Below, piece after piece: positions 1 through 64,000 of a DNA stretch of 64,000 nt. Origin of the DNA: Clostridiaceae bacterium (GTDB taxonomy: Bacteria > Bacillota > Clostridia > DSM-8532). The DNA lies in assembly GCA_012521105.1 (NCBI GenBank), contig JAAYNA010000107.1, forward strand, positions 186,001-250,000, in the 5' to 3' direction. Every line of letters begins with the position of its first letter. The first letter of the stretch is position 1. Position numbers and translations under genes: made by a program. The notes beneath the pieces are model-generated. The model searched no databases, had not been told where the DNA came from, and saw only the letters and a list, made by a program, of their open reading frames with translations.

Positions 1-224
1 CCCTTGGACTTTTAAGCAAGCAGCTGAAAGAGTACGGGCCCGATTCATTAATCGGAAGAACCCTGTCTGTACTTATGGGTTCAACCGAAACAATTTTTTA
101 TACAATTACCGTTTACTATGGTGCAATTGGAGTGAAAAAAACAAGATATACACTCTGGGTTGCACTCATTGCCGGACTTGCAGGTTTAATATCTGCAGTG
201 GTTGTATGCCGCATTCTTCAGTAG
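1..224 (+). CDS. spmB: Spore maturation protein B, C-terminal fragment
   Basis: The first complete codon is at 3, and about 73 residues run to the TAG at 222-224. The segment holds the motif GSTETIFYTITVYYGA, typical of the C-terminal nucleoside-recognition (Gate) domain of SpmB, followed by a hydrophobic membrane segment and a short tail ending in CRILQ. SpmB is an integral membrane protein that, with SpmA, is needed for spore core dehydration in Bacillus. The start and most of the protein lie to the left of the window. It supports a spore-forming host. Assignment rests on the conserved motif and the membrane pattern. Confidence 0.85.
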   Translation, partial: LGLLSKQLKEYGPDSLIGRTLSVLMGSTETIFYTITVYYGAIGVKKTRYTLWVALIAGLAGLISAVVVCRILQ

Positions 225-443
225 CAATCTCTGTTTTATTTTATTAATAAATGTAGATATTGTGCAATGTCGGAAACAGCCTCTTCATTGCGAGAGCTGT
301 GCAGTTCAGCCAGGGCAAACCTTACAATAAATTAACGCTATCTTTTCTGCTGTTTATCTTGAAATCTAAAATCAGATAATACATAATATAAGTGGCCTAT
401 GTTAAATAATAGGTAACCTATAAATTGATTTAGAGGGTTATTT

Positions 444-1130
444 ATGAACAGTAAAACGCGAATTTTAATTGTAGACGATGACGAAAACATATGTCAGTTA
501 TTAAAGCTTTATCTTGATAAGGAAGGGTATGAAAACCTTGCTGTACATAACGGAAAGCAGGCGCTTGAAGCATTCAGGGATTTTACCCCCAACCTGGTTA
601 TCCTTGACATCATGCTTCCCGGTATGGATGGATGGCAGGTATGCAGAGAAATACGTAAATTCAGCAGCATACCTATTATTATGCTTTCGGCGAGGGATGA
701 AACCTTCGACAAAGTGCTTGGACTTGAACTGGGTGCAGATGATTACGTAGCAAAACCCTTCGAGCCCAAAGAACTTATTGCGAGGATCAAAGCTGTATTA
801 AGAAGATATGAACGGCAGGATAATGCCCAGGAACAACTTATTTTTCCAGGGCTTGTTGTTAATAAGTCAAATTACACCATTCGTGTTCATGGAAAAGAAA
901 TGGAGTTACCGCCTAAAGAGCTGGAACTGCTTTATTTTTTGGCATCCAACCCCAATAAGGTTTTTACCAGGGAACAGTTACTGGAGAATGTATGGGGATT
1001 CGATTTCTATGGCGACACACGAACAGTTGATGTGCATGTAAAGCGTCTTCGAGAAAAACTTGAACCACCCGATCCTCACTGGCAGTTGAAAACCGTTTGG
1101 GGCGTTGGCTATAAGTTTGAGGTGAGATAA
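444..1130 (+). CDS. OmpR/PhoB-family response regulator
   Basis: A 228-residue DNA-binding response regulator. The receiver domain (about 5-118) has the acidic pair D11-D12, phosphoacceptor D55 in the LDIMLPGMDG motif, S82 and K104. A winged-helix trans_reg_C domain (about 130-228) carries the usual ENVWGFDFYGDTRTVDVHV block. A good RBS (agaggg) precedes the ATG. The stop codon overlaps the start of the histidine kinase by one base (TAATG), so the pair is translationally coupled. The sequence resembles PhoP/ResD/WalR-like regulators, but the regulon cannot be read from the sequence. Confidence 0.93.
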   Translation: MNSKTRILIVDDDENICQLLKLYLDKEGYENLAVHNGKQALEAFRDFTPNLVILDIMLPGMDGWQVCREIRKFSSIPIIMLSARDETFDKVLGLELGADDYVAKPFEPKELIARIKAVLRRYERQDNAQEQLIFPGLVVNKSNYTIRVHGKEMELPPKELELLYFLASNPNKVFTREQLLENVWGFDFYGDTRTVDVHVKRLREKLEPPDPHWQLKTVWGVGYKFEVR

Positions 1131-2599
1131 TGTTCCATTCTGTTTTTCATAAAATTATGGCCATTTTTTTAGTGGTACTGCTGCTTTGCTTTTCCCTCGC
1201 AGCAGTATTTTTTAATATTGCCATTAACCGATATGTCACCGAGCAGCGGACCGAAGTTTTAAATATGTATGGAAAAAGAATATTATCTGCCCTTGATGTC
1301 ATTCTGGAAAATCGTTTTGATCCCACATCATCCTTTATATTCCAGAATTTGTTAGAGGCCTTTGCATATAATACATCATCGCTTATCTGGATTGTTGATG
1401 ACAGAGGTTATCTTTTTGCATATTCATCCATACCGGGTCAGTTTGTCGACAAACTGAACAATGTAAACGGTATATATCAGCTGCCAGAACAAAAGCAGTA
1501 TGCGGTAAGTGAGTCTGAGGAAGTAAAAACTGAAATCGGAACCTTTCATGGTTTATTTGAGGAAACAGGTATGAAATGGCTTACAGTTAAAATACCCTTT
1601 TATTTTCCGGATATTACATTGGATGGCAGAGAATTCAGGGGAAATGTTTTAATGCATACCCCGATACCCGAAATTCAAAAAAGCGGTTACACCATATTAA
1701 GTCTGCTTATGCCTGCAGTTTTAATTTCTCTGGTTATTTCTTTTCTTTTGGTTTATATATTGTCAAAAAGGATAACAAGTCCGTTAAAGCAAATGACCGA
1801 TGCCGCCAGGAAGATATCTTCGGGAAACTGGAAGACAAGAATTCATCTTAAAGGAAATGATGAAATTACAGTTTTGGCAGACAGTTTCAATCAAATGGTG
1901 GACAATCTGGAGAACCTTGAAAAAATGCGAAGGGATTTCATTGCAAATATTTCCCATGAGCTTCGAACTCCAATGACTTCGATAAATGGCTTTATTGAAG
2001 GTATACTTGATGGAACCATACCAGAGAATAAGCAGGAATACTATCTGAATATTGTAAAAGAGGAAGTAAAACGCCTGCATCGGCTTGTAAGTGATTTACT
2101 TGATATTGCAAGAATGGAGTCGGGAGAAGCAAAGGTTAATATTGCAGCATTTGATATATGTGAAGTTACCAGGTTAAGCGTTATTCAGCTTCAGAAGTTT
2201 ATTGAAGACAAAAATATTATTTTCAGGGCAAATTTTGAACAGGAGTCCATGCATGTTTATGCCGACAGGGATGCAATACAAAGGGTTTTGATTAATCTTA
2301 TTCATAATGCTATAAAATTTACCCCTGAAGGAGGAAGTATTTCGATGTCGGTGCGGAATATAAAGGGAAAGGCTGAAATTACCGTGTCTGACACCGGTCA
2401 GGGAATTCCTGCTGAAGACATACCCTTTGTATTTGATCGCTTTCACAAAGCTGATAAATCAAGGGGTAAGGATAGAACAAGCGTTGGTTTAGGGCTTTAT
2501 ATAGTCAAAAATATCTTAAAAGCCCATAATGAGAATATATCGGTAGAAAGTGAATATGGGAAGGGAACAACCTTTACCTTTTGTCTTCCGCTGGCTTGA
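1130..2599 (+). CDS. Membrane sensor histidine kinase
   Basis: A 489-residue kinase partner of the preceding regulator. TM1 is about 8-31, an extracytoplasmic sensor region about 32-185, TM2 about 187-211, and HAMP about 212-264. The HisKA domain has the phospho-accepting H276 in DFIANISHELRTPM. The HATPase domain shows the N box (NLIHNAIKFTPEGG), G1 (SDTGQGIP), F box (FDRFHKADKS) and G2 (SVGLGLYIVK). All catalytic motifs are intact. The sensor region has no recognisable ligand domain, so the signal is unknown; ResE/WalK-like architecture. No terminator of its own is clear except the palindrome at 2639-2658, shared with the convergent hydrolase gene. Confidence 0.93.
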   Translation: MFHSVFHKIMAIFLVVLLLCFSLAAVFFNIAINRYVTEQRTEVLNMYGKRILSALDVILENRFDPTSSFIFQNLLEAFAYNTSSLIWIVDDRGYLFAYSSIPGQFVDKLNNVNGIYQLPEQKQYAVSESEEVKTEIGTFHGLFEETGMKWLTVKIPFYFPDITLDGREFRGNVLMHTPIPEIQKSGYTILSLLMPAVLISLVISFLLVYILSKRITSPLKQMTDAARKISSGNWKTRIHLKGNDEITVLADSFNQMVDNLENLEKMRRDFIANISHELRTPMTSINGFIEGILDGTIPENKQEYYLNIVKEEVKRLHRLVSDLLDIARMESGEAKVNIAAFDICEVTRLSVIQLQKFIEDKNIIFRANFEQESMHVYADRDAIQRVLINLIHNAIKFTPEGGSISMSVRNIKGKAEITVSDTGQGIPAEDIPFVFDRFHKADKSRGKDRTSVGLGLYIVKNILKAHNENISVESEYGKGTTFTFCLPLA

Positions 2600-2630
2600 C
2601 AGAACTATTTTCAAAGATGGACTAAGGTAT

Positions 2631-2658
2631 AAAAAAAAGCCCGGAAAATTTTCCGGGC
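2631..2658 (-). terminator. Intrinsic terminator of the LysM hydrolase gene
   Basis: A perfect 20-base palindrome (GCCCGGAAAA/TTTTCCGGGC, 2639-2658) is flanked at 2631-2638 by eight A residues. Read on the minus strand this is a GC-rich stem followed by a U tract, directly after the stop of the hydrolase gene. It may also slow transcription coming from the two-component genes. Confidence 0.88.
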
Positions 2659-2668
2659 AAATCAGTAT

Positions 2669-3439
2669 CTAGTAAACATAAACCATGTCACCAGATCTCA
2701 GTGCAAGAGGTTTGGACCAAAGCCATTTATTTGTAGCACTATTATCAAAAAAGTATAGTGCGCCTTTTGTAGGGTCAACACCGTTTAGTGCATCATACGC
2801 TGCTTTTATTGCATCCTGGGATGCAGGCTTGTTTATCATGCCGTTTTGCACAGGTGTAAACTGATAATACCCGTAGGATTTCTCGTAAATAACGCCGCTA
2901 ATAGTATTTGGAAAACGTGAATCCTTTACACGGTTTACAACAACAGCTCCAACCGCTACTTTTGCGGTATATGGCTGATTGTTTGCTTCTGCAGTAATCA
3001 GTCTGGCAAGAAGGTCAAGATCACTCTGGGTATATGGTATTACACCTTTATTTGTAGCAGTGGCACCGACAGATCCGGTTTTAGCTGCCTGTCCGGGAAT
3101 TATAAGATTCTGTCCAACGTAAATCAGGTCGTCCCATTTCCCATTAGCTTTTCTTAAAGAATATAGCGATATTCCGTATTTTTTTGCAATCAGGTATAAA
3201 CTATCACCTTTTTGCACTGTATATACATCGGCTGAAACATTAAGCTTCTGGCCCGGGTGGATTACAGTACTCTTAAGCCCGTTTTGGTTCATAATATTAC
3301 TGGATGTTGTTCCAAAGAGCTGTCCTATTGTGTAAAGAGAATCACCCTTTACTACAGTGTAGGTAGCAGCACTTGCAAAGGTCGGAACCAAAGATGATAA
3401 TACCAGTACTGCAAAAAATACCTTTACTTTTCTATTCAT
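2669..3439 (-). CDS. Secreted LysM x2 / SleB-type cell wall hydrolase
   Basis: A 256-residue exported enzyme. The signal peptide is about 1-24 (ending ASAA). Two LysM peptidoglycan-binding domains lie at about 26-70 (YTVVKGDSLYTIGQLFG) and 71-116 (YTVQKGDSLYLIAKKYG). A Hydrolase_2 (SleB/CwlJ) domain follows from about 137, including LARLITAEANNQPY, whose Glu is the likely catalytic residue, and AVGAVVVNRV. The family cleaves spore cortex or vegetative peptidoglycan as a lytic transglycosylase or amidase. A strong RBS (aaggagg) precedes the ATG. The gene is controlled by a c-di-AMP riboswitch immediately upstream, which fits a role in wall turnover and turgor. It could act in germination or vegetative growth. 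Confidence 0.92.
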   Translation of the reverse strand: MNRKVKVFFAVLVLSSLVPTFASAATYTVVKGDSLYTIGQLFGTTSSNIMNQNGLKSTVIHPGQKLNVSADVYTVQKGDSLYLIAKKYGISLYSLRKANGKWDDLIYVGQNLIIPGQAAKTGSVGATATNKGVIPYTQSDLDLLARLITAEANNQPYTAKVAVGAVVVNRVKDSRFPNTISGVIYEKSYGYYQFTPVQNGMINKPASQDAIKAAYDALNGVDPTKGALYFFDNSATNKWLWSKPLALRSGDMVYVY

Positions 3440-3451
3440 TTTTTCTCCTCC

Positions 3452-3576
3452 TTATTAGCCTCCGAGGTTAGTTGACGGGTTTGGGCCGAGGCGCCCTACT
3501 TTATATGAAATATAAAGATTCACCCCAAAAATATCCCCCGTATTCCAGTGAAGGAAATTCGGCTTTTTTACGCCGA
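3452..3576 (-). promoter_or_regulatory. c-di-AMP riboswitch (ydaO/yuaA class)
   Basis: Read on the minus strand, the leader contains the hallmark blocks of the ydaO aptamer in order: GGAATACGGGGGA, then TTGGGGTGAATC, and a 3' block AACCCGTCAACTAACCTCGG directly before the RBS. These are the most conserved parts of the class. It lies between a promoter (3579-3607) and the LysM/SleB hydrolase, a typical target. In known members c-di-AMP binding turns expression off. No separate terminator is obvious between the aptamer and the start codon, so the exact expression platform is not resolved. Confidence 0.93.
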
Positions 3577-3578
3577 TC

Positions 3579-3607
3579 ATTTTAACAGGTATGACCGATT
3601 ATGTAAA
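3579..3607 (-). promoter_or_regulatory. Sigma-A-type promoter of the riboswitch-hydrolase transcript
   Basis: On the minus strand, TTTACA (3602-3607) and TAAAAT (3579-3584) are separated by exactly 17 bases. The predicted start of transcription falls just before the c-di-AMP aptamer. Confidence 0.65.
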
Positions 3608-3801
3608 CCTGAAAAATGTAGTACCTGAGGTAATAGGAGGAAAGATATGATTAATAAAGAAAAAACAATTCACAAATTATTCATACTGATGTAAAAAATT
3701 TTGTTTAGAATAAAAGCGTAATCTGAAAATATATAATAGCAAATCTATAAAGATGTATTTATTAGTAAAATACATAAATTAGCTTGAAAGGAGAGATATT
3801 T

Positions 3802-5154
3802 ATGAGTGAATATAATAATAACAATTATGAAAATAATAATTCATACTCATATCAGGGTTATTCAAACAACCAGCAAAATACAAACCCCTATTACAGCTAT
3901 TATAGTTCATATAACCAGAACTACGATGACTTAAAGACATCCTCTTTTTACTCTGAACGCTATGAAAAGCCTCGTAAAGGTAAAATTCGGGAAATGATAT
4001 TGCCCCTTTTAATTGTAGCCCTGATAAGTTCTGTAATTGGTGGTGCCTTAGTAGGTGCATGGTTCCAGTTTGGTGCTCCCGCCCTGGCTAAAAATAACCA
4101 GCTGCCAGGCAATAAATCTCAAACCGAAACTCAACTGGTTAAGCAGATTGAGATTGTTAACAATACCGAATCCCCTGCAACAGCCATTGCAGAAAAGGTC
4201 AGTCCTTCAATTGTTGGAATCAAGGTTAACTACCTGATACAGGATTTCTGGTTTGGGGCACAGCAGAGCAGTGGCTCAGGCTCTGGGATAATAATAAGAA
4301 GTGATGGTTACATTCTGACAAATAACCATGTTATTGAGTCAGCTATAGGTTCAGGCAATAAAATTTCCCAGGGCGCTTCAATTCAAGTAATACTTCCGAA
4401 TCAAACCGATCAATTTTACGATGCTATCGTTGTTGGACGGGATGAAAGAACAGATATTGCTGTACTTAAAATAGATCTGTCAGAACTGCCTGCCGTTGAT
4501 ATAGGAAACTCTGATGAGCTGAAGGTAGGAGAGCTGGCAATAGCAATAGGAAACCCTGCAGGTCTTGAGTTCATGGGCTCTGTTACACAGGGTATAATCA
4601 GCGGGTTAAACCGTCAAATACAGGTAGGAACAGGGCAGCCATTGAAAGTTATTCAAACGGATGCTGCAATTAACCCTGGAAACAGCGGAGGGGCACTGGT
4701 AAATGCAAAGGGAGAAGTTATCGGTGTTAACACTGTAAAAATCAGTGGTTCAAATTACGAAGGTCTTGGGTTTGCAATTCCAATTAACACCGCTATGGAA
4801 ATTGCCAACAGCCTGATATCAGACGGTTACGTAAAAGGGCGTCCACAGTTGGGTGTTGAAATTGATACCAGGTTTAATGAAGCCATGGCTGAAAGGTTTA
4901 AAGTCCCAGTGGGTCTATTGGTTGGTGATGTAATGCCTTTAAGTGCGGCTTACAATTCGGGTATCAAAAAAGGAGATATAATAGTTGAGTTTAACGGAGT
5001 TCCAGTTAAAACCTTCAGTGAGCTGGAAACTGAAAAGAATAAATATAAGGCAGGCGATGTTATAACATTAAAAATTTACCGTATAGAAAGTTCTGATCTT
5101 ACAAGAGGACAATACCTGGACATAGAGCTAACCCTCGGAGAAGAAAAAGGATAA
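3802..5154 (+). CDS. HtrA/DegP-like membrane-anchored serine protease with PDZ domain
   Basis: A 450-residue protease. The ATG at 3802 is chosen because gaaaggag lies at the right distance upstream. The N-terminal 58 residues are an Asn/Tyr-rich cytoplasmic tail, followed by one TM helix (about 65-88). The trypsin-like domain has the triad H176 (ILTNNHVIE), D218 (DERTDIAVLK) and S295 (INPGNSGGAL). One C-terminal PDZ domain (about 340-440) contains the carboxylate-loop region and KKGDIIVEFNG. HtrA proteins degrade or refold damaged envelope proteins; Firmicute HtrAs are usually anchored as here. It is monocistronic with a clear terminator. Confidence 0.93.
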   Translation: MSEYNNNNYENNNSYSYQGYSNNQQNTNPYYSYYSSYNQNYDDLKTSSFYSERYEKPRKGKIREMILPLLIVALISSVIGGALVGAWFQFGAPALAKNNQLPGNKSQTETQLVKQIEIVNNTESPATAIAEKVSPSIVGIKVNYLIQDFWFGAQQSSGSGSGIIIRSDGYILTNNHVIESAIGSGNKISQGASIQVILPNQTDQFYDAIVVGRDERTDIAVLKIDLSELPAVDIGNSDELKVGELAIAIGNPAGLEFMGSVTQGIISGLNRQIQVGTGQPLKVIQTDAAINPGNSGGALVNAKGEVIGVNTVKISGSNYEGLGFAIPINTAMEIANSLISDGYVKGRPQLGVEIDTRFNEAMAERFKVPVGLLVGDVMPLSAAYNSGIKKGDIIVEFNGVPVKTFSELETEKNKYKAGDVITLKIYRIESSDLTRGQYLDIELTLGEEKG

Positions 5155-5180
5155 CATGTTCTGTATGTGAAATTTTTACA

Positions 5181-5209
5181 AAAAGGACGGTTTATATCGT
5201 CCTTTTTTC
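5181..5209 (+). terminator. Intrinsic terminator after htrA-like gene
   Basis: AAAAGGACG, an 8-base loop and CGTCCTTTT are followed by a run of T, 27 bases after the protease stop. Confidence 0.9.
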
Positions 5210-5352
5210 TATGCATAAAAACTCAATGTTAAGTTTTGCATTTGTTGAACTGCAAAAAAATATATGATAAATTAATTTAGTAAAGTATCCTGTGCTATTT
5301 AATGTAAGCATTTTAGTCTTTTGCAAAATAAAAAAAAAAGCGAGGAATGACA

Positions 5353-8300
5353 ATGTCTGTAAGAAGAATCTACGTTGAGAAAAAACCTGATTTCGATATC
5401 AAAGCTTATAAACTTCGGGAAGAAATAACAGAATATCTTGAAATAAGCGGTATAAAAAATGTCAGAATTCTTGACAGGTATGATATAGAAGGCGTATCAG
5501 ATGAAGACTATGAAAGGGTAAAATATTTTATTTTCTCTGACCCGTCTGTAAACTTCATATATGAAGAAGAATTACCCGTCAATAATGAAGATAAGTTTTT
5601 TGCAGCTGAACTTCTGCCCGGTCAGTATGATCAGCGGGCGGACAGCTGCGCTCAATGCATACAGGTAATAACCGAAGGTGAAAGACCTGCAGTTAGAACT
5701 GCAACGGTAATAGTAATTGAAGGAAAAATAGCAGACCAGGCCTTTGAAAGAATTAAAGAGTATTTTATAAACCCGGTTGAAAGCAGACTGGCAGAACTGA
5801 AAAAACCAAATACGCTTCACGAAGAACACAGAAATCCAGACAGTGTTGAAATCGTAGAAGGATTTATTACAATGGACAATGAAGCCCTGAAAGAGCTATC
5901 ATCAAAACTTGGCTTTGCTATGTCCTTTGAAGACCTTGTCTTTTGCAGGAATTATTTCAGAGACTCAGAAAAAAGAAACCCTACAATTACCGAACTAAGA
6001 CTAATTGACACTTACTGGTCCGATCACTGCAGACATACAACATTTCATACCGAAATTGAAGATGTTTCCTTTGATAAGGGTCCTGTTTCTGAAAAAGTAT
6101 CCGACGTTTATAATTTATATCTTCAAACCCGTAAAAATGTATATAAGGAAAAAGAAAAATCAATTTGTCTGATGGATATAGCAACGCTGGCCATGAAGGA
6201 ACTGAAGCGTGCAGGACTGTTACAGGACCTGGATGAATCCGACGAAATTAACGCGTGCAGTATTGTTGTTGATGTTGATATAGATGGCAGGAAAGAGCCA
6301 TACCTTGTAATGTTCAAAAATGAAACTCATAATCATCCCACCGAAATAGAACCTTTTGGAGGAGCTGCGACATGTCTTGGCGGTGCTATCCGTGACCCAT
6401 TATCGGGAAGAGCATATGTTTATCAGGCCATGAGAATTACCGGATGTGGAGACCCAACAAAGCCCATTGCAAAGACACTGCCGGGAAAATTACCCCAACG
6501 GGTTATAACAAACCAGGCAGCTTTAGGGTATAGTTCATATGGTAACCAGATTGGCGTTGCAACAGGACAGGTTCATGAAATATACCATGAAGGTTATATA
6601 GCAAAAAGAATGGAGTTGGGAGCTGTAATTGCAGCAGCACCGAAAAGAAACGTATTCAGAGAAAAACCCGAAGCCGGTGATGTTATTATTCTAGTTGGTG
6701 GCAGAACAGGCCGGGATGGCTTAGGTGGTGCCACAGGTTCATCGAAAGAACACACCGAAGAATCATTGATCGAGAGTGGTGCTGAAGTTCAAAAAGGAAA
6801 TCCTGCCATAGAAAGAAATATACTGCGTTTATTCAGAAATCCGGAAGCCTCAACGCTTATTAAAAAATGCAATGATTTTGGTGCCGGCGGAGTATCTGTT
6901 GCTATTGGAGAACTTGCCGACGGACTTGAGATTGATTTGGATGCCGTTCCAAAGAAATACCCGGGTCTTGACGGTACCGAAATTGCAATTTCAGAATCCC
7001 AGGAAAGAATGGCCGTGGTGGTTTCCAAAGATGATGCTGAAAAATTCATAGCATTTTCCAGGGAAGAGAACCTGGAAGCATCTGTTGTTGCAAGAGTTAC
7101 CGACAATAATCGATTAATAATGAAATGGCAGGGTGAAACAATAGTCGACATCAGCCGTGATTTTTTAAATACGAACGGTGTGAGGCAGAAAATTAACGTA
7201 GTAGTTAAAGAACCGGAGCCGGTAAATACTAAAAAATACGAAATAAAAACAGACAGGGATTTTCAGGAGGCCTTTAGGCATAACCTTCAACAGCTTAATG
7301 TTTGCAGCCAGAAAGGTCTTGTTGAAATGTTCGACAGCACGGTAGGAGCAGGTACTGTTCAAATGCCTCTTGGAGGTAAAAACCAGTTAACTCCTGCTGA
7401 GGGAATGGCGGCAAAGATACCTGTTCTAAATGGTGAAACCAACACAGGAACGTTAATGTCTTTTGGCTTCAATCCCGATCTTTCCACTAACAGTCCTTTT
7501 CATGGCGCTGTGTATGCTGTAGTTGAATCGGTAGCGAAAATTGTTGCGATGGGAGGGGACCATACAAAAATACGTTTATCACTGCAGGAATACTTTGAAA
7601 AATTAGGTAAGGACCCTGCAAAATGGGGAAAACCTTTCAGTGCATTAATGGGCGCATTTTATGCCCAGATGAATTTGAAAATACCTGCAATTGGCGGAAA
7701 GGACAGCATGTCGGGTACCTTCAACGATTTGAATGTACCGCCTACATTGGTTTCCTTTGCCGTCTGCACAGCTGATGTTACAAATGTATTGTCCCCTGAA
7801 TTTAAGAAGGCAGGAAGTACCGTAGTACTGGTTAAAATTAAAAAAGACTCCATTGGCCTTCCGGATTTTGAGCATTTAAATAAGACATATTCCGGAATTC
7901 ATCAGCTGATTTCCGAAAGCAAGGTTTTATCTGCCTGTTCTGTTAAATATGGGGGTATTGCCGAGGCTGTATCCAAAATGGCTTTTGGAAATGACATTGG
8001 CTTTATATCATCTAAGGATATAAGTTCAATAGACTGGTTTGCCCCTGAATATGGAAATATTATCCTTGAAATATCCGAAAGCTTTAATGTTGGAGACTTG
8101 TTTACAGGCTTGGATTATGAAGTCCTTGGGAAAACAGTAATTGAACCTGTTATTTCTATTGGAAGTTCGGTAATGGATCTAAATGAACTTAAAGCCCTGT
8201 GGCAGGAACCATTGGAAAGCGTTTTCCCAACAAGCATCAAACAGCAAAATGATAGACCCGAAGATTTCATTTTTAACCGAATGAAACCAATACACCACAG

Positions 8301-9111
8301 CGAGGTCTTTGCGAAACCCCGTGTGTTTATACCGGTTTTTCCGGGAACTAATTGCGAATATGACCTTATAAGTGCTTTTGAAAAAGCAGGTGCAGTCACC
8401 GATGTATTTGTTATGAAGAATTTAACTTCTGCTGAAATAAAGGAATCAGTTCAGGTGATGAAGGAGAAGATCCTAAACAGCCAAATAATTATGGTTCCTG
8501 GTGGCTTTAGTGCAAGTGACAGGCTTGAAGGTTCAGGGAAATTTATTGCTGCAGTACTCGGTAAACCCGTGCTTGCTGATGCTATAATGGAGTTTATTAA
8601 GAACCGTGATGGGCTGATGCTTGGCATATCCGGCGGGTTTCATGCACTGCTTAAACTTGGGTTACTGCCTTACGGGGAAATTCGTGAACAGGACGAAAAC
8701 AGTCCCACATTAACATTGAATATAACAGGTAAATACATTTCCCGCCTTGTAAGAACAAAGGTTGTGTCTTCACTGTCGCCATGGCTGTCGAAAACTCTGC
8801 CTGGAGACATTCATACAGTAGCAATTTCCCATTTTGATGGAAGGTTTGTTGCAGGTGAAGATACCTTTAAGAAGTTATTGGAAAACCGCCAGATAGCCAC
8901 TCAATATGTGGATTTCGATGGTAACCCAACCTACGACGTTAAATTTAATCCGAACGGTTCGCTAAATGCAGTGGAAGGCATAACAAGTCCGGATGGCAGA
9001 ATTTTTGGCAAGATGGGGCATAGTGAACGATATTCGAAATACACCTTTAAGAATGTTCCGGGGGAAATGGAACAGAAAATTTTTGAATCTGGGGTAGAAT
9101 ATTTTAAATAA
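5353..9111 (+). CDS. purL: Phosphoribosylformylglycinamidine synthase, large single-chain form, with altered glutaminase nucleophile
   Basis: A 1252-residue FGAM synthase that makes FGAM from FGAR, ATP and glutamine in purine synthesis. The start at 5353 is preferred because gcgagga abuts the alternative ATG at 5347. It has an N-terminal PurS-like region, two AIRS-type synthetase halves (motifs KNETHNHPTEIEPFGGAATC and GGVSVAIGELADG; later GGKDSMSGTFND) and a C-terminal class I glutaminase domain from about 985. The length matches the clostridial/Bacteroidetes single-chain type. Oddity: the nucleophile elbow, normally GICNGFQ, reads GISGGFH, with the Ser codon TCC at 8629-8631 (residue 1093). 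The His/Glu motif KMGHSER is kept. No other pur genes are adjacent. Confidence 0.93.
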   Translation: MSVRRIYVEKKPDFDIKAYKLREEITEYLEISGIKNVRILDRYDIEGVSDEDYERVKYFIFSDPSVNFIYEEELPVNNEDKFFAAELLPGQYDQRADSCAQCIQVITEGERPAVRTATVIVIEGKIADQAFERIKEYFINPVESRLAELKKPNTLHEEHRNPDSVEIVEGFITMDNEALKELSSKLGFAMSFEDLVFCRNYFRDSEKRNPTITELRLIDTYWSDHCRHTTFHTEIEDVSFDKGPVSEKVSDVYNLYLQTRKNVYKEKEKSICLMDIATLAMKELKRAGLLQDLDESDEINACSIVVDVDIDGRKEPYLVMFKNETHNHPTEIEPFGGAATCLGGAIRDPLSGRAYVYQAMRITGCGDPTKPIAKTLPGKLPQRVITNQAALGYSSYGNQIGVATGQVHEIYHEGYIAKRMELGAVIAAAPKRNVFREKPEAGDVIILVGGRTGRDGLGGATGSSKEHTEESLIESGAEVQKGNPAIERNILRLFRNPEASTLIKKCNDFGAGGVSVAIGELADGLEIDLDAVPKKYPGLDGTEIAISESQERMAVVVSKDDAEKFIAFSREENLEASVVARVTDNNRLIMKWQGETIVDISRDFLNTNGVRQKINVVVKEPEPVNTKKYEIKTDRDFQEAFRHNLQQLNVCSQKGLVEMFDSTVGAGTVQMPLGGKNQLTPAEGMAAKIPVLNGETNTGTLMSFGFNPDLSTNSPFHGAVYAVVESVAKIVAMGGDHTKIRLSLQEYFEKLGKDPAKWGKPFSALMGAFYAQMNLKIPAIGGKDSMSGTFNDLNVPPTLVSFAVCTADVTNVLSPEFKKAGSTVVLVKIKKDSIGLPDFEHLNKTYSGIHQLISESKVLSACSVKYGGIAEAVSKMAFGNDIGFISSKDISSIDWFAPEYGNIILEISESFNVGDLFTGLDYEVLGKTVIEPVISIGSSVMDLNELKALWQEPLESVFPTSIKQQNDRPEDFIFNRMKPIHHSEVFAKPRVFIPVFPGTNCEYDLISAFEKAGAVTDVFVMKNLTSAEIKESVQVMKEKILNSQIIMVPGGFSASDRLEGSGKFIAAVLGKPVLADAIMEFIKNRDGLMLGISGGFHALLKLGLLPYGEIREQDENSPTLTLNITGKYISRLVRTKVVSSLSPWLSKTLPGDIHTVAISHFDGRFVAGEDTFKKLLENRQIATQYVDFDGNPTYDVKFNPNGSLNAVEGITSPDGRIFGKMGHSERYSKYTFKNVPGEMEQKIFESGVEYFK

Positions 9112-9177
9112 TAAAAAGACTCAAGCGGGTTGCCTCCTCTATAATTTCTTTGGCAGTTTTAAGTAATCTGTACTCAT

Positions 9178-9232
9178 AACCATTGCCTTAAGCATAGAAT
9201 AATATGAACAGATTCTATGTAAGGCGATGGTT
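9178..9232 (+). repeat. Long imperfect hairpin (21 bp stem) between purL and the DUF3298 gene
   Basis: Arms 9178-9200 and 9212-9232 pair over 21 bp with one G-U pair and a 2-base bulge (9191-9192), leaving an 11-base loop. The right arm contains aaggcg (9221-9226), the best RBS for the ATG at 9237; another ATG (9204) is in the loop. There is no strong T run afterwards, so it does not look like a standard terminator. It could control translation of the next gene. Confidence 0.75.
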
Positions 9233-9236
9233 CTTT

Positions 9237-9842
9237 ATGTTGTTAATTAAAAGGCCTGCCGATATTATTATCCGCGTATACCGCAGGCCCAATATTACCA
9301 TGTTGTATCCTCAGGTTGCAGGCCATGAGAATGTGAATGCGATTATACTAATGAATATGAAAATAAGAAATGCTGTTATGGAACTTGTAAAATCCCTTGA
9401 CCGGCCCGATTTAAAAACCATAATCGAAGGCTCATTTGAAATTAAGAACAACCAAAGAGGAATACTTAGCATACTGCTGGTAGGTTTGGCTGATTTCGGC
9501 GGAGCCCATCCCATGACCGTAACAAAGTCATTAACAATGGATACTGGAACTGGTGAGAGTTTCAGTTTACATCAACTTTTTAAGCCGGGGTATATGGAGA
9601 TTATTAATGCTGAAATAAGCCGGCAAATCAGGGAGAGGGATATACCTGTTCTTGACAGCTTTAAGGGTATTTCACCTGATCAGGATTATTATGTTTCAGA
9701 TCATACCCTTGTTATATACTATCAGCTTTACGAATTATCACCATATGCCGCAGGGTTCCCGTATTTCCCAATACCTTTGTATATGCTATCAAGCGTCATT
9801 CCCGGCAATGGATTACTGGACAGATTGAACTATTTTATATAA
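9237..9842 (+). CDS. DUF3298-domain protein (RsiV/PdaC-like domain)
   Basis: A protein of about 201 residues. The C-terminal half contains ADFGGAHPMTVTKSLTMDTG followed by FSLHQLFKPGYM, the signature of DUF3298, the fold found in the anti-sigma factor RsiV (lysozyme-binding) and PdaC. The N-terminal part (RPADIIIRVYRRPNITMLYPQVAGHENV) resembles the DUF4163 half. No signal peptide or TM helix is clear, which is unusual because relatives are extracytoplasmic. Start is uncertain: ATG 9237 has an RBS inside the preceding hairpin, while ATG 9204 lies in its loop without an RBS. The function is unknown; a surface or lysozyme-sensing role is only suggested by the fold. Confidence 0.7.
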   Translation: MLLIKRPADIIIRVYRRPNITMLYPQVAGHENVNAIILMNMKIRNAVMELVKSLDRPDLKTIIEGSFEIKNNQRGILSILLVGLADFGGAHPMTVTKSLTMDTGTGESFSLHQLFKPGYMEIINAEISRQIRERDIPVLDSFKGISPDQDYYVSDHTLVIYYQLYELSPYAAGFPYFPIPLYMLSSVIPGNGLLDRLNYFI

Positions 9843-9941
9843 AAAACGTACAAGGTGTTTTCTTTTTCCCTGCCACACTTTGCATATTTTCCGTAGTTGA
9901 TACAGATAATATCTTTGATTATAGTATGGCAGGTGATAGAT

Positions 9942-10160
9942 ATGGAAGAGAAGAATGATGTAAAAATAACTTCCTATGATAGACTGATGAGAGCGTGGGA
10001 GAATTCCATGGAATTGGCAAGGGATTTTGAAGTATATTCCAAAAGAGTGGATGATGATGAACTTAAAGAAGTATTTAAAAAGTTTGCAGAAGATGAAGGT
10101 TTCCATGCTTCAAAATTTCGCGAATTACTTTTAAAGCGCCAAAAGGAAAATATGCAATAG
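9942..10160 (+). CDS. Small ferritin-like/rubrerythrin-like helical protein
   Basis: A 72-residue protein, ATG 9942 with the RBS aggtgat. It is nearly all charged helix: a first helix (YDRLMRAWENSMELARDFEVYSK) then a second (DELKEVFKKFAEDEGFHASKFRELL). The pattern, with E and H spaced EDEGFHASKF, recalls a half-ferritin-like helical pair. This is a family-level guess only; a full di-iron site is not present in such a short chain. It is followed by a strong terminator hairpin. Confidence 0.55.
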   Translation: MEEKNDVKITSYDRLMRAWENSMELARDFEVYSKRVDDDELKEVFKKFAEDEGFHASKFRELLLKRQKENMQ

Positions 10161-10193
10161 TTTTTATTCCGACTAATATAGAGATTTATCAGC

Positions 10194-10227
10194 ATGGGTG
10201 GGCCTGATTAATTCCAAACCCACCCAT
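10194..10227. terminator. Convergent terminator hairpin
   Basis: ATGGGTGGG and CCCACCCAT form a perfect 9-bp GC-rich stem with a 16-base loop between the small helical protein gene and the convergent VanW gene. A short T-rich stretch follows on the plus strand, so it probably serves both genes. Confidence 0.75.
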
Positions 10228-10236
10228 AAGTTTTAA

Positions 10237-10875
10237 TTATTCGGTTTTTTTATTCAGGGTAACATTGATTTCATCCTCCGAAACCGATATTCTTATTTCT
10301 ATTGGGTAATCCTTTGTATTTTTAAAACGCAAATCTTTCGAATTATATACAACTGCTGCATCCTTTCCTTCAGGCACGTAAGACACTTCTCTTGAGTGTC
10401 TGTGGCGCTCAATTATTTTCAAATCAGCTTCGAGGGCAGCATTGTATAAAGTTGTGCTGACCTGGCAAACTCCTCCTCCGACACCTTTGCTTTTTTCACC
10501 ATTAACAAATATTGGGGCTTCTTCATAGCCTTTTTCCTTTGAACGCCTGCCAATAGTATCATTGAAGGAAAAAATCTCCCCTGGCTTTATCACCGTGCCA
10601 TCCAAATCTTCTGCAGCTGTTTTTATATTGTTAACCCTGTGTTCATCCTTATCATAAATTGTTGTTGCGAAACTGCTAATCTCATTAGGGTTTTTTGGTT
10701 CAGGCGTTACTGTCAATGTAGGTTCGGCTGCCGGCGAAGAAAGCGGTATAGGTGTACTTGTTATCAGAGTTTGATTTTCATCGGAAGCTTGGTCGTTAGT
10801 ACTCTCATTAATGGAACAACCTGAGAAAAAAACAATTATCAGTATAGAAACTAAGCAAATATTTATATTTCTCAT
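10237..10875 (-). CDS. VanW-family lipoprotein
   Basis: A protein of about 212 residues, with a start at ATG 10875 behind gggtgat (GTG 10884 is in frame upstream). The lipoprotein signal peptide ends in FFSGCS, with Cys as the lipid-modified residue. A Ser/Thr/Pro linker follows, then a VanW domain with PGEIFSFNDTIGRR, GGGVCQVSTTLYNAAL and the C-terminal region DLRFKNTKDYPIEIRI. VanW domains occur in extracytoplasmic, wall-associated proteins; the biochemical role is not settled, and the name comes from an accessory gene of vancomycin resistance clusters. No van genes are nearby, so resistance is not implied. Confidence 0.88.
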   Translation of the reverse strand: MRNINICLVSILIIVFFSGCSINESTNDQASDENQTLITSTPIPLSSPAAEPTLTVTPEPKNPNEISSFATTIYDKDEHRVNNIKTAAEDLDGTVIKPGEIFSFNDTIGRRSKEKGYEEAPIFVNGEKSKGVGGGVCQVSTTLYNAALEADLKIIERHRHSREVSYVPEGKDAAVVYNSKDLRFKNTKDYPIEIRISVSEDEINVTLNKKTE

Positions 10876-11067
10876 TTTAATCACCCAAACTATATTCTTT
10901 GAGTAAACACATGAAAAAATGCTAAGTTTATAATTGATTTATAAAGAAATAATGGAAACATTTATCAATTATTTCCTGTTTCAGTTTTTATGATATTAAT
11001 AAAAAATTATTCATATAGTAATAACAATGAAATTATTAGCTATCAATATATTACAGAGGGATATTTT

Positions 11068-12198
11068 ATGTTCATTTTTATCCGTGCTAAGCGCATTGCT
11101 ATCATTGCACCTTTATTCATAGCTATTGTTTTTGTTTTAATATTCGCTCCGGATAATAGAGATGGTTATTCTCTAATCTGGGATGTGTCGGTTCCTGCAA
11201 ACAGTGATCTTTCAGAAGAATTTGCTCAGCACCTGGAAAAAATAATTCTTACTCGGGATAACGCCATGTTAGAGAATGATATTGAAGCAATAAGGCCACT
11301 ATATAATGCAAATACAAGGCTTGGAATTTACGCTTTTGAGCATGAGCAGAAAAAAGTGAAATACTTACACAGTTGGGCAGAGAAACAGGGTGTGAAGTTT
11401 TTGGATATTAACACATTTTTTAAGGTCAGATGGGTAAAGGAACAGGGGAGTAAGGTAACCGTTAACTTTTCGTCCATTACAGAATATACATATGAATACA
11501 TTAATATGCCCGATACTCCAAACAGGTTCAGGATCGCCACTTATCATGTACTGGATCTTGTGAACGATACTGATAAATGGCTTATAACCAAAGAATGGTA
11601 CACCGATCCCTTTGCAGATTCTTTGAATACTGAAACACTTAAAGCTGAAGATAATAAGGCCTTCATTCTTAGTCAGGGACCAAGAGATTTTTTAAACCTT
11701 AACGAGAGGCGCAACAAAGCCGTTGAATACGCAGATTTGTATTGTGGTGCCAGTGATAATGAAGACTATTATTTCCGTTATAATAAGGATTATAAAAATT
11801 ATAATTCCATTGGTGGCGACTGTACTAATTTTGCTTCTCAGGTGTTGTATGAAGGAGGCTTTAAGAAAACAGGCAGCTGGAATTATCAAAAGGATGGAAG
11901 CCATGCCTGGGTAAATGCTCAGGGTTTTAAGGATTATTTAATATACAGTGGCCGAGGCTCTTTAATCACTCACGGAACATACGATAAAGTACTGAAGCTT
12001 TCATACAAGCTATTACCGGGAGACATTATAGCTTATGAAAAAAAGGGGAAGGTAGCTCATATTTCGGTTGTGACCGGAGCCGATTCACGTGGTTATACAT
12101 TGGTAAACTGCCATAATACCGACAGATTTAGAGTGCCATGGGACTTGGGATGGAGTGATAAAGGGATAAAATTCTGGTTAATCAGAGTTAATTATTAG
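11068..12198 (+). CDS. Secreted putative amidase (Amidase_6 domain)
   Basis: A 376-residue protein, ATG 11068 with the RBS agaggg. It has an N-terminal membrane anchor or signal peptide (about 8-28), then a region of about 200 residues with no recognised motif, and a C-terminal Amidase_6-type domain from about 215. That domain has the Cys nucleophile motif IGGDCTNFASQ, GSHAWVN and a late His in KVAHISVVTG. This Cys/His papain-like arrangement is typical of secreted clostridial and bacillar putative wall amidases. It is likely to act outside the cell; the substrate is not known. Confidence 0.85.
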   Translation: MFIFIRAKRIAIIAPLFIAIVFVLIFAPDNRDGYSLIWDVSVPANSDLSEEFAQHLEKIILTRDNAMLENDIEAIRPLYNANTRLGIYAFEHEQKKVKYLHSWAEKQGVKFLDINTFFKVRWVKEQGSKVTVNFSSITEYTYEYINMPDTPNRFRIATYHVLDLVNDTDKWLITKEWYTDPFADSLNTETLKAEDNKAFILSQGPRDFLNLNERRNKAVEYADLYCGASDNEDYYFRYNKDYKNYNSIGGDCTNFASQVLYEGGFKKTGSWNYQKDGSHAWVNAQGFKDYLIYSGRGSLITHGTYDKVLKLSYKLLPGDIIAYEKKGKVAHISVVTGADSRGYTLVNCHNTDRFRVPWDLGWSDKGIKFWLIRVNY

Positions 12199-12273
12199 AC
12201 GAGTTTAAAGCAAATTTACAGTAGATGTCAATTTATTTGGTAGTTTGGAAAGGACTGCTTATGCAGCCCTCTC

Positions 12274-12621
12274 TTATGCAGATTCTTCCTGTTTTACTTT
12301 TTCTTTTATAATTGCGAGAGCATTTTTTGCTGCTTCCTTTACGTTTTCATTGCTCTCTTTTTCCAGCATGAATCTAATAAATTCTGTGGATTTTCCTGAG
12401 CCAATTTTTCCAAGGGTTTCAACAGCAGCAAGACGGATCTCGGAGTTTGGATCTCTTAAAAGATTAGCTAATGCGTTAATTACATCAAGGGTATCAAAGC
12501 CAGACAATGCACGAATAGCATGGATACGAATTTCATGATTGTCGTTGTTAAGTACACTGAGGAGTTTCTTTGATTTCTTTTTTCTTTCCCATTTCTCAAT
12601 CTTCTTCAAAGAAATTCCCAT
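12274..12621 (-). CDS. HEAT-repeat protein
   Basis: A 115-residue protein behind a strong RBS (aaaggaggg). A basic N-terminal helix (about 1-22, Lys-rich) is followed by about three HEAT/PBS-lyase-like helical repeats with the pattern DNHEIRIHAIRALSGF and DPNSEIRLAAVETLGKIG. Such repeats form protein-binding solenoids. There is no catalytic motif, so the partner and role are unknown. Confidence 0.75.
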   Translation of the reverse strand: MGISLKKIEKWERKKKSKKLLSVLNNDNHEIRIHAIRALSGFDTLDVINALANLLRDPNSEIRLAAVETLGKIGSGKSTEFIRFMLEKESNENVKEAAKNALAIIKEKVKQEESA

Positions 12622-12783
12622 AATAAAAGACCCTCCTTTTCTACTAATACTTATATTATATACAAATTACCAATTTATTTCAAATCAATATTAATATTCT
12701 ATATTTTATGGAAACCATTTTTGTACAGGCTGCATAGTATGTATGGAGTAAATAATAAATCAAAACATGAGGAGGTGTACAGG

Positions 12784-13134
12784 ATGTACGAATTTGATTA
12801 CGAAGAACTTAAAAATCAGTTAAAAGCCGAACTAAAGGCACAACTGAAAGCTGAATTAGAATCAGAACAGGACATTAAGATTAAAGAAGATGAAGATACC
12901 AGACAAAAACAGTACAACAAACAGATAAATTACAATGTATTGACTCAAAGACAGTATCAGGGGCAGAATTCCAAACAAAAAGCCGAAAGCGACAGCGACA
13001 GTGACAGCGATGCTGATGCTGATTCAAAGAGTGTTACAGTAAATACCGCAGAAAACATAGCAAAAAACAAAGCAAAACAGGATTTTGATGCTGCCGTTAA
13101 AGTAGAAGCTGATAAAAAGCCTAAATATTTCTAA
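12784..13134 (+). CDS. Small charged repeat protein with Ser-Asp/Ala-Asp run
   Basis: A 116-residue unrecognised protein, ATG 12784 behind aggaggtg. It has three sections: an N-terminal heptad-like Lys/Glu/Ala repeat (KNQLKAELKAQLKAELESE), a Gln/Asn-rich middle, and an alternating Ser-Asp then Ala-Asp run (residues about 75-86) before a Lys-rich tail. No signal peptide or TM helix. The composition suggests an intrinsically disordered or coiled-coil surface protein; a spore-coat role would fit but nothing in the sequence proves it. The next small gene follows closely and may be co-expressed. Confidence 0.65.
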   Translation: MYEFDYEELKNQLKAELKAQLKAELESEQDIKIKEDEDTRQKQYNKQINYNVLTQRQYQGQNSKQKAESDSDSDSDADADSKSVTVNTAENIAKNKAKQDFDAAVKVEADKKPKYF

Positions 13135-13146
13135 ATAAGAAAGTCT

Positions 13147-13174
13147 GGGAGTAGTATTTTTAAAATACTACCCC
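13147..13174 (+). repeat. Hairpin between two small genes
   Basis: GTAGTATT and AATACTAC form an 8-bp stem, extended by GGG/CCC with one bulged A. No T run follows, so it may be a processing or stability hairpin rather than a full terminator. Confidence 0.5.
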
Positions 13175-13229
13175 CATGATTTAGTTATAGCAGTTGTTTA
13201 GAAACAGGAACAGGGGGAGATGTATTGTA

Positions 13230-13628
13230 ATGGAAGAAGCCAGAACATGTTATGAAAGGGAACATGTACAACTTAACTCACAGGATTTGGATCAGGAGCA
13301 GAATGTACATGTGGATCCCGTTCAGTTAAATACACAGAATGTTCAGGTTGTTATAGCAAGGGAGGATTATTCCTCTGTTATAACTGGTAACACTTATAAA
13401 GGAAAAAACAAGAATATTGCAACCGATGTAAATATACTTCTATTCTTTGGTTACGAAGGCAATATTCCCGTTTATAAAACCAAGTCTGATTCAGATGGGA
13501 ATTTTAGAATTGATGATTTACCACCTGGATTTTACTGTATTGCAGCACAGTACAGTGAATATCCGGTAAAAAAACAGTTTATAAAACTTCTTCCCGGTCA
13601 AACCCTGCATCAAACAATTGTTTTCTGA
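13230..13628 (+). CDS. Small protein with carboxypeptidase-regulatory-like (Ig-fold) domain
   Basis: A 132-residue protein, ATG 13230 after aggggga. The first 55 residues are polar and Gln-rich with a repeated VQLN pattern (HVQLNSQ, DPVQLNTQ). The rest is a beta domain with SVITGNTYKGKNKNIATDVN, then SDSDGNFRIDDLPPGFYCI and a final VKKQFIKLLPGQ, the signature of CarboxypepD_reg-like Ig folds. These modules often decorate surface or coat proteins. There is no signal peptide. It sits beside another small low-complexity gene; a shared surface role is inference. Confidence 0.7.
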   Translation: MEEARTCYEREHVQLNSQDLDQEQNVHVDPVQLNTQNVQVVIAREDYSSVITGNTYKGKNKNIATDVNILLFFGYEGNIPVYKTKSDSDGNFRIDDLPPGFYCIAAQYSEYPVKKQFIKLLPGQTLHQTIVF

Positions 13629-13641
13629 TAATTGTATGCAT

Positions 13642-13685
13642 AAAAAAATCCGACTCTTCTCCTGTTGAGAAAATGTTCGGATTTT
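13642..13685. terminator. Bidirectional terminator between the Ig-fold gene and tRNA-Leu
   Basis: AAAATCCGA and TCGGATTTT flank an inner TTCTC/GAGAA stem. A run of seven A lies on the left side (U tract for the minus-strand tRNA) and TTTTATTTT on the right (U tract for the plus-strand gene). Confidence 0.85.
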
Positions 13686-13689
13686 ATTT

Positions 13690-13774
13690 TGGTGCGGATG
13701 ATGGGACTTGAACCCATACGCCATTCGACACACGCCCCTCAAACGTGCCTGTCTGCCAGTTCCAGCACATCCGC
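13690..13774 (-). tRNA. tRNA-Leu(GAG)
   Basis: On the minus strand this folds as a class II tRNA: acceptor GCGGATG/CATCCGC, D arm with AACTGGCAG, anticodon stem CACGT/GCGTG around the loop TTGAGGG (anticodon GAG, Leu codons CUC/CUU), a long variable arm, a T arm ATGGG TTCAAGT CCCAT, discriminator A and an encoded CCA. The length is 85 bases with CCA. Confidence 0.93.
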
Positions 13775-13971
13775 TTGTTTTATTAATTTGTAACAGCAAA
13801 ATTTATTATACTAAGGAACGTATAAAGTGTCAAGTGTTTTTTTTGCACCATGTTCTATCCATTTATGATAATGTCTCAATGTACCATAACTGATTTTGTC
13901 CCTGAACATTGAATGAAACTTAACTGCCCACGAAACTGCGGGAAGAACAGGTCTAATTGAGGTAAAGATTA

Positions 13972-14412
13972 TTACCGAATCTCTGTTTTAAGAAATTGCT
14001 TCTTCGATATAATTGTTAAAATCCAGGTTGTTATCAGGGGTATTCCAATCAATACAGCAAGATGATATCCTTGTATTGGTATGTTTCTCAGAAACAATAT
14101 CTCTTTTGGAGGAAATTTCATATTGCCAAGAATGGTTAAATAGCTCGAATTAACAAATGTCGTAATTGTAGATAATGCAAGTATACCTAATGCAAATACT
14201 GTTCCCCACCAGGCCCATAACTGCAAGCGCAGTAATCCCCAAACAAGAAAAGACGGACACAGGATCGTAATATCAAGCAAAATTATGCCTTTAAGCCCAT
14301 AAAAGAATGTACCGAATACAGGGAAAATCCCATTAAATAAAATAAGAATATGTAAAACAATAATATAAAAAATAATAAACCAACTGACGGTCAGAATGGA
14401 AACGGGTAACAA
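13972..14412 (-). CDS. Hypothetical membrane protein, four TM helices
   Basis: A reading frame of about 146 residues with four hydrophobic segments (about 8-28, 38-62, 68-88, 118-136) and a basic C-terminus (SKKQFLKTEIR). No known family recognised. The first possible start (TTG at 14412) has no clear RBS, and the frame stays open further upstream across the divergent gene's start, so the real N-terminus may be different or lost. The nearby UDG-like gene starts only 18 bases away in the opposite direction. Confidence 0.5.
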   Translation of the reverse strand: MLPVSILTVSWFIIFYIIVLHILILFNGIFPVFGTFFYGLKGIILLDITILCPSFLVWGLLRLQLWAWWGTVFALGILALSTITTFVNSSYLTILGNMKFPPKEILFLRNIPIQGYHLAVLIGIPLITTWILTIISKKQFLKTEIR

Positions 14413-14430
14413 GAAATAATAGCTGACCCT

Positions 14431-14970
14431 ATGAATGAACCCTACACACGAAAAGGGATTTTGCCTTTATTCAAAGCCTCTGAAAATGCTCGCATTATAA
14501 TAGTTGGGCAGGCACCGGGAAGGAGAGCAGAACAAACTCAGTTGTTCTGGAATGATTTAAGTGGTGACCGTTTACGGGAATGGATGGGAATATTCCATGA
14601 AGAATTCTATGAGACTGACCGTATTGCTCATTTACCCATGGATTTTTATTACCCTGGTAAAGCTAAACATGGGGATTTGCCACCCCGAAAAGGATTTGCA
14701 GAAAAATGGCATCCTATGTTATTGGAACAAATGCCAAATATAGAAACGATAATTCTCATTGGAATCCATGCTCAAAAATACTATCTTGGCAAAAGAATGG
14801 GGAAAAACTTAACTGAAACAGTAAGACAGTTCAAAAATTATCTACCGGAATATTTACCTTTGGTTCATCCTTCTCCACTAAACATTGGGTGGTTTAAACG
14901 AAACTCATGGTTTGAAAGCGAAGTTTTGCCGGTTTTAAAAGAAATAGTTAGATATTCTCTAAATGAATAG
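14431..14970 (+). CDS. Uracil-DNA glycosylase superfamily protein
   Basis: A 179-residue protein of the UDG superfamily. Motif 1 is ARIIIVGQAPGRRAEQT, where family 4/5-like enzymes have GQAPG, and motif 2 is LVHPSPLN near the C-terminus, the DNA-minor-groove HPSP loop. No Cys cluster for a 4Fe-4S site is seen, so it is not a classic family 4 UDG. It probably removes uracil or a related base, but activity cannot be confirmed by reading. It stands alone, divergent from a membrane protein gene. Confidence 0.85.
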   Translation: MNEPYTRKGILPLFKASENARIIIVGQAPGRRAEQTQLFWNDLSGDRLREWMGIFHEEFYETDRIAHLPMDFYYPGKAKHGDLPPRKGFAEKWHPMLLEQMPNIETIILIGIHAQKYYLGKRMGKNLTETVRQFKNYLPEYLPLVHPSPLNIGWFKRNSWFESEVLPVLKEIVRYSLNE

Positions 14971-15080
14971 ATGCAACATATTACTAAGTACGAATATGAT
15001 TCTCCCTGGCAATATTACTTATGGCAACTGTTCCCGATGAGCGAGGTATACAGATATCGGACTTAATGACGCTATTTATC

Positions 15081-16034
15081 TTAAAGCAAGCTAATCTCGT
15101 TTGCCGGTCCTTTGTAATTGAGTCCTTGAAAGATTCCATGTTCAGTCATATAATGAAGCAACCCATTTAGAACATGCCGCTTGCAAGCGCTCCATTTAGG
15201 TGCAATCAAGTTTTTATGATTACCATCCCCAGTCACCCTATGAATAACCATCTCTTGAGGCATTCTGCTTATTGCCTCTGCAACCCATTTTATATAAGTT
15301 GCTTCATCTAATAATTGGAAGGGTTTCTCTAAATATTCTTTATACACGGGGCTATCTTTCAATATATGCAGTACTGACATTTTAATGCCGTTTATGGGCT
15401 GATTTGCCATATAATCAATTGTTGCCATAAAATCATCATAAGTCTCACCCATTAGTCCAACTATCAGATGAACAATTATGGGAATATTAGCTTGATTTAA
15501 GCGTAGAACAGCATTTTCATAAACAGATAGTTCATATCCCCTGTTAAAGAGATCCGCTGTTTTTTGATGAATTGTTTGCAGCCCCAGTTCAACCCATAGG
15601 GGCTTAATTTTAGATAAACGACCAAGCTCTTTTATCATTTTACTTGAGAGACAGTCTGGCCTTGTACCAATTGAAAGTCCTACAACTCTATCATCAGAGA
15701 GAATTTCTTCATAAACAGGTACCAATAGATTCACAGGTCCGTAGGTGTTGGTAAAGGACTGCAAATATGCAATGTATTTGTTTGAACTGCTTTTTGAGAT
15801 TACCATTTGAATGGCTGAATCAATCTTTTCACGAATACTCATAGGTCCCGCTATGGCAAAATCCCCCGAACCTCTTGCTGAACAAAAGGAACATCCATCT
15901 ACACCTTTTATGCCGTCTCTGGTTGGACAGGTGCAACCAATATCTAATGAGATTTTGTAAACTTTATAACCATAGATTTGCCGATAATATTGATTTACAG
16001 AATAATATGGTTTTTGGTCCGGCCAGATTTTCAT
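15081..16034 (-). CDS. TIGR01212-family radical SAM protein (YtqA-like)
   Basis: A 317-residue protein. The early Cys-rich block CTCPTRDGIKGVDGCSFC provides the three Cys of the radical SAM 4Fe-4S site in the spaced form used by the YtqA/TIGR01212 family. The SAM-binding barrel follows, with SIGTRPDCLS, WVELGLQT and HLIVGLMGET. The C-terminal part (VIHRVTGDG, APKWSACKRHVLN) is also family-typical. The reaction is not firmly established for this group. Monocistronic. Confidence 0.9.
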   Translation of the reverse strand: MKIWPDQKPYYSVNQYYRQIYGYKVYKISLDIGCTCPTRDGIKGVDGCSFCSARGSGDFAIAGPMSIREKIDSAIQMVISKSSSNKYIAYLQSFTNTYGPVNLLVPVYEEILSDDRVVGLSIGTRPDCLSSKMIKELGRLSKIKPLWVELGLQTIHQKTADLFNRGYELSVYENAVLRLNQANIPIIVHLIVGLMGETYDDFMATIDYMANQPINGIKMSVLHILKDSPVYKEYLEKPFQLLDEATYIKWVAEAISRMPQEMVIHRVTGDGNHKNLIAPKWSACKRHVLNGLLHYMTEHGIFQGLNYKGPANEISLL

Positions 16035-16465
16035 GCAGTATCTCCCAAACTAATATATTTTTTATAAAAAGCTATCAGATTAATAGAATTAAAATTTACC
16101 ATGAAAGCAATTTTATTATAGCATACCGGACATCAATTTCATCAATCCAAAACACATGGAGACAATAAATACCTCCAATCTGTCTTCTTGATGAAAATTA
16201 TGGTGAAATTTTCTTGAAGTTATTTTAAATAACGAATACAATATTTATAATTCCTTACTCAAAACGATTACAAAAGAAATAGCTTTACTAACCAAGTCCA
16301 TCGTCAGTGAAGGAATGCGTCAGGCATATATTGATGAATCATTCTTTAGAAACCGGGGAATCATACAGCGGATTAAAGTTAGAAGAAAACTGGTCTACAG
16401 AAGAATAAAAATGAAGTGATATTACTCGGAAAGAAAACCGATTGGAACTGGAAAGGAAGCATGTT
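16035..16465 (+). other. 430-base gap with a possible decayed coding fragment
   Basis: The stretch contains a start-less open frame from 16207 to the TGA at 16417-16419 that translates to a basic tail with RQAYIDESFFRNRG and QRIKVRRKLVYRRIKMK. It has no start codon with an RBS, so it looks like the end of a lost gene rather than a working one. I cannot name the parent family. The left 170 bases probably hold the promoter of the minus-strand radical SAM gene. Confidence 0.4.
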
Positions 16466-17398
16466 ATGAACGTATCTGAAATAATCGATCGGATTCAAGA
16501 GTTATCTCCTTGTGCTACAGTTAGATACAGAATAAAAAGAATGCTCAAACAAGAAATTGATTCTGAACTGTTTGATGAATTTTATAATAGCAAATGGGTT
16601 GAATTATTGAAAACAAATCAGCATGAAGATGGTGGATATGGAAGATTCCATTCCCGGAACTCTAAAATAAAGCAGAAGTTTCCTACTACAGAAAAGGCTG
16701 CTGATTCAATTAAAATGCTGGATATCCAACGAGGAAATCCTTTAACAGATAAACTATGCGATTACATGGAAAAGATATTGAAGCACGAAATTGAATGGCC
16801 TGACGGCTTTGAAAAAAATAAATGGTACAGGCCAGCTCAACCTTTGTTTGTAGCTTCCAAACTCTCAACATTTGGTTCAAATTGTAAGGAGTATATGGAT
16901 ATATTCAATTGCTGGCATACTATTTTGAAAGAAGCATTTGCAAATGGTGAATATGACAAGATGAGAACAAAAAAGATATCAAATGAATTACTGGGATGTG
17001 ATATTGACGGAAGTTATATTAGGCTCAATTCAATCTATCTTATTGAGTTGTTCGGCAACATGCAGGCAGAAATAAGTGAGGAGTTAAAACAAAATTACCT
17101 GAGATGGCTGCATCATAGTGGAAAAATGATAGGATATACAGGTGTTGTGCTAAATCAAGGTTTTAATAACAATTTTTCTGAACTGTATAAGGTATATTTT
17201 CTGCTTTCTAAATTTTCTTGCTTCAAAACAGAATTCAAAGAGGAACTGAGTTTTCTAAAAAACAGGAGAAATAAAGATGGTTTTTGGAATTTTGGAAAAA
17301 ACTTCTCATGTCAGAAATTATCGGATGACTGGAGAAGCCGGGATAGAATGAATACTGATCATACTATCATGGCGTTACTATTATTTGTATCCCATTGA
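16466..17398 (+). CDS. Hypothetical protein, possibly alpha-alpha toroid (prenyltransferase/cyclase-like) fold
   Basis: A 310-residue protein, ATG 16466 behind aaagga. Helix-rich, with two Gly/aromatic turns, QHEDGGYGRFHS (about 47-58) and NRRNKDGFWNFGKN (near the C-terminus), which look like the QxxDGGW-type motifs of alpha/alpha-toroid proteins such as terpene cyclases and prenyltransferase beta subunits. No DXDD or metal-binding triad typical of those enzymes was seen, so catalysis is doubtful. No signal peptide or TM helix. It stands alone between gene remnants; origin by transfer is possible but not shown. Confidence 0.5.
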   Translation: MNVSEIIDRIQELSPCATVRYRIKRMLKQEIDSELFDEFYNSKWVELLKTNQHEDGGYGRFHSRNSKIKQKFPTTEKAADSIKMLDIQRGNPLTDKLCDYMEKILKHEIEWPDGFEKNKWYRPAQPLFVASKLSTFGSNCKEYMDIFNCWHTILKEAFANGEYDKMRTKKISNELLGCDIDGSYIRLNSIYLIELFGNMQAEISEELKQNYLRWLHHSGKMIGYTGVVLNQGFNNNFSELYKVYFLLSKFSCFKTEFKEELSFLKNRRNKDGFWNFGKNFSCQKLSDDWRSRDRMNTDHTIMALLLFVSH

Positions 17399-17591
17399 TA
17401 TGTTACTGCCGACATAAGATTTCAAAATCAGACCAACAGGTAACGACCATTTTGAGTGATTACCGAGACAGGATGGATACAAATGAATGCTGACAGGAAT
17501 TGTCTGGAAAATTACAGGCTCAAGCCATATGGAATGCGTAACATATGTTTGACTTCTCAAGATCCGGTTATTTAATATTTATCAAAGGCTA

Positions 17592-17622
17592 TTGACTTTG
17601 ACGTCGTGTCGTCCATTACAAT
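17592..17622 (+). promoter_or_regulatory. MerR-type promoter with 19-bp spacer
   Basis: TTGACT (17592-17597) and TACAAT (17617-17622) are 19 bases apart, the over-long spacing used by MerR-family activators, with a partly dyad GACGTCGTGTCGTC element in the spacer. It lies 24 bases before the MerR gene, so autoregulation is likely. Confidence 0.75.
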
Positions 17623-17645
17623 GATCTCAGAAAGGAGGCGAACAG

Positions 17646-18617
17646 ATGAAACTAATGACGATCAGCGAGGTAACTAAGACCTTCAATGTTACAACAAGAA
17701 TGCTTCGATATTATGATGAAATCGGTCTATTACCCAGCACTCGAAAGCAAAATTATGCGTATCGTGTGTATGATGAATCTGCTTTAAGACGTCTTCAGCA
17801 GATTATCGCACTGCGGAAATTGCGTATTCCGTTGAAAAAGATTGCTTTGATATTTAATGATACCGAACAAACAAAAATTATTGAAATCTTTCAGGAAAGC
17901 ATTGATGAGCTTAATACCGAGATAACTGCGCTCCAAACAATACGAGATATTTTGAATAAATTTATTACGCGGTTAAATTCAATGGCGCATACCCATATCA
18001 AGATTGACATGCTCAATGATGCTGATATCATTAGTGTAATTCAAACGCTTAGCCTTTCAAAAATCAAATTAAAGGAGGAATGTTCTATGGACGACCTAAA
18101 CAAAGCAAATGAAATTTTATCAACCTTAAAGAATGTGCGTATTATTCATTTGCCACCTTACACCGTTGCGGCCAGCCACTATTTCGGGGAAAATCCCGAA
18201 GAAAATGCAGGGAAACCACTGGAGGAGTTTGTCAGAAGCATTGAGCTTCAAAAAATCAAACCCGATTTGAGAATGTTTGGATTTAATAATCCTTCACCAA
18301 CTGGTAATGAAACATATGGGTATGAATTTTGGGTGACCATTCCCGATGATTTGGATGTTCCATCTCCTCTGCTAAAAAAATACTTTAAGGGCGGATTGTA
18401 TGCGGCTCATTGTATTAAGATGGGTGATTTCCATGAATGGCAACTTCTTGGCAAATGGATTGAAAACAGTACCGAGTATGAATATGACGCGCGTGAGCCG
18501 TTTGGAATGGGCGGCTGCTTAGAAGAACATCTCAATGTATATTCATACTTTGCGGGAGAAGAAAAAGCCGCGAAGTTTATCCAGCTTGATTTACTGATAC
18601 CGATAAAGACAAAATAA
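17646..18617 (+). CDS. MerR-family regulator with GyrI-like effector domain
   Basis: A 323-residue transcription factor behind a strong RBS (aaaggaggcg). The N-terminal winged-helix HTH is MTISEVTKTFNVTTRMLRYYDEIGLL, then a dimerising coiled coil (about 75-120). The C-terminal effector-binding domain (about 155-323, GyrI-like) begins with IHLPPYTVAASHYFGENPEE and resembles BmrR-type ligand sensors. The family senses drugs or other small hydrophobic compounds. The target is unclear, since no efflux pump is adjacent; the next gene on the same strand is a creatininase-family enzyme. Confidence 0.9.
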   Translation: MKLMTISEVTKTFNVTTRMLRYYDEIGLLPSTRKQNYAYRVYDESALRRLQQIIALRKLRIPLKKIALIFNDTEQTKIIEIFQESIDELNTEITALQTIRDILNKFITRLNSMAHTHIKIDMLNDADIISVIQTLSLSKIKLKEECSMDDLNKANEILSTLKNVRIIHLPPYTVAASHYFGENPEENAGKPLEEFVRSIELQKIKPDLRMFGFNNPSPTGNETYGYEFWVTIPDDLDVPSPLLKKYFKGGLYAAHCIKMGDFHEWQLLGKWIENSTEYEYDAREPFGMGGCLEEHLNVYSYFAGEEKAAKFIQLDLLIPIKTK

Positions 18618-18767
18618 CCAGTCACAATTGTTCTTCAAAGCAGTATAACATTGTTGGTCAACCTGATTTAGGCAACAACTGAAGAAGTTTTATGAAATCG
18701 TACACAGTACTGCAGTATCCTGCGACGAAAAAAAATTGGGTCAGAGACTTGTTTATCTGGCGATGCC

Positions 18768-18826
18768 GCTCCGGCCGCATATAATTAAAAAGTACCGGAT
18801 ATCCTGTACAATGCGGCTTCCGGAGC
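18768..18826 (+). repeat. GC-rich stem-loop upstream of the creatininase gene
   Basis: GCTCCGGCCGCAT (18768-18780) pairs with ATGCGG and CCGGAGC (18811-18826) over 13 bp with a 3-base bulge. The loop holds the inner palindrome GTAC-GGATATCC-GTAC. It stands out as GC-rich against the local AT-rich background. No T run follows, so it is not a plain terminator. Confidence 0.6.
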
Positions 18827-18873
18827 CCATTTTCCCGGAGAAAGGGAAGGGAACGATTAGGGGGGTAAATCAA

Positions 18874-19587
18874 ATGTTAATGGTTGATATGACATGGAAT
18901 GAGGTCGAAAAATATATATTAGAGGTTAATGATAATTTGATAATTCCGGTAGGGACTTGTGAACAGCATGGATATCATTTACCACTGGGCAATGATACTT
19001 TTGTTGCAGAATATATGGCCAATGTTCTGTCTGAAAAAACTAGTGCGTTGGTTGCTCCTACATTAAACTATGGCGTTAATCTGCCATGTGATATACAATT
19101 AGCAGGGACTACATCAATAAAGCCTGAAACCCTGAAAGAAATAATAGTATCAATAACGGATTGGTGGAGGCAGCAAGGGGTTAAACATTTTCTGCTATTG
19201 ACATATCACGGTGATCCATTCCACATACAGGCCATGGAAAAAATATCCGATTACATTAAATTATACGATTTATCTGAAATTGAATATTCAGATATACTTG
19301 AGAAGCAATCTTCCATCAGACATGCTTGTGAAGCTGAAACATCAGTTGCATTATTTTTGTATCCCGAAAAGGTAAAAATGGACTTAGTCCGGGAGCATGA
19401 TATTCGGTTTGATGATTTCAGGAAATACTTATTTCATGAAGAAAGCAATTTGCCTGAAGGTTATGTCGGGAGTTTGGGCTATCCTTCTTTTGCAACAGAA
19501 GATAAAGGAAGTAAAATCATTAATCGGATAATAGATAGAATGATTAATGAATGCTATGATTTTTTGAAACCTTCTTACTTAAGATAG
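18874..19587 (+). CDS. Creatininase-family amidohydrolase
   Basis: A 237-residue protein, ATG 18874 after aggggggt. Motifs LIIPVGTCEQHGYHLPLGND (E and H metal ligands), TYHGDPFH and HACEAETS are the metal-binding signatures of the creatininase family. Members include creatinine amidohydrolase, MftE and FAPy-type deformylases, so the substrate cannot be fixed. The protein is close to family length (about 240-260). No neighbouring pathway genes give a clue. It lies downstream of a MerR gene but is separated by about 255 bases with a strong hairpin. Confidence 0.85.
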   Translation: MLMVDMTWNEVEKYILEVNDNLIIPVGTCEQHGYHLPLGNDTFVAEYMANVLSEKTSALVAPTLNYGVNLPCDIQLAGTTSIKPETLKEIIVSITDWWRQQGVKHFLLLTYHGDPFHIQAMEKISDYIKLYDLSEIEYSDILEKQSSIRHACEAETSVALFLYPEKVKMDLVREHDIRFDDFRKYLFHEESNLPEGYVGSLGYPSFATEDKGSKIINRIIDRMINECYDFLKPSYLR

Positions 19588-19973
19588 CTTTTATGTCTTT
19601 GACTGGATTTGAAGGAGTAATTCCGAAATTAGAAAGCATCTATTAAACCTGTTATATCTAAAATAATGTGCGTCGTTGCCTATGGCGGTCATACGGTGTA
19701 AATCCAGTTGAAACAGTATACAATAAACAATATAAATTGAAATGGAGACACAAGCTGTATTGGCTCTGTATGGCTTGAAAAAATAGGGAATACCCAAACA
19801 TAATCGAAATTGGTTGCGGGGAAGGCAGAGAAGCTATTTACTATTGAATAAGATTTTTTATTCTGATACAATTTAGTTAATATTAAGAGTTAAGCTTTGG
19901 TAAAACTTTTATAAGTATACTAATCAGGCTTGAGTAATAAAACAAAAATCTAAAGAAGAAAAAGAGGTTTATT
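19588..19973 (+). other. 385-base gap with a methyltransferase remnant
   Basis: Within this gap only one piece of coding sequence is recognisable, the remnant at 19785-19847 (see separate entry). The remainder is AT-rich without a clear promoter, terminator or RNA motif. The DUF624 gene begins at 19974 after a weak aagaaaaagagg RBS. Confidence 0.45.
19785..19847 (+). pseudogene. Fragment of a class I SAM-dependent methyltransferase
   Basis: A 20-codon stretch ending in TGA reads EYPNIIEIGCGEGREAIYY, matching motif I (E/DxGxGxG) of class I methyltransferases. Upstream the frame is closed after a few codons, and the reading frame shifts among the others (WLEKIG in another frame). This looks like the decayed remains of a longer gene, not a functional protein. 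Confidence 0.45.
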
Positions 19974-20888
19974 ATGGCAGGTTTTTTTGGTTTGTTTGAC
20001 TATACGAAGGAAGGACCGGGGGTACCCAAGGACGCACCTCCAAAATCAAGGTTCAGAATATTTTTTGATGTCCTGGCAAGGAAGTTCTGGAACATTGTTA
20101 AAGTGAATCTACTGTTTGGCATTTTTAATATACCGGCCATTGTTTTTTTAGCTTTGTTTGCCGGATACTTACAGTTACTGTTAACACAGAATATTGGACT
20201 GGATCCTGAAGAAATGGTAAATAGTTTATTTTTCGGAACAATTCCGTTAATGACAATATTTGTTTGTTTGCCTTTGATTACGGTAGGTCCTGCACAGGCA
20301 GGTATGACCTATATTCTCAGGAACTATTCCCGTGAGGAGCATGCCTTTATTTGGGGAGATTTCAAAGAACATGCTTTAAAGAACTTTAAACAGAGCATGA
20401 TCGTAAGTATTATCAACACAATATGTACAGTACTTGTAATTTTGGATATTTATTTCTATCTGAATTTCAGAACCGATAATTTACTGATTACAGCTGCCAG
20501 TGCTTTTATTATTATAGCTTTTGTAATCTTTATGATGATGAGTATGTATATATATCCGATGATGGTCACATTTGATCTGACCATCAAGCAGCTTTATAAA
20601 AATGCATTCCTTTTTGCAATAATGAAATTTTTCCCCAATCTGTTAATATTAATAATTATTTTTGTATTACTGTTTTTCTCATTTTATTATCCGGTAATAG
20701 GTTATCTTTTGTTTATCTTTATTACAATGGGTTTAATAAGCTATATTACAAACTTCTACGTTTACTCGAAGATCGACAGGTATATGATTCAACCTATCAA
20801 AGAGGCTGACAATGATAACAACAATGACGAAACAGATAGCGTGTTTTCAGACAGCCGTGTTTTTGAGGAAGAGAACAGTGAAGATTGA
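19974..20888 (+). CDS. DUF624 family membrane protein (YesL-like)
   Basis: A 304-residue integral membrane protein with about five to six TM helices (about 40-66, 85-105, 135-155, 165-190, 205-245) and an acidic, Asp/Asn-rich cytoplasmic tail. The N-terminal MAGFFGLFDYTKEGPGVPKD and the pattern GPAQAGMTYILRNYSREEHAF are family signatures of DUF624, often encoded beside sugar-uptake genes in Firmicutes; the function is not established. There are no sugar genes adjacent here. It ends at the strong bidirectional terminator 20937-20960. Confidence 0.85.
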   Translation: MAGFFGLFDYTKEGPGVPKDAPPKSRFRIFFDVLARKFWNIVKVNLLFGIFNIPAIVFLALFAGYLQLLLTQNIGLDPEEMVNSLFFGTIPLMTIFVCLPLITVGPAQAGMTYILRNYSREEHAFIWGDFKEHALKNFKQSMIVSIINTICTVLVILDIYFYLNFRTDNLLITAASAFIIIAFVIFMMMSMYIYPMMVTFDLTIKQLYKNAFLFAIMKFFPNLLILIIIFVLLFFSFYYPVIGYLLFIFITMGLISYITNFYVYSKIDRYMIQPIKEADNDNNNDETDSVFSDSRVFEEENSED

Positions 20889-20936
20889 GATGGGGAAGAG
20901 GCAGAGATTTGGAAGAATAATAAAATTGATTTTAAT

Positions 20937-20960
20937 AAAAGGGCGGTAAACCGCCCTTTT
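20937..20960. terminator. Bidirectional terminator between DUF624 gene and dapB
   Basis: AAAAGGGCGG, a 4-base loop and CCGCCCTTTT form a 10-bp perfect stem with A and T runs on both sides. The right edge overlaps the dapB stop region on the minus strand. Confidence 0.88.
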
Positions 20961-21714
20961 AAATATTCAATAAATCCTTCATTGAATAGAAATTTGGTTC
21001 TTTATCATGAATAAAGACCGCAGCCTTTAATGCTCCAACACCAAAGATTTCCTTGCTGTTGGCAACATGTCTTAATTCAATAATTTCATCATTTCCCGCA
21101 AAAATAACAGTGTGATCGCCTGCTATATTACCTCCGCGGATAGCATGTATACCTATCTCGTCCTTACTTCGTTTAACCCGGTTGGTATGCCTGTCATAAA
21201 CATACCTGTATTTCTCGGGCAATGCCTGATTTATAGCATCTGCAAGGGCAAGAGCAGTTCCGCTTGGTGCATCTATTTTTTGGTTATGATGTCGTTCCAC
21301 TATTTCAATATCAAAGTTACTGTATAAAAGTTTTGCAGCCTTCTGAACGAGTTCCAGCAGAAGATTCACACCCAGGGACATATTAGCTGAAAAGAGAATG
21401 GGTATATTGCGTGAATATTCTTTCAGTTTTGAAACCTGTTCATCAGAAAGGCCTGTTGTGGCCACTATCAGAGGAATTTTTCCGGACACAGCGTAGTTTA
21501 AAACATTAAGTAAGGCTGCAGGATGCGAAAAATCAACTATAACATCCACGGGCACATTACATTGGTCCAATTGTGTGAAAACAGGGTAATCATTTCTCAC
21601 CGAATCATCGATGTCAAACCCGGCAACAATTTTAACATCTTCTCTGTAACGCGCAATGTTTGTGATTACCTGACCCATTTTCCCGTTACATCCACTTAAT
21701 AGAATTCTTACCAT
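20959..21714 (-). CDS. dapB: 4-hydroxy-tetrahydrodipicolinate reductase
   Basis: A 251-residue NAD(P)H-dependent reductase of the lysine/DAP pathway. The N-terminal Rossmann motif is LLSGCNGKMGQ, and the catalytic signature is ERHHNQKIDAPSGTAL with the active-site His pair. The length is normal. It is the last gene of asd-dapA-dapB, 46 bases after dapA, sharing the lysine riboswitch transcript. Its product feeds peptidoglycan DAP synthesis, lysine synthesis and spore dipicolinate. Confidence 0.96.
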   Translation of the reverse strand: MVRILLSGCNGKMGQVITNIARYREDVKIVAGFDIDDSVRNDYPVFTQLDQCNVPVDVIVDFSHPAALLNVLNYAVSGKIPLIVATTGLSDEQVSKLKEYSRNIPILFSANMSLGVNLLLELVQKAAKLLYSNFDIEIVERHHNQKIDAPSGTALALADAINQALPEKYRYVYDRHTNRVKRSKDEIGIHAIRGGNIAGDHTVIFAGNDEIIELRHVANSKEIFGVGALKAAVFIHDKEPNFYSMKDLLNI

Positions 21715-21760
21715 TATCGTTCATCCTTTCGTAAAACATCCCTGTAAAGTATTGTACCAG

Positions 21761-22639
21761 TTAAATCAGGCCATACTCAGAAAGCGCTGTGCGTACAGTA
21801 TTCAGACCTTTCTCACTGATTTCAACTAATGGCATACGGCATTTACCAACATTCATTCCCATTTCATTCATTGCAGCTTTAACCGGAATAGGATTTACTT
21901 CACAAAACAGTGCGTTTACAAGATTAATGGCTTTTATTTGTAACTCACGGCTTGTGTCCAAATCACCTGTTAAAAACGAATGAACCATCTTATGCATATC
22001 GGCGGGAATGATGTTTGCGGCAACAGAAATAACACCTTTTCCTCCCAGAGCCAGCAAAGGAACAACGTTTCCGTCCTCACCCGAATATATAATAAGATCG
22101 TCGCCACAAAGAAATCTTGTTTGAGCTACCTGATTCAGGTTACATTCCTTCACTGCAACAATGTTAGGGATTTCGGACAAGCGCTTTAAAGTATCAGGGT
22201 TAATATTTAAATTAGTTCTTGAAGGAACATTATAAAGCACAACAGGGATCTTAACCGAATCGGCTATTGCTTTAAAATGCCTGTATAACCCTTCCTGTGT
22301 AGTTTTGTTGTAGTAGGGTGTTACTGAAAGGATAGAATCAGCACCTGCAGATTCAGCGTACTGACTTAGTTCAATAGCATGTTTTGTATCATTACTGCCG
22401 GTCCCGGCCATTACATGTACTCTTCCTGCTATTTTTTCAACAGCGAATTTAATTACTTCCTTATGTTCCTGGTCTGGCATAGTTGATGCCTCACCGGTTG
22501 TTCCACAAATCAAAATGGCATCAGTTCCCTCTTTAATCTGCCACTCAATTAACTCTTCAAGCTTATCATAGTTAACCCCGTTGTCGTAAAAAGGGGTTAC
22601 CAAGGCTACACATGACCCCTCAAACATAGGATACTTCAA
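21761..22639 (-). CDS. dapA: 4-hydroxy-tetrahydrodipicolinate synthase
   Basis: A protein of about 292 residues. TTG 22639 is preferred because aaggag lies 8 bases upstream; GTG 22648 (overlapping the asd stop) and ATG 22627 are alternatives. Motifs are GSCVALVTPF, CGTTGEAST (pyruvate contact), YYNKTTQEGLYRHF with the catalytic Tyr, and IVAVKECN with the Schiff-base Lys. It condenses pyruvate with aspartate semialdehyde. It follows asd almost directly and precedes dapB, so aspartate-semialdehyde production and use are coupled. Confidence 0.95.
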   Translation of the reverse strand: MKYPMFEGSCVALVTPFYDNGVNYDKLEELIEWQIKEGTDAILICGTTGEASTMPDQEHKEVIKFAVEKIAGRVHVMAGTGSNDTKHAIELSQYAESAGADSILSVTPYYNKTTQEGLYRHFKAIADSVKIPVVLYNVPSRTNLNINPDTLKRLSEIPNIVAVKECNLNQVAQTRFLCGDDLIIYSGEDGNVVPLLALGGKGVISVAANIIPADMHKMVHSFLTGDLDTSRELQIKAINLVNALFCEVNPIPVKAAMNEMGMNVGKCRMPLVEISEKGLNTVRTALSEYGLI

Positions 22640-22644
22640 ATAAA

Positions 22645-23646
22645 TCACTCCTTATCGAGGTATTCAATAAGTTTTTGTGCAATCTGAACCGTATTTGTTG
22701 CTGCACCTTTACGAATATTGTCGGCCACAACCCAGAGGTTTACACCGTTTTCTACACTTTCGTCTCTTCTAATTCTTCCAACGAATACTTCATCCCTGCC
22801 ATTTGCTGTAATGGGCATAGGGTAGAGGTTATTACCCGGATCATCCTGTACAACAATGCCGGGAGCTTCCTTAAGTGTATTCTTTAAATCTTCAAGCTCA
22901 AAAGGTTTTTCCAGCTCAATGTTAATTGACTCACTATGAGAGTTGAAAACTGGTACCCTAACCGTTGTAGCAGTAATACGAAGACTATCGTCGCCTAATA
23001 TTTTTCTTGTTTCATTTATCATTTTCATTTCTTCTTTGGTATATCCGTTCTCGGTAAATACATCAATATGAGGCAGTAAGTTTCCCGCAATTGGATATGG
23101 GAATTTTTTCGGAGCCTGGCCTTTAAGACCGTTTTCCAAATCCTTATAACCATCCATTCCTGCTCCGGAAACAGCCTGGTATGTTGAAAAGACAACTCTT
23201 TTAATACCATACTTATCGTATAGTGGCTTCAAAACAACAACTGCCTGAATAGTAGAACAGTTCGGGTTTGCAATAATTCCCCTGTTCAGTTTAATATCTT
23301 CAGGATTAACCTCTGGAACAACAAGGGGTACAGAAGGATCCATTCTCCATGCACTGCTGTTGTCTATCACAATACAGCCTTTTTCAGCAGCAATTGGTGC
23401 GTATTTTTGGCTAACACTTCCTCCGGCTGAGAACAAAGCAATGTCTATACCTCTGTCAAAGGAATTTTCATTTAACTCTTCAATAACATATTCTTTGTTT
23501 TGAAAAGTTATTTTCTGACCAGCTGATCTGCTGGAAGCAAAAAAGAATATTTCTGAAATCGGCAGATTCCTTTCTTCAAGAATCTTCAAAAAGGTACGTC
23601 CTACCATTCCGGTAACACCGACAACAGCTAATTTGTACTTTTTCAT
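22645..23646 (-). CDS. asd: Aspartate-semialdehyde dehydrogenase
   Basis: A 333-residue enzyme converting aspartyl phosphate to the semialdehyde for DAP, lysine, threonine and methionine synthesis. The NADP-binding motif is GVTGMVGRTFLKIL at the N-terminus. The catalytic Cys is in NPNCSTIQ, and the later RVPVFNSHSESINIEL block holds the catalytic His. The length is normal. It is first gene of the operon, directly downstream of the lysine riboswitch and terminator. Confidence 0.96.
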   Translation of the reverse strand: MKKYKLAVVGVTGMVGRTFLKILEERNLPISEIFFFASSRSAGQKITFQNKEYVIEELNENSFDRGIDIALFSAGGSVSQKYAPIAAEKGCIVIDNSSAWRMDPSVPLVVPEVNPEDIKLNRGIIANPNCSTIQAVVVLKPLYDKYGIKRVVFSTYQAVSGAGMDGYKDLENGLKGQAPKKFPYPIAGNLLPHIDVFTENGYTKEEMKMINETRKILGDDSLRITATTVRVPVFNSHSESINIELEKPFELEDLKNTLKEAPGIVVQDDPGNNLYPMPITANGRDEVFVGRIRRDESVENGVNLWVVADNIRKGAATNTVQIAQKLIEYLDKE

Positions 23647-23756
23647 AATAACCCCTCCAAAATATTTATACTACATGTAACATTGTTTTACAACATCGAT
23701 ATTAAAAAGCTTAATAAAATACAGTGTGTTTGATTTTGTAAATATATCCGTATAAA

Positions 23757-23785
23757 CAAAAACTGCTGATAGAACATCAGCAGTT
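23757..23785 (-). terminator. Riboswitch-controlled intrinsic terminator before asd
   Basis: On the minus strand AACTGCTGAT, the loop GTTCT and ATCAGCAGTT form a 10-bp stem followed by Us. It lies between the lysine aptamer and asd, so it is the likely expression platform. Its left arm repeats a sequence (AACTGCTGA) found in the aptamer. Confidence 0.87.
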
Positions 23786-23812
23786 AATTTTGCCTTTAAA
23801 GCTATTACTACC

Positions 23813-23978
23813 GATAGCGCTCCATCAATAAAAATTGATGACAGTTCAGCAGTTATTCACTGATGAACCAGGAAAACCTTTATGGGAAGAATCTTCCTTC
23901 GGCATTTTTTCCTTTCAGTTCAAATCTTCGGTACCCATATACCTCATTGAACTTACTAATAAAAAATGCGCCTCTATC
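23813..23978 (-). promoter_or_regulatory. Lysine riboswitch (L box)
   Basis: The minus-strand RNA begins GATAGAGGCGC and ends GGAGCGCTATC, forming the P1 stem of the lysine aptamer, 166 bases long. Between are the hallmark TGCCGAAGGAAGA, TTCCTGG and CTGAACTGTCATCAA blocks. Followed by a terminator, it should shut off asd-dapA-dapB when lysine is abundant. The assignment is strong from both sequence and gene context. Confidence 0.94.
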
Positions 23979-24166
23979 ATATACTATTAAATTTTCAGTT
24001 ATTGTTTTTATACAGTTTATTCTTTATTTTGTGTTTTTGCTACAGAAAACTGATAAAACTGTTTACTTTTAAAGATTATAGCTATAATAACATCAAATAT
24101 TAACCATGTCAAACAAAATATTTGTTTTATATTTCATGAAAATTAAGAAGGCAATATCTTATATAG

Positions 24167-24328
24167 TTAACTAGGTTCATTTTCATCTAAGTAAACCCGG
24201 GTGACTTTTGTTGAGTTTCCTTTTTTGATATCCTCTTTTGAAGCACTCTGATATACTATCTTTTCATCATCCAAACCCGGCGCATACTTCGGGGTACCTT
24301 TTTTTTCTTTATTTTTATCTTCTTTCAT
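24167..24328 (-). CDS. Small hydrophilic hypothetical protein
   Basis: A 53-residue protein, ATG 24328 with the RBS gaggtgat. It is rich in Lys, Asp and Glu (KEDKNKEKKGTPKYAPGL at the N-terminus; then TKVTRVYLDENEPS). No known family recognised. Likely a soluble, disordered peptide. It is transcribed away from the ylxM-ffh operon; the RBS and start are convincing, but the role is unknown. Confidence 0.6.
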   Translation of the reverse strand: MKEDKNKEKKGTPKYAPGLDDEKIVYQSASKEDIKKGNSTKVTRVYLDENEPS

Positions 24329-24409
24329 AGTATCACCTCGAAAAGAATTTTTAAAATATTTTAGCCATCGGTGCATATTTTATCCTGGTTCAAAGTTGTA
24401 AAATTTTGA

Positions 24410-24438
24410 TTGACAAACATATAACCTGAATGTATAAT
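24410..24438 (+). promoter_or_regulatory. Strong sigma-A promoter of ylxM-ffh operon
   Basis: TTGACA (24410-24415), a 17-base spacer and TATAAT (24433-24438) match the consensus exactly, about 40 bases before ylxM. Confidence 0.88.
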
Positions 24439-24477
24439 TTAAAGCTGTAAAGTAAATTTACTTGACAGGGGTTAAAT

Positions 24478-24831
24478 GTGGAAGAATATGCAAAGGTAGC
24501 TATATTACTTGATTTTTATGGGCAGTTACTTACGCCGAGACAATATCAAATACTGGATTTATATTATAATAGTGATTATACCCTTGGTGAGATAGCATCA
24601 CAATTGAACATCAGTCGTCAGGGTGTATACGACGGTGTGAAAAAAGGTAAAACCACTCTGAAAGAGTTTGAAAAAAAACTTGGACATGCAAAAAGATTTT
24701 TAAAGCATGAGGAGGCTCTCAGAAAAATATTATCGGATTTACGCAGGGTAAAATCTTTAGATGAGACTGAAGACGAGGAAATAATTAATTCATGCATCGA
24801 AAAACTGGAAAAAGTAATTAAAGAATTGTAA
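24478..24831 (+). CDS. ylxM: YlxM/UPF0122 family HTH protein (SRP-associated)
   Basis: A 117-residue HTH protein, GTG start. The sequence YAKVAILLDFYGQLLTPRQYQILDLYYN and the sigma-70 region 4-like HTH LGEIASQLNISRQGVYDGVKKG are characteristic of YlxM (UPF0122), which is encoded beside ffh in Firmicutes and stimulates the SRP pathway in streptococci. It is 15 bases from ffh, so the two form one operon. Confidence 0.93.
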   Translation: MEEYAKVAILLDFYGQLLTPRQYQILDLYYNSDYTLGEIASQLNISRQGVYDGVKKGKTTLKEFEKKLGHAKRFLKHEEALRKILSDLRRVKSLDETEDEEIINSCIEKLEKVIKEL

Positions 24832-24846
24832 TACCTGGAGGAAAGT

Positions 24847-26190
24847 ATGATATTTGAAGGTTTATCTGAAAAGCTGCAGAATGTTATGAAAAAAATAAAG
24901 AGTGCCGGACGTGTAACAGAGAAAGACGTTAAAGCCATGATGCGTGAGGTAAGAATGGCACTGTTGGAAGCTGATGTTAACTATAAAGTAGTTAAAGATT
25001 TTGTTTCAAAGATATCTGAAAGGGCTGTTGGACAGGAAGTGCTTGAAAGCCTTACTCCAGGACAACAGGTTATTAAAATCGTTCATGAGGAACTTATACA
25101 ACTGATGGGAGGAACTGTTGCAAAGCTTACAGTTTCACCGTCTCCACCCACAGTTTACATGATGGTTGGTTTGCAGGGAGCAGGAAAGACAACTGCATCG
25201 GGAAAGCTTGCAAACTATCTTAGGAAACAAGGTAAAAAGCCATTACTTGTTGCCTGCGATGTATACAGGCCGGCAGCAGTAAAACAGCTTCAGGTTTTAG
25301 GTAAGCAGATTGATATTCCGGTATTTGAGATGGGTACTGGTACAAATCCCGTTGATATTGCAAAAAAGGCCATAGCTCATGCAAAATCAATGCAGTTAGA
25401 TACAGTGATTATAGATACTGCCGGTCGGCTTCATATTGATGAAGAACTTATGCAGGAATTATCCGAAATAAAAAACAGCGTAGACCCTCAGGAAATACTT
25501 CTTGTTGTTGATTCCATGACAGGGCAGGATGCTGTAAACGTTGCAGAAAGTTTTAATGAAAAACTTGATATTAGTGGAATAATTCTTACAAAGCTTGATG
25601 GAGATACAAGGGGAGGGGCAGCACTCTCAACCAAAGCTGTTACAGGAAAACCCGTGAAGTTTGCAGGAATTGGTGAAAAGCTAAGCGATCTTGAGCCCTT
25701 TTATCCGGACAGAATGGCCTCCAGAATACTTGGCATGGGTGATGTTTTAACATTAATTGAGAAGGCCCAGTCTGCTTTTGATGAAAAAAAGGCACTTGAA
25801 TTGGAAAAGAAACTAAGAACGCAGCAGTTTACACTTGATGACTTTCTTGATCAATTACAGCAGTTGAAAAATATGGGGCCAATAAGCCAATTTCTCGGTA
25901 TGCTGCCCGGAATGAACAGTAAAGCATTGAAAAATGTACAGATTGATGAAAAGCAAATGGTCTATGTCGAAGCAATTATTCAGTCCATGACCAAAAAAGA
26001 GCGTGAGAACCCTTCTATTATTAATTCAAGCCGTAGGAAGCGTATTGCTGAAGGCAGCGGAACTTCAATTCAACAGGTTAATCAGCTGCTGAAGCAATTT
26101 GAATCAGTTAAAAAAATGATGAAAATGTTCTCTAATCCAAAGGCTATGAGAGGCATGAGGGGAATGGGCGGTTTTAAGTTACCATTTTAA
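24847..26190 (+). CDS. ffh: Signal recognition particle protein Ffh
   Basis: A 447-residue GTPase. The N domain is followed by the G domain with P-loop GLQGAGKTTASGKL, DTAGRLHIDE, TKLDGDTRGGAAL, and an M domain with the Met-rich C-terminus (LGMLPGMNS...MKMFSNPKAMRGMRGMGG) that binds signal peptides and SRP RNA. Length and motifs are normal. Second gene of the operon. Confidence 0.97.
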   Translation: MIFEGLSEKLQNVMKKIKSAGRVTEKDVKAMMREVRMALLEADVNYKVVKDFVSKISERAVGQEVLESLTPGQQVIKIVHEELIQLMGGTVAKLTVSPSPPTVYMMVGLQGAGKTTASGKLANYLRKQGKKPLLVACDVYRPAAVKQLQVLGKQIDIPVFEMGTGTNPVDIAKKAIAHAKSMQLDTVIIDTAGRLHIDEELMQELSEIKNSVDPQEILLVVDSMTGQDAVNVAESFNEKLDISGIILTKLDGDTRGGAALSTKAVTGKPVKFAGIGEKLSDLEPFYPDRMASRILGMGDVLTLIEKAQSAFDEKKALELEKKLRTQQFTLDDFLDQLQQLKNMGPISQFLGMLPGMNSKALKNVQIDEKQMVYVEAIIQSMTKKERENPSIINSSRRKRIAEGSGTSIQQVNQLLKQFESVKKMMKMFSNPKAMRGMRGMGGFKLPF

Positions 26191-26265
26191 CGGATAGTTT
26201 ACCGGATAATAACGGTTTACTTTATATAACTTTTTTACTCTATAGCTTGAAAGGTGGTGAAATAA

Positions 26266-26511
26266 ATGGCAGTTAAAATGCGTTTAAGAAGAATGGGGGC
26301 AAAGAAAAAACCATTCTATAGAATTGTAATAGCGGATGAAAGAGCTCCGAGGGACGGAAAATTTATCGATCAGGTTGGGACGTATAATCCTCTTACAGAT
26401 CCTTCGGAAATAAAATTTGACGAAGAGAAAACAAGGGAATGGCTGAAAAAAGGTGTGCAACCTACTGATACAGTTAAAAAGCTATTAAAAATCTCCGGAA
26501 TTACCAAGTAA
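26266..26511 (+). CDS. rpsP: 30S ribosomal protein S16
   Basis: An 81-residue ribosomal protein. [20 protein letters not shown] and the following [15 protein letters not shown] are the standard S16 signatures. An RBS (aaggtggtg) precedes the ATG, and the position after ffh is conserved in Firmicutes. Confidence 0.97.
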
Positions 26512-26577
26512 GGTACAAAAGTATACAACCTCAATTACTATTGACTTAAATTATGTATTCAAAATGGAGGGTTATTA

Positions 26578-26808
26578 ATGAAGGAACTATTAGAGAGTAT
26601 TGCCAGATCATTAGTTGACAATCCTGACGATGTATCGGTAAGAGAATTAGAGGGAGAGAAATCTCTTATTCTCGAATTAAGAGTTGCAGAAGATGATATG
26701 GGCAAAGTAATTGGAAAACAGGGCCGCATTGCCAAAGCTATCCGCACAGTTATGAAGGCAGCTGCAATGCGCAACGATAAACGTGTTATAGTTGAAATAA
26801 TCCAATAA
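26578..26808 (+). CDS. khpA: KH-domain RNA-binding protein KhpA
   Basis: A 76-residue single KH-domain protein with the GXXG loop KVIGKQGRIAKAIRT. KhpA (YlqC) usually acts with KhpB in RNA binding. Start ATG 26578 with gagggtt upstream. Normally rimM, trmD and rplS follow; here a strong terminator comes next instead. Confidence 0.95.
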   Translation: MKELLESIARSLVDNPDDVSVRELEGEKSLILELRVAEDDMGKVIGKQGRIAKAIRTVMKAAAMRNDKRVIVEIIQ

Positions 26809-26849
26809 TTAAAAGCCCAAACAAAGAGGACATTCTATTTTGTCCCTGA

Positions 26850-26898
26850 AATGCTGTCTTAAAATCTGTATAGACGATTTTATGACAGCATTTTTTTT
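26850..26898 (+). terminator. Strong terminator of the ylxM-ffh-rpsP-khpA operon
   Basis: AATGCTGTC...AAAATC pairs with GATTTTA...GACAGCATT in a two-part stem, followed by eight T residues, 42 bases after khpA. Confidence 0.9.
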
Positions 26899-27312
26899 AC
26901 GTCATATCTTCACTTTAGAATTCAATTACTGTTTAACCGTGTTAAACATTGATATGTTCTTACGCAGAAGGCAAAGGCTGTAGTCCGGTCTGGGAAAGTA
27001 AAGGGTATCGATAGCGGGTAAAGATCCATGAAAATGGATGTGATATTATAAGAGTCCCAACTATCGAATCAGATTGCATTATGAAGAAAGCAATTCATAA
27101 ATTTATGGAGAACAAAGAGGAAGGTAAAAATAACTAAAAGGCTTGAAATTTGATTTATTATTATATATAAATAGAAATACATATATTTATAAGAAGCTTT
27201 ATAATAAGCTGTTAGAAAATCTTTAGCGAGGGAATATAAATAATAAGATTTTAGCTTATTCTATGAAGAATAAATAAACATAGCAACGTATCAAAACAAA
27301 GGAGAGATTACT
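26899..27312 (+). other. 414-base gap with a decayed coding remnant
   Basis: Between 26955 and 27138 one frame reads SYAEGKGCSPVWESKGYR, a TAG stop, then RVKIHENGCDII and RVPTIESDCIMKKAIHKFMENKEEGKNN. It has an internal stop and no start or RBS; I do not recognise the family. The remaining 170 bases before trxA are AT-rich without a clear riboswitch or terminator. Confidence 0.4.
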
Positions 27313-27639
27313 ATGGGAAATAATGTTTTAACTGTTACAAAGGATAATTTTGAAAAAGAAGTGCTTCAGTCTGAGCAACCTGTAATGGTTGATTTTTGGG
27401 CTGCATGGTGCGGACCCTGCAGAATGATTGCGCCAACCGTCGATCAGGTTGCAGAAGAGTTCCAGGGTAAAGCTAAAGTTGTAAAAATAAATGTGGATGA
27501 AAATGGTGAATTGGCTGAGAAATACAGAATCATGACAATTCCTACCTTAATGGTTTTTAAAGATGGAAATGTAGTAGACAGTCTTGTTGGGGTAAGATCA
27601 AAAGACGAGCTTTCGAATATGCTGAATAAACATCTTTAA
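27313..27639 (+). CDS. trxA: Thioredoxin
   Basis: A 108-residue thioredoxin with the active site WCGPC (32-36), cis-Pro region TIPTLMVFKDG, and the normal length. The RBS aaaggagag is strong. It reduces disulfides of cytosolic proteins using thioredoxin reductase, which is not in the window. Followed at once by a terminator, so it is monocistronic. Confidence 0.97.
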   Translation: MGNNVLTVTKDNFEKEVLQSEQPVMVDFWAAWCGPCRMIAPTVDQVAEEFQGKAKVVKINVDENGELAEKYRIMTIPTLMVFKDGNVVDSLVGVRSKDELSNMLNKHL

Positions 27640-27645
27640 AGGCAG

Positions 27646-27675
27646 AACCGGGGATTTAATCTCTCCGGTTTTTTT
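27646..27675 (+). terminator. Intrinsic terminator after trxA
   Basis: AACCGG and CCGGTT arms with an inner GAT/ATC pair are followed by seven T residues, 7 bases after the stop. Confidence 0.85.
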
Positions 27676-27749
27676 GACTTCAGTTACCGAAAAGGGATAT
27701 AATTTAAACTGCTTATAGAAAATGTTTTTCGCTACAGGAGGTATTTTTC

Positions 27750-29057
27750 ATGGGATATGTAATAGAAAATATAACTGTTATAACATGGGATAACGATGAG
27801 TTGAAGGTAATTAAAAATGCGACTGTGGAAACAGAACAAAGCAAAATTTCCTATGTTGGGTGCAAAAAAAATGACACTCCAAAATCTTCCGGAAAAGTAA
27901 AAATAGACGGTATGGGCAAAGTTTTAGTTCCAGGTTTTGTAAATGCCCATACCCACATTCCCATGACACTGCTTAGAAGCTATGCAGATGACTTGGATCT
28001 TCACACATGGCTGTTTGATCATATTTTCAAAATCGAGGATAAGCTTACAGACGATGATGTATACTGGGGTACCCAGCTTGGATTGTTGGAAATGATTGCA
28101 GGAGGAACAACCTGTTTTTCCGATATGTATTATTTCGTTGATCAGATTGCAGATGCTACTGCCCAGTCAGGTGTGCGTGCCCTGCTTTCCCGCGGTTTGA
28201 CCAATGACGAGGATAAAGACGATTATAGTGATGATTATAGAATAAATGAAGCCATTGAAACGTTCAATAAATGGAACGGAGCTGAGAATAACCGTATCAG
28301 GGTTGCTTTTGCTCCCCATGCAATATACACCTGTGCCCCGAAATATATCAGGGCAATAAGGGATACTGCTGAAAAGCTGGGTGCTTATATTCATGTTCAT
28401 GTGGATGAGACTTTAAAAGAGCATAACGATTCCCTTAGGCAGTATGGCAAAACACCTGCTCAGCACTTATATGATATAGGGCTTTTTGATTTACCAACAA
28501 TAGCAGCCCATTGTGTCCATGTAACCGAACAGGATATGGATTTAATGAAGGAAAAAAATGTGTCATTTATCCATAACCCCGGAAGCAACCTTAAACTGGG
28601 AAGTGGAATAGCTCCTGTTCCTGACGCACTAAGGAAAGGCATAAATGTTGCGTTAGGCACAGATGGAGCATCCAGCAACAACAATCTTAATATGTGGGAA
28701 GAAATGAATCTTGCTGCCCTTATTCATAAGGGATCCAGGTTAGATCCACTGGCCGTTAGGGCTGAGGAAGCTTTCAAAATGGCTACTGTAAACGGAGCGA
28801 AAGCCCTTGGCTTTAATAATGCAGGTCAGATAAAGGAAGGCTTTTACGCCGATATGGTATTAATAGATTTATCAAAGCCTCATTATTTTCCTGAACATAA
28901 TTTAGTGTCAAACCTCGCATACTCGGCACAGGCCTCTGATGTTGAGACTGTTTTTGTTGATGGAAAAATCCTTTATGATAAAGGGGAGTATAAGACGCTG
29001 GACAGGGAAAAAATTCTTTATAACATAAACCGGGTATGCCAAAGGCTCTTTAATTAA
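27750..29057 (+). CDS. mtaD: 5-methylthioadenosine/S-adenosylhomocysteine deaminase
   Basis: A 435-residue amidohydrolase. It has the metal-binding HxH (NAHTHIPM), a third His in HVDETLKEHND, an AHCVHVTEQD block and a catalytic Asp region LGTDGASSNNNLNM. These are typical of the MtaD/SAH deaminase group, which deaminates methylthioadenosine and S-adenosylhomocysteine. Substrate choice between MTA, SAH and adenosine cannot be settled from sequence. The RBS is acaggaggt. Converges with rqcH, with only 5 bases between the stops. Confidence 0.9.
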   Translation: MGYVIENITVITWDNDELKVIKNATVETEQSKISYVGCKKNDTPKSSGKVKIDGMGKVLVPGFVNAHTHIPMTLLRSYADDLDLHTWLFDHIFKIEDKLTDDDVYWGTQLGLLEMIAGGTTCFSDMYYFVDQIADATAQSGVRALLSRGLTNDEDKDDYSDDYRINEAIETFNKWNGAENNRIRVAFAPHAIYTCAPKYIRAIRDTAEKLGAYIHVHVDETLKEHNDSLRQYGKTPAQHLYDIGLFDLPTIAAHCVHVTEQDMDLMKEKNVSFIHNPGSNLKLGSGIAPVPDALRKGINVALGTDGASSNNNLNMWEEMNLAALIHKGSRLDPLAVRAEEAFKMATVNGAKALGFNNAGQIKEGFYADMVLIDLSKPHYFPEHNLVSNLAYSAQASDVETVFVDGKILYDKGEYKTLDREKILYNINRVCQRLFN

Positions 29058-29062
29058 CAGTG

Positions 29063-30811
29063 TTATGAGGTAATAAACTTTTCAGGGTTTTCAGGATCAA
29101 CAATTATAGTTTTATAATTAACATATACTACCATACCGGGCTTTGCACCAGAGGGCTTTCTTACGTATTTAGCCCGTGTGTAATCAACCTGGACTTTTGA
29201 TGAATTACGTGCTTTGCTGAACCATGCTGCCAGCACAGCTGCTTCCAGCAAAGTTTTTTCGGGGACAGGTTCGGGAGCACGAACAATTACATGCGAACCT
29301 GGTATATTCTTTGCATGAAGCCATAGGTCATCAGGGTTTGCAAATTTAAGTGTTAATTCATCATTTTGTATGTTATTTCGTCCAACCCATATCTGGCACC
29401 CATCGGATGAAGTGAAGCTAAGGGGCGAAGGCTTTTGAGAGCTTTTTATACGTCTGTTTGTTTTTCGTATATATCCCTGGTCCCTTAGTTCTTCACGTAT
29501 TTCTTCCACCTCTTCCGGGGAATTGGCTTCCTCAAGATTAAACAAAACATTTTCAAGGTAGTCCAATTCTCTTTTTGCCAGTTTCAACTGTTCTGTTGCA
29601 TAAGCGTATGCAGATTTCGCTTTATTACACTTCCTGAAATAACGCTGGGCATTTTGCTGCGGAGTTAAGTTTTCATCAAGCATAATTTCAACATAGGTTT
29701 CTTCAGGCTCGTAATAATTTAACAGGTTACAATGGGTCATACCTTTTTTAAGCAGGTAGATATTTGCGGTTATTAATTCCCCGTATAACCTCAGGGTATC
29801 TATATCAGAGTTTTCATCAATGGTTGATATATGGATATTGATTTTCTTTTCGCACCTCTCAATATTTTGCTTAACAATCTTTATCAAATCGCTGCTTTTT
29901 GATTTAATATGTTCTTTTATTGCACTATATCTGAAGTAGCTGTCTATGGCCCCGCTAATATCGTCGTATTCCTTATAGGTTCCATACTGGGTTAATTCAA
30001 TAGCATGAAAGTCCACAGCTTTTTCCAGATTGTTGTCTATTACCACAGTAGGAGTGTATTTTTTATTTTCCCAGGAGTGTATTAAATCTTTTAATACATC
30101 TGCCATAACTAAAATCTTTTCATATTCAACATCCTTTGCAGGAAGGTCGGGTTCAATTCCTGCTCTGTAACATACTTCATGGCATAAAAGCGGGCTGAAT
30201 CCCTTAATCCTGTTTAACAGAAATTTAGATATGGAGCTTTGTTCATTTCTGAACGATGGAATAAAATCATTAAAATCCAGTTCTGTAGGTACTATTTTGT
30301 CCTGTTGGGGAGGAAGAACATATGTCCGTGCAGGCATTATTTCCCTTACCCGGTTTATGTCCTGATCTACATGTTTAATTGCGTCGATAATTTTTCCGCT
30401 ATTGTTAACAAGAATAATATTGCTGTGGCGACCCATTATTTCTATAATAACTTTTTTTATACTTTTATCGCCCAGTTCATCCGATGCTTCTATATAAAGG
30501 TTAATAATTCTTTCAAAGTCTAAACACTCAACCATGGTAATAGTTCCGCCAAGCAGATGCTTCCTTAACAGCATGCAGAACATGGGCGGAGAAGAGGGGT
30601 TTTCTAAATCCAGCTCCGTTAAATGAATCCTTGCTGAATTTGCGTTACAGTTTAACAGCAGTTTATAGTTATTGTTGTTGGAACGAATATGGAATATAAG
30701 GGTATATCGTTCGGGTTGATATATTTTAAAAATGCGTCCACCTTTTACTTTCGTATTCAGTTCGTCGGCAACGGCTTTTGCTACAATTCCGTCAAAAGGC
30801 ATTTGCTTCAC
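29063..30811 (-). CDS. rqcH: RqcH/NFACT-family ribosome quality-control protein
   Basis: A 582-residue member of the Rqc2 family (also called FbpA). The NFACT-N domain starts with MPFDGIVAKAVADELNTKVK GGRI; a central coiled coil (about 290-430) follows, then NFACT-R with DDLWLHAKNIPGSHVIVRAPE. RqcH recruits tRNA-Ala to stalled 50S subunits and adds Ala tails. The length is slightly above the average. It is the only gene on its transcript in view. Confidence 0.94.
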   Translation of the reverse strand: MKQMPFDGIVAKAVADELNTKVKGGRIFKIYQPERYTLIFHIRSNNNNYKLLLNCNANSARIHLTELDLENPSSPPMFCMLLRKHLLGGTITMVECLDFERIINLYIEASDELGDKSIKKVIIEIMGRHSNIILVNNSGKIIDAIKHVDQDINRVREIMPARTYVLPPQQDKIVPTELDFNDFIPSFRNEQSSISKFLLNRIKGFSPLLCHEVCYRAGIEPDLPAKDVEYEKILVMADVLKDLIHSWENKKYTPTVVIDNNLEKAVDFHAIELTQYGTYKEYDDISGAIDSYFRYSAIKEHIKSKSSDLIKIVKQNIERCEKKINIHISTIDENSDIDTLRLYGELITANIYLLKKGMTHCNLLNYYEPEETYVEIMLDENLTPQQNAQRYFRKCNKAKSAYAYATEQLKLAKRELDYLENVLFNLEEANSPEEVEEIREELRDQGYIRKTNRRIKSSQKPSPLSFTSSDGCQIWVGRNNIQNDELTLKFANPDDLWLHAKNIPGSHVIVRAPEPVPEKTLLEAAVLAAWFSKARNSSKVQVDYTRAKYVRKPSGAKPGMVVYVNYKTIIVDPENPEKFITS

Positions 30812-30926
30812 TCCGTTTCATAAGTTAAACCCTGAAGTTTAATTACGCTTTATTTTAACACACATCGGGTGATAGTGAAACGATAGCTGACATAAAGGGG
30901 AAATATTACATTTTTATTAATTTTAT

Positions 30927-30955
30927 TTTACAAAATAAATATACTGTGTTATAAT
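30927..30955 (+). promoter_or_regulatory. Promoter of the 30-residue peptide gene
   Basis: TTTACA (30927-30932), a 17-base spacer and TATAAT (30950-30955) lie about 95 bases before the micro-gene start. Confidence 0.72.
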
Positions 30956-31049
30956 TCTTTCTCAGATAGAAACAAAAGCTGTAGAAAAAGAGTTAAATAA
31001 AGAATTGCAAAGAATGATTTAATCTCAGTATTGAAAGGGGAAATCATTT

Positions 31050-31142
31050 ATGCTATTGAAAAAAAGATCGGTGGCCATCAGCGTTTTGATTATATCTGTA
31101 TTATTATTTATAATGATGAACATTTCGGCTTTTTTCAGGTAA
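31050..31142 (+). CDS. 30-residue single-pass membrane peptide
   Basis: An ATG at 31050 with the RBS gaaagggg encodes MLLKKRSVAISVLIISVLLF followed by IMMNISAFFR and a TAA. A basic N-terminus and one hydrophobic helix of about 20 residues, with a final Arg, are typical of a small membrane peptide. It has a sigma-A-type promoter (30927-30955) and a terminator (31158-31178), so the unit is a transcript of about 215 bases. I do not recognise the family. It could be a small regulator, a type I-toxin-like peptide or a sporulation peptide; no antisense RNA was looked for beyond reading. Confidence 0.6.
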   Translation: MLLKKRSVAISVLIISVLLFIMMNISAFFR

Positions 31143-31157
31143 ATATTATCAGAAGAG

Positions 31158-31178
31158 GGGAGCACGGGCTCCTTTTTT
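31158..31178 (+). terminator. Terminator of the micro-gene
   Basis: GGAGC, a 4-base loop and GCTCC are followed by six T residues, 15 bases after the peptide's stop. Confidence 0.8.
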
Positions 31179-31249
31179 ACTGCTTATAAATAGCAGGAAA
31201 ATTATTAGGTTTTTGCTGGGAAGATTTTTGAAATAATTGATATTATATT

Positions 31250-31283
31250 TTGCCCATGGTATATTTATATTGATTATGGGCAA
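31250..31283 (+). repeat. Hairpin upstream of the CvpA gene
   Basis: TTGCCCAT and ATGGGCAA form an 8-bp perfect inverted repeat with an 18-base loop, about 40 bases before the cvpA start. It may be a leader structure or regulatory site. Confidence 0.5.
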
Positions 31284-31324
31284 TTTCTCAGGTTGGTTTA
31301 AGCACAGTGATTTTGGAGGTAATT

Positions 31325-32131
31325 ATGTCACGGGAACGCTCAAGTACAGATAAGATTCCACTTATAATGTTACTTCTTTTTCTTGCAGCTATAATAGCTC
31401 TGGATTATTTCTTAAAATGGGGTTTAAACTGGGTTGACTATACCATTATTGGAGTTGTATTTTTCAGTGCTTTTGTTGGTTATGTAAGAGGCCTTATAAA
31501 AGCTGTTTTCAGTTTGGTTGGATATATTGTAGCCGTCATATGTTCAGTTTTGTTTTCAGAACCTGTGGCTCTTTTCATTATGGAAAAAACCCAGATAAGG
31601 GAAACCATTGCAAAGGCATTGGAAAATGCATATTCTAATTTTACCGTCCCGGCATTTAATCAGACTGTTGATTTCTCTGTTATAGAAAGCAGCAATCAGC
31701 TTTTCGAGAAATTTCCTTCCTTAAAAGAATTTCTTAATAATAATATGATGTTTGGCCAACTGTTTAATATGGCCAATCCTTTGGAAGCCGGTGCAGAAGT
31801 CTTAAGTGGCGCCATTACGTCTATAACCGATCTGCTTGTTTTTTCTGTTCTTAAGGTTATTTCAATAATTATTGTGTTTTTTGCTGTTAAGTTGATTATT
31901 TCTGTTATAGGAGGAATCATAAACTCATTAATTTCACAGAGCAATATTTTGAGTACAACAAATAAAACCATTGGTTTAGCCCTGGGAGCAGTTATTGGTT
32001 GTCTTGTTGTATTTGTAGCTGCATCATATGTTGTTCCTTTTCTTGGTTCTCTGAATATTTTAAATATACCAAAAGAGTACGGAGAATCCATTATTTTAGG
32101 TTATTTTTTTGCAACACCGCAAACTGTATAA
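31325..32131 (+). CDS. cvpA: CvpA-family membrane protein
   Basis: A 268-residue protein, ATG 31325 directly after ggaggtaatt. The pattern NWVDYTIIGVVFFSAFVGYVRGLIKAVF is the start of the CvpA family (colicin V production protein). About four TM helices are seen, with a long insert in the middle (about 90-160). It is upstream of an envelope gene cluster, in agreement with a membrane role. The biochemical function is not known for most members. Confidence 0.85.
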   Translation: MSRERSSTDKIPLIMLLLFLAAIIALDYFLKWGLNWVDYTIIGVVFFSAFVGYVRGLIKAVFSLVGYIVAVICSVLFSEPVALFIMEKTQIRETIAKALENAYSNFTVPAFNQTVDFSVIESSNQLFEKFPSLKEFLNNNMMFGQLFNMANPLEAGAEVLSGAITSITDLLVFSVLKVISIIIVFFAVKLIISVIGGIINSLISQSNILSTTNKTIGLALGAVIGCLVVFVAASYVVPFLGSLNILNIPKEYGESIILGYFFATPQTV

Positions 32132-32360
32132 AAGCACAGGTTGTTTTAACTAAGGCAGTGCCTTTGTGCTGCCGGCTGAGAATACCGCTTTATGATTCCA
32201 AAACTTACCTGTTAGCTGTCAGCTTTCAATTCTGTATATTAAACCCAGATCTCTTTGTCATACTTTTGAAACAGTATTATACTTCATTTATCCCTTTACT
32301 TTACCGATAAAAATATATAGAATGCTTAAAAATAAATGGTGTTTGAAACGGGTGATTGAA

Positions 32361-34322
32361 TTGACATTTGCTAAAAAAGCAAGAGCCAAATTAATAGTAC
32401 TAATAATTACCATTGTTATTGTTTCAATTATTCCTGTTAATTCTATGGCAGAGAATGAGAGTGAAAAGTATTGGCTTGTGCGAGTTTTTTCTACAGATGC
32501 TTACAATAAAACCATTCGTGCTGAAATTCTGCTTGAATTGCCATCTCCTGATGTAAGGTTAATTGATTCAGAAAAGCTTTATAATATTGAATCAACAGGT
32601 ATTTTTGAGGTTGTCGGTGTCAGTAGTGATTGCTTAATTTATATTGATTCTGTCCAAAGAACATTAAGCGATATAAAACCCGAGACTTTTATGCTTATTA
32701 CTGTAGAAAACAATCTTATTACCAGGATGATGAATGTAAACAGTGTTTTATTGCAGGAGGGCGGTATTTACAACGGCATTCTTGAAGAGAATAATTCTGA
32801 TTTAGGGTATATAACACTCTATTTCCCCGATGGTTCGGGTACATCACCAGGTTTAAAGAGTGCTCTTTCATATTATCGTACATATTCTTATGTGCGTGCC
32901 GAAGATGTTGCAGTATATAAAAACGGCAAACCTGCGAATATTGAAGCGTTAAATCCCGGTGACAGTGTATTCATTAAACTAAATAATGAAGGTAATATTG
33001 AAAAAATAAGTGCTACAGATAATTTCTATCCTGTGTACGGTAAAGTGAGGACAAAGGGTAACTGGATGCTTCAACTGGAAAGAGCAGATGGAAGTACCGT
33101 ACAGTATCGTATTCCGTTCAATACACTGATTTTTAAAGACAGAAGGATGGCTTCGTGGAACGATATAAAGATGGGCGATGAGGTGCGTATTTTACTTCAA
33201 ACAAGTGGTAACCAAATAATAATTGGTGAAATTACAATAATAAGCAAAGAGATTCAGGTAGATGCTGTGTACAGAGCAGACTTTTTCTCATACGATAAAT
33301 TAACAAACAGTATTGTTGTTACAAACATGCGGCAATTTAAGGATGGAATTTGGAATACATTCAATATACCTGCAATAAGTAAATTTGATATAAACGATAA
33401 TTATAGTCCCAATATCCCAAGGGGTGCAGGTGGAACAGTGTATATGGCCACAGGTAAAAGTATTACCGGAAAAGAATCTGTAGTTTGGATGTCAATAGAA
33501 AATAATGCATTACGAACAGAAGTAACAGGTGATACAATTGTTGATGCGGATCCCGGGCGTAGCAGGCTGACCCTGTTGAACAGAAGTATGCCCGTAACCT
33601 ATGACGATACTTCTCTTATTGTTAAAAAAGGAAAACTTCTTACTCCAAACCAGGTTAAAAGCAGGGATGAAGCATATTTTGCTACAAGTAACCAGATTGA
33701 CGGAACGGTAAAAGCAAATATTATTTGGATTCGGGAACCTCTTGATGATACGGGTTTAACTTTGATTCGTGGCAGAATATCACATATCGATTTGTACAAC
33801 AGTATGACACTTGAATCATTCTCAGAATTCAGTGAACCTTACTGGGAGTTTTATAATGTTCAAAGAACACTAACTATAGATCCTTCGATAACACGAGTAT
33901 TTGATGATGCAGGAAGAATAGATCTGTCGCTCTTTGACGATTCTGGTGAAGAAAATTACAAAAAACAGACAGTTTATGTTCTTGCACAGGATGGCAAAGC
34001 TTTGCTTGTCAGCACGGCTCCCTTTGGTGATGTTGTTTATAAGGGAAGAATATTTGACCTGGAAGGTGTTCAAAAGGATTCCTTCAATCATATTGTCGTG
34101 CCCGCTTCATCACTGATTATAAAAGAGGGCATACGTTACAATGATGAATTGTCAAAATGGGAAAACGTTCCTGAAACGCAGTTTTCCTTTTTACCGAATA
34201 CTGTATTTGTGAAAAATGGTAAATTAATAGACTCGTCCCAGTTGGAAGTGGGAGACAGGATAACTGTGATAAAGTCGGAATTTGGAGACAACGCTTTTGT
34301 GGTAATGGTTGAATCATATTAA
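32361..34322 (+). CDS. Large secreted protein with repeated small beta modules
   Basis: A protein of about 653 residues. TTG 32361 behind ggtgat gives a clean signal peptide (MTFAKKARAKLIVLIITIVI...SMA); ATG 32322 is an alternative without an RBS. The mature protein repeats a motif of the form xxLxxGDxVxI...I (NPGDSVFIKLNNEG, KMGDEVRILLQTSG, EVGDRITVIKSEFG), like DUF5666-type small beta-barrel repeats. No enzyme motif. The neighbouring SLH protein starts 25 bases after this stop, so both may be cell-surface partners. Confidence 0.6.
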   Translation: MTFAKKARAKLIVLIITIVIVSIIPVNSMAENESEKYWLVRVFSTDAYNKTIRAEILLELPSPDVRLIDSEKLYNIESTGIFEVVGVSSDCLIYIDSVQRTLSDIKPETFMLITVENNLITRMMNVNSVLLQEGGIYNGILEENNSDLGYITLYFPDGSGTSPGLKSALSYYRTYSYVRAEDVAVYKNGKPANIEALNPGDSVFIKLNNEGNIEKISATDNFYPVYGKVRTKGNWMLQLERADGSTVQYRIPFNTLIFKDRRMASWNDIKMGDEVRILLQTSGNQIIIGEITIISKEIQVDAVYRADFFSYDKLTNSIVVTNMRQFKDGIWNTFNIPAISKFDINDNYSPNIPRGAGGTVYMATGKSITGKESVVWMSIENNALRTEVTGDTIVDADPGRSRLTLLNRSMPVTYDDTSLIVKKGKLLTPNQVKSRDEAYFATSNQIDGTVKANIIWIREPLDDTGLTLIRGRISHIDLYNSMTLESFSEFSEPYWEFYNVQRTLTIDPSITRVFDDAGRIDLSLFDDSGEENYKKQTVYVLAQDGKALLVSTAPFGDVVYKGRIFDLEGVQKDSFNHIVVPASSLIIKEGIRYNDELSKWENVPETQFSFLPNTVFVKNGKLIDSSQLEVGDRITVIKSEFGDNAFVVMVESY

Positions 34323-34347
34323 TAATATAAAAACACGGGGGATTATA

Positions 34348-35874
34348 ATGAAAATAAGAATCAAAACTATAAAATTGATATCACTGCTACTGTTTATTTT
34401 AATCCTGTCAGATCGGGCAGTTGCCTTCGCATATATGGGTTCAATGGGATACGAGGGAGGTATATCGGCAGCAAATCCTTTTGAAAACAATACATACATT
34501 TATCGTGAAGTGTGTTTTTTAACAGGAACTCCTATTATTCTTGAAGGAACTATGACTGTTAAAAAAAATAAAAAAAATGAAAAAGTTACTACCACTTATA
34601 GATATGATTTGGAAAATGCAGAACATGAAGCTTCCATAACAAGGGTTATTGTTATGGAGACAACTACAGAAACCACCGAGAATGGTCAAACCACTGAAAA
34701 AAGTAAAATTTCCAAAAGACCTACAGAGGTGGTCAGAATCGGTAATTCAGTATTTACTTTAGCAAATTACGAATTTACCCGTTCGGGGCTTACCGACCCT
34801 CAACCTGCAGTTTATTATAATGTTGGGGAATACATGCTTAAAAAGACATACAGAATGAACTCCGGAGGAAATATTACAGTTGAGATGACAGGAAACCAGT
34901 ATGGATATGACCAGTACTGGAGTTCTGCAAAGTCAGGTAACGTTACTGTTACTATTCTTGCCGAGCCTGTGATAAACGGAAGAGTAGTTGAATGGGGCGG
35001 AACTGCAAGGATTTTTGCTTCCAATGTAGCTAAAAAAGGATTTGAATATATTGAAAATGAGCCCTACCAAATAAGCTTTGAGGGCGGATATGTAGAAAAA
35101 GACTATGAAGAAAGCCTGCTGGAATATGATGCGCTGCTTCCCGAATTTGATAAGGATGGAAAACCTACGGGAGTATTAAGAAACTATAGCGAGAAAATGG
35201 GAATTGAGTCCAAACCTGTGCTTACCAGATTAATGGTTCCCGATTTAAAGCATCTGGAAGGGCATTGGGTAGAGGAACCCGTTAAAATTCTTTATAGCCT
35301 TGGTGTAATACCTGGTACCGGTGAAGATTTTAATCCGGAAAGGTATATTACAAGGCGGGAATTTACAACAATGGTGGTTAGAGCAGTGAAGGATATACCC
35401 GAAGATCCGGACATAGTAACAAGGCAGAAAGTCAGCAGACCTTCACGAACCAAAACCCCAGAAATATCACCTTTTCTGGACGTAAAAACCGATGATCTCT
35501 TTTATGCAGAAATTAAGACTGCAAACAACCGTGGAATAATTCAGGGTACAGGCAATGCATATTTTTCACCAAATCGGCATATAACTTCTGCAGAAGCTGT
35601 AACAATGCTAATTCGTGCCCTTGGTCTTGAAGGCCTTGCTTCATATCCGTATGCGGTAACCCCATTTATAGATAACGACGACATTCCGGCATATGCCAGG
35701 AATTCTGTAGCTGTAGCTTACCGTATAGGTCTGATTAGCGGAGACAGCAGGGGATACTTCCATCCAAATAAATATATGACCTATGAGGAGGCCTCGGTGC
35801 TTTTGTATGAGCTGATAAAATATATGGGTGAAGAGTTGGTAAAAGACTATCGAGACCGGCCTTTAAGCTACTGA
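34348..35874 (+). CDS. SLH-domain surface protein
   Basis: A 508-residue protein, ATG 34348 with the RBS gggggatt. A signal peptide (about 1-28) is followed by a beta-rich region of about 280 residues without a recognised domain (internal ETTTETTENGQTTEKSK linker). Three SLH domains follow at the C-terminus: LYSLGVIPGTGEDFNPERYI, IKTANNRGIIQGTGNAYFSP and VAYRIGLISGDSRGYFHP. SLH domains bind pyruvylated wall polymers. The preceding secreted repeat protein is next to it, so it may be anchored or displayed at the surface. Confidence 0.85.
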   Translation: MKIRIKTIKLISLLLFILILSDRAVAFAYMGSMGYEGGISAANPFENNTYIYREVCFLTGTPIILEGTMTVKKNKKNEKVTTTYRYDLENAEHEASITRVIVMETTTETTENGQTTEKSKISKRPTEVVRIGNSVFTLANYEFTRSGLTDPQPAVYYNVGEYMLKKTYRMNSGGNITVEMTGNQYGYDQYWSSAKSGNVTVTILAEPVINGRVVEWGGTARIFASNVAKKGFEYIENEPYQISFEGGYVEKDYEESLLEYDALLPEFDKDGKPTGVLRNYSEKMGIESKPVLTRLMVPDLKHLEGHWVEEPVKILYSLGVIPGTGEDFNPERYITRREFTTMVVRAVKDIPEDPDIVTRQKVSRPSRTKTPEISPFLDVKTDDLFYAEIKTANNRGIIQGTGNAYFSPNRHITSAEAVTMLIRALGLEGLASYPYAVTPFIDNDDIPAYARNSVAVAYRIGLISGDSRGYFHPNKYMTYEEASVLLYELIKYMGEELVKDYRDRPLSY

Positions 35875-35960
35875 TAGCATGGTTGCAACTATAAATTGAC
35901 AATGATAAAATTAAATACAGAGGCAGAATAGAGCAGAAAATTCAGAAAGCAGGGTTGAGT

Positions 35961-37448
35961 ATGTCTAAAATCAAAAGGTTTTGTATATGTCTGTTGTCTT
36001 ATGCAGTCGTTTTTACAGTAATATTTGTAACGCCTGCTTACGCAGCCGGTGGGTACTCAGATTACATTAACAGTGTTATAGAAATGGTACAGGATCGCTA
36101 CTATAAGGATATACCTGAAGAAGAGCTGATAGAAGGGGTATTGCGTGGCATTTTTGATGTAATGGATGAATATACGGTTTTCTACAGCATGGATGAAGCA
36201 GACAGCTTTTTCAGTGCGATGGAAGGTAACTATCAGGGTATTGGTGTGGAATTAATGGAAACTTCAGAAGGGGCACTTATTACACGTGTATTTAGCAATT
36301 CTCCTGCTGAAGGTGCGGGCATCTTACCCGATGATATAATAGTAAAAGTTGATGGTCGGGATGTAAAAGGCTTCTCTACACAGGATATAGCTAATTTAAT
36401 CAGAGGTGATAAGGGTTCCTTTGTAGAAATTGGAGTTGTTCGGAATTTTTCTTCCGAGATACTTTACTTCAGCGTGGAAAGAAATGTTGTGAATCTAAGC
36501 CCTGTTACCTGGGTTATTTATGATGATGTTATGTACATAAAGCTCGAATCTTTCAGCAGCAATAGTTCTCACTATTTTGAACAGGCGTTAAAAGAAGCCG
36601 ATAGTAAAGAAATTAGAAAATTAATCCTTGATTTACGTAACAATTATGGTGGTGAAGTAGGCCAGGCAGTTAATATAGCCAGACTGCTTGTCAGAAAAGG
36701 CATCATTACAACCCTGGATTTTAAATCTGAAGAAAGCATGGACGCAGTTTACCGCTCATATCTTGCGAAACCAAGGTATGTAACTGCGGTGCTTGTAAAT
36801 GGTAATACTGCAAGCGCATCCGAAATCCTCGCAAGTGCTATCCAGGATTCGGGGGATGGGTTTTTAGTGGGAACAAAAACCTTTGGTAAGGGGGTTTTCC
36901 AAAATTTATACCCAATACTGAAACCAAGCGCATATGAAAGGTATAAAAAACTGTATGGGGAAAGTATTGTGGACGGCTATGAATGGATGAATAAGCACAA
37001 GGTTCAGGTCTATCAATCAGATATAATTGGATGGACTAAAATAACTACGGGCCATTACCTGACCAGAAACGGAAAAATGATTGATGGGGTTGGATTAAAC
37101 CCCGATTACCCTGTTGAGGATTATAAGCTTATTGAAGGTATAGACATTAACAGTATAAAACAACTTGAATCATCAGCTACTGTGGGATTAAATGGAGTGG
37201 GCAATGATGTTTTTAATGCTGAAAGAATACTGAAAGTTAAAGGATATGAAATTGATACCCCGGATAATATCCTTGATGCCAAAACAAGTAATGCTTTGAA
37301 AAAATACCAGGCAGAAAAGCAAATAAACGTAACCGGAGCATTGGATTACGCAACAAGAAAACATCTGAATGATGATCTCAATATGCTTCGCAATACAATA
37401 GACAGACCTTTTGCAAAGGCTATCGAGCTTTTAAAACTTTACAACTAA
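35961..37448 (+). CDS. ctpA: C-terminal processing protease (S41 family) with PDZ and peptidoglycan-binding domain
   Basis: A 495-residue exported protease. The signal peptide is about 1-29. A PDZ domain follows with NYQGIGVELME. The S41 core has NTASASEILASAIQD, with the nucleophilic Ser in ASASE, and GTKTFGKGVFQ with the catalytic Lys. A C-terminal PG_binding_1-like domain (about 420-480, LKKYQAEKQINVTGALDYAT) completes it. CtpA enzymes trim or degrade envelope proteins. It lies between an SLH protein and a DUF5711 protein in a consistent envelope cluster. Confidence 0.93.
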   Translation: MSKIKRFCICLLSYAVVFTVIFVTPAYAAGGYSDYINSVIEMVQDRYYKDIPEEELIEGVLRGIFDVMDEYTVFYSMDEADSFFSAMEGNYQGIGVELMETSEGALITRVFSNSPAEGAGILPDDIIVKVDGRDVKGFSTQDIANLIRGDKGSFVEIGVVRNFSSEILYFSVERNVVNLSPVTWVIYDDVMYIKLESFSSNSSHYFEQALKEADSKEIRKLILDLRNNYGGEVGQAVNIARLLVRKGIITTLDFKSEESMDAVYRSYLAKPRYVTAVLVNGNTASASEILASAIQDSGDGFLVGTKTFGKGVFQNLYPILKPSAYERYKKLYGESIVDGYEWMNKHKVQVYQSDIIGWTKITTGHYLTRNGKMIDGVGLNPDYPVEDYKLIEGIDINSIKQLESSATVGLNGVGNDVFNAERILKVKGYEIDTPDNILDAKTSNALKKYQAEKQINVTGALDYATRKHLNDDLNMLRNTIDRPFAKAIELLKLYN

Positions 37449-37473
37449 CTACATAAAATATGCTGAGGTACAA

Positions 37474-38631
37474 ATGACAAAAGAAAGAACAATAAAACCA
37501 AATCGAACAGGACTGAAGATATTTATTCTGATTAACTTAATAATCGTCATATTTTTTGCAGTATTGATTTCTATAAATGGAAATACCATTGAATTTAATT
37601 GGGAGGCCTTGAATCTTAGAAATTTGGTTGAGAACTTACAATCCGAAAGTTCCCAATATAAGACTGGAGCCTTTAGCCTTGCTGAACTTGATGTTTCTCA
37701 GACCGCAGAATATGACGGGAATTTGCTTGTGCTCACAAATTACGATATCCGACTGCTAAATCCAAACGGAGAAGAGATATGGTATTTTACTCATGATGTA
37801 AGGCATCCTGTTCTTAATATAAATGGGAAATGGATACTTGTCTATGAAAAGAACGGGAAGTCATACATGGTAATAAAAGATGGAAAAGTCGTTTTAGAGA
37901 ATAAGGCCGATGAGGAAATAGCATTTGGTGAAGTAACAGATAAGTACATATTATTTATTAATATAAGCAACAATGGTTACAAAAGGACTATAAATTTTAT
38001 TGCTCCCGAAACAGGTATAAATCTTGGTGCTCTTTATATTGACGATTATTATCCGTATTATGTAAAGACTTTTAATAATGATAATAGTTTTCTTCTTTAT
38101 GGTCTTGGCATGAATTCCACAAACGTATCTACCATTATACGAATATATGAAAGCACAGGTAAAACAACACCTGTAGCCAATGTTGAAATTGAAGGCCTGT
38201 ACCCTGTTATGCGTAATAATAACAGCAGTTACATCTTTGCCGGAGAAGATACGGTTTTCTGCTACGATAATAATTTGGATTTAATATGGTCCCATGGATA
38301 TACCGATAAAATTACCGCGGCGGGTTTATTTGAAAATAGCGGTACCATTGTTGCCTTAAATGGAGAGTCAAAAAGGATTAAATTCTATAACTCATCTGGA
38401 GAAGAGGTTAAAAGTGTTGAGTTGGAGAATAGTATACAAAATATTACAGTCTTCAAAAATACTGCTGCAGTAATATATGGTTCGAAGGTTCTTTTTTACG
38501 ATCCTTCTGGCAGGTTAATTGATCATGCATCTCTGCCGGGTATTAATGTTAGAGTGCATTTTCTTAATAGTGAACAGGTTTTCCTTGTAACCGAGCATGA
38601 GGCCATTCTCTATAATATTTCCAACAAATAA
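37474..38631 (+). CDS. DUF5711 family membrane-anchored beta-propeller-like protein
   Basis: A 385-residue protein with an N-terminal TM helix (about 15-36) and an extracytoplasmic domain of repeated short beta strands such as NYDIRLLNPNGEEIWYFTHD and NNLDLIWSHGY. This matches DUF5711, which looks like a beta-propeller. The role is unknown. It starts 25 bases after ctpA and is likely co-transcribed with it. Confidence 0.75.
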   Translation: MTKERTIKPNRTGLKIFILINLIIVIFFAVLISINGNTIEFNWEALNLRNLVENLQSESSQYKTGAFSLAELDVSQTAEYDGNLLVLTNYDIRLLNPNGEEIWYFTHDVRHPVLNINGKWILVYEKNGKSYMVIKDGKVVLENKADEEIAFGEVTDKYILFINISNNGYKRTINFIAPETGINLGALYIDDYYPYYVKTFNNDNSFLLYGLGMNSTNVSTIIRIYESTGKTTPVANVEIEGLYPVMRNNNSSYIFAGEDTVFCYDNNLDLIWSHGYTDKITAAGLFENSGTIVALNGESKRIKFYNSSGEEVKSVELENSIQNITVFKNTAAVIYGSKVLFYDPSGRLIDHASLPGINVRVHFLNSEQVFLVTEHEAILYNISNK

Positions 38632-38688
38632 AAGCATTTTTAAATTAAGCATAACCATATATATTATTATATGGATAGGTGTTTTTAT

Positions 38689-39618
38689 ATGATTTTAACT
38701 GTTACTTTGAACCCTGCGGTAGATAAAACCGTTTATATTGAAAATATGAAAATAGGGGAACTGAATAGAGTTAAGGCCATCAGAACAGATCCTGGCGGAA
38801 AGGGCATAAATGTATCCAAAGCCTTGTGTTCTTATGGTGTAGAGCAAAAGGCAACAGGTATTCTGGCTGGTATGAATGGAAGATACCTTTTGTCATTGCT
38901 TGAAAAATTTCATTTTCCTAAAGAGTTCTTAATGGTTTCAGGTGAAACCCGGGTTAATTTGAAAATTAAGGATGAAAAAACTAATTTAGTAACAGAAATA
39001 AACGAAACAGGGCCCTTAATTGCAAAAAGTAATACAGAAGAGTTTATAAAACTTTTGAAAGAACATTTGATAAAGTGTGATCTTATAGTTCTGTCAGGAA
39101 GCCTTCCGGATGGTATGCCATCTGATTTCTATGCACAGTGTATCAGACTGGCCTCCGATATGAAAGTCGCTTCTATTCTTGATGCTGATGGCGAAGCATT
39201 TAAGTTTGGTTGCAAAGCCCTTCCATATGCAATAAAGCCAAATCTGCACGAATTTGAACGCCTTACAGGCAAATCTTTTTCAAATTACCGTGAAATCCGG
39301 GATGAGATAAAAGTTATACATGAAACAGGTATAGAGCTTGTACTTGTTTCTCTTGGTAAAGAAGGCTCTGTTTTAAGCTACCGGAATAAGACCTATCATG
39401 CATCGACATTGCCTGTTCAGGTAAAGTCAACGGTAGCTTCTGGTGACTCAATGGTTGCAGCACTCGCTTATTGCATTAAAAAAGATATTCCTTTGGACGA
39501 AACTGCAAGAATAACCTCAGCTGCAGGATGTTTAACTGCAGCATTGGATGGTTCGGAAATGTCTGAATGGAAAGATATAAAAGATGTATATAAGAAAGTT
39601 TATATTGAAGAAATATAA
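38689..39618 (+). CDS. PfkB-family sugar-phosphate kinase (1-phosphofructokinase/tagatose-6-phosphate kinase type)
   Basis: A 309-residue kinase, ATG 38689 behind aggtg. MILTVTLNPAVDKTVYIE at the N-terminus and GSLPDGMP, then ASGDSMVA, with the catalytic Asp in the ASGDS motif, place it in the FruK/LacC branch. It would phosphorylate fructose-1-phosphate or tagatose-6-phosphate; no PTS gene is adjacent to decide which. It lies directly before manA, so both may serve hexose-phosphate metabolism. Confidence 0.88.
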   Translation: MILTVTLNPAVDKTVYIENMKIGELNRVKAIRTDPGGKGINVSKALCSYGVEQKATGILAGMNGRYLLSLLEKFHFPKEFLMVSGETRVNLKIKDEKTNLVTEINETGPLIAKSNTEEFIKLLKEHLIKCDLIVLSGSLPDGMPSDFYAQCIRLASDMKVASILDADGEAFKFGCKALPYAIKPNLHEFERLTGKSFSNYREIRDEIKVIHETGIELVLVSLGKEGSVLSYRNKTYHASTLPVQVKSTVASGDSMVAALAYCIKKDIPLDETARITSAAGCLTAALDGSEMSEWKDIKDVYKKVYIEEI

Positions 39619-39635
39619 AACAGGAGTTGATAGAG

Positions 39636-40688
39636 TTGTTATATCCGCTTAAATTTCACCCTGTATATAAGGATTACATTTGGGGAGGCAGGAATCTTTC
39701 GAAGTTTGGAAAACAGCTTCCTGAAGGAAAGGTTGCTGAAAGCTGGGAGTTAGCATGTCATCCTGATGGAATGAGTATTGTAAAAAACGGAATTTACGAA
39801 GGAAGAACACTTAAATCCATGGTTGAGGAATTTGGCGGTAAAATTATTGGCGATTTAGTAAAGAATGATGCAGGCTTTCCATTATTAATAAAGCTTATTG
39901 ACGCTAATGACAAACTGTCGGTGCAGGTTCATCCCGATGATGAATTTGCAAAAACTCATGAAGGTGATAACGGAAAGAATGAAATGTGGTACATCCTTGA
40001 AGCAGAGCCAGACGCAAAACTCATTTACGGGCTAAAACCCGGCGTTACGAAACAGGACTTTGAAAATGCAGTAAGGGAAAATAAACTGCAGGATTGCCTT
40101 AATTATATAAATGTAAAGGCAGGCGATTTTATTAATATTCCGGCAGGTCTGGTTCATGCCATTTGCGATGGAATTGTACTGACTGAAATTCAGCAGAATT
40201 CAAACGTTACATACAGGGTCTACGACTATAACAGAAAGGGTTCGGACGGAAAATTCAGGCCACTGCATATTGAAAAGGCAATGCAGGTTATTGATTTTAA
40301 TACCCGAAACAAAAAATATCCCTATGAGGGATTGGAATATGAAAAATCTGGAAATGCCTCATTGAAAATTTTAGTCGCGAATAGATATTTTTGTGTTGAG
40401 CTTTGTACAATTATGGGTAATATAAAGCAGGATACAGATTACAGACAATTTCATGCATATGTATGCATTAACGGTGAAGGGAAAATCAACTACGGTACAG
40501 GAAGTATAAGCTTATACAAAGGAGAAACCATTTTAATTCCTTCCTGTGTCGGAGAATATGAAATAGAAGGAAATATTTCGCTTTTAAAAACCTATGTACC
40601 AGAACTGAATAAAGACATATACAACAGGCTAATGAATATGGGATACGCAGATCGGGAAATAACAGAAAAAATAGCAGGACTTGTATAG
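39636..40688 (+). CDS. manA: Mannose-6-phosphate isomerase, class I
   Basis: A 350-residue zinc enzyme interconverting mannose-6-P and fructose-6-P. TTG 39636 is preferred because aggag lies at a good distance. Motifs are YKDYIWGGRNL, VQVHPDDEFAKTHEG with the zinc-binding Gln/His, and IPAGLVHAICDG. It follows the PfkB kinase by 17 bases. The length is in the normal range for the short bacterial class. Confidence 0.92.
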   Translation: MLYPLKFHPVYKDYIWGGRNLSKFGKQLPEGKVAESWELACHPDGMSIVKNGIYEGRTLKSMVEEFGGKIIGDLVKNDAGFPLLIKLIDANDKLSVQVHPDDEFAKTHEGDNGKNEMWYILEAEPDAKLIYGLKPGVTKQDFENAVRENKLQDCLNYINVKAGDFINIPAGLVHAICDGIVLTEIQQNSNVTYRVYDYNRKGSDGKFRPLHIEKAMQVIDFNTRNKKYPYEGLEYEKSGNASLKILVANRYFCVELCTIMGNIKQDTDYRQFHAYVCINGEGKINYGTGSISLYKGETILIPSCVGEYEIEGNISLLKTYVPELNKDIYNRLMNMGYADREITEKIAGLV

Positions 40689-40728
40689 TAGAGTCCTAAA
40701 TAATAACAGATACGGAAAGTCAGAACCA

Positions 40729-40758
40729 TTGAAAAATAAGGGTTTTTCGTGCTATAAT
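40729..40758 (+). promoter_or_regulatory. Promoter of the small HMA-like gene
   Basis: TTGAAA (40729-40734) and TATAAT (40753-40758) with an 18-base spacer, about 64 bases before the start codon. Confidence 0.68.
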
Positions 40759-40821
40759 AAGTTTTATTGCGGTATTTTTAGATAGTTGTCTAAATAAGTA
40801 AGTTTTTCAGAGGTGTTTACT

Positions 40822-41028
40822 ATGGAATCTCAATTAATACTAACGGTAAATGATATGACCGAAGATTGCGTGGAGGTGCTAAGGCAAGCACTAACAAGAA
40901 TTAACGGTGTGGAGAAAGTTATATTGAACGTTGAGAATAGCAAAATTTATATTGAATTTGATGATGAGAAAATTGGAGAACAGTTAATTAGAGAGACCAT
41001 TGAAGACGAAGGCTATGAAGTTAGGTAG
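40822..41028 (+). CDS. HMA-fold protein lacking the CxxC motif
   Basis: A 68-residue protein, ATG 40822 with the RBS agaggtg. The whole chain fits the heavy-metal-associated fold (betaalphabetabetaalphabeta), with VNDMTEDCVEVLRQALTRIN and the strand EKVILNVENSKIYIEF. The loop reads DMTEDC instead of GMTCxxC, so the two canonical metal-binding Cys are not in place. It therefore cannot bind copper in the usual way. It may be a decayed chaperone or a protein-interaction module. Confidence 0.8.
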   Translation: MESQLILTVNDMTEDCVEVLRQALTRINGVEKVILNVENSKIYIEFDDEKIGEQLIRETIEDEGYEVR

Positions 41029-41189
41029 CCTTCGTTTTCAGTTACTGCGTTTCAATACAAAATCGAAGTAAATTATAATAATATCTTTTCTGTATATCGT
41101 TCTGTAATCAAGAAAAAACAACATTTTTCAGAATTCAGAAAATAACTGTGAAATAGCTAAAAAAATATATATAACAAGGTAATAAGTAA

Positions 41190-41218
41190 TTGATATTTTT
41201 ATTTTATTAGGATATAAT
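41190..41218 (+). promoter_or_regulatory. Promoter upstream of the metal-ion riboswitch
   Basis: TTGATA (41190-41195), a 17-base spacer and TATAAT (41213-41218). Transcription would begin about 41225, just before the aptamer. Confidence 0.72.
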
Positions 41219-41227
41219 GTTGCATTG

Positions 41228-41335
41228 AAAGGTCTAAGGGAGTAGCTTGCAGATAACACTGTTTAGCTGATCGTCAGCACGATGCTTATGCGTCCGGTCA
41301 GTTAATCATATTTATATGAAAGCGAGACTTATACC
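41228..41335 (+). promoter_or_regulatory. yybP-ykoY-type metal-ion riboswitch candidate (Na+-type alternative)
   Basis: The leader holds GGTCTAAGGGAGTAGCTT near the 5' side and GCGAGACTTATACC at the 3' side. GGTCTAAG and CTTATACC pair as P1 (7 of 8), with the GGGAGTAGC and GCGAGAC blocks of the yybP-ykoY (Mn2+) class. An inner arm CTGATCG/CGGTCAG holds CGTCAGCA and the small hairpin GATGC TTAT GCGTC, resembling the second conserved loop. The P1 3' strand overlaps the terminator that follows. The downstream gene is a sodium-pump subunit, so a Na+-sensing class should be considered. Confidence 0.7.
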
Positions 41336-41360
41336 GAAACCCAAGTTTTGGTATTTTTTT
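41331..41360 (+). terminator. Riboswitch terminator before the OadB gene
   Basis: ATACCGAAAC, the loop CCAA and GTTTTGGTAT form a 10-bp stem ending in a run of T. Its left arm includes the last bases of the aptamer's P1, so the aptamer and the terminator cannot form together. Confidence 0.85.
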
Positions 41361-41393
41361 ATGTTAAATATTGCTTTTATGAGGTGTGTGTTT

Positions 41394-42656
41394 ATGGAAC
41401 AATTTGCACAATTATTTGAAGGCGTTTTGCTTTTTAAGTGGCAGTATCTGATTATGTATGCCATTGGCGGGGTATTGATTTACCTTGCGATTAAAAAGGA
41501 CTATGAGCCGATGCTTTTACTCCCTATTGGTTTTGGTGCTATTTTAGTTAACCTTCCTTTCAAAGCAATCTGGGAGTACGAACCCGTGCTGGATGAAACT
41601 GTTACAAAAATTGTTAATCAGTTCCCAGCATTAAAAGATTATTTTATAGAAAACCTGAACTATGTTTTTGAAAACGGACAGGCCTACAAAGTAGAACCAG
41701 GCGTATTGCAAATACTGTTTAATTCGGGTATTCTTACAGAGTTATTTCCATGTCTGATATTTGTAGCTGTTGGAGCCATGATTGATTTTTCGCCCCTGTT
41801 AAAAACTCCTAAAATGATTCTGTTTGGAGCTGCTGCTCAGTTTGGTATATTCTTTACTATCCTCGTGGCTCTTATAATGAACAAAATATTCCCCGGGTTA
41901 GGATTTGACTTAAAAGTTGCAGCATCAATTGGTATTATAGGTGCCGCAGACGGACCAACTTCCATATTTGTTGCATCCAAATTTGCAAAGCATTTAATTG
42001 GTCCCATATCTGTAGCCGCCTATTCCTACATGTCACTTGTACCAATTATTCAGCCGCCTGTAATAAAAGCGCTTACAACCAGAAAAGAACGTATGATCAG
42101 AATGGAATACAAAGATGTTAAGGTTTCTAAAATTGTTCTGATACTGTTCCCAATTTTTATAACCATTATTGCTGGAATTATTGCACCCAGCAGTGTAGCC
42201 CTCGTAGGTCTTTTAATGTTTGGTAATCTTATAAGAGAGTGCGGTGTTCTTGAGAGACTGTCCAAATCAGCACAAAACGAACTTTCTAATTTGGTTACAT
42301 TGCTACTTGGAATTACAATTGGATCAACAATGCATTATGAAAGCTTTTTAAGCCCAACAACGCTGATTATACTGTTAATGGGTCTTGTGGCATTTGTCTT
42401 CGATACCGCAGGTGGTGTTCTTTTGGCAAAACTGATGAATCTGTTTTCAAAAGAAAAGATCAACCCAATGGTAGGAGCTGCTGGAATTTCAGCATTCCCA
42501 ATGTCGGCAAGAATTGTTCAAAAAATGGCGACAAAAGAGGATCCACAAAACTTTATATTAATGCATGCAGTTGGGGCTAATGTTGCAGGACAGCTGGGTT
42601 CAATAGTAGCAGGCGGAATGGTACTTGCCCTTGTACCATGGTTATTGTCGTTATAA
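41394..42656 (+). CDS. oadB: Sodium ion-translocating decarboxylase beta subunit
   Basis: A 420-residue membrane protein, ATG 41394 with the RBS gaggtg. About nine to eleven TM helices, with the family signature GIIGAADGPTSIFVASKF and the region NLIRECGVLERLS. OadB/GcdB/MmdB subunits pump Na+ outward, driven by decarboxylation of a carboxybiotin group. The alpha (carboxyltransferase) and biotin subunits are not in the window, so the substrate is unknown. A short gamma-like subunit follows directly. The gene is preceded by a metal-ion-type riboswitch with a terminator. Confidence 0.92.
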   Translation: MEQFAQLFEGVLLFKWQYLIMYAIGGVLIYLAIKKDYEPMLLLPIGFGAILVNLPFKAIWEYEPVLDETVTKIVNQFPALKDYFIENLNYVFENGQAYKVEPGVLQILFNSGILTELFPCLIFVAVGAMIDFSPLLKTPKMILFGAAAQFGIFFTILVALIMNKIFPGLGFDLKVAASIGIIGAADGPTSIFVASKFAKHLIGPISVAAYSYMSLVPIIQPPVIKALTTRKERMIRMEYKDVKVSKIVLILFPIFITIIAGIIAPSSVALVGLLMFGNLIRECGVLERLSKSAQNELSNLVTLLLGITIGSTMHYESFLSPTTLIILLMGLVAFVFDTAGGVLLAKLMNLFSKEKINPMVGAAGISAFPMSARIVQKMATKEDPQNFILMHAVGANVAGQLGSIVAGGMVLALVPWLLSL

Positions 42657-42668
42657 GGAGTGATATAG

Positions 42669-42806
42669 ATGAGTGATATAGCTTTGGGATTAGAGCTGAT
42701 GAAATATGGACTTTTAGGTACTTTTTCTGTAATAGTGTTATTTTATCTTATGATTACAATTTTAATGAAAATTTTCCCTTACCGTAATGAGGAAAATGAT
42801 AACTAA
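42669..42806 (+). CDS. Short OadG-like gamma subunit
   Basis: A 45-residue protein starting 13 bases after the beta subunit stop, with the RBS aaggag. ELMKYGLLGTFSVIVLFYLM forms one TM helix, then a short charged tail. This matches the small single-TM gamma subunits of sodium-translocating decarboxylases. The tail is shorter than in classical OadG, which has a Zn-binding C-terminus not seen here. Strong co-transcription with oadB. Confidence 0.75.
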   Translation: MSDIALGLELMKYGLLGTFSVIVLFYLMITILMKIFPYRNEENDN

Positions 42807-42828
42807 TGAAAATATAAAATATATATCA

Positions 42829-42860
42829 AGGCAGTTATATAATATTAACTGCCTTTTTTT
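42829..42860 (+). terminator. Terminator of the oadB-oadG unit
   Basis: AGGCAGTTA and TAACTGCCT form a 9-bp stem followed by seven T residues. Confidence 0.9.
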
Positions 42861-43026
42861 ATTTAAACTTGTCAAATTCATGGTATATTTTGTTGTAATG
42901 TTGAAAGAATTAAAATTCAAACTATGATAGAATTTGTTATCAGATATATGGTAAGGATTACCACATAATGAAATATCGTAATGTTGAGAAATATGCTTTG
43001 AAGTTGATGGAGGTGTAAAAAAGGAA

Positions 43027-45864
43027 ATGATAAGCAAAAGCGGTTTTTGGGATGAAAATTTACCAACAGAAAAAAGAATAACCGATTTACTGGAGAAACT
43101 TACACTGGACGAGAAAATATCACTACTTCCAACAAAGCAGGCGCAAGTACCAAGGCTGGGCATAAAGGAATATTCAATTGGCGGCGAAGCAGCTCATGGT
43201 GTAGCATGGCTTGGGAAAGCAACCGTGTTTCCGCAGACAATCGGTTTAGCATCAACATGGGACACAGAATTAATGGATGAAATAGGAAATGTAATAGGCG
43301 ATGAATACAGGGTATATTACCAGAAAAGTGACGAAAAACATGGACTTAGTATATGGTTTCCAACAGTGGATATGGAAAGGGATCCAAGGTGGGGAAGAAC
43401 TGAGGAGGCATATGGCGAAGACCCGTATTTAACAGGGAAGATGGCCGGAACTCTTGTAAAATCAGTACAGGGGAACCATCCGTTTTACTTGAAAGCAGCA
43501 ACCACTTTAAAGCATTTTTTTGCAAACAACAACGAGAAGGACAGGATTAGCTGTTCTGTTAGTATTGATCCGCGGAGTATAAGGGAATATTATTTGGAGC
43601 CATTCAGAAGAGTTATAACCGATGGCGGTGCAAAATGTATTATGACAGCATACAATGAGGTTAATGGCGTACCAATGATTGTAAGCCCCTGGGTTAAAAA
43701 AATAGTTAAGGATGAATGGGGGCTTGAAGGCTTTATTGTATGCGATGCAGAAGATTTCAGGCAGAACGTAAATGATCATAAGTATTGCAAAAACCATTCG
43801 GAAACAGTTGCCCTTGCCTTGAAAAATGGAGTAGACTGTTTTACCGACGACCCTGAACTTGTTATAAGCTCTGTTAAAGAAGCGCTGGACAAAGGGTTAA
43901 TTTCCGAAAGGGATATAGATCAGGCTATTGCGAATATTTTCAGGATGCGGATACGGTATGGTCAGTTTGATACCAGGAGTAAAAACCCATATAGTAATAC
44001 ACCCGAACAGGTTTTATGCTGTGAAAAACATAGTCAGACAGCATATAAAGCTGCCCGGAAATCCATTGTTCTTTTAAAAAATGAAAACTTGCTTCCATTG
44101 AAGAAAGATAAAATAAAAAAGATAGCAGTTATAGGACCTATGGGAAACGAGCTATATAACGACTGGTATAGTGGTACATATCCTTATAAGGTTACAATTC
44201 TTGAAGGGCTTAGAAAGAAACTGCACAATGCTCAAATTAGTTTTACCGATGGTTCTGACATTGTGCGGATAAAATCAGTGGAAAATATGAAATATATCGA
44301 GCCTGATGAAGAAGGAGTTCTCCATGCAAGCGGCACACAGCCAGGCGATAAATCACTGTTCAGCCTTATGGACTGGGGATGGGGGAGCTTTACCTTATCA
44401 AATATATCCAATGGTAAGTTTGTTACCTGTGAGAATAATCTTTCAGCATCATCTGATAAAGCTTTTGGGTGGTTTGTAAAAGAATTGTTTAATTTTATAC
44501 CCGCAGGTGATAATGAGTACTTAATAAAAACCTATAACGGTAATACTGCAGGAATTTCCGGCAATGCCTCAGATGTTATTGTCGAAAAGGATTCTTTCAG
44601 CAAAGGAACAAATGACAGGTTTATTATAGAACTGGTTGAGGACGGTATTAGCAAAGCAAAGGCTATAGCAGAAGAAGCAGATATTGTATTTGTGACAATA
44701 GGAAATAACCCTGTTATTAATGGTAAAGAGGAAATTGACCGGCCTGATATAACACTTGCACCTTATCAGGAAAAATTACTGAAAGAAGTTTATTCTGTTA
44801 ACAAAAATACGGTTTTAGTATTAATAAGTTCATACCCGGTGGCAATAAACTGGGCTAACGACAATATTCCTGCTATCATTCACTCTGCCCATGGAGGACA
44901 GGAAATGGGTAATGCTATTGCAGATGTTCTGTTTGGAGATTACAATCCGGCAGGAAGACTTCCAATGACGTGGTATAAATCGTTGGATCAACTGACATCA
45001 ATTATGGACTATAACATTATAAAATCGAAGAGAACTTATATGTACTTTGATCAGGAGCCTTTGTATCCATTTGGTTTTGGCCTTTCATACAGTTCATTTA
45101 CGTATAATAACTTAAAGCTTAGTACAGATGTCCTTAAAAAGGAATGTGGTTTAACGATAAGCGTTAATGTTACAAATGTAAGTGATACGGCCGGTGAAGA
45201 AGTGGTACAGCTTTATATTGGTTTTAGCGGTTCACGTGTTAAAAGACCCAAAAAACAGTTAAAGGGGTTCAGCAGGGTTTTTCTTAACCCATATGAAACA
45301 AAAACCGTTGTATTTGACATTGAACCTGATGAATTCTACTTTTATGATATTACAAGGGAAATATACTGTTTAGAAAAGGGCCTGTTAACGGTGATGATAG
45401 GTGCATCATCGGAGGACATACGCCTTAAAAAAACAATCCCTGTAGATGGGGAAGTTATTCCTGACAGGGATTTGACATCTGTAACATGGGCAGAAAACTG
45501 TGATGATTACGAAAATATAGTTTTTGACAAGTATGAAGACTGCAGAAGTTCGGTGAAAGCGTTAGGAAAAGGAAGCAGGATATCTTTTCATAATGCAATG
45601 TTCAAACAGGAGATAAAAGGTTTAACGGTTCAGTGCCGTGCATCCACCCCCGGAACCAATGTTGCAATAAGGCTTGATTCTCCTGGCGGTGAAGAAATTG
45701 GAGTATTTTACATTCCAAATACCAACGCGCCTTCAATGCCGGAGCCGAAGCTTAACCAGGCCTGGGCTGTGATCCATTGTGATGTTTCAAAAATATCGGG
45801 AAAACACGACATACACTTTATCTTCGATGGTGAGGCAAATATCAGTTATTTTAAGTTTACTTAA
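43027..45864 (+). CDS. Glycoside hydrolase family 3 enzyme with inserted beta-trefoil-like domain and C-terminal CBM6-like domain
   Basis: A 945-residue cytosolic-type GH3 enzyme (no signal peptide). The N-terminal barrel has GLSIWFPTVDMERDPRWGR and the nucleophile D240 in GFIVCDAEDF. The second GH3 domain begins near 340 (RKSIVLLKNENLLPL) and is interrupted from about 410 to 555 by a segment with LFSLMDWGWGSFTLSNISNG that resembles a beta-trefoil/fascin-like carbohydrate-binding insertion. It resumes with FVTIGNNPVINGKEEIDRPD, then a fibronectin III-like domain, and ends with a beta domain (about 812-945) with CBM6-like features. A beta-xylosidase or beta-glucosidase is likely; the neighbouring alpha-xylosidase favours the former or xyloglucan use. 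Confidence 0.9.
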   Translation: MISKSGFWDENLPTEKRITDLLEKLTLDEKISLLPTKQAQVPRLGIKEYSIGGEAAHGVAWLGKATVFPQTIGLASTWDTELMDEIGNVIGDEYRVYYQKSDEKHGLSIWFPTVDMERDPRWGRTEEAYGEDPYLTGKMAGTLVKSVQGNHPFYLKAATTLKHFFANNNEKDRISCSVSIDPRSIREYYLEPFRRVITDGGAKCIMTAYNEVNGVPMIVSPWVKKIVKDEWGLEGFIVCDAEDFRQNVNDHKYCKNHSETVALALKNGVDCFTDDPELVISSVKEALDKGLISERDIDQAIANIFRMRIRYGQFDTRSKNPYSNTPEQVLCCEKHSQTAYKAARKSIVLLKNENLLPLKKDKIKKIAVIGPMGNELYNDWYSGTYPYKVTILEGLRKKLHNAQISFTDGSDIVRIKSVENMKYIEPDEEGVLHASGTQPGDKSLFSLMDWGWGSFTLSNISNGKFVTCENNLSASSDKAFGWFVKELFNFIPAGDNEYLIKTYNGNTAGISGNASDVIVEKDSFSKGTNDRFIIELVEDGISKAKAIAEEADIVFVTIGNNPVINGKEEIDRPDITLAPYQEKLLKEVYSVNKNTVLVLISSYPVAINWANDNIPAIIHSAHGGQEMGNAIADVLFGDYNPAGRLPMTWYKSLDQLTSIMDYNIIKSKRTYMYFDQEPLYPFGFGLSYSSFTYNNLKLSTDVLKKECGLTISVNVTNVSDTAGEEVVQLYIGFSGSRVKRPKKQLKGFSRVFLNPYETKTVVFDIEPDEFYFYDITREIYCLEKGLLTVMIGASSEDIRLKKTIPVDGEVIPDRDLTSVTWAENCDDYENIVFDKYEDCRSSVKALGKGSRISFHNAMFKQEIKGLTVQCRASTPGTNVAIRLDSPGGEEIGVFYIPNTNAPSMPEPKLNQAWAVIHCDVSKISGKHDIHFIFDGEANISYFKFT

Positions 45865-45896
45865 TTATCCGGATTAAAATAGCAATAATCCTGAGA

Positions 45897-45936
45897 AAAT
45901 AACCAGGTGGAGTATATACATCCCACCTGGTTATTT
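45897..45936. terminator. Convergent terminator between GH3 and GH31 genes
   Basis: AAATAACCAGGTGG and CCACCTGGTTATTT form a perfect 14-bp stem with a 12-base loop between the two convergent stops. It acts as a terminator in both directions. Confidence 0.85.
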
Positions 45937-45958
45937 AATGAGAACAGAGAATTGCAAC

Positions 45959-48283
45959 TTAAGCAATTGTTATAGAGAACTCACCAATATTTTTTTCAGG
46001 CTCAATTACTACACCGGATTCTGAAGAAAATACGCCAAAGTCATCGGCTTTTTGAATATCATGTATATTTCGAAGCAGTAATCTCCACGGTTTATCCTTC
46101 CCTTTTGATGTGATAAAAAGAGAATTATCTTGTCTTATTACCTTAAGTTCCAAATCAACGATGCCCTGCTGGTTATATACAACTGCTCCGGCACTGTGCC
46201 CGTCCTGAAGTTCAAACAGGTGAAATGTAACATTCTCTGCAAAATCATAATCAGCTCTTTTCTCGTTATTGCCAATTGCGATAAGGCTATTAGGACGTAC
46301 CAACACAGGCAGGCTGAAATAATCGTGCGTTTCTTCGCGCCATTTACCTCCCTGAATTTTTTCGTTGTTAAGCAGATTGGTCCAAACTCCTTCAGGTACA
46401 TAATATTTTACAGATTTATCCTCTGAAAAAATGGGGGCAACAAGAATCCTTTCGCCAAGCATGTACTGCCTGTCAAGGTAATCGCATGCAGGATCATCGT
46501 CAAATTCAATCACCATCGGGCGCATTACCGGAACTCCATACATGGAAGCTTCACAGGCAGATGCAAATATATATGGCATAAGTCTGTGTTTAAGTTTTGT
46601 GAAAAAACTTAAAACTTCTGAAGCTTCATCGTCAAAAAGCCATGGAACACGGTATGATTCACTTCCGTGTAAACGACTGTGAGTGGATAAAAGCCCGAAA
46701 GCCACCCACCGTTTATATAAATCCGCAGTTGCAGTCTTTTCAAAACCACCGATGTCATGACTCCAGAAACCAAAACCCGAAGTACACAGTGAAAGCCCAC
46801 CACGAAGGGATTCTGCCATAGACGGGTAATTTGCGGTACAATCACCGCCCCAGTGAACAGGAAATTGCTGTGATCCGGCTGTTGCCGAGCGGGCAAAAAG
46901 AACGGCTTCGTTTTCACCGCGTTCCTGCCTTAATAAATCGAAAACTGTTTTATTGTATAAATAGGTATAGTAGTTATGCATCTTTTCAGGATCAGAGCCG
47001 TCAAAATATACCACATCAGTAGGAATTCTTTCCCCAAAATCAGTTTTAAAGCAGTCAACACCAGCATCAAGAAGGGCTTTAAGTTTTTCCTGGTACCATT
47101 TGCAGGCATCGGGATTTGTAAAATCCACAAGTGCCATTCCTGCCTGCCACATATCCCATTGCCATACATCACCGTTTTTATCTTTTACCAGGTATCCTTT
47201 TTCCATACCTTCATCAAATAAATAGGACTTTTGTGCAATATAGGGGTTTATCCAGACACATATTTTTAACCCCTTTGATTTCAGTCTTGACAGCATTCCC
47301 TTTGGATCAGGGAATACATCCTTGTCCCATATAAAGTCACACCATTGGAATTCCTTCATCCAAAAACAGTCGAAGTGGAAAACACTAACAGGAATATCCC
47401 GTTCAATCATGCCGTTTATGAAGTTAAAAACAGTTTTTTCATCATAGCTTGTGGTAAAGGATGTTGAAAGCCATAAGCCAAAAGACCAGGCAGGTGGTAG
47501 ATGGGGTCTTCCTGTCAGAGCTGTATAGTTCCTGAGAACATCTTTCATTGATTCCCCGCCAATTATAAAGTATTCAAGATATTCGCCCGGTACACTGAAT
47601 TGAACTTTTGATACCACTTCCGAACCAATCTCGTAGGAAACACGTTCAGGATGATTTACAAAAACCCCGTAACCTTTGTTTGTTATATAAAATGGAACGT
47701 TTTTATATGCCTGTTCACTGCTTGTTCCACCATCCTCATTCCATATATCCACTACCTGGCCATTCTTTACAAAGTGGGTAAATCGCTCACCCAGGCCATA
47801 TACACATTCTCCAATGTCAAGGTTCAGCTGCTCACGAACGTAAGTTAAACCATCACCGGTTATAATATAGCCTGTACTCTTACCAGTGCTGCCCGTTAAA
47901 TACTTTTCCCCATAAAAGAATTCTGCTTGCCAGTGAGTTCCTCTGTTTATCTTTACCGATAAGTTTCCGCTGGTTAATGTTACTTCCTCATTTGTGGTTT
48001 TTACATCAATAGATGTGTCTGATTTTTTCTGCAATTCAAATTCAGGTCCCTTAATTTTTTTTCCCTTATGATGATAGATTTTAACACCGATAACATCGGG
48101 CATGGGTGAAGTATACTCAACTGTAATCATCGGCCGATTGAGAGTATCACCTCTGTGGTTTATTACCTTTGTTGCTGCAAAAATCTTAAGTTTTTTCCCC
48201 GAATATTCTACATCCCGTACGTCCATTGGGCTGTAAAGAGTAACACCTTTTTTTAATTGCCAGTAACCATCACTGAATTTCAA
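45959..48283 (-). CDS. yicI: Alpha-xylosidase (GH31, YicI-like)
   Basis: A 774-residue GH31 enzyme, nearly the length of E. coli YicI. The nucleophile D415 lies in CFKTDFGERIPTDV and the acid/base D481 in VHWGGDCTANYPSM, positions that agree with YicI D416 and D482. It lacks a signal peptide, so it acts on imported oligosaccharides, releasing xylose from alpha-1,6 links such as xyloglucan side chains. RBS aggaggtg. Divergent from an AraC regulator, which probably controls it, and convergent with the GH3 gene. Confidence 0.95.
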   Translation of the reverse strand: MKFSDGYWQLKKGVTLYSPMDVRDVEYSGKKLKIFAATKVINHRGDTLNRPMITVEYTSPMPDVIGVKIYHHKGKKIKGPEFELQKKSDTSIDVKTTNEEVTLTSGNLSVKINRGTHWQAEFFYGEKYLTGSTGKSTGYIITGDGLTYVREQLNLDIGECVYGLGERFTHFVKNGQVVDIWNEDGGTSSEQAYKNVPFYITNKGYGVFVNHPERVSYEIGSEVVSKVQFSVPGEYLEYFIIGGESMKDVLRNYTALTGRPHLPPAWSFGLWLSTSFTTSYDEKTVFNFINGMIERDIPVSVFHFDCFWMKEFQWCDFIWDKDVFPDPKGMLSRLKSKGLKICVWINPYIAQKSYLFDEGMEKGYLVKDKNGDVWQWDMWQAGMALVDFTNPDACKWYQEKLKALLDAGVDCFKTDFGERIPTDVVYFDGSDPEKMHNYYTYLYNKTVFDLLRQERGENEAVLFARSATAGSQQFPVHWGGDCTANYPSMAESLRGGLSLCTSGFGFWSHDIGGFEKTATADLYKRWVAFGLLSTHSRLHGSESYRVPWLFDDEASEVLSFFTKLKHRLMPYIFASACEASMYGVPVMRPMVIEFDDDPACDYLDRQYMLGERILVAPIFSEDKSVKYYVPEGVWTNLLNNEKIQGGKWREETHDYFSLPVLVRPNSLIAIGNNEKRADYDFAENVTFHLFELQDGHSAGAVVYNQQGIVDLELKVIRQDNSLFITSKGKDKPWRLLLRNIHDIQKADDFGVFSSESGVVIEPEKNIGEFSITIA

Positions 48284-48390
48284 TGTTTACACCTCCTGAT
48301 ACTTTTTATATAATTTTAGAAGACATGTGATTTATGTAAATGAAATTAATGTACAAAACTGCTGGTTCAGCCGATATAGATAATATAATA

Positions 48391-48455
48391 ATATTGATAT
48401 TTATCTTTAAAATCTTGCTGTATATTTATTGATTATACAAATATATTGATATTTA
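48391..48455. repeat. Direct repeats in the GH31/AraC intergenic region
   Basis: ATATTGATATTTA occurs exactly at 48391-48403 and 48443-48455, 52 bases apart start to start (about five helical turns). The second copy ends two bases before the AraC gene's aaggtgg RBS. Possible AraC-type binding sites. Confidence 0.5.
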
Positions 48456-48467
48456 AGGTGGTCACCA

Positions 48468-49334
48468 GTGGACATAAAATTATTAAAAGAAAACAGGGAG
48501 CATGGCGATTTTCTTTTTCCTTTAGGGTATTATTCAATGAGTTATCACGATTCATCCGAAATGTTGGACTGCCACTGGCACGATGAGTTCGAATTACTGC
48601 TGATGACTTCAGGGGAGGCTGTTTTCAGAGTAGGTGATCTTAAATACACTGTGAAAAAAGGACAGGCATTGTTCATCAAGAGCGGGGAAATTCATAGCGC
48701 TTCTTCAGATGAAGGTGTATGGGGTTTTTCTGCAATTGTCTTTCATCCCAGTTTATTAAACAGCAATCCATATGATAAAATACAGAATGATTACATTAAC
48801 CAGATTATAAAAAAGCAATATATATTTGCAACTTTAATATCGGGCATTGAACCATGGGAGCAGGAATTACTGTACCAACTTAAAAAAATAATTGAGATTG
48901 CAGGCAGAAAAGAGTATACTTATGAATTGCTGATTAAATCGCATTTATATGTCATATTTTCATTACTTCTGAAAAATGCAAGAGCTGAAACAGAGCAAAA
49001 TCTTACATACAAATGCGACAGACTTAAAAATGTGATACAGTATATTCAGTCTAATTATAGTCTGCAGTTAAGTATAAATGATCTTTCAAAAATGGTTAAT
49101 ATGAGTGAAGGTCATTTTTGCAGGTATTTTAAGAAAATTGTTGCCAAAACGCCTATTGAATATTTAAACTATATAAGAATTATTAGAGCCTGCGACTTAC
49201 TTAGGAATACCGAAAGGAAAATACTTGATATAGCAATGGAAGTAGGTTTTAATAATTTCAGTTATTTTATCAACAGGTTTAAAAAATATATGAAGGTTAC
49301 TCCGGCTAACTACCGGAAGAAATACCGGTCATGA
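48468..49334 (+). CDS. AraC-family transcription regulator
   Basis: A 288-residue regulator, GTG start with aaggtgg. The N-terminal cupin domain has CHWHDEFELLLMTSGEAVFRV and AFFIKSGEIHSA-type strands, and the C-terminal double HTH has LSINDLSKMVNMSEGHFCRYFKKIV and the second helix ILDIAMEVGFNNFSYFINRFKKYMKVTPANYRK. It is divergent from the alpha-xylosidase, so it likely activates yicI in response to a sugar. Confidence 0.92.
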   Translation: MDIKLLKENREHGDFLFPLGYYSMSYHDSSEMLDCHWHDEFELLLMTSGEAVFRVGDLKYTVKKGQALFIKSGEIHSASSDEGVWGFSAIVFHPSLLNSNPYDKIQNDYINQIIKKQYIFATLISGIEPWEQELLYQLKKIIEIAGRKEYTYELLIKSHLYVIFSLLLKNARAETEQNLTYKCDRLKNVIQYIQSNYSLQLSINDLSKMVNMSEGHFCRYFKKIVAKTPIEYLNYIRIIRACDLLRNTERKILDIAMEVGFNNFSYFINRFKKYMKVTPANYRKKYRS

Positions 49335-49387
49335 ATACATTTAACCCTATTTGCTTAAGTGGTTGTTTTAGAAATGAGGAATGACGT

Positions 49388-49798
49388 ATGAAAATAGCAG
49401 TTATAGACGCTCAGGGTGGAGGATTGGGCAAGGTAATTGTTGAAAGAATAAAACAAAGACTACCTCAAGCAGAGGTAACCGGCTTGGGAACAAATGTAAT
49501 TGCAACCAATGCAATGCTTAAAGCCGGTGCAGATAGAGCTGCGACAGGCGAAAATGCAATAGTTTTTAATATAAAAACAGTTGATGTTATTATTGGAGGA
49601 ATAGGAATAATTGCTGCAAACGGTATGATGGGAGAAATAACACCTAAAGTTGCTGAAGCGGTATCTTCATCTCAGGCGCTTAAGGTTTTAATCCCAATAG
49701 GAAAATGCCATATAGTTGTTCCCGGTTCCGAGGGCTATACAATTAATGAGCTTATAGACAAGGCTATCTGGCATATAACACAATGCCTGTCCGATTAA
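49388..49798 (+). CDS. DUF3842 family protein
   Basis: A 136-residue protein with the start MKIAVIDAQGGGLGKVIVE, the repeated GIGIIAANGMMGEITP and the end IVVPGSEGYTINEL. These match DUF3842, a Rossmann-like family of Clostridia whose function is unknown. An RBS (gaggaatgacgt region) precedes the ATG. It is adjacent to nadD, but a link to NAD metabolism is only positional. Confidence 0.85.
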   Translation: MKIAVIDAQGGGLGKVIVERIKQRLPQAEVTGLGTNVIATNAMLKAGADRAATGENAIVFNIKTVDVIIGGIGIIAANGMMGEITPKVAEAVSSSQALKVLIPIGKCHIVVPGSEGYTINELIDKAIWHITQCLSD

Positions 49799-49817
49799 CA
49801 GAAAGGTAGTGAACAGA

Positions 49818-50420
49818 TTGATTGGTATTTTCGGCGGGTCCTTTAACCCCATTCATATTGGGCATTTACTGCTGGCTGAATATATACGGGAAGAGTTTAA
49901 ACTTAACAAAATTATTTTCATACCTACAGGTAATCCTCCTCATAAAGATGCCAGGGAGCTGGAATTGGCCCAGCACCGTTATAATATGGTTAGACTTGCA
50001 ATTGATAGTAATCCTTTCTTTGATATTTCAGATGTTGAACTAAAAAGAGAAGGGATATCATATACTTCTGATACGCTGAAAGAGATAGGAAGTAAATATC
50101 CCTGTGAGGAATTATTCTTTATCTGCGGAAGTGATTCAATTATTCAGTTCCCGACATGGCATGAAATAGGTAAAATTTTCGAGCTGTCAAATATTATAGT
50201 GGCTAAAAGACCAAATGTGTCAGAAGAGAAACTTAACAATATGATATGCGAATTTAAAAAGAAGTACAGAGCCAGAATAATCTGTTCGGCAGCTCCGCAT
50301 ATTGAGATATCCTCGTCAGAGATCAGAAGCAAAATCAGAAAAGGTCTCTCAATACGCTACATGGTACCTTTTACAGTTGCTGAATATATTAAAACAAACA
50401 ATTTATACCAGGGAGTATAG
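49818..50420 (+). CDS. nadD: Nicotinate-nucleotide adenylyltransferase
   Basis: A 200-residue enzyme of NAD synthesis. TTG 49818 fits the RBS aaaggtag better than GTG 49809. IFGGSFNPIHIGHLLLAEY is the HxGH nucleotidyltransferase motif, and ISSSEIRSKIRKG is the C-terminal ISSTxIR motif. It is followed after 2 bases by yqeK, as in Bacillus. Confidence 0.95.
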   Translation: MIGIFGGSFNPIHIGHLLLAEYIREEFKLNKIIFIPTGNPPHKDARELELAQHRYNMVRLAIDSNPFFDISDVELKREGISYTSDTLKEIGSKYPCEELFFICGSDSIIQFPTWHEIGKIFELSNIIVAKRPNVSEEKLNNMICEFKKKYRARIICSAAPHIEISSSEIRSKIRKGLSIRYMVPFTVAEYIKTNNLYQGV

Positions 50421-50422
50421 CA

Positions 50423-51004
50423 ATGGATATCAATGAAATGAAAATCAAACTGAAAGAATCGCTAAAAGAGACACGATATATACATTCTTTAAATGTTATG
50501 GAAGAATCCGAAAAACTTGCAATGCATTATAATGTGGATACAGAAAAAGCGAAAATAGCGGGCTTGTTGCATGACTGTGCTAAAAATATCAGTAAAAAGG
50601 ATGAAAATGAATTAATAAAGAAATACCGGATAGAAACCGATGATATACAGAGAAACTCCAGTGCATTGTTACATAGTATATTGGGCATGTATATCGCAAG
50701 AGAAGAATATCAGGTTTCCGATGAAGAAATATTGAATGCCATATATTGGCACACAACCGGGCGTCCAGGAATGACCATACTTGAGAAAATTATTTTTGTT
50801 GCCGATTATATCGAACCGGGCAGGAATTTTGAGGTAGCCGAAAAGGTTCGGAAATATGTGTATGAAGATTTAGACAAATGCATTTTATTATGTACCGACT
50901 CAACAATTATGTATTTAATACAAAAAGGGAAACTTATACATCCTTATACTCTGGAGACCAGAAACGATGCGGTTTATAATTTAAGCAAAAAAGGCATTTT
51001 ATAA
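50423..51004 (+). CDS. yqeK: YqeK, HD-domain hydrolase (Ap4A-type)
   Basis: A 193-residue HD-domain protein with the metal site H-HD-D: RYIHSLNVMEESEKLA, LLHDCAKN and the later IYWHTTGRPGMT. YqeK hydrolyses diadenosine tetraphosphate symmetrically. It overlaps the nadD context typical of Firmicutes. The usual next gene rsfS is absent here; lepB follows. Confidence 0.93.
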   Translation: MDINEMKIKLKESLKETRYIHSLNVMEESEKLAMHYNVDTEKAKIAGLLHDCAKNISKKDENELIKKYRIETDDIQRNSSALLHSILGMYIAREEYQVSDEEILNAIYWHTTGRPGMTILEKIIFVADYIEPGRNFEVAEKVRKYVYEDLDKCILLCTDSTIMYLIQKGKLIHPYTLETRNDAVYNLSKKGIL

Positions 51005-51117
51005 ATTTCAATATACATTTGGAAATGGATGTTATATAATATTTACATTCAACATTTGAGGCAGTTTACTTAGCTGGCGTAAATGCTATGGTATATTTAA
51101 ACGAACGGAGGATGGCA

Positions 51118-51729
51118 ATGACTGAAGAACAAAAGCTTAATAAGGTTAACATTGGAAAAGAGATAATTGAATGGATTATTTATTTTATAGGTGCAGTGCT
51201 TGTGGCCTCTTTGCTGCAAAGCCAGCTATATGCATTAACCACAGTGCATCAGTCTTCAATGCAGAATACTTTACTGGAGGGACATACTTTAATTATAGAT
51301 AAAATAAACTATCAGTTCTCGAAACCTAAAAGAGGAGATATAGTTGTATTTCTTAGAGGTGAAGATACAAAGGGCTTTGTTAACAGATATAAGGTTTTTT
51401 TAAAGGATGTTCAATTGCGATTCCATAAGAGTTTCAGAACAAACCGTTTGATAAAAAGAGTTATTGCCATTGAAGGGGATACGGTTGATATTCGAGACGG
51501 ACAGGTTTATATAAACAATGAATTACTTACAGAACCATATGTTAAAGGATTTACACCCAAAATGGAGCTGGACTGCCCTTTTACCGTTCCCGAAGGACAT
51601 ATCTTTGTTATGGGGGATAACAGGGAGAACAGTCTTGACAGCCGCAGTTTCGGCCCTGTTGATACGAGAAGTGTTGAAGGAAAGGCAATATTCAGAGTAT
51701 ACCCGTTCTCTCAAATGGGAAAACCTTAA
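51118..51729 (+). CDS. lepB: Signal peptidase I
   Basis: A 203-residue membrane protease. ATG 51118 fits the RBS cggagg. One TM helix lies at about 18-36. The catalytic Ser47 is in HQSSMQNTL and the general-base K113 in LIKRVIAIEGD, and a box E motif GDNRENSLDSR is present. It removes signal peptides from exported proteins. Separate from yqeK by 113 bases. It may serve the export-rich genes of this region. Confidence 0.95.
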   Translation: MTEEQKLNKVNIGKEIIEWIIYFIGAVLVASLLQSQLYALTTVHQSSMQNTLLEGHTLIIDKINYQFSKPKRGDIVVFLRGEDTKGFVNRYKVFLKDVQLRFHKSFRTNRLIKRVIAIEGDTVDIRDGQVYINNELLTEPYVKGFTPKMELDCPFTVPEGHIFVMGDNRENSLDSRSFGPVDTRSVEGKAIFRVYPFSQMGKP

Positions 51730-51782
51730 TCATTTCTGTTGAATAAAGCTTTCCTGTTTCATATCGTTTGTTTATTCTTTAT

Positions 51783-51818
51783 TATGCCCAGTAATTTACA
51801 CTTAAGGGCATATTTTTG
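51783..51818 (+). terminator. Probable terminator after lepB
   Basis: ATGCCC (51784-51789) and GGGCAT (51806-51811) flank a 16-base loop, followed by ATTTTTG. The stem is short, so this is a moderate call. Confidence 0.6.
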
Positions 51819-51843
51819 TTCAAATTTTTTTAAGAAAAATCTA

Positions 51844-51872
51844 TTGACATAACAAAGAAAAAGTGCAATAAT
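51844..51872 (+). promoter_or_regulatory. Promoter of the polyamine operon regulator
   Basis: TTGACA (51844-51849), a 17-base spacer and AATAAT (51867-51872) lie about 190 bases before the regulator's start, leaving a long leader. Confidence 0.72.
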
Positions 51873-51895
51873 ATATTTCGTTCTGTGTTTAGCAA

Positions 51896-51945
51896 TATTA
51901 AACTAAATGTTTTGTACAAAATTTCGAGTTTAATAATACTAAACT
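51896..51945 (+). promoter_or_regulatory. Nested palindrome, candidate operator of the XRE-cupin regulator
   Basis: TATTAAACT (51896-51904) and AGTTTAATA (51927-51935) are perfect arms sharing the same centre (915.5) as the inner palindrome TTTTGTACAAAA (51910-51921). A third half-site TAAACT lies at 51940-51945. The cluster follows the promoter by 24 bases, a suitable place for a repressor. Confidence 0.6.
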
Positions 51946-52061
51946 TTTTACTGTAAATATTTCTTATAAGTATATGCAAAATAATGCCATATTGTTTTAA
52001 TATCATTGATTATAAGCCAGTTTGATGTTTGGAATGATGATCTTTGTTTGGGGGGGATTAT

Positions 52062-52601
52062 ATGCAAATCGGTGCAAAGATTAAGAGAATGAGACTTGAA
52101 TATGGGCTGACTCAGCAGGAACTTGCCGACAGGTGCGAATTAACAAAAGGCTATATCTCTCAGCTTGAAAGGGATTTAACCTCACCGTCCATTGCTACTC
52201 TTAAAGACATTTTAGAATGTCTTGGAAGCAGTATCCCCGAATTTTTTAATGAGCAAAAAGACGAGCAGGTAGTTTTTAAGGACAAGGACGTCTTTGTAAA
52301 AGAGGTTGAGGATAAAGGTTATCGCATTAACTGGATTGTTCCAAATGCACAGAAGAAAGAGATGGAACCAATTATTCTTGAATTAAATGAAAACGGTGAA
52401 ACCGAGGAAGATGATCCTCATTCGGGCGAAGAATTTGGATATGTCTTGAGTGGTTCTATTATTTTAACCCTTGGAAAAGAGCGTTATAAGGTTAAAAAAG
52501 GAGAATGCTTTCATTACAAGGCAAACCAGCCCCACAGTATAAAAAACGGTGGAAAAAGGTTGGCACAACTACTCTGGATTTCAACTCCGCCAAATTTTTA
52601 A
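52062..52601 (+). CDS. XRE-family regulator with cupin sensor domain
   Basis: A 179-residue regulator, ATG 52062 with the RBS ggggggatt. The N-terminal HTH_3 is IGAKIKRMRLEYGLTQQELA and a C-terminal cupin_2 domain includes HSGEEFGYVLSGSIILTLG. This architecture is common for regulators of polyamine uptake and catabolism (PuuR-like). It is 21 bases before potA, so it is probably the operon's own regulator. Confidence 0.9.
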   Translation: MQIGAKIKRMRLEYGLTQQELADRCELTKGYISQLERDLTSPSIATLKDILECLGSSIPEFFNEQKDEQVVFKDKDVFVKEVEDKGYRINWIVPNAQKKEMEPIILELNENGETEEDDPHSGEEFGYVLSGSIILTLGKERYKVKKGECFHYKANQPHSIKNGGKRLAQLLWISTPPNF

Positions 52602-52622
52602 ATTATACGGGAGGTGGCTTTG

Positions 52623-53663
52623 TTGAGCAAAAAGATAATTGAACTTAATAACGTTACTAAAAGATATAACGATGTTACCGCTGTTGATAATATTAATCTC
52701 TACATTAGGGAGAATGAATTCATAACTCTGCTGGGACCCAGTGGATGTGGAAAAACAACTACACTTAGAATGATAGGTGGTTTTGAGGAGCCCGACGAAG
52801 GCGACATTCTTTTCGATGGAGTAAGGATAAATGATGTACCTCCGTATAAGAGGAATATAAATACGGTATTTCAAAGGTATGCATTATTTACCCATTTAAA
52901 CGTTTATGAGAACATAGCCTTTGGACTTAGAATAAAGAAAGTTCCGAAGGATGAGATGGATAGAAGAATAAAACGCATGCTGAAGCTGGTTGAACTTGAA
53001 GGCTTTGAAACAAGGCATGTTGATTCCTTAAGTGGCGGACAGCAGCAGCGTGTTGCAATTGCCCGGGCTTTGGTCAACGAACCGAAAGTCCTGCTTCTTG
53101 ATGAGCCCCTTGGGGCTTTGGATTTAAAGCTGCGCAAGGAGATGCAGATCGAGCTTATGAATATGCAAAAGAATGTGGGTATTACCTTTATATATGTAAC
53201 CCATGATCAGGAAGAAGCTCTGACTATGTCTGATACCGTTGTTGTAATGAACAAGGGGATTATTCAGCAGGTGGGAACCCCTGTTGATATATATAATGAA
53301 CCCGAAAACAGGTTTGTGGCCGATTTTATAGGCGAAAGCAATATTATCGAAGGTATTATGCACGAAGATTACCTGGTAGAGTTTTCAGGTCGGAAGTTTA
53401 AATGTTTAGACAAAGGTTTTCAGCAGAATGAGCCGGTTGACGTTGTTATAAGGCCTGAAGACATAGATATTACAGAACCCGATAAAGGCCTTATCCAGGG
53501 CGTTGTTACATCGGTGGTATTTAAAGGTGTTCATTATGAAATGATGGTTGAGGGCGGCGGCTTTGAGTATATGATCCAAAGCACAGACATGCAGCCGGTA
53601 GGAGTAAATGTTGGATTAACTTTTGAACCGGAAGATATTCATGTAATGAAAAGAGGGAGCTAA
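52623..53663 (+). CDS. potA: Spermidine/putrescine ABC transporter ATPase
   Basis: A 346-residue ATPase. The RBS gggaggtgg and TTG 52623 fit. Walker A is [15 protein letters not shown], the signature [16 protein letters not shown], and Walker [14 protein letters not shown]-terminal TOBE-type domain follows (about 240-345). It powers polyamine import with potBCD. It lies behind the XRE-cupin regulator. Confidence 0.95.
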
Positions 53664-54509
53664 GTGAAAAATAGAGCAAAATTTCTTGCTTATCCATACT
53701 TGGTCTGGATGGCAATTTTCATAGTTATTCCGCTGTTTTTGGTGTTGTTTTACAGTCTTACAAAAGGTAATATCCATGACCCGTCTTCGCTGTCTTTTTC
53801 ACTGGAAAGCTATGCGAGGGTTTTTGAAGTTAATTATTTAAAAGTGATTTGGAAATCTTTTAAACTTGCTTTTATTTCGACATTGTTTTGCTTTGTTCTT
53901 GGGTATCCCGTGGCATTAATTATATCAACGGTAAAAGCTAAGTATAAAAGTATACTGCTTATGTTTTTTCTTGTTCCAATTTGGATGAATTTTCTTTTAC
54001 GGACCTATGCATGGATGTCAATACTGTCTCCTAACGGTTTTATTAACAGATTGCTGTCATTTTTGGGATTGCCGACACTTTCAATAATGCCCGGACAAAC
54101 AGCAGTTGTATTAGGTATGATTTACAACTTTCTGCCATTCATGGTATTGCCAATATACACAGTGCTGTCAAAAATAGACAGGAGTGTGATTGAGGCTGCG
54201 ATGGATTTGGGGGCAAATAAGATTAGAACTTTTTTTAATGTGATTTTTCCGCTTACAGTGCCTGGGATAATAAGCGGGATAACCATGGTTTTTATGCCCG
54301 CAGTCAGTACTTTTGTAATCTCCCGGTTACTGGGGGGGAATAAAGAGCTTCTAATAGGAAACTTAATTGAACAGCAATTTACTGTTCAGCGTGACTGGCA
54401 TTTTGGCTCGGCTTTATCCATTATTCTTATGATCATGATACTGATATCGATGGCAGTTATGTCAAAGTTTGAGAGCGACAATGATAATGGGGGTGCACCG
54501 ACATGGTAA
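53664..54509 (+). CDS. potB: Spermidine/putrescine ABC transporter permease PotB
   Basis: A 281-residue integral membrane protein starting with GTG directly after potA's stop. Six TM helices are expected. The EAA loop AAMDLGANKIRTFFNVIFPLTVPGI contacts the ATPase, consistent with the PotB type. It forms the channel with PotC. Confidence 0.94.
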   Translation: MKNRAKFLAYPYLVWMAIFIVIPLFLVLFYSLTKGNIHDPSSLSFSLESYARVFEVNYLKVIWKSFKLAFISTLFCFVLGYPVALIISTVKAKYKSILLMFFLVPIWMNFLLRTYAWMSILSPNGFINRLLSFLGLPTLSIMPGQTAVVLGMIYNFLPFMVLPIYTVLSKIDRSVIEAAMDLGANKIRTFFNVIFPLTVPGIISGITMVFMPAVSTFVISRLLGGNKELLIGNLIEQQFTVQRDWHFGSALSIILMIMILISMAVMSKFESDNDNGGAPTW

Positions 54510-55282
54510 AATTTTTAAAAAGGTTTTATTTAAGTTTGATTTTTATATTTCTATACGCTCCCATTCTGGTTTTGATTATTTACAGTTTTAATGAATCAAA
54601 GTCCCGGGGGCATTGGGGTGGTTTCACTCTTAAATGGTATGGCGAACTTTTTCGGGATCGTGATATTATTAAAGCCCTGTATTATACCTTTTTGGTGGCT
54701 CTTTTGTCCTCGATAATTTCAACTGTTATTGGTACTTTTTCAGCCATCGGAATCCATAATATGGGTCATTTTGGGAAAAAGCTTGCACTGAATATTAATT
54801 ATTTACCTGTTTTAAACCCTGATATTGTTACAGGGATTGCACTAATGACATTGTTTATATCGTTGAGAATGCAACTGGGCTTTTTAACAATGCTGTTATC
54901 CCATATTATGTTTAATATACCTTATGTGATCTTATCTGTTCTACCCAAGCTCAAACAGATGAACAAACACACGACCGAGGCTGCATTAGACTTGGGAGCT
55001 ACTCCTTCATATGCATTCAGAAAGGTGGTAATACCTGAAATAATGCCAGGAGTTATAACCGGTGCACTAATAGCTTTCACATTGTCGATAGATGATTTTG
55101 TAATAAGCTTTTTCAATACCGGCCCAGGTGTTACAAACCTGTCAATACATGTTTTCTCCATGGCAAGAAAAGGTGTGAAACCCTCTATTAACGCATTAAC
55201 CACTTTAATGCTGTTAACAGTGGTAATTTTGCTGCTGTTGATCAATAAAAGAACAACTAAAGGAGATGAGTTGATACCATGA
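54503..55282 (+). CDS. potC: Spermidine/putrescine ABC transporter permease PotC
   Basis: A 259-residue permease overlapping potB by 7 bases. Six TM helices and the EAA loop AALDLGATPSYAFRKVVIPEIMPGV. Overlap with both neighbours shows translation coupling inside the pot operon. Confidence 0.94.
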   Translation: MVKFLKRFYLSLIFIFLYAPILVLIIYSFNESKSRGHWGGFTLKWYGELFRDRDIIKALYYTFLVALLSSIISTVIGTFSAIGIHNMGHFGKKLALNINYLPVLNPDIVTGIALMTLFISLRMQLGFLTMLLSHIMFNIPYVILSVLPKLKQMNKHTTEAALDLGATPSYAFRKVVIPEIMPGVITGALIAFTLSIDDFVISFFNTGPGVTNLSIHVFSMARKGVKPSINALTTLMLLTVVILLLLINKRTTKGDELIP

Positions 55283-56334
55283 AAAGAATCTGTATTTTAT
55301 TATTATCCTGCCTTTTAATTGTTACAAGCTTAATAGTGCTTCCAGGCTGCAAACAGGATAGAGTTGTTCTGAACATATATAATTGGGGGGAATACATTGA
55401 TCCTGATTTGCTGGTAAAATTTGAGAAGGAAACCGGAATTAAAGTAAACCAGGATTTCTTTGAAACCAACGAACACATGCTTGCTAAACTCGAAGGCGGG
55501 GGATCGTACTATGATTTGATTTTCCCTTCTGATTATGTAATTGAAGAAATGATCAAAAAGGATATGCTTCATAAAATTGATTTAAATAATATTCCTAATT
55601 TTAAATATGTTGGTGACAGGTTTAAAAACCTTAATTATGATCCTGATAACGAATATTCTGTTCCATATTTCTGGGGAACTCTTGGAATTTTATATAACAC
55701 AGAAATGGTGGATGAGGAAGTGGACAGCTGGGATATCCTCTGGGATGAGAAGTACGCCGGACAAATATTAATGCTAGACAGTATGCGGGATACAATAGGT
55801 GTGGCGCTGAAAAAGTTAGGTTATTCTGTTAATACAACAGATCCTGATAAACTGGAAGAAGCCAAAAATTTATTAATTCAGCAAATGCCCCTGGTTAATG
55901 GCTATTATGTTGATGAAACAAAAGACATGATGATTAATGGAGATGCTGCCATTGCATTAAACTGGTCGGGCACAGCAATGGATATTTACTGGGAGGGTGC
56001 TGATTATATTAAGTTTGTTGTTCCAAAGGAAGGAGCAAACCTTTGGTTTGACTGCATGGTTATCCCGAAGACAAGCAAGAATAAAGCCGAGGCAGAAATG
56101 TTTATAAACTTTATGCTTGAACCTGAAAATGCTTATCAGAACAGCTTGTATGTAGGGTATGTATCACCTGTAACAGAAGTTTTTGAAAGAATAATGCAGG
56201 AGAATCCTGAGGTTGCCGATATGGATGCCTATAATCCTTCGGAAGAAGTACTGGATATTTGTGAGGTCTTCATTGATCTTGGAGACTCCAGACCGTTATT
56301 TAACGAGGTATGGACCCAAATCAAAGTACGTTAA
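55279..56334 (+). CDS. potD: Spermidine/putrescine-binding lipoprotein PotD
   Basis: A 351-residue solute-binding protein overlapping potC by 4 bases. A lipoprotein signal peptide ends in VLPGCKQD with the lipidated Cys. The mature chain begins with NIYNWGEYIDPDLLVKFEKE, a PotD/F family signature, and has the conserved FETNEHMLAKLEGG region. It captures polyamines outside the membrane. Last gene of the operon, closed by a strong terminator. Confidence 0.95.
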   Translation: MKRICILLLSCLLIVTSLIVLPGCKQDRVVLNIYNWGEYIDPDLLVKFEKETGIKVNQDFFETNEHMLAKLEGGGSYYDLIFPSDYVIEEMIKKDMLHKIDLNNIPNFKYVGDRFKNLNYDPDNEYSVPYFWGTLGILYNTEMVDEEVDSWDILWDEKYAGQILMLDSMRDTIGVALKKLGYSVNTTDPDKLEEAKNLLIQQMPLVNGYYVDETKDMMINGDAAIALNWSGTAMDIYWEGADYIKFVVPKEGANLWFDCMVIPKTSKNKAEAEMFINFMLEPENAYQNSLYVGYVSPVTEVFERIMQENPEVADMDAYNPSEEVLDICEVFIDLGDSRPLFNEVWTQIKVR

Positions 56335-56343
56335 AATATGTTG

Positions 56344-56371
56344 AAAGGGCAGACTCCTTTGTCTGCCCTTT
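56344..56371. terminator. Bidirectional terminator after potD
   Basis: AAAGGGCAGAC and GTCTGCCCTTT form an 11-bp perfect stem with a 6-base loop between potD and the convergent cyclase gene. Confidence 0.9.
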
Positions 56372-56375
56372 ATAT

Positions 56376-56996
56376 TTAAAACTTGATCAAACACGCACGA
56401 ACCGGTGAGCCGTCACCGCCCTTAATTTTAAGTGGAAGTGCACACAAAAAATATTCCCCCTCTTCAATATCTTTTAAACGAAGCCCCTCCAAAATGATAA
56501 TTCCCTTCGAAAGCAGGGTATTATGAGTTTGATGCCCCGGTTGATTGCGTTCAATACCAAGACTGTCAATGCCCACACCTTTTATGCCTGTTTCCTGCAA
56601 ATACTCAGCACCTTCACGGTTAACGTAAACAAATTCGAAGTTAAATTCATCGCTGTATGAGTTCTTTGTTTTTAACAGGATAAAGTCATCTTTCTTTATA
56701 TTTTTTTTCAGCAATTCCTCTTTGGTTATACAGTCATCCAGGTGCGTAAAATCCAACACTTTGCATGGTGTGATACATTTATACAGATCAATTTCTTCAA
56801 TGGTGCTACCATGTTCAATAACATGCCATTTTGCATCCATATGTGTTCCGGTGTGCAGATTGATGTGAAGAGTTGATTCGTTAACACCTTCTTCCTGTAT
56901 TTTGCGTGTTTGTTCCAGCCAGGGACGCCTTTTTTCCTGGTTCTTATAAACCATCATATCATTTCTTATTTCCATGCTGATGTCGTAAATTCTCAT
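56376..56996 (-). CDS. Cyclase-family metal-dependent hydrolase (kynurenine formamidase-like)
   Basis: A 206-residue protein. The metal site motif is INLHTGTHMDAKWHVIEHG (family pattern HxGTHxDxPxH), and GIKGVGIDSLGIERNQPGHQ follows. The Cyclase family includes arylformamidase KynB and isatin hydrolases; the substrate here is not determined. It starts 38 bases inside the end of zwf, so translation is coupled to zwf. No tryptophan-catabolism genes are seen, so the kynurenine link is doubtful. Confidence 0.85.
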   Translation of the reverse strand: MRIYDISMEIRNDMMVYKNQEKRRPWLEQTRKIQEEGVNESTLHINLHTGTHMDAKWHVIEHGSTIEEIDLYKCITPCKVLDFTHLDDCITKEELLKKNIKKDDFILLKTKNSYSDEFNFEFVYVNREGAEYLQETGIKGVGIDSLGIERNQPGHQTHNTLLSKGIIILEGLRLKDIEEGEYFLCALPLKIKGGDGSPVRACLIKF

Positions 56997-58524
56997 TTAT
57001 ATCACTCCTTCTCGTACAGAAATTAATACTATCATGTATATCCCACCATGATCTTCCATCATTCTCTATAAGCTTTATAGCAGCTTTAGGTCCAACACTT
57101 CCTGCGGGGTACTGGTAGACTGGCAAGGAATTTTTGCTTATTTTCTTTTCAAGGTCCTCAATATAATACCACGAAGCATTAAGTACGTCCCAGCTTGTAA
57201 AAAATGAGTTGTCCCCGCGAATTGCTTCAATTATAAGTCTTTCATATGCTTCAGGCGAATTGTTTTGGTATGCTGTTGTCTGGCAATAGTCCATATTTGC
57301 CTGTATCATCTCATAATAATTTCCTGGTTTTTTTGCATTTAGCTGAAAATAAAAACCTTCATAGGGCTGAATACGAAAAACAAGTATATTAGATTTGGCA
57401 TTACAGTATTCACCATAGAGCCTGCGTCCCGGAGGTTCCTTAAATTGAATTACAATTTCGGCGTTTTTTCTGTTTAAATGTTTTCCGGTGAGCAAATAAA
57501 AGGGAACTCCCTGCCATCTGTAATTATCAATCCAAAGCTTCAATGCTGCAAATGTTGGTGTTTTGGAGTTTGATGCAACGTTCTCTTCCTGCAAATATCC
57601 AGGGACAGTTTTGCTGCCAGCAATATTCCCTGTGTATTGCCCCAAAACAATTTCCTTTTCTGAAAGATTATCAGGAAAGGGTCTTAGGGCACGCATTACT
57701 CTGATTTTTTCATTTTTTATATAATCAGCATTAAGTTTTACCGGAGGTTCCATTGCTATAATAGACAGTAATTGGAACATATGGTTTTGAACCATATCCT
57801 TAAGTACACCTGTACGATCATAGTAGCTGCCTCGTCTTCCTACACCAATGGTTTCGGGAATGCTTATCTGCACATGATCAATATAAAACCTGTTCCAAAG
57901 TGGTTCAAAAATACTGTTTGAAAAACGTAGAGTTAAAATGTTTTGAAACATTTCCTTGCCAAGGTAATGGTCAATACGATATATCCTTTCTTCAGGCAAT
58001 GCGCTGGTGAGAAGATTATTTAGTATTGCTGCTTTTTCCAGGTTTTCACCAAAGGGTTTTTCAATCATAACTCTTTTCCAGCCACTGCCTTCAGACAGAA
58101 GATTATTATTCTGCAGTTGAATTACGATTGGTGCAAACAGGTTAGGGGCTACAGCAAGAAAAAACAGATGATTATAAATACCATCATCTGAAAGGTTATT
58201 AAGATACTGTTTCAGGCGAATATATCCCCCGGTATCTGAAATAAAATCAAATTTTATGTATGTTATCACATTCTTTATTCTTTCCCAGACAATTTTTTGA
58301 AAGCTTCTCTGGGAATATTTCTTAACAGCTTCCTCCATCATGTTTTGAAAAGACTCAGAAGTATAATCCCTGCGTCCTATCGCCAGTATACGCATGTTGC
58401 CGGGAAGAAGATCAGCAAAAGCCAAAGCGTATATTGCAGGAATAAGTTTCCTCTTTGTTAAGTCACCGGTAGCTCCAAAAATAATAAATACAAATGGATT
58501 TTCAGATACCCAATTGTTTTTCAT
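56959..58524 (-). CDS. zwf: Glucose-6-phosphate dehydrogenase
   Basis: A protein of about 521 residues, with ATG 58524 behind gggaggtat. The NADP motif is FIIFGATGDLTKRKL, and the catalytic signature is RIDHYLGKEMFQN. The C-terminal dimerisation domain is complete. It makes 6-phosphogluconolactone and NADPH, the entry to the oxidative pentose phosphate pathway. No gnd or pgl is adjacent. The 3' end overlaps the cyclase gene. Confidence 0.95.
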   Translation of the reverse strand: MKNNWVSENPFVFIIFGATGDLTKRKLIPAIYALAFADLLPGNMRILAIGRRDYTSESFQNMMEEAVKKYSQRSFQKIVWERIKNVITYIKFDFISDTGGYIRLKQYLNNLSDDGIYNHLFFLAVAPNLFAPIVIQLQNNNLLSEGSGWKRVMIEKPFGENLEKAAILNNLLTSALPEERIYRIDHYLGKEMFQNILTLRFSNSIFEPLWNRFYIDHVQISIPETIGVGRRGSYYDRTGVLKDMVQNHMFQLLSIIAMEPPVKLNADYIKNEKIRVMRALRPFPDNLSEKEIVLGQYTGNIAGSKTVPGYLQEENVASNSKTPTFAALKLWIDNYRWQGVPFYLLTGKHLNRKNAEIVIQFKEPPGRRLYGEYCNAKSNILVFRIQPYEGFYFQLNAKKPGNYYEMIQANMDYCQTTAYQNNSPEAYERLIIEAIRGDNSFFTSWDVLNASWYYIEDLEKKISKNSLPVYQYPAGSVGPKAAIKLIENDGRSWWDIHDSINFCTRRSDINENLRHQHGNKK

Positions 58525-58714
58525 AAATACCTCCCTGATAAGAAAATATCTTATAACATATATTACCCTCATTTTCCAGAATGAACCTGACAATAAACTT
58601 AAATTTTTAATTACAGGTGATGGGTAAATCGGCATGTATTGCATTTCCCCGGCATAGGACTTAAAATAATGATAAAACAGGTAATTAATAATTTTTCAAA
58701 TATGGAGATAATTA

Positions 58715-60163
58715 ATGAACAGATATAAAAATACTCCGTTAATTAAAGCTCTTAATAATTTTATTTCGGAAGAAAGAATAATTATGCATATGCCCGGCCA
58801 TAAACAGGGAAAAGGGTTTGATGCAGGTTTTACTAAAAATTTGCTTAAGTTTGATCTTACTGAGCTTTCCGGTTTGGATAATTTTCATAAACCCGAAGGC
58901 GTAATACTGGAAAGCATGGAAGCTTTAGAAAAAGCTTTTGGGTCATTAAAATCATACTTTCTTGTCAACGGCTCAACATCGGGCATCCATGCAAGCATTC
59001 TTTCATGTTTTGAAAGAGGGGATAAAGTTCTTATAAACAGGAACTGTCATATATCTGTCATCAATGCCTTAATACTTTTTGGTATAAAACCGGTGTTTGT
59101 TATGCCTGACTATATGGAAGAATACAGTTTGCCATTGCCTCCAGGGCTTAACTCCTGGAAAAAGGCATTGGATGAAAACCCCGATGCTAAAGGTGCATTT
59201 GTTACTACCCCTGATTATTATGGCATATGCCAGCCTCTTTCTGAATTGTCACACCTCTTACACGAAAACGGGAAACTTTTACTGGTAGATGAAGCCCATG
59301 GTGCTCATTTTTCTTTTTCGAGGAAACTGCCCGAAACTGCACTGGAGCAGGGGGCAGATTTGTGTATACAAAGCTTTCACAAAACATTACCTGCTGTTAC
59401 ACAGGCTGCTGTTTTGCACATTGGGAGTAAACGTATAGACCCTGAAAAAGTGAGGCGGGCAGTATCCATGATTACAACCACAAGCCCGTCGTATGTTATA
59501 ATGGCATCCATCGACTATGCACGGGATTTTGCTGAGAGAAAAGGTGCAGAAATCTATGAGAAATTAATTAATATTTTAGCTGACACAAAAGGCAAACTTT
59601 CTGCAATGAAGAACTTACGTATTCTTCCTGACAGTATTGATAATCTGAAAAGGGATCCAACCAGAATTGTTATAGATACAGCACTGTCCGATATTTCAGG
59701 ATATGAACTATATAATCGTCTTTTTAATGAATTTGGAATTACAGCAGAAATGTGCGATAATTCCCATGTGGTCTTTATTTTAACCATGGCTGACACGGCA
59801 GACGACATAAATAAGCTGACGCAGGCTCTGATTAAAATAGATAAAAGCATTAACAAAGCCGGTACCATAGCTTTATTTAGCCCACCGGTAAGCGGCAGTA
59901 AATGCGATATCCCGGATTTACATGATTTTCTTGATTCAAAAGCAGAAATCCCGCTAAAAGAAGCTGAAGGGATGATATGCGCAAATGCGGTTACTCCTTA
60001 CCCTCCTGGCATACCTGTATTATGCCCTGGAGAAGTAATAACCAAACAGCATATCCGGTATATTATTAAAGTAAAAAGAGCGGGAGCAGATGTACATGGG
60101 CTTAGCACAGACGATAATGGCCATGAAATAATAAGAATTTTAAAAAGAAGGTGTAGCTTATGA
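58715..60163 (+). CDS. Orn/Lys/Arg decarboxylase (YaaO/SpeA type)
   Basis: A 482-residue PLP enzyme of the fold I major domain group. The PLP Lys K223 is in IQSFHKTLPAVTQAA and the Asp region in LLVDEAHGAHFS. The C-terminal domain ends near NAVTPYPPGIPVLCPGE. It decarboxylates arginine, lysine or ornithine; the exact substrate is not readable. In Firmicutes this gene often precedes tmk, as here (4-base overlap). With potABCD it suggests active polyamine metabolism. Confidence 0.92.
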   Translation: MNRYKNTPLIKALNNFISEERIIMHMPGHKQGKGFDAGFTKNLLKFDLTELSGLDNFHKPEGVILESMEALEKAFGSLKSYFLVNGSTSGIHASILSCFERGDKVLINRNCHISVINALILFGIKPVFVMPDYMEEYSLPLPPGLNSWKKALDENPDAKGAFVTTPDYYGICQPLSELSHLLHENGKLLLVDEAHGAHFSFSRKLPETALEQGADLCIQSFHKTLPAVTQAAVLHIGSKRIDPEKVRRAVSMITTTSPSYVIMASIDYARDFAERKGAEIYEKLINILADTKGKLSAMKNLRILPDSIDNLKRDPTRIVIDTALSDISGYELYNRLFNEFGITAEMCDNSHVVFILTMADTADDINKLTQALIKIDKSINKAGTIALFSPPVSGSKCDIPDLHDFLDSKAEIPLKEAEGMICANAVTPYPPGIPVLCPGEVITKQHIRYIIKVKRAGADVHGLSTDDNGHEIIRILKRRCSL

Positions 60164-60795
60164 AAAAAGGACTTTTCATAACTTTTGAAGGCGGGGATGG
60201 TGCGGGTAAAACCACACAGGTAAATCTATTAAGTGACTATATTGTAAATAAGGGAATAGATGCAGTTACAGTCCGTGAGCCGGGTGGTGTTCCTGTTAGC
60301 GAAAAAATACGGGAAATAATACTGGATAACGTTAATACCGATATGCACAATATTACAGAAATGCTTTTATATGCTGCATCAAGGGCACAACTGGTTTCCC
60401 AGATAATTATTCCTGCACTGAATGAGGGAAAATGTGTAATCTGTGACAGGTTTGTTGATTCAAGTTACGTTTACCAGGGGTTAGCGAGGGGGCTTGGAAT
60501 AGATGTTGTTAAGACAGTAAACGATATTGCAACGCAAAGACTTATTCCCGACATAACATTTTTTATCGACTTAGACCCGGAAACTGCTTTAAAAAGAAGG
60601 CTTGCTTTAACAAAGCCCGACAGATTGGAAATGGAAGATATCTCGTTCCATAGAATGGTATACCAGGGTTTTGCCACAATTGCAAATATGTATCCAGATA
60701 GAATTAAACGAATTAATGCTTCGGGTAAAGCTGAAGAAACTTTTTCCCAGGTAAAGGAATATATAGATCCTTTAATATGCCGATATACAGATTAA
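60160..60795 (+). CDS. tmk: Thymidylate kinase
   Basis: A 211-residue kinase with the P-loop FEGGDGAGKTTQVNLL, the DRF motif VICDRFVDSSYVYQG and the lid region KRRLALTKPDRLE. It makes dTDP. It overlaps the decarboxylase gene by 4 bases and precedes yaaR and holB as in Bacillus. Confidence 0.96.
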   Translation: MKKGLFITFEGGDGAGKTTQVNLLSDYIVNKGIDAVTVREPGGVPVSEKIREIILDNVNTDMHNITEMLLYAASRAQLVSQIIIPALNEGKCVICDRFVDSSYVYQGLARGLGIDVVKTVNDIATQRLIPDITFFIDLDPETALKRRLALTKPDRLEMEDISFHRMVYQGFATIANMYPDRIKRINASGKAEETFSQVKEYIDPLICRYTD

Positions 60796-60825
60796 GAAAT
60801 ATTTTTTAAGGAAATGGTGAATAAA

Positions 60826-61284
60826 ATGGATTTGAAAATAGACAGTTCAAACCGAAACCAAAGAAGTATAATAGGCAGAGTTAATACCGAAAGCAGCAAA
60901 ATAACAGATCGGAAGCCTGTAAGTTTCGAAACCCATCTTCAAAGACAGGAGTCTTCAAACCTTGATGAAGCTCTTAAAAAGATGGCCAGTGAAATAATAA
61001 AACAGGGGGAACGCCTCTGTGAAAAGGTTGATATTGCAGAATTAAGAGTTTACAAGAAAATGATATCAGAGTTTCTTGACGAAGCCGTCAGGGGGTTTGC
61101 TAAATTCTCAAAGGAAAGCTATATGGATAGAAGGGGAAGGCACCGGCTTTATTCCACGGTGAAGAGAGTTAATAAAAACTTGGAAGAACTTACTCAGGAG
61201 ATATTAAAATCCGAAAAAGATCATTTAAAGATATTAGCCAGAGTTGAAGATATACGCGGGCTGATATTGGATATCCTTTTGTAG
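60826..61284 (+). CDS. yaaR: YaaR/DUF327 family protein
   Basis: A 152-residue protein, ATG 60826 (in-frame ATG 60814 is too near the aaggaa RBS). A helix-rich chain with KMASEIIKQGERLCEKVDI and YKKMISEFLDEAVRGFAKFSKE is typical of DUF327 (YaaR), encoded between tmk and holB in Firmicutes. The function is not firmly known. Confidence 0.85.
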   Translation: MDLKIDSSNRNQRSIIGRVNTESSKITDRKPVSFETHLQRQESSNLDEALKKMASEIIKQGERLCEKVDIAELRVYKKMISEFLDEAVRGFAKFSKESYMDRRGRHRLYSTVKRVNKNLEELTQEILKSEKDHLKILARVEDIRGLILDILL

Positions 61285-61325
61285 GGGATTTTTGAAATGA
61301 TGTGAGAATAGCAAAGTATTTTTTC

Positions 61326-61358
61326 AATTACTTAGTCATTAAGTAATTACATAATGAC
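61326..61358 (+). repeat. Overlapping alternative hairpins before holB
   Basis: AATTACTTA/TAAGTAATT (61326-61334 and 61340-61348) and GTCATTA/TAATGAC (61335-61341 and 61352-61358) are perfect inverted repeats that exclude each other, 50 bases before the holB start. Confidence 0.5.
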
Positions 61359-61407
61359 GTAAATACAACATAATGTTATAATGAAAAGACAGGAGAGATT
61401 TATTAAT

Positions 61408-62376
61408 TTGGAAATTGATAACATTATAGGTCAGCGTGATTTAATTGCACAGTTAAAAAGGTTATTATCCCTGAATTTAATAGGACATGCATATGCTTTC
61501 TCAGGTCCGGCCGGCATTGGAAAGAAAACGCTGGCTACTGCCTTTATAAAGGATCTTTTATGCCGGAGTTCCGATTCAGAAAACTGCAAATGTCTTAGCT
61601 GCAGAACATTTAATGAAGGTACCAATCCTGATTTTTATGAAGTTATAAGTGACAGGAAGTCCATTGGTGTTGATACTATTCGTGATTTAAGGGATGACGC
61701 TGCACACAGGCCAACATATGGAAGCAGGAAAGTGTATCTTATAGTTGATGCTGAACTCATGACAGTGCATGCCCAGAACTGTCTTTTAAAAACTCTCGAA
61801 GAACCACCCGAGTATGTGGTTATAATTTTATTGACAACAAATTTTGAAGCATTGCTTCCAACCATTCAATCTCGTACTGTTAATTTAAGGATGGCTCCGT
61901 ACACCGATGATGAAATGAAAAAAATTATATGTCCCAGATACCCTATTTCAAAAGAAGAGTTGGAGTTTATTTTAAAATTTTCCAATGGTATTCCGTTAAA
62001 TGCTATACGTATGATTGAAGAAGGCAAAATAAGGGATATTCGTTCCCAGGTTTTTCGTCTTCTTGAAAAACCCGACGATTTCATTCACGTTGAAAACGTA
62101 CGTAAAGCGTTGTTAGACAACAGGGAAGAGCTGTCAACAGTTTTTGACATTCTATTGTCCATATACAGAGACTGCATTATATTCAAACAGGGTATGGAAA
62201 GCAGGTTGATTAATTCAGATAAAAAAGATATCATTAAAAGTATTGCTTCATCTTATGAAAACCATAATCTATTTGAGAAGATAACAAAATTGGAAGGGAT
62301 GAGGCGAAATTTTAATTATAACATCAACTACCAATTGGGAATTGATGCTTTATTGCTGGAAATTCAGGAGGTTTAA
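61408..62376 (+). CDS. holB: DNA polymerase III delta' subunit
   Basis: A protein of about 322 residues. TTG 61408 matches aggaga and begins MEIDNIIGQRDLIAQL, typical of the family; ATG 61381 is an alternative but falls in a possible -10 box. The clamp-loader domain has GPAGIGKKTLA and a zinc module CRSSDSENCKCLSC. The SRC-type motif LLTTNFEALLPTIQSRT is present. It loads the sliding clamp with DnaX and HolA, which are not in the window. Confidence 0.93.
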   Translation: MEIDNIIGQRDLIAQLKRLLSLNLIGHAYAFSGPAGIGKKTLATAFIKDLLCRSSDSENCKCLSCRTFNEGTNPDFYEVISDRKSIGVDTIRDLRDDAAHRPTYGSRKVYLIVDAELMTVHAQNCLLKTLEEPPEYVVIILLTTNFEALLPTIQSRTVNLRMAPYTDDEMKKIICPRYPISKEELEFILKFSNGIPLNAIRMIEEGKIRDIRSQVFRLLEKPDDFIHVENVRKALLDNREELSTVFDILLSIYRDCIIFKQGMESRLINSDKKDIIKSIASSYENHNLFEKITKLEGMRRNFNYNINYQLGIDALLLEIQEV

Positions 62377-62380
62377 ATAT

Positions 62381-63259
62381 ATGGCTACTGTTATAGGTGT
62401 GAGGTTCCGTTACGCCGGAAAGATATATTATTTTGACCCGGCAGGGATTGATTTAAGTCTGGGTGAGAAGGTTATTGTTGAAACTGCAAGGGGGATAGAG
62501 TGCGGCGAAGTTGTTAATACTTTAAAGGACGTTGACGACAGCGAAGTAGTGGCACCACTTAAAAAAGTTATGAGAAAGGCAACCGAAGAAGACCTGAAAA
62601 AGGTGGACGAAAACAAGCAAAAGGCTAAGGAAGCCTTTGGTATTTGCCTTGAAAAAATTAAAAAGCATAATCTGGAAATGAAGTTGATAGATGTGGAGTA
62701 TACCTTCGACAATAATAAGATTCTTTTCTATTTTACTGCTGATGGTCGGGTTGACTTCAGGGAACTTGTAAAAGATCTTGCATCGGTTTTCAGGACAAGA
62801 ATAGAATTAAGACAGATTGGTGTACGTGATGAAGCAAAAATGATGGGCGGGATGGGTATTTGCGGAAGATGCCTGTGCTGTAGTTGTCATTTAACAGAAT
62901 TCCATCCCGTATCAATAAAAATGGCCAAGGAGCAAAGTCTCTCTTTGAATCCAACTAAAATTTCAGGTATTTGCGGAAGGTTAATGTGCTGTTTAAAGTA
63001 TGAACAGGAGGCCTATGAGGATCTTATAAAAAGAATTCCCAAAGTGAACGCACTGGTACAAACACCTGACGGAACAGGAACTGTAATGTACGTCAGTTTG
63101 CTTGAAGAAAAGGTTAAAGTAAAACTTGACAATGATAATGAACCTGATTTAAAGGAATACCAGGCCTCTGAGATTCAACTTATAAAAGATGTGGAAAAAG
63201 AGCCTGAGGATGAGGATAATGAGATTGACATTGAGTTATTAAAACAACTTGAGGATTAA
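62381..63259 (+). CDS. ricT: PSP1-domain protein YaaT/RicT
   Basis: A 292-residue protein, ATG 62381 behind aggaggt. The PSP1 domain has a block of Cys, GICGRCLCCSCHLTEFHPV and a second GICGRLMCCLKYE, which in RicA/F/T bind iron-sulfur clusters. The family acts in RNA maturation with RNase Y and affects sporulation. It follows holB with the normal Firmicute order. An acidic C-terminal tail (DVEKEPEDEDNEIDIE) is present. Confidence 0.94.
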   Translation: MATVIGVRFRYAGKIYYFDPAGIDLSLGEKVIVETARGIECGEVVNTLKDVDDSEVVAPLKKVMRKATEEDLKKVDENKQKAKEAFGICLEKIKKHNLEMKLIDVEYTFDNNKILFYFTADGRVDFRELVKDLASVFRTRIELRQIGVRDEAKMMGGMGICGRCLCCSCHLTEFHPVSIKMAKEQSLSLNPTKISGICGRLMCCLKYEQEAYEDLIKRIPKVNALVQTPDGTGTVMYVSLLEEKVKVKLDNDNEPDLKEYQASEIQLIKDVEKEPEDEDNEIDIELLKQLED

Positions 63260-63304
63260 ATTGTCATTAAATAAATACCACAAAAAACAGCAATTTTATG
63301 TCTA

Positions 63305-63333
63305 TTGACATGCAATACAATATATTGTAGGAT
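63305..63333 (+). promoter_or_regulatory. Promoter of the ferredoxin gene
   Basis: TTGACA (63305-63310), a 17-base spacer and TAGGAT (63328-63333). The -35 is consensus, the -10 less so. Confidence 0.62.
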
Positions 63334-63338
63334 TACTA

Positions 63339-63370
63339 AGGAAACTTGTAAAAGGTTTCCTAATTTTTGG
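63339..63370 (+). terminator. Leader hairpin before the ferredoxin gene
   Basis: AGGAAAC and GTTTCCT make a 7-bp stem with a 9-base loop followed by AATTTTTGG, in the short leader between promoter and RBS. It could be an attenuator, a weak terminator or a stabilising 5' hairpin. Confidence 0.5.
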
Positions 63371-63383
63371 GAGGTGTACTGTT

Positions 63384-63554
63384 ATGGCATATTATATTAA
63401 CGATGATTGCATAAGCTGCGGAGCTTGCGAACCTGAATGCCCTGTAAGCTGCATTTCTGCTGGTGATACCAAATATGTTATTGATCCGGAAGAATGCATA
63501 GAATGTGGAGCTTGTGCTGATGTTTGCCCTGTAGATGCTCCAAAACCGGAATAA
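63384..63554 (+). CDS. 2[4Fe-4S] ferredoxin
   Basis: A 56-residue clostridial-type ferredoxin, ATG 63384 with the strong RBS gggaggtg. Two CxxCxxCxxxC motifs, CISCGACEPECP and CIECGACADVCP, bind two 4Fe-4S clusters. It transfers electrons between low-potential enzymes of fermentation. The gene sits between ricT and trmN6, where yabA is in Bacillus, and has its own promoter and leader hairpin. Confidence 0.97.
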   Translation: MAYYINDDCISCGACEPECPVSCISAGDTKYVIDPEECIECGACADVCPVDAPKPE

Positions 63555-63582
63555 TAACATAAGGTAGAAATTTATTATTATT

Positions 63583-63607
63583 CAGAGCCTGACGTATAGT
63601 CCGGCTC
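63583..63607 (+). terminator. Weak terminator after ferredoxin
   Basis: AGAGCC and GGCTCT arms with a 13-base loop are followed by TTTCC. A short U tract makes this a moderate call. Confidence 0.5.
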
Positions 63608-63686
63608 TTTCCATAAATGAACAGATTTTTTTCTGGAATTGTAAGTATTAAGCAGAATTCTGCCTGTTAATAAAGGAGTTTTTTTG

Positions 63687-64000
63687 ATGGAGCAGCCTTT
63701 CCTTAAAGAAGGAGAACGGTTGGATGATCTTCAATTAAATGGTTTAAAGATAATTCAAAAAACTGATGGTTTTTGCTTTGGTATAGATGCTATTTTACTT
63801 TCGGACTATGTAAGAGTGGAAAAAAACTCTAAAGTAGTTGATCTCGGTACTGGAACAGGTATATTACCCTTGCTTTTGTCGGTGAAAACAAAAGCAGCCC
63901 ATATAACCGGGATTGAAATTCAGCCACCGATTGCAGATATGGCAAAACGAACTGTTGAGTATAATAAACTCAGTGATAAAATTCAGATTGTTGAGGGCGA
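63687..64000 (+). CDS. tRNA1(Val) A37 N6-methyltransferase, N-terminal part
   Basis: The visible 104 residues start with MEQPFLKEGERLDDLQLNGL, contain the typical TDGFCFGIDAILLSDYV and then motif I VVDLGTGTGILPLLLS, and motif II GIEIQPPIADMAKRTVEYN. This is the TrmN6/YabB family that methylates A37 of tRNA1(Val). The gene runs past the right edge. Start ATG 63687 behind aaaggag. Confidence 0.9.
   Translation, partial: MEQPFLKEGERLDDLQLNGLKIIQKTDGFCFGIDAILLSDYVRVEKNSKVVDLGTGTGILPLLLSVKTKAAHITGIEIQPPIADMAKRTVEYNKLSDKIQIVEG

Follow-up and report, generated by a model that had tools for sequence, protein, structure and literature searches.

Loss of the catalytic cysteine of a clostridial PurL, a likely case of genome-wide ammonia-fed biosynthesis

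The window analysed here, a stretch of 64,000 nucleotides from a Clostridiaceae bacterium (contig JAAYNA010000107.1, assembly GCA_012521105.1), encodes a single-chain FGAM synthase, PurL, in which the catalytic Cys of the glutaminase domain is replaced by Ser. Judging from sequence comparisons, we consider it likely, with a probability of about 0.8, that the glutaminase half of this PurL is dead, that its synthase half is fed by ammonia and that it represents one case of a genome-wide ammonia-fed state with relaxed selection on glutaminase sites. The source genome, G000, is a draft assembly of 194 contigs, and any absence reported for it may be a gap.

The PurL gene and its glutaminase site

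The gene and its parts are located in the window as follows.

5353..9111, + strand: purL, single-chain FGAM synthase of 1252 aa; open frame, matched by TIGR01857 over its full length
5353..8313, + strand: N-terminal, linker and synthase part, conserved; AIRS/AIRS_C and linker domains
8314..9108, + strand: GATase_5 (glutaminase) domain, decayed; PF13507, residues 988-1251
8497..8520, + strand: loop adjoining the oxyanion hole, PGGFSASD then RLEGSGKF; PGGFSAGDEP in relatives
8623..8643, + strand: nucleophile elbow GISGGFH; GICNGFQ in relatives
8629..8631, + strand: Ser1093, codon TCC, replacing the catalytic Cys; from sequence reading and alignment
9016..9030, + strand: GHSER, catalytic His/Glu motif, intact; from sequence reading

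An alternative start at the ATG at 5347, 6 bases upstream of 5353, is possible. The NCBIfam model TIGR01857, whose cut-off is 1057 bits, matched the entire protein with 1838 bits, and it belongs to this family. A sequence-only reading had singled out the elbow and the intact GHSER motif, and both were confirmed, the elbow being encoded by the codons ggc ata tcc ggc ggg ttt cat within one open frame. The alignment with relatives upheld the departure from GICNGFQ, since 96 of the 106 aligned PurLs have Cys at this position. The protein therefore possesses the His and Glu of a functional class I glutamine amidotransferase and lacks the Cys of the elbow. The same reading had argued that the change is not one base error. 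In agreement with it, a separate species of the genus, G024, encodes a PurL that is 80% identical, has no frame breaks and is likewise Cys-less, with GISGGFY at the same site, so that a sequencing error as the source of the Ser is excluded in practice.

Conservation of the two halves of PurL

We defined as conserved the columns with a conservation of 95% or more among Cys-bearing relatives, which amounted to 98 columns in the glutaminase domain and 282 in the synthase part of the alignment of 106 PurLs. In the synthase part, 5 of the 282 columns are changed in the window PurL, as expected of an ammonia-dependent FGAM synthase with a conserved synthase. Of the 98 glutaminase columns, 12 are changed, the Cys included: G1055S, E1057R, P1058L, N1071K, C1093S, N1094G, Q1097H, R1127K, H1128Y, G1161F, E1162D and G1179R. 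These changes affect the loop adjoining the oxyanion hole (PGGFSASDRL in place of PGGFSAGDEP) and Q1097 of the elbow. The initial impression of an otherwise normal-looking protein thus holds for the synthase part and fails for the glutaminase domain.

When the Cys column was left out, 6 to 20 of the other 97 conserved glutaminase columns were broken in the ten Cys-less PurLs, against a median of 1 and a maximum of 5 in the 96 Cys-bearing ones (Mann-Whitney p = 2e-8, related sequences being treated as independent). The terminal-branch ratio of the glutaminase domain to the synthase part had a median of 1.66 in Cys-less and 0.98 in Cys-bearing PurLs (p = 0.0002), and the same contrast was obtained inside the family of the source organism (p = 0.002), sequences being treated as independent in both cases. 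The ratio of the window PurL is 0.97, its own branch not being accelerated in the glutaminase domain; its changes therefore lie mostly on the branch common with its sister.

Cysteine loss in other PurL proteins

Six other Cys-less PurLs were found among 32 genomes of the source organism's family, with the elbows GISGGFY (G024), GIGSGFQ (G025), GISSGFQ (G029), GIGDGFQ (G008), GIGTGFQ (G005) and GIGGGFQ (G031). The PurL of the congener G026, a closed genome, keeps the Cys in an elbow reading GICNGFQ. Outside the family, 3 of 80 relatives are Cys-less (L013, L027 and L055), L027 also exhibiting GHSQR. On a tree built on synthase columns only, the 106 relatives require six or more losses of the Cys: the minimum number of changes is six, and the well-supported branches also force six. 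A DNA-pattern scan of 392 genomes of the class recovered at least seven more genomes with a Cys-less PurL, belonging to five further families and all with altered loops; the pattern took Gly, Ala, Thr and Ser-AGY codons, and this count is a lower bound because Ser-TCN codons fell outside it. The same scan at the level of the order, which comprises 33 genomes only, contributed little.

The class I GATase superfamily includes a Ser peptidase branch (peptidase E), and Ser1093 might by analogy act as the nucleophile of a Ser-His-Glu triad, PurL still hydrolysing glutamine. We regard this as very improbable: the His and Glu are indeed intact and Ser is also encountered in G024, G029 and L027, but sister and convergent PurLs have at this position a Gly, which is incapable of a nucleophile role, the adjoining loop and Q1097 are changed, and the lesions in the genome's other amidotransferases affect different residues.

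Amidotransferases in the rest of the genome

A change limited to PurL is ruled out by GuaA, TrpG and PurF of the same genome. TrpG has lost both Cys and His (elbow GVGLGCQ, FNPES for FHPES). GuaA keeps the Cys and has lost the catalytic His (FQPEV for FHPEV), with VGRTASV for TGGPASV. Both proteins exceed their family score cut-offs despite their dead sites. The sole PurF found starts with MGGVFGVV, a Gly standing for the N-terminal Cys, and misses further glutaminase residues while retaining the PRPP motif DDSIVRGT; with 184 bits against a cut-off of 350 for TIGR01134 and no N-terminal Cys, it falls outside that family. The gene carB is located ~1.3 kb upstream of it. A Cys-less PurF gene close downstream of carB is observed in both G000 and G026, a pairing conserved within the genus.

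In the G000 draft, CarA was not detected anywhere though CarB is present, and HisH was not detected though HisF is present. Also not found in this draft were AsnB (AsnA being present), an intact GlmS (33-residue match only, NagB being present), GOGAT (glutamate dehydrogenase being present) and CTP synthase (PyrG). The his cluster, with names assigned by sequence reading, is apparently ordered hisC-hisB-purC-hisA, the purC-like gene between hisB and hisA (within C117:11000-17000) occupying a frequent hisH position. Elsewhere in the genome (L116, C24), an asparagine-synthetase-like protein adjoins a kinase-like protein, a pair which presumably resembles lasso-peptide maturation proteins.

The glutaminase Cys is kept in NadE, which has an intact nitrilase-type glutaminase motif, in a CobQ-type protein and in GatD, and the genome also encodes a type III glutamine synthetase. 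The cell therefore still produces glutamine and consumes it in some reactions. With GatD and the CobQ-type protein at hand, a free-standing glutaminase could supply ammonia to PurL in trans. This we hold to be quite unlikely, as GatD and CobQ have partners of their own, a single donor would need to serve several unrelated synthases, and a whole-genome GATase_5/PurQ search matched only PurL itself; the latter result disfavours the separate glutaminase proposed by the sequence-only reading as well as an enzyme of the three-subunit PurS-PurL-PurQ type.

Decay of the glutaminase domain could alternatively reflect a decaying purine pathway, with PurL on its way to a pseudogene, yet this appears extremely improbable given the 1252 open codons and the conserved synthase part, the intact frames and motifs of the PurF paralogue, the GuaA synthase half and CarB, and a Cys-less state common to species only 80% identical and with unbroken frames. 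The conserved synthase domain and the presence of the PurF paralogue and GuaA likewise argue against a purine pathway fed differently, as had been suggested. Among the interpretations first offered for this PurL, the use of free ammonia is thus the one that appears well supported by the sequences, the other purine, pyrimidine and tryptophan amidotransferases being predicted as glutaminase-dead or having no detectable glutaminase subunit.

Amidotransferases of the other Cys-less genomes

Parallel losses were observed outside the family. In G032, the genome of L013, CarA has the elbow GIGLGHQ and a Tyr for its His, and PurF belongs to the Cys-less type. In G033, the genome of L027, a deletion in the GuaA glutaminase domain runs through the elbow, and PurF, with MLGIFD in place of CGVFG, has lost its nucleophile. 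In G034, the genome of L055, GuaA has the elbow GIGSGIE and misses the His-Glu motif; PyrG and PurF keep their Cys. Altogether, GuaA is broken in 8 of the 8 Cys-less genomes where it was read (G000, G024, G025, G005, G008, G031, G033 and G034). In the three Cys-bearing controls (G035, G036 and G037), GuaA and TrpG proved intact, as did CarA where it was read (G037) and HisH where it was read (G036). In the Cys-bearing genomes of the family, the fully read GuaA copies are intact, G020 and G021 giving the synthase part only.

Ammonia as the predicted nitrogen donor

An E. coli PurF in which the Cys is replaced can no longer use glutamine but still uses ammonia (PMC3261824), a crenarchaeal PurF' without Cys has been proposed to be ammonia-dependent (PMC3261824), and an NAD synthetase without glutaminase domain uses ammonia (PMC3376133). 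By analogy, the synthase half of PurL would make FGAM from free ammonia and the C-terminal glutaminase domain would persist as a structural remnant. Ammonia would provide the nitrogen of purines, pyrimidines, tryptophan, histidine, asparagine and, probably, amino sugars. The glutaminase sites would thereby have been released from selection. We infer that these enzymes run on ammonia in vivo, and the pattern suggests a habitat rich in ammonia. The ammonia-fed reading is limited by absences that are based on a draft, by the unaccelerated branch of the window PurL (0.97), by the glutaminase Cys that NadE, CobQ and GatD keep next to a glutamine synthetase, and by the missing CTP synthase.

Glutamine-dependent genes and CTP synthase in the family

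In G026 and G024, an island comprises GSIII, AsnA, a split glutamate synthase, a GSI-type glutamine synthetase, a possible ANTAR regulator and PyrG, several of these names being assigned by sequence reading; AsnB adjoins PyrG in the G026 island. The island looks like a nitrogen-limitation set. Outside it, GlmS and a HisH-HisF pair are encoded by both genomes; CarA and a Cys-bearing PurF are further present in G026. Alongside these glutamine-dependent sets, a solo HisF, a second CarB and a Cys-less PurF are encountered in G026/G024. G027 and G030 carry an intact full-length GuaA in the island and elsewhere a second GuaA without glutaminase domain.

Draft or binned genomes can easily miss such islands, and intact glutamine-dependent copies like those of the relatives could exist in the source organism and be missing from its assembly. 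We judge this unlikely. PurL is single-copy even in the closed genome G026, the island was undetected in several genomes of 97-99% completeness, and the decayed PurL site indicates that it is not under selection.

CTP synthase (PF06418) was undetected in 12 of 24 high-quality family genomes and present in 14 of 14 control genomes, and its absence recurs in other genomes with 97-99% completeness. When completeness was 90% or more, PyrG was undetected in 6 of 7 genomes with a Cys-less PurL versus 4 of 15 with a Cys-bearing one, from hand-assembled counts (one-sided Fisher p = 0.015, uncorrected for relatedness). In G029, a 99% complete genome whose PurL and TrpG are Cys-less, no glutamine synthetase of any type was detected.

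The use of ammonia in itself leaves the missing CTP synthase unexplained. CTP without PyrG may come from salvage or from an unrecognised enzyme, or the absence may reflect assembly gaps. Because CTP synthase was undetected in half of the high-quality family genomes, we tentatively propose, as a doubtful extension of the ammonia-fed reading, that the family members without island no longer take amide nitrogen from glutamine in almost the whole of nucleotide, tryptophan, histidine, asparagine and hexosamine synthesis, and that their CTP is produced from ammonia by an unrecognised enzyme with no relationship to PyrG.

Comparison with known systems

Glutamine amidotransferases are textbook channelled enzymes. 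The mitochondrial carbamoyl-phosphate synthetase I is ammonia-dependent and has a glutaminase-like domain without Cys; it is, however, one enzyme, whereas several pathways are affected together here. The Salmonella PurL belongs to a distant, different single-chain clade with a working glutaminase. It has in common with the window PurL the reaction and a related synthase part (PDB 1t3t and others). Members of TIGR01857 share with the window PurL the full-length match and the domain order, but here the Cys is replaced and the glutaminase domain decayed. The crenarchaeal PurF' (PMC3261824) is, like the PurF of G000, a paralogue without N-terminal Cys; it accompanies a normal PurF, whereas the Cys-less PurF is the only one found in G000. 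The ammonia-dependent NAD synthetase (PMC3376133) is also a synthetase using free ammonia and has no glutaminase, a state thought to be ancestral with the domain absent, while in PurL the domain is present and its function appears to have been lost recently and repeatedly.

PurL itself belongs to a known family, and its kind of defect is known as well. The novelty seems to lie in a coordinated, recurrent loss of glutaminase function across pathways, of which a search among open-licence papers found no prior report.

Implications

Annotation based on family scores is misleading: the dead TrpG, GuaA and PurL pass the cut-offs and would be called glutamine-hydrolysing. On the basis of their sequences, PurL, GuaA, PurF and the anthranilate synthase are candidates for the study of natural ammonia-only enzymes. 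The genomes without CTP synthase raise the testable question of the source of their CTP. Overall, this lineage appears to have abandoned the glutamine half of several amidotransferases together, and other lineages appear to have done so independently.
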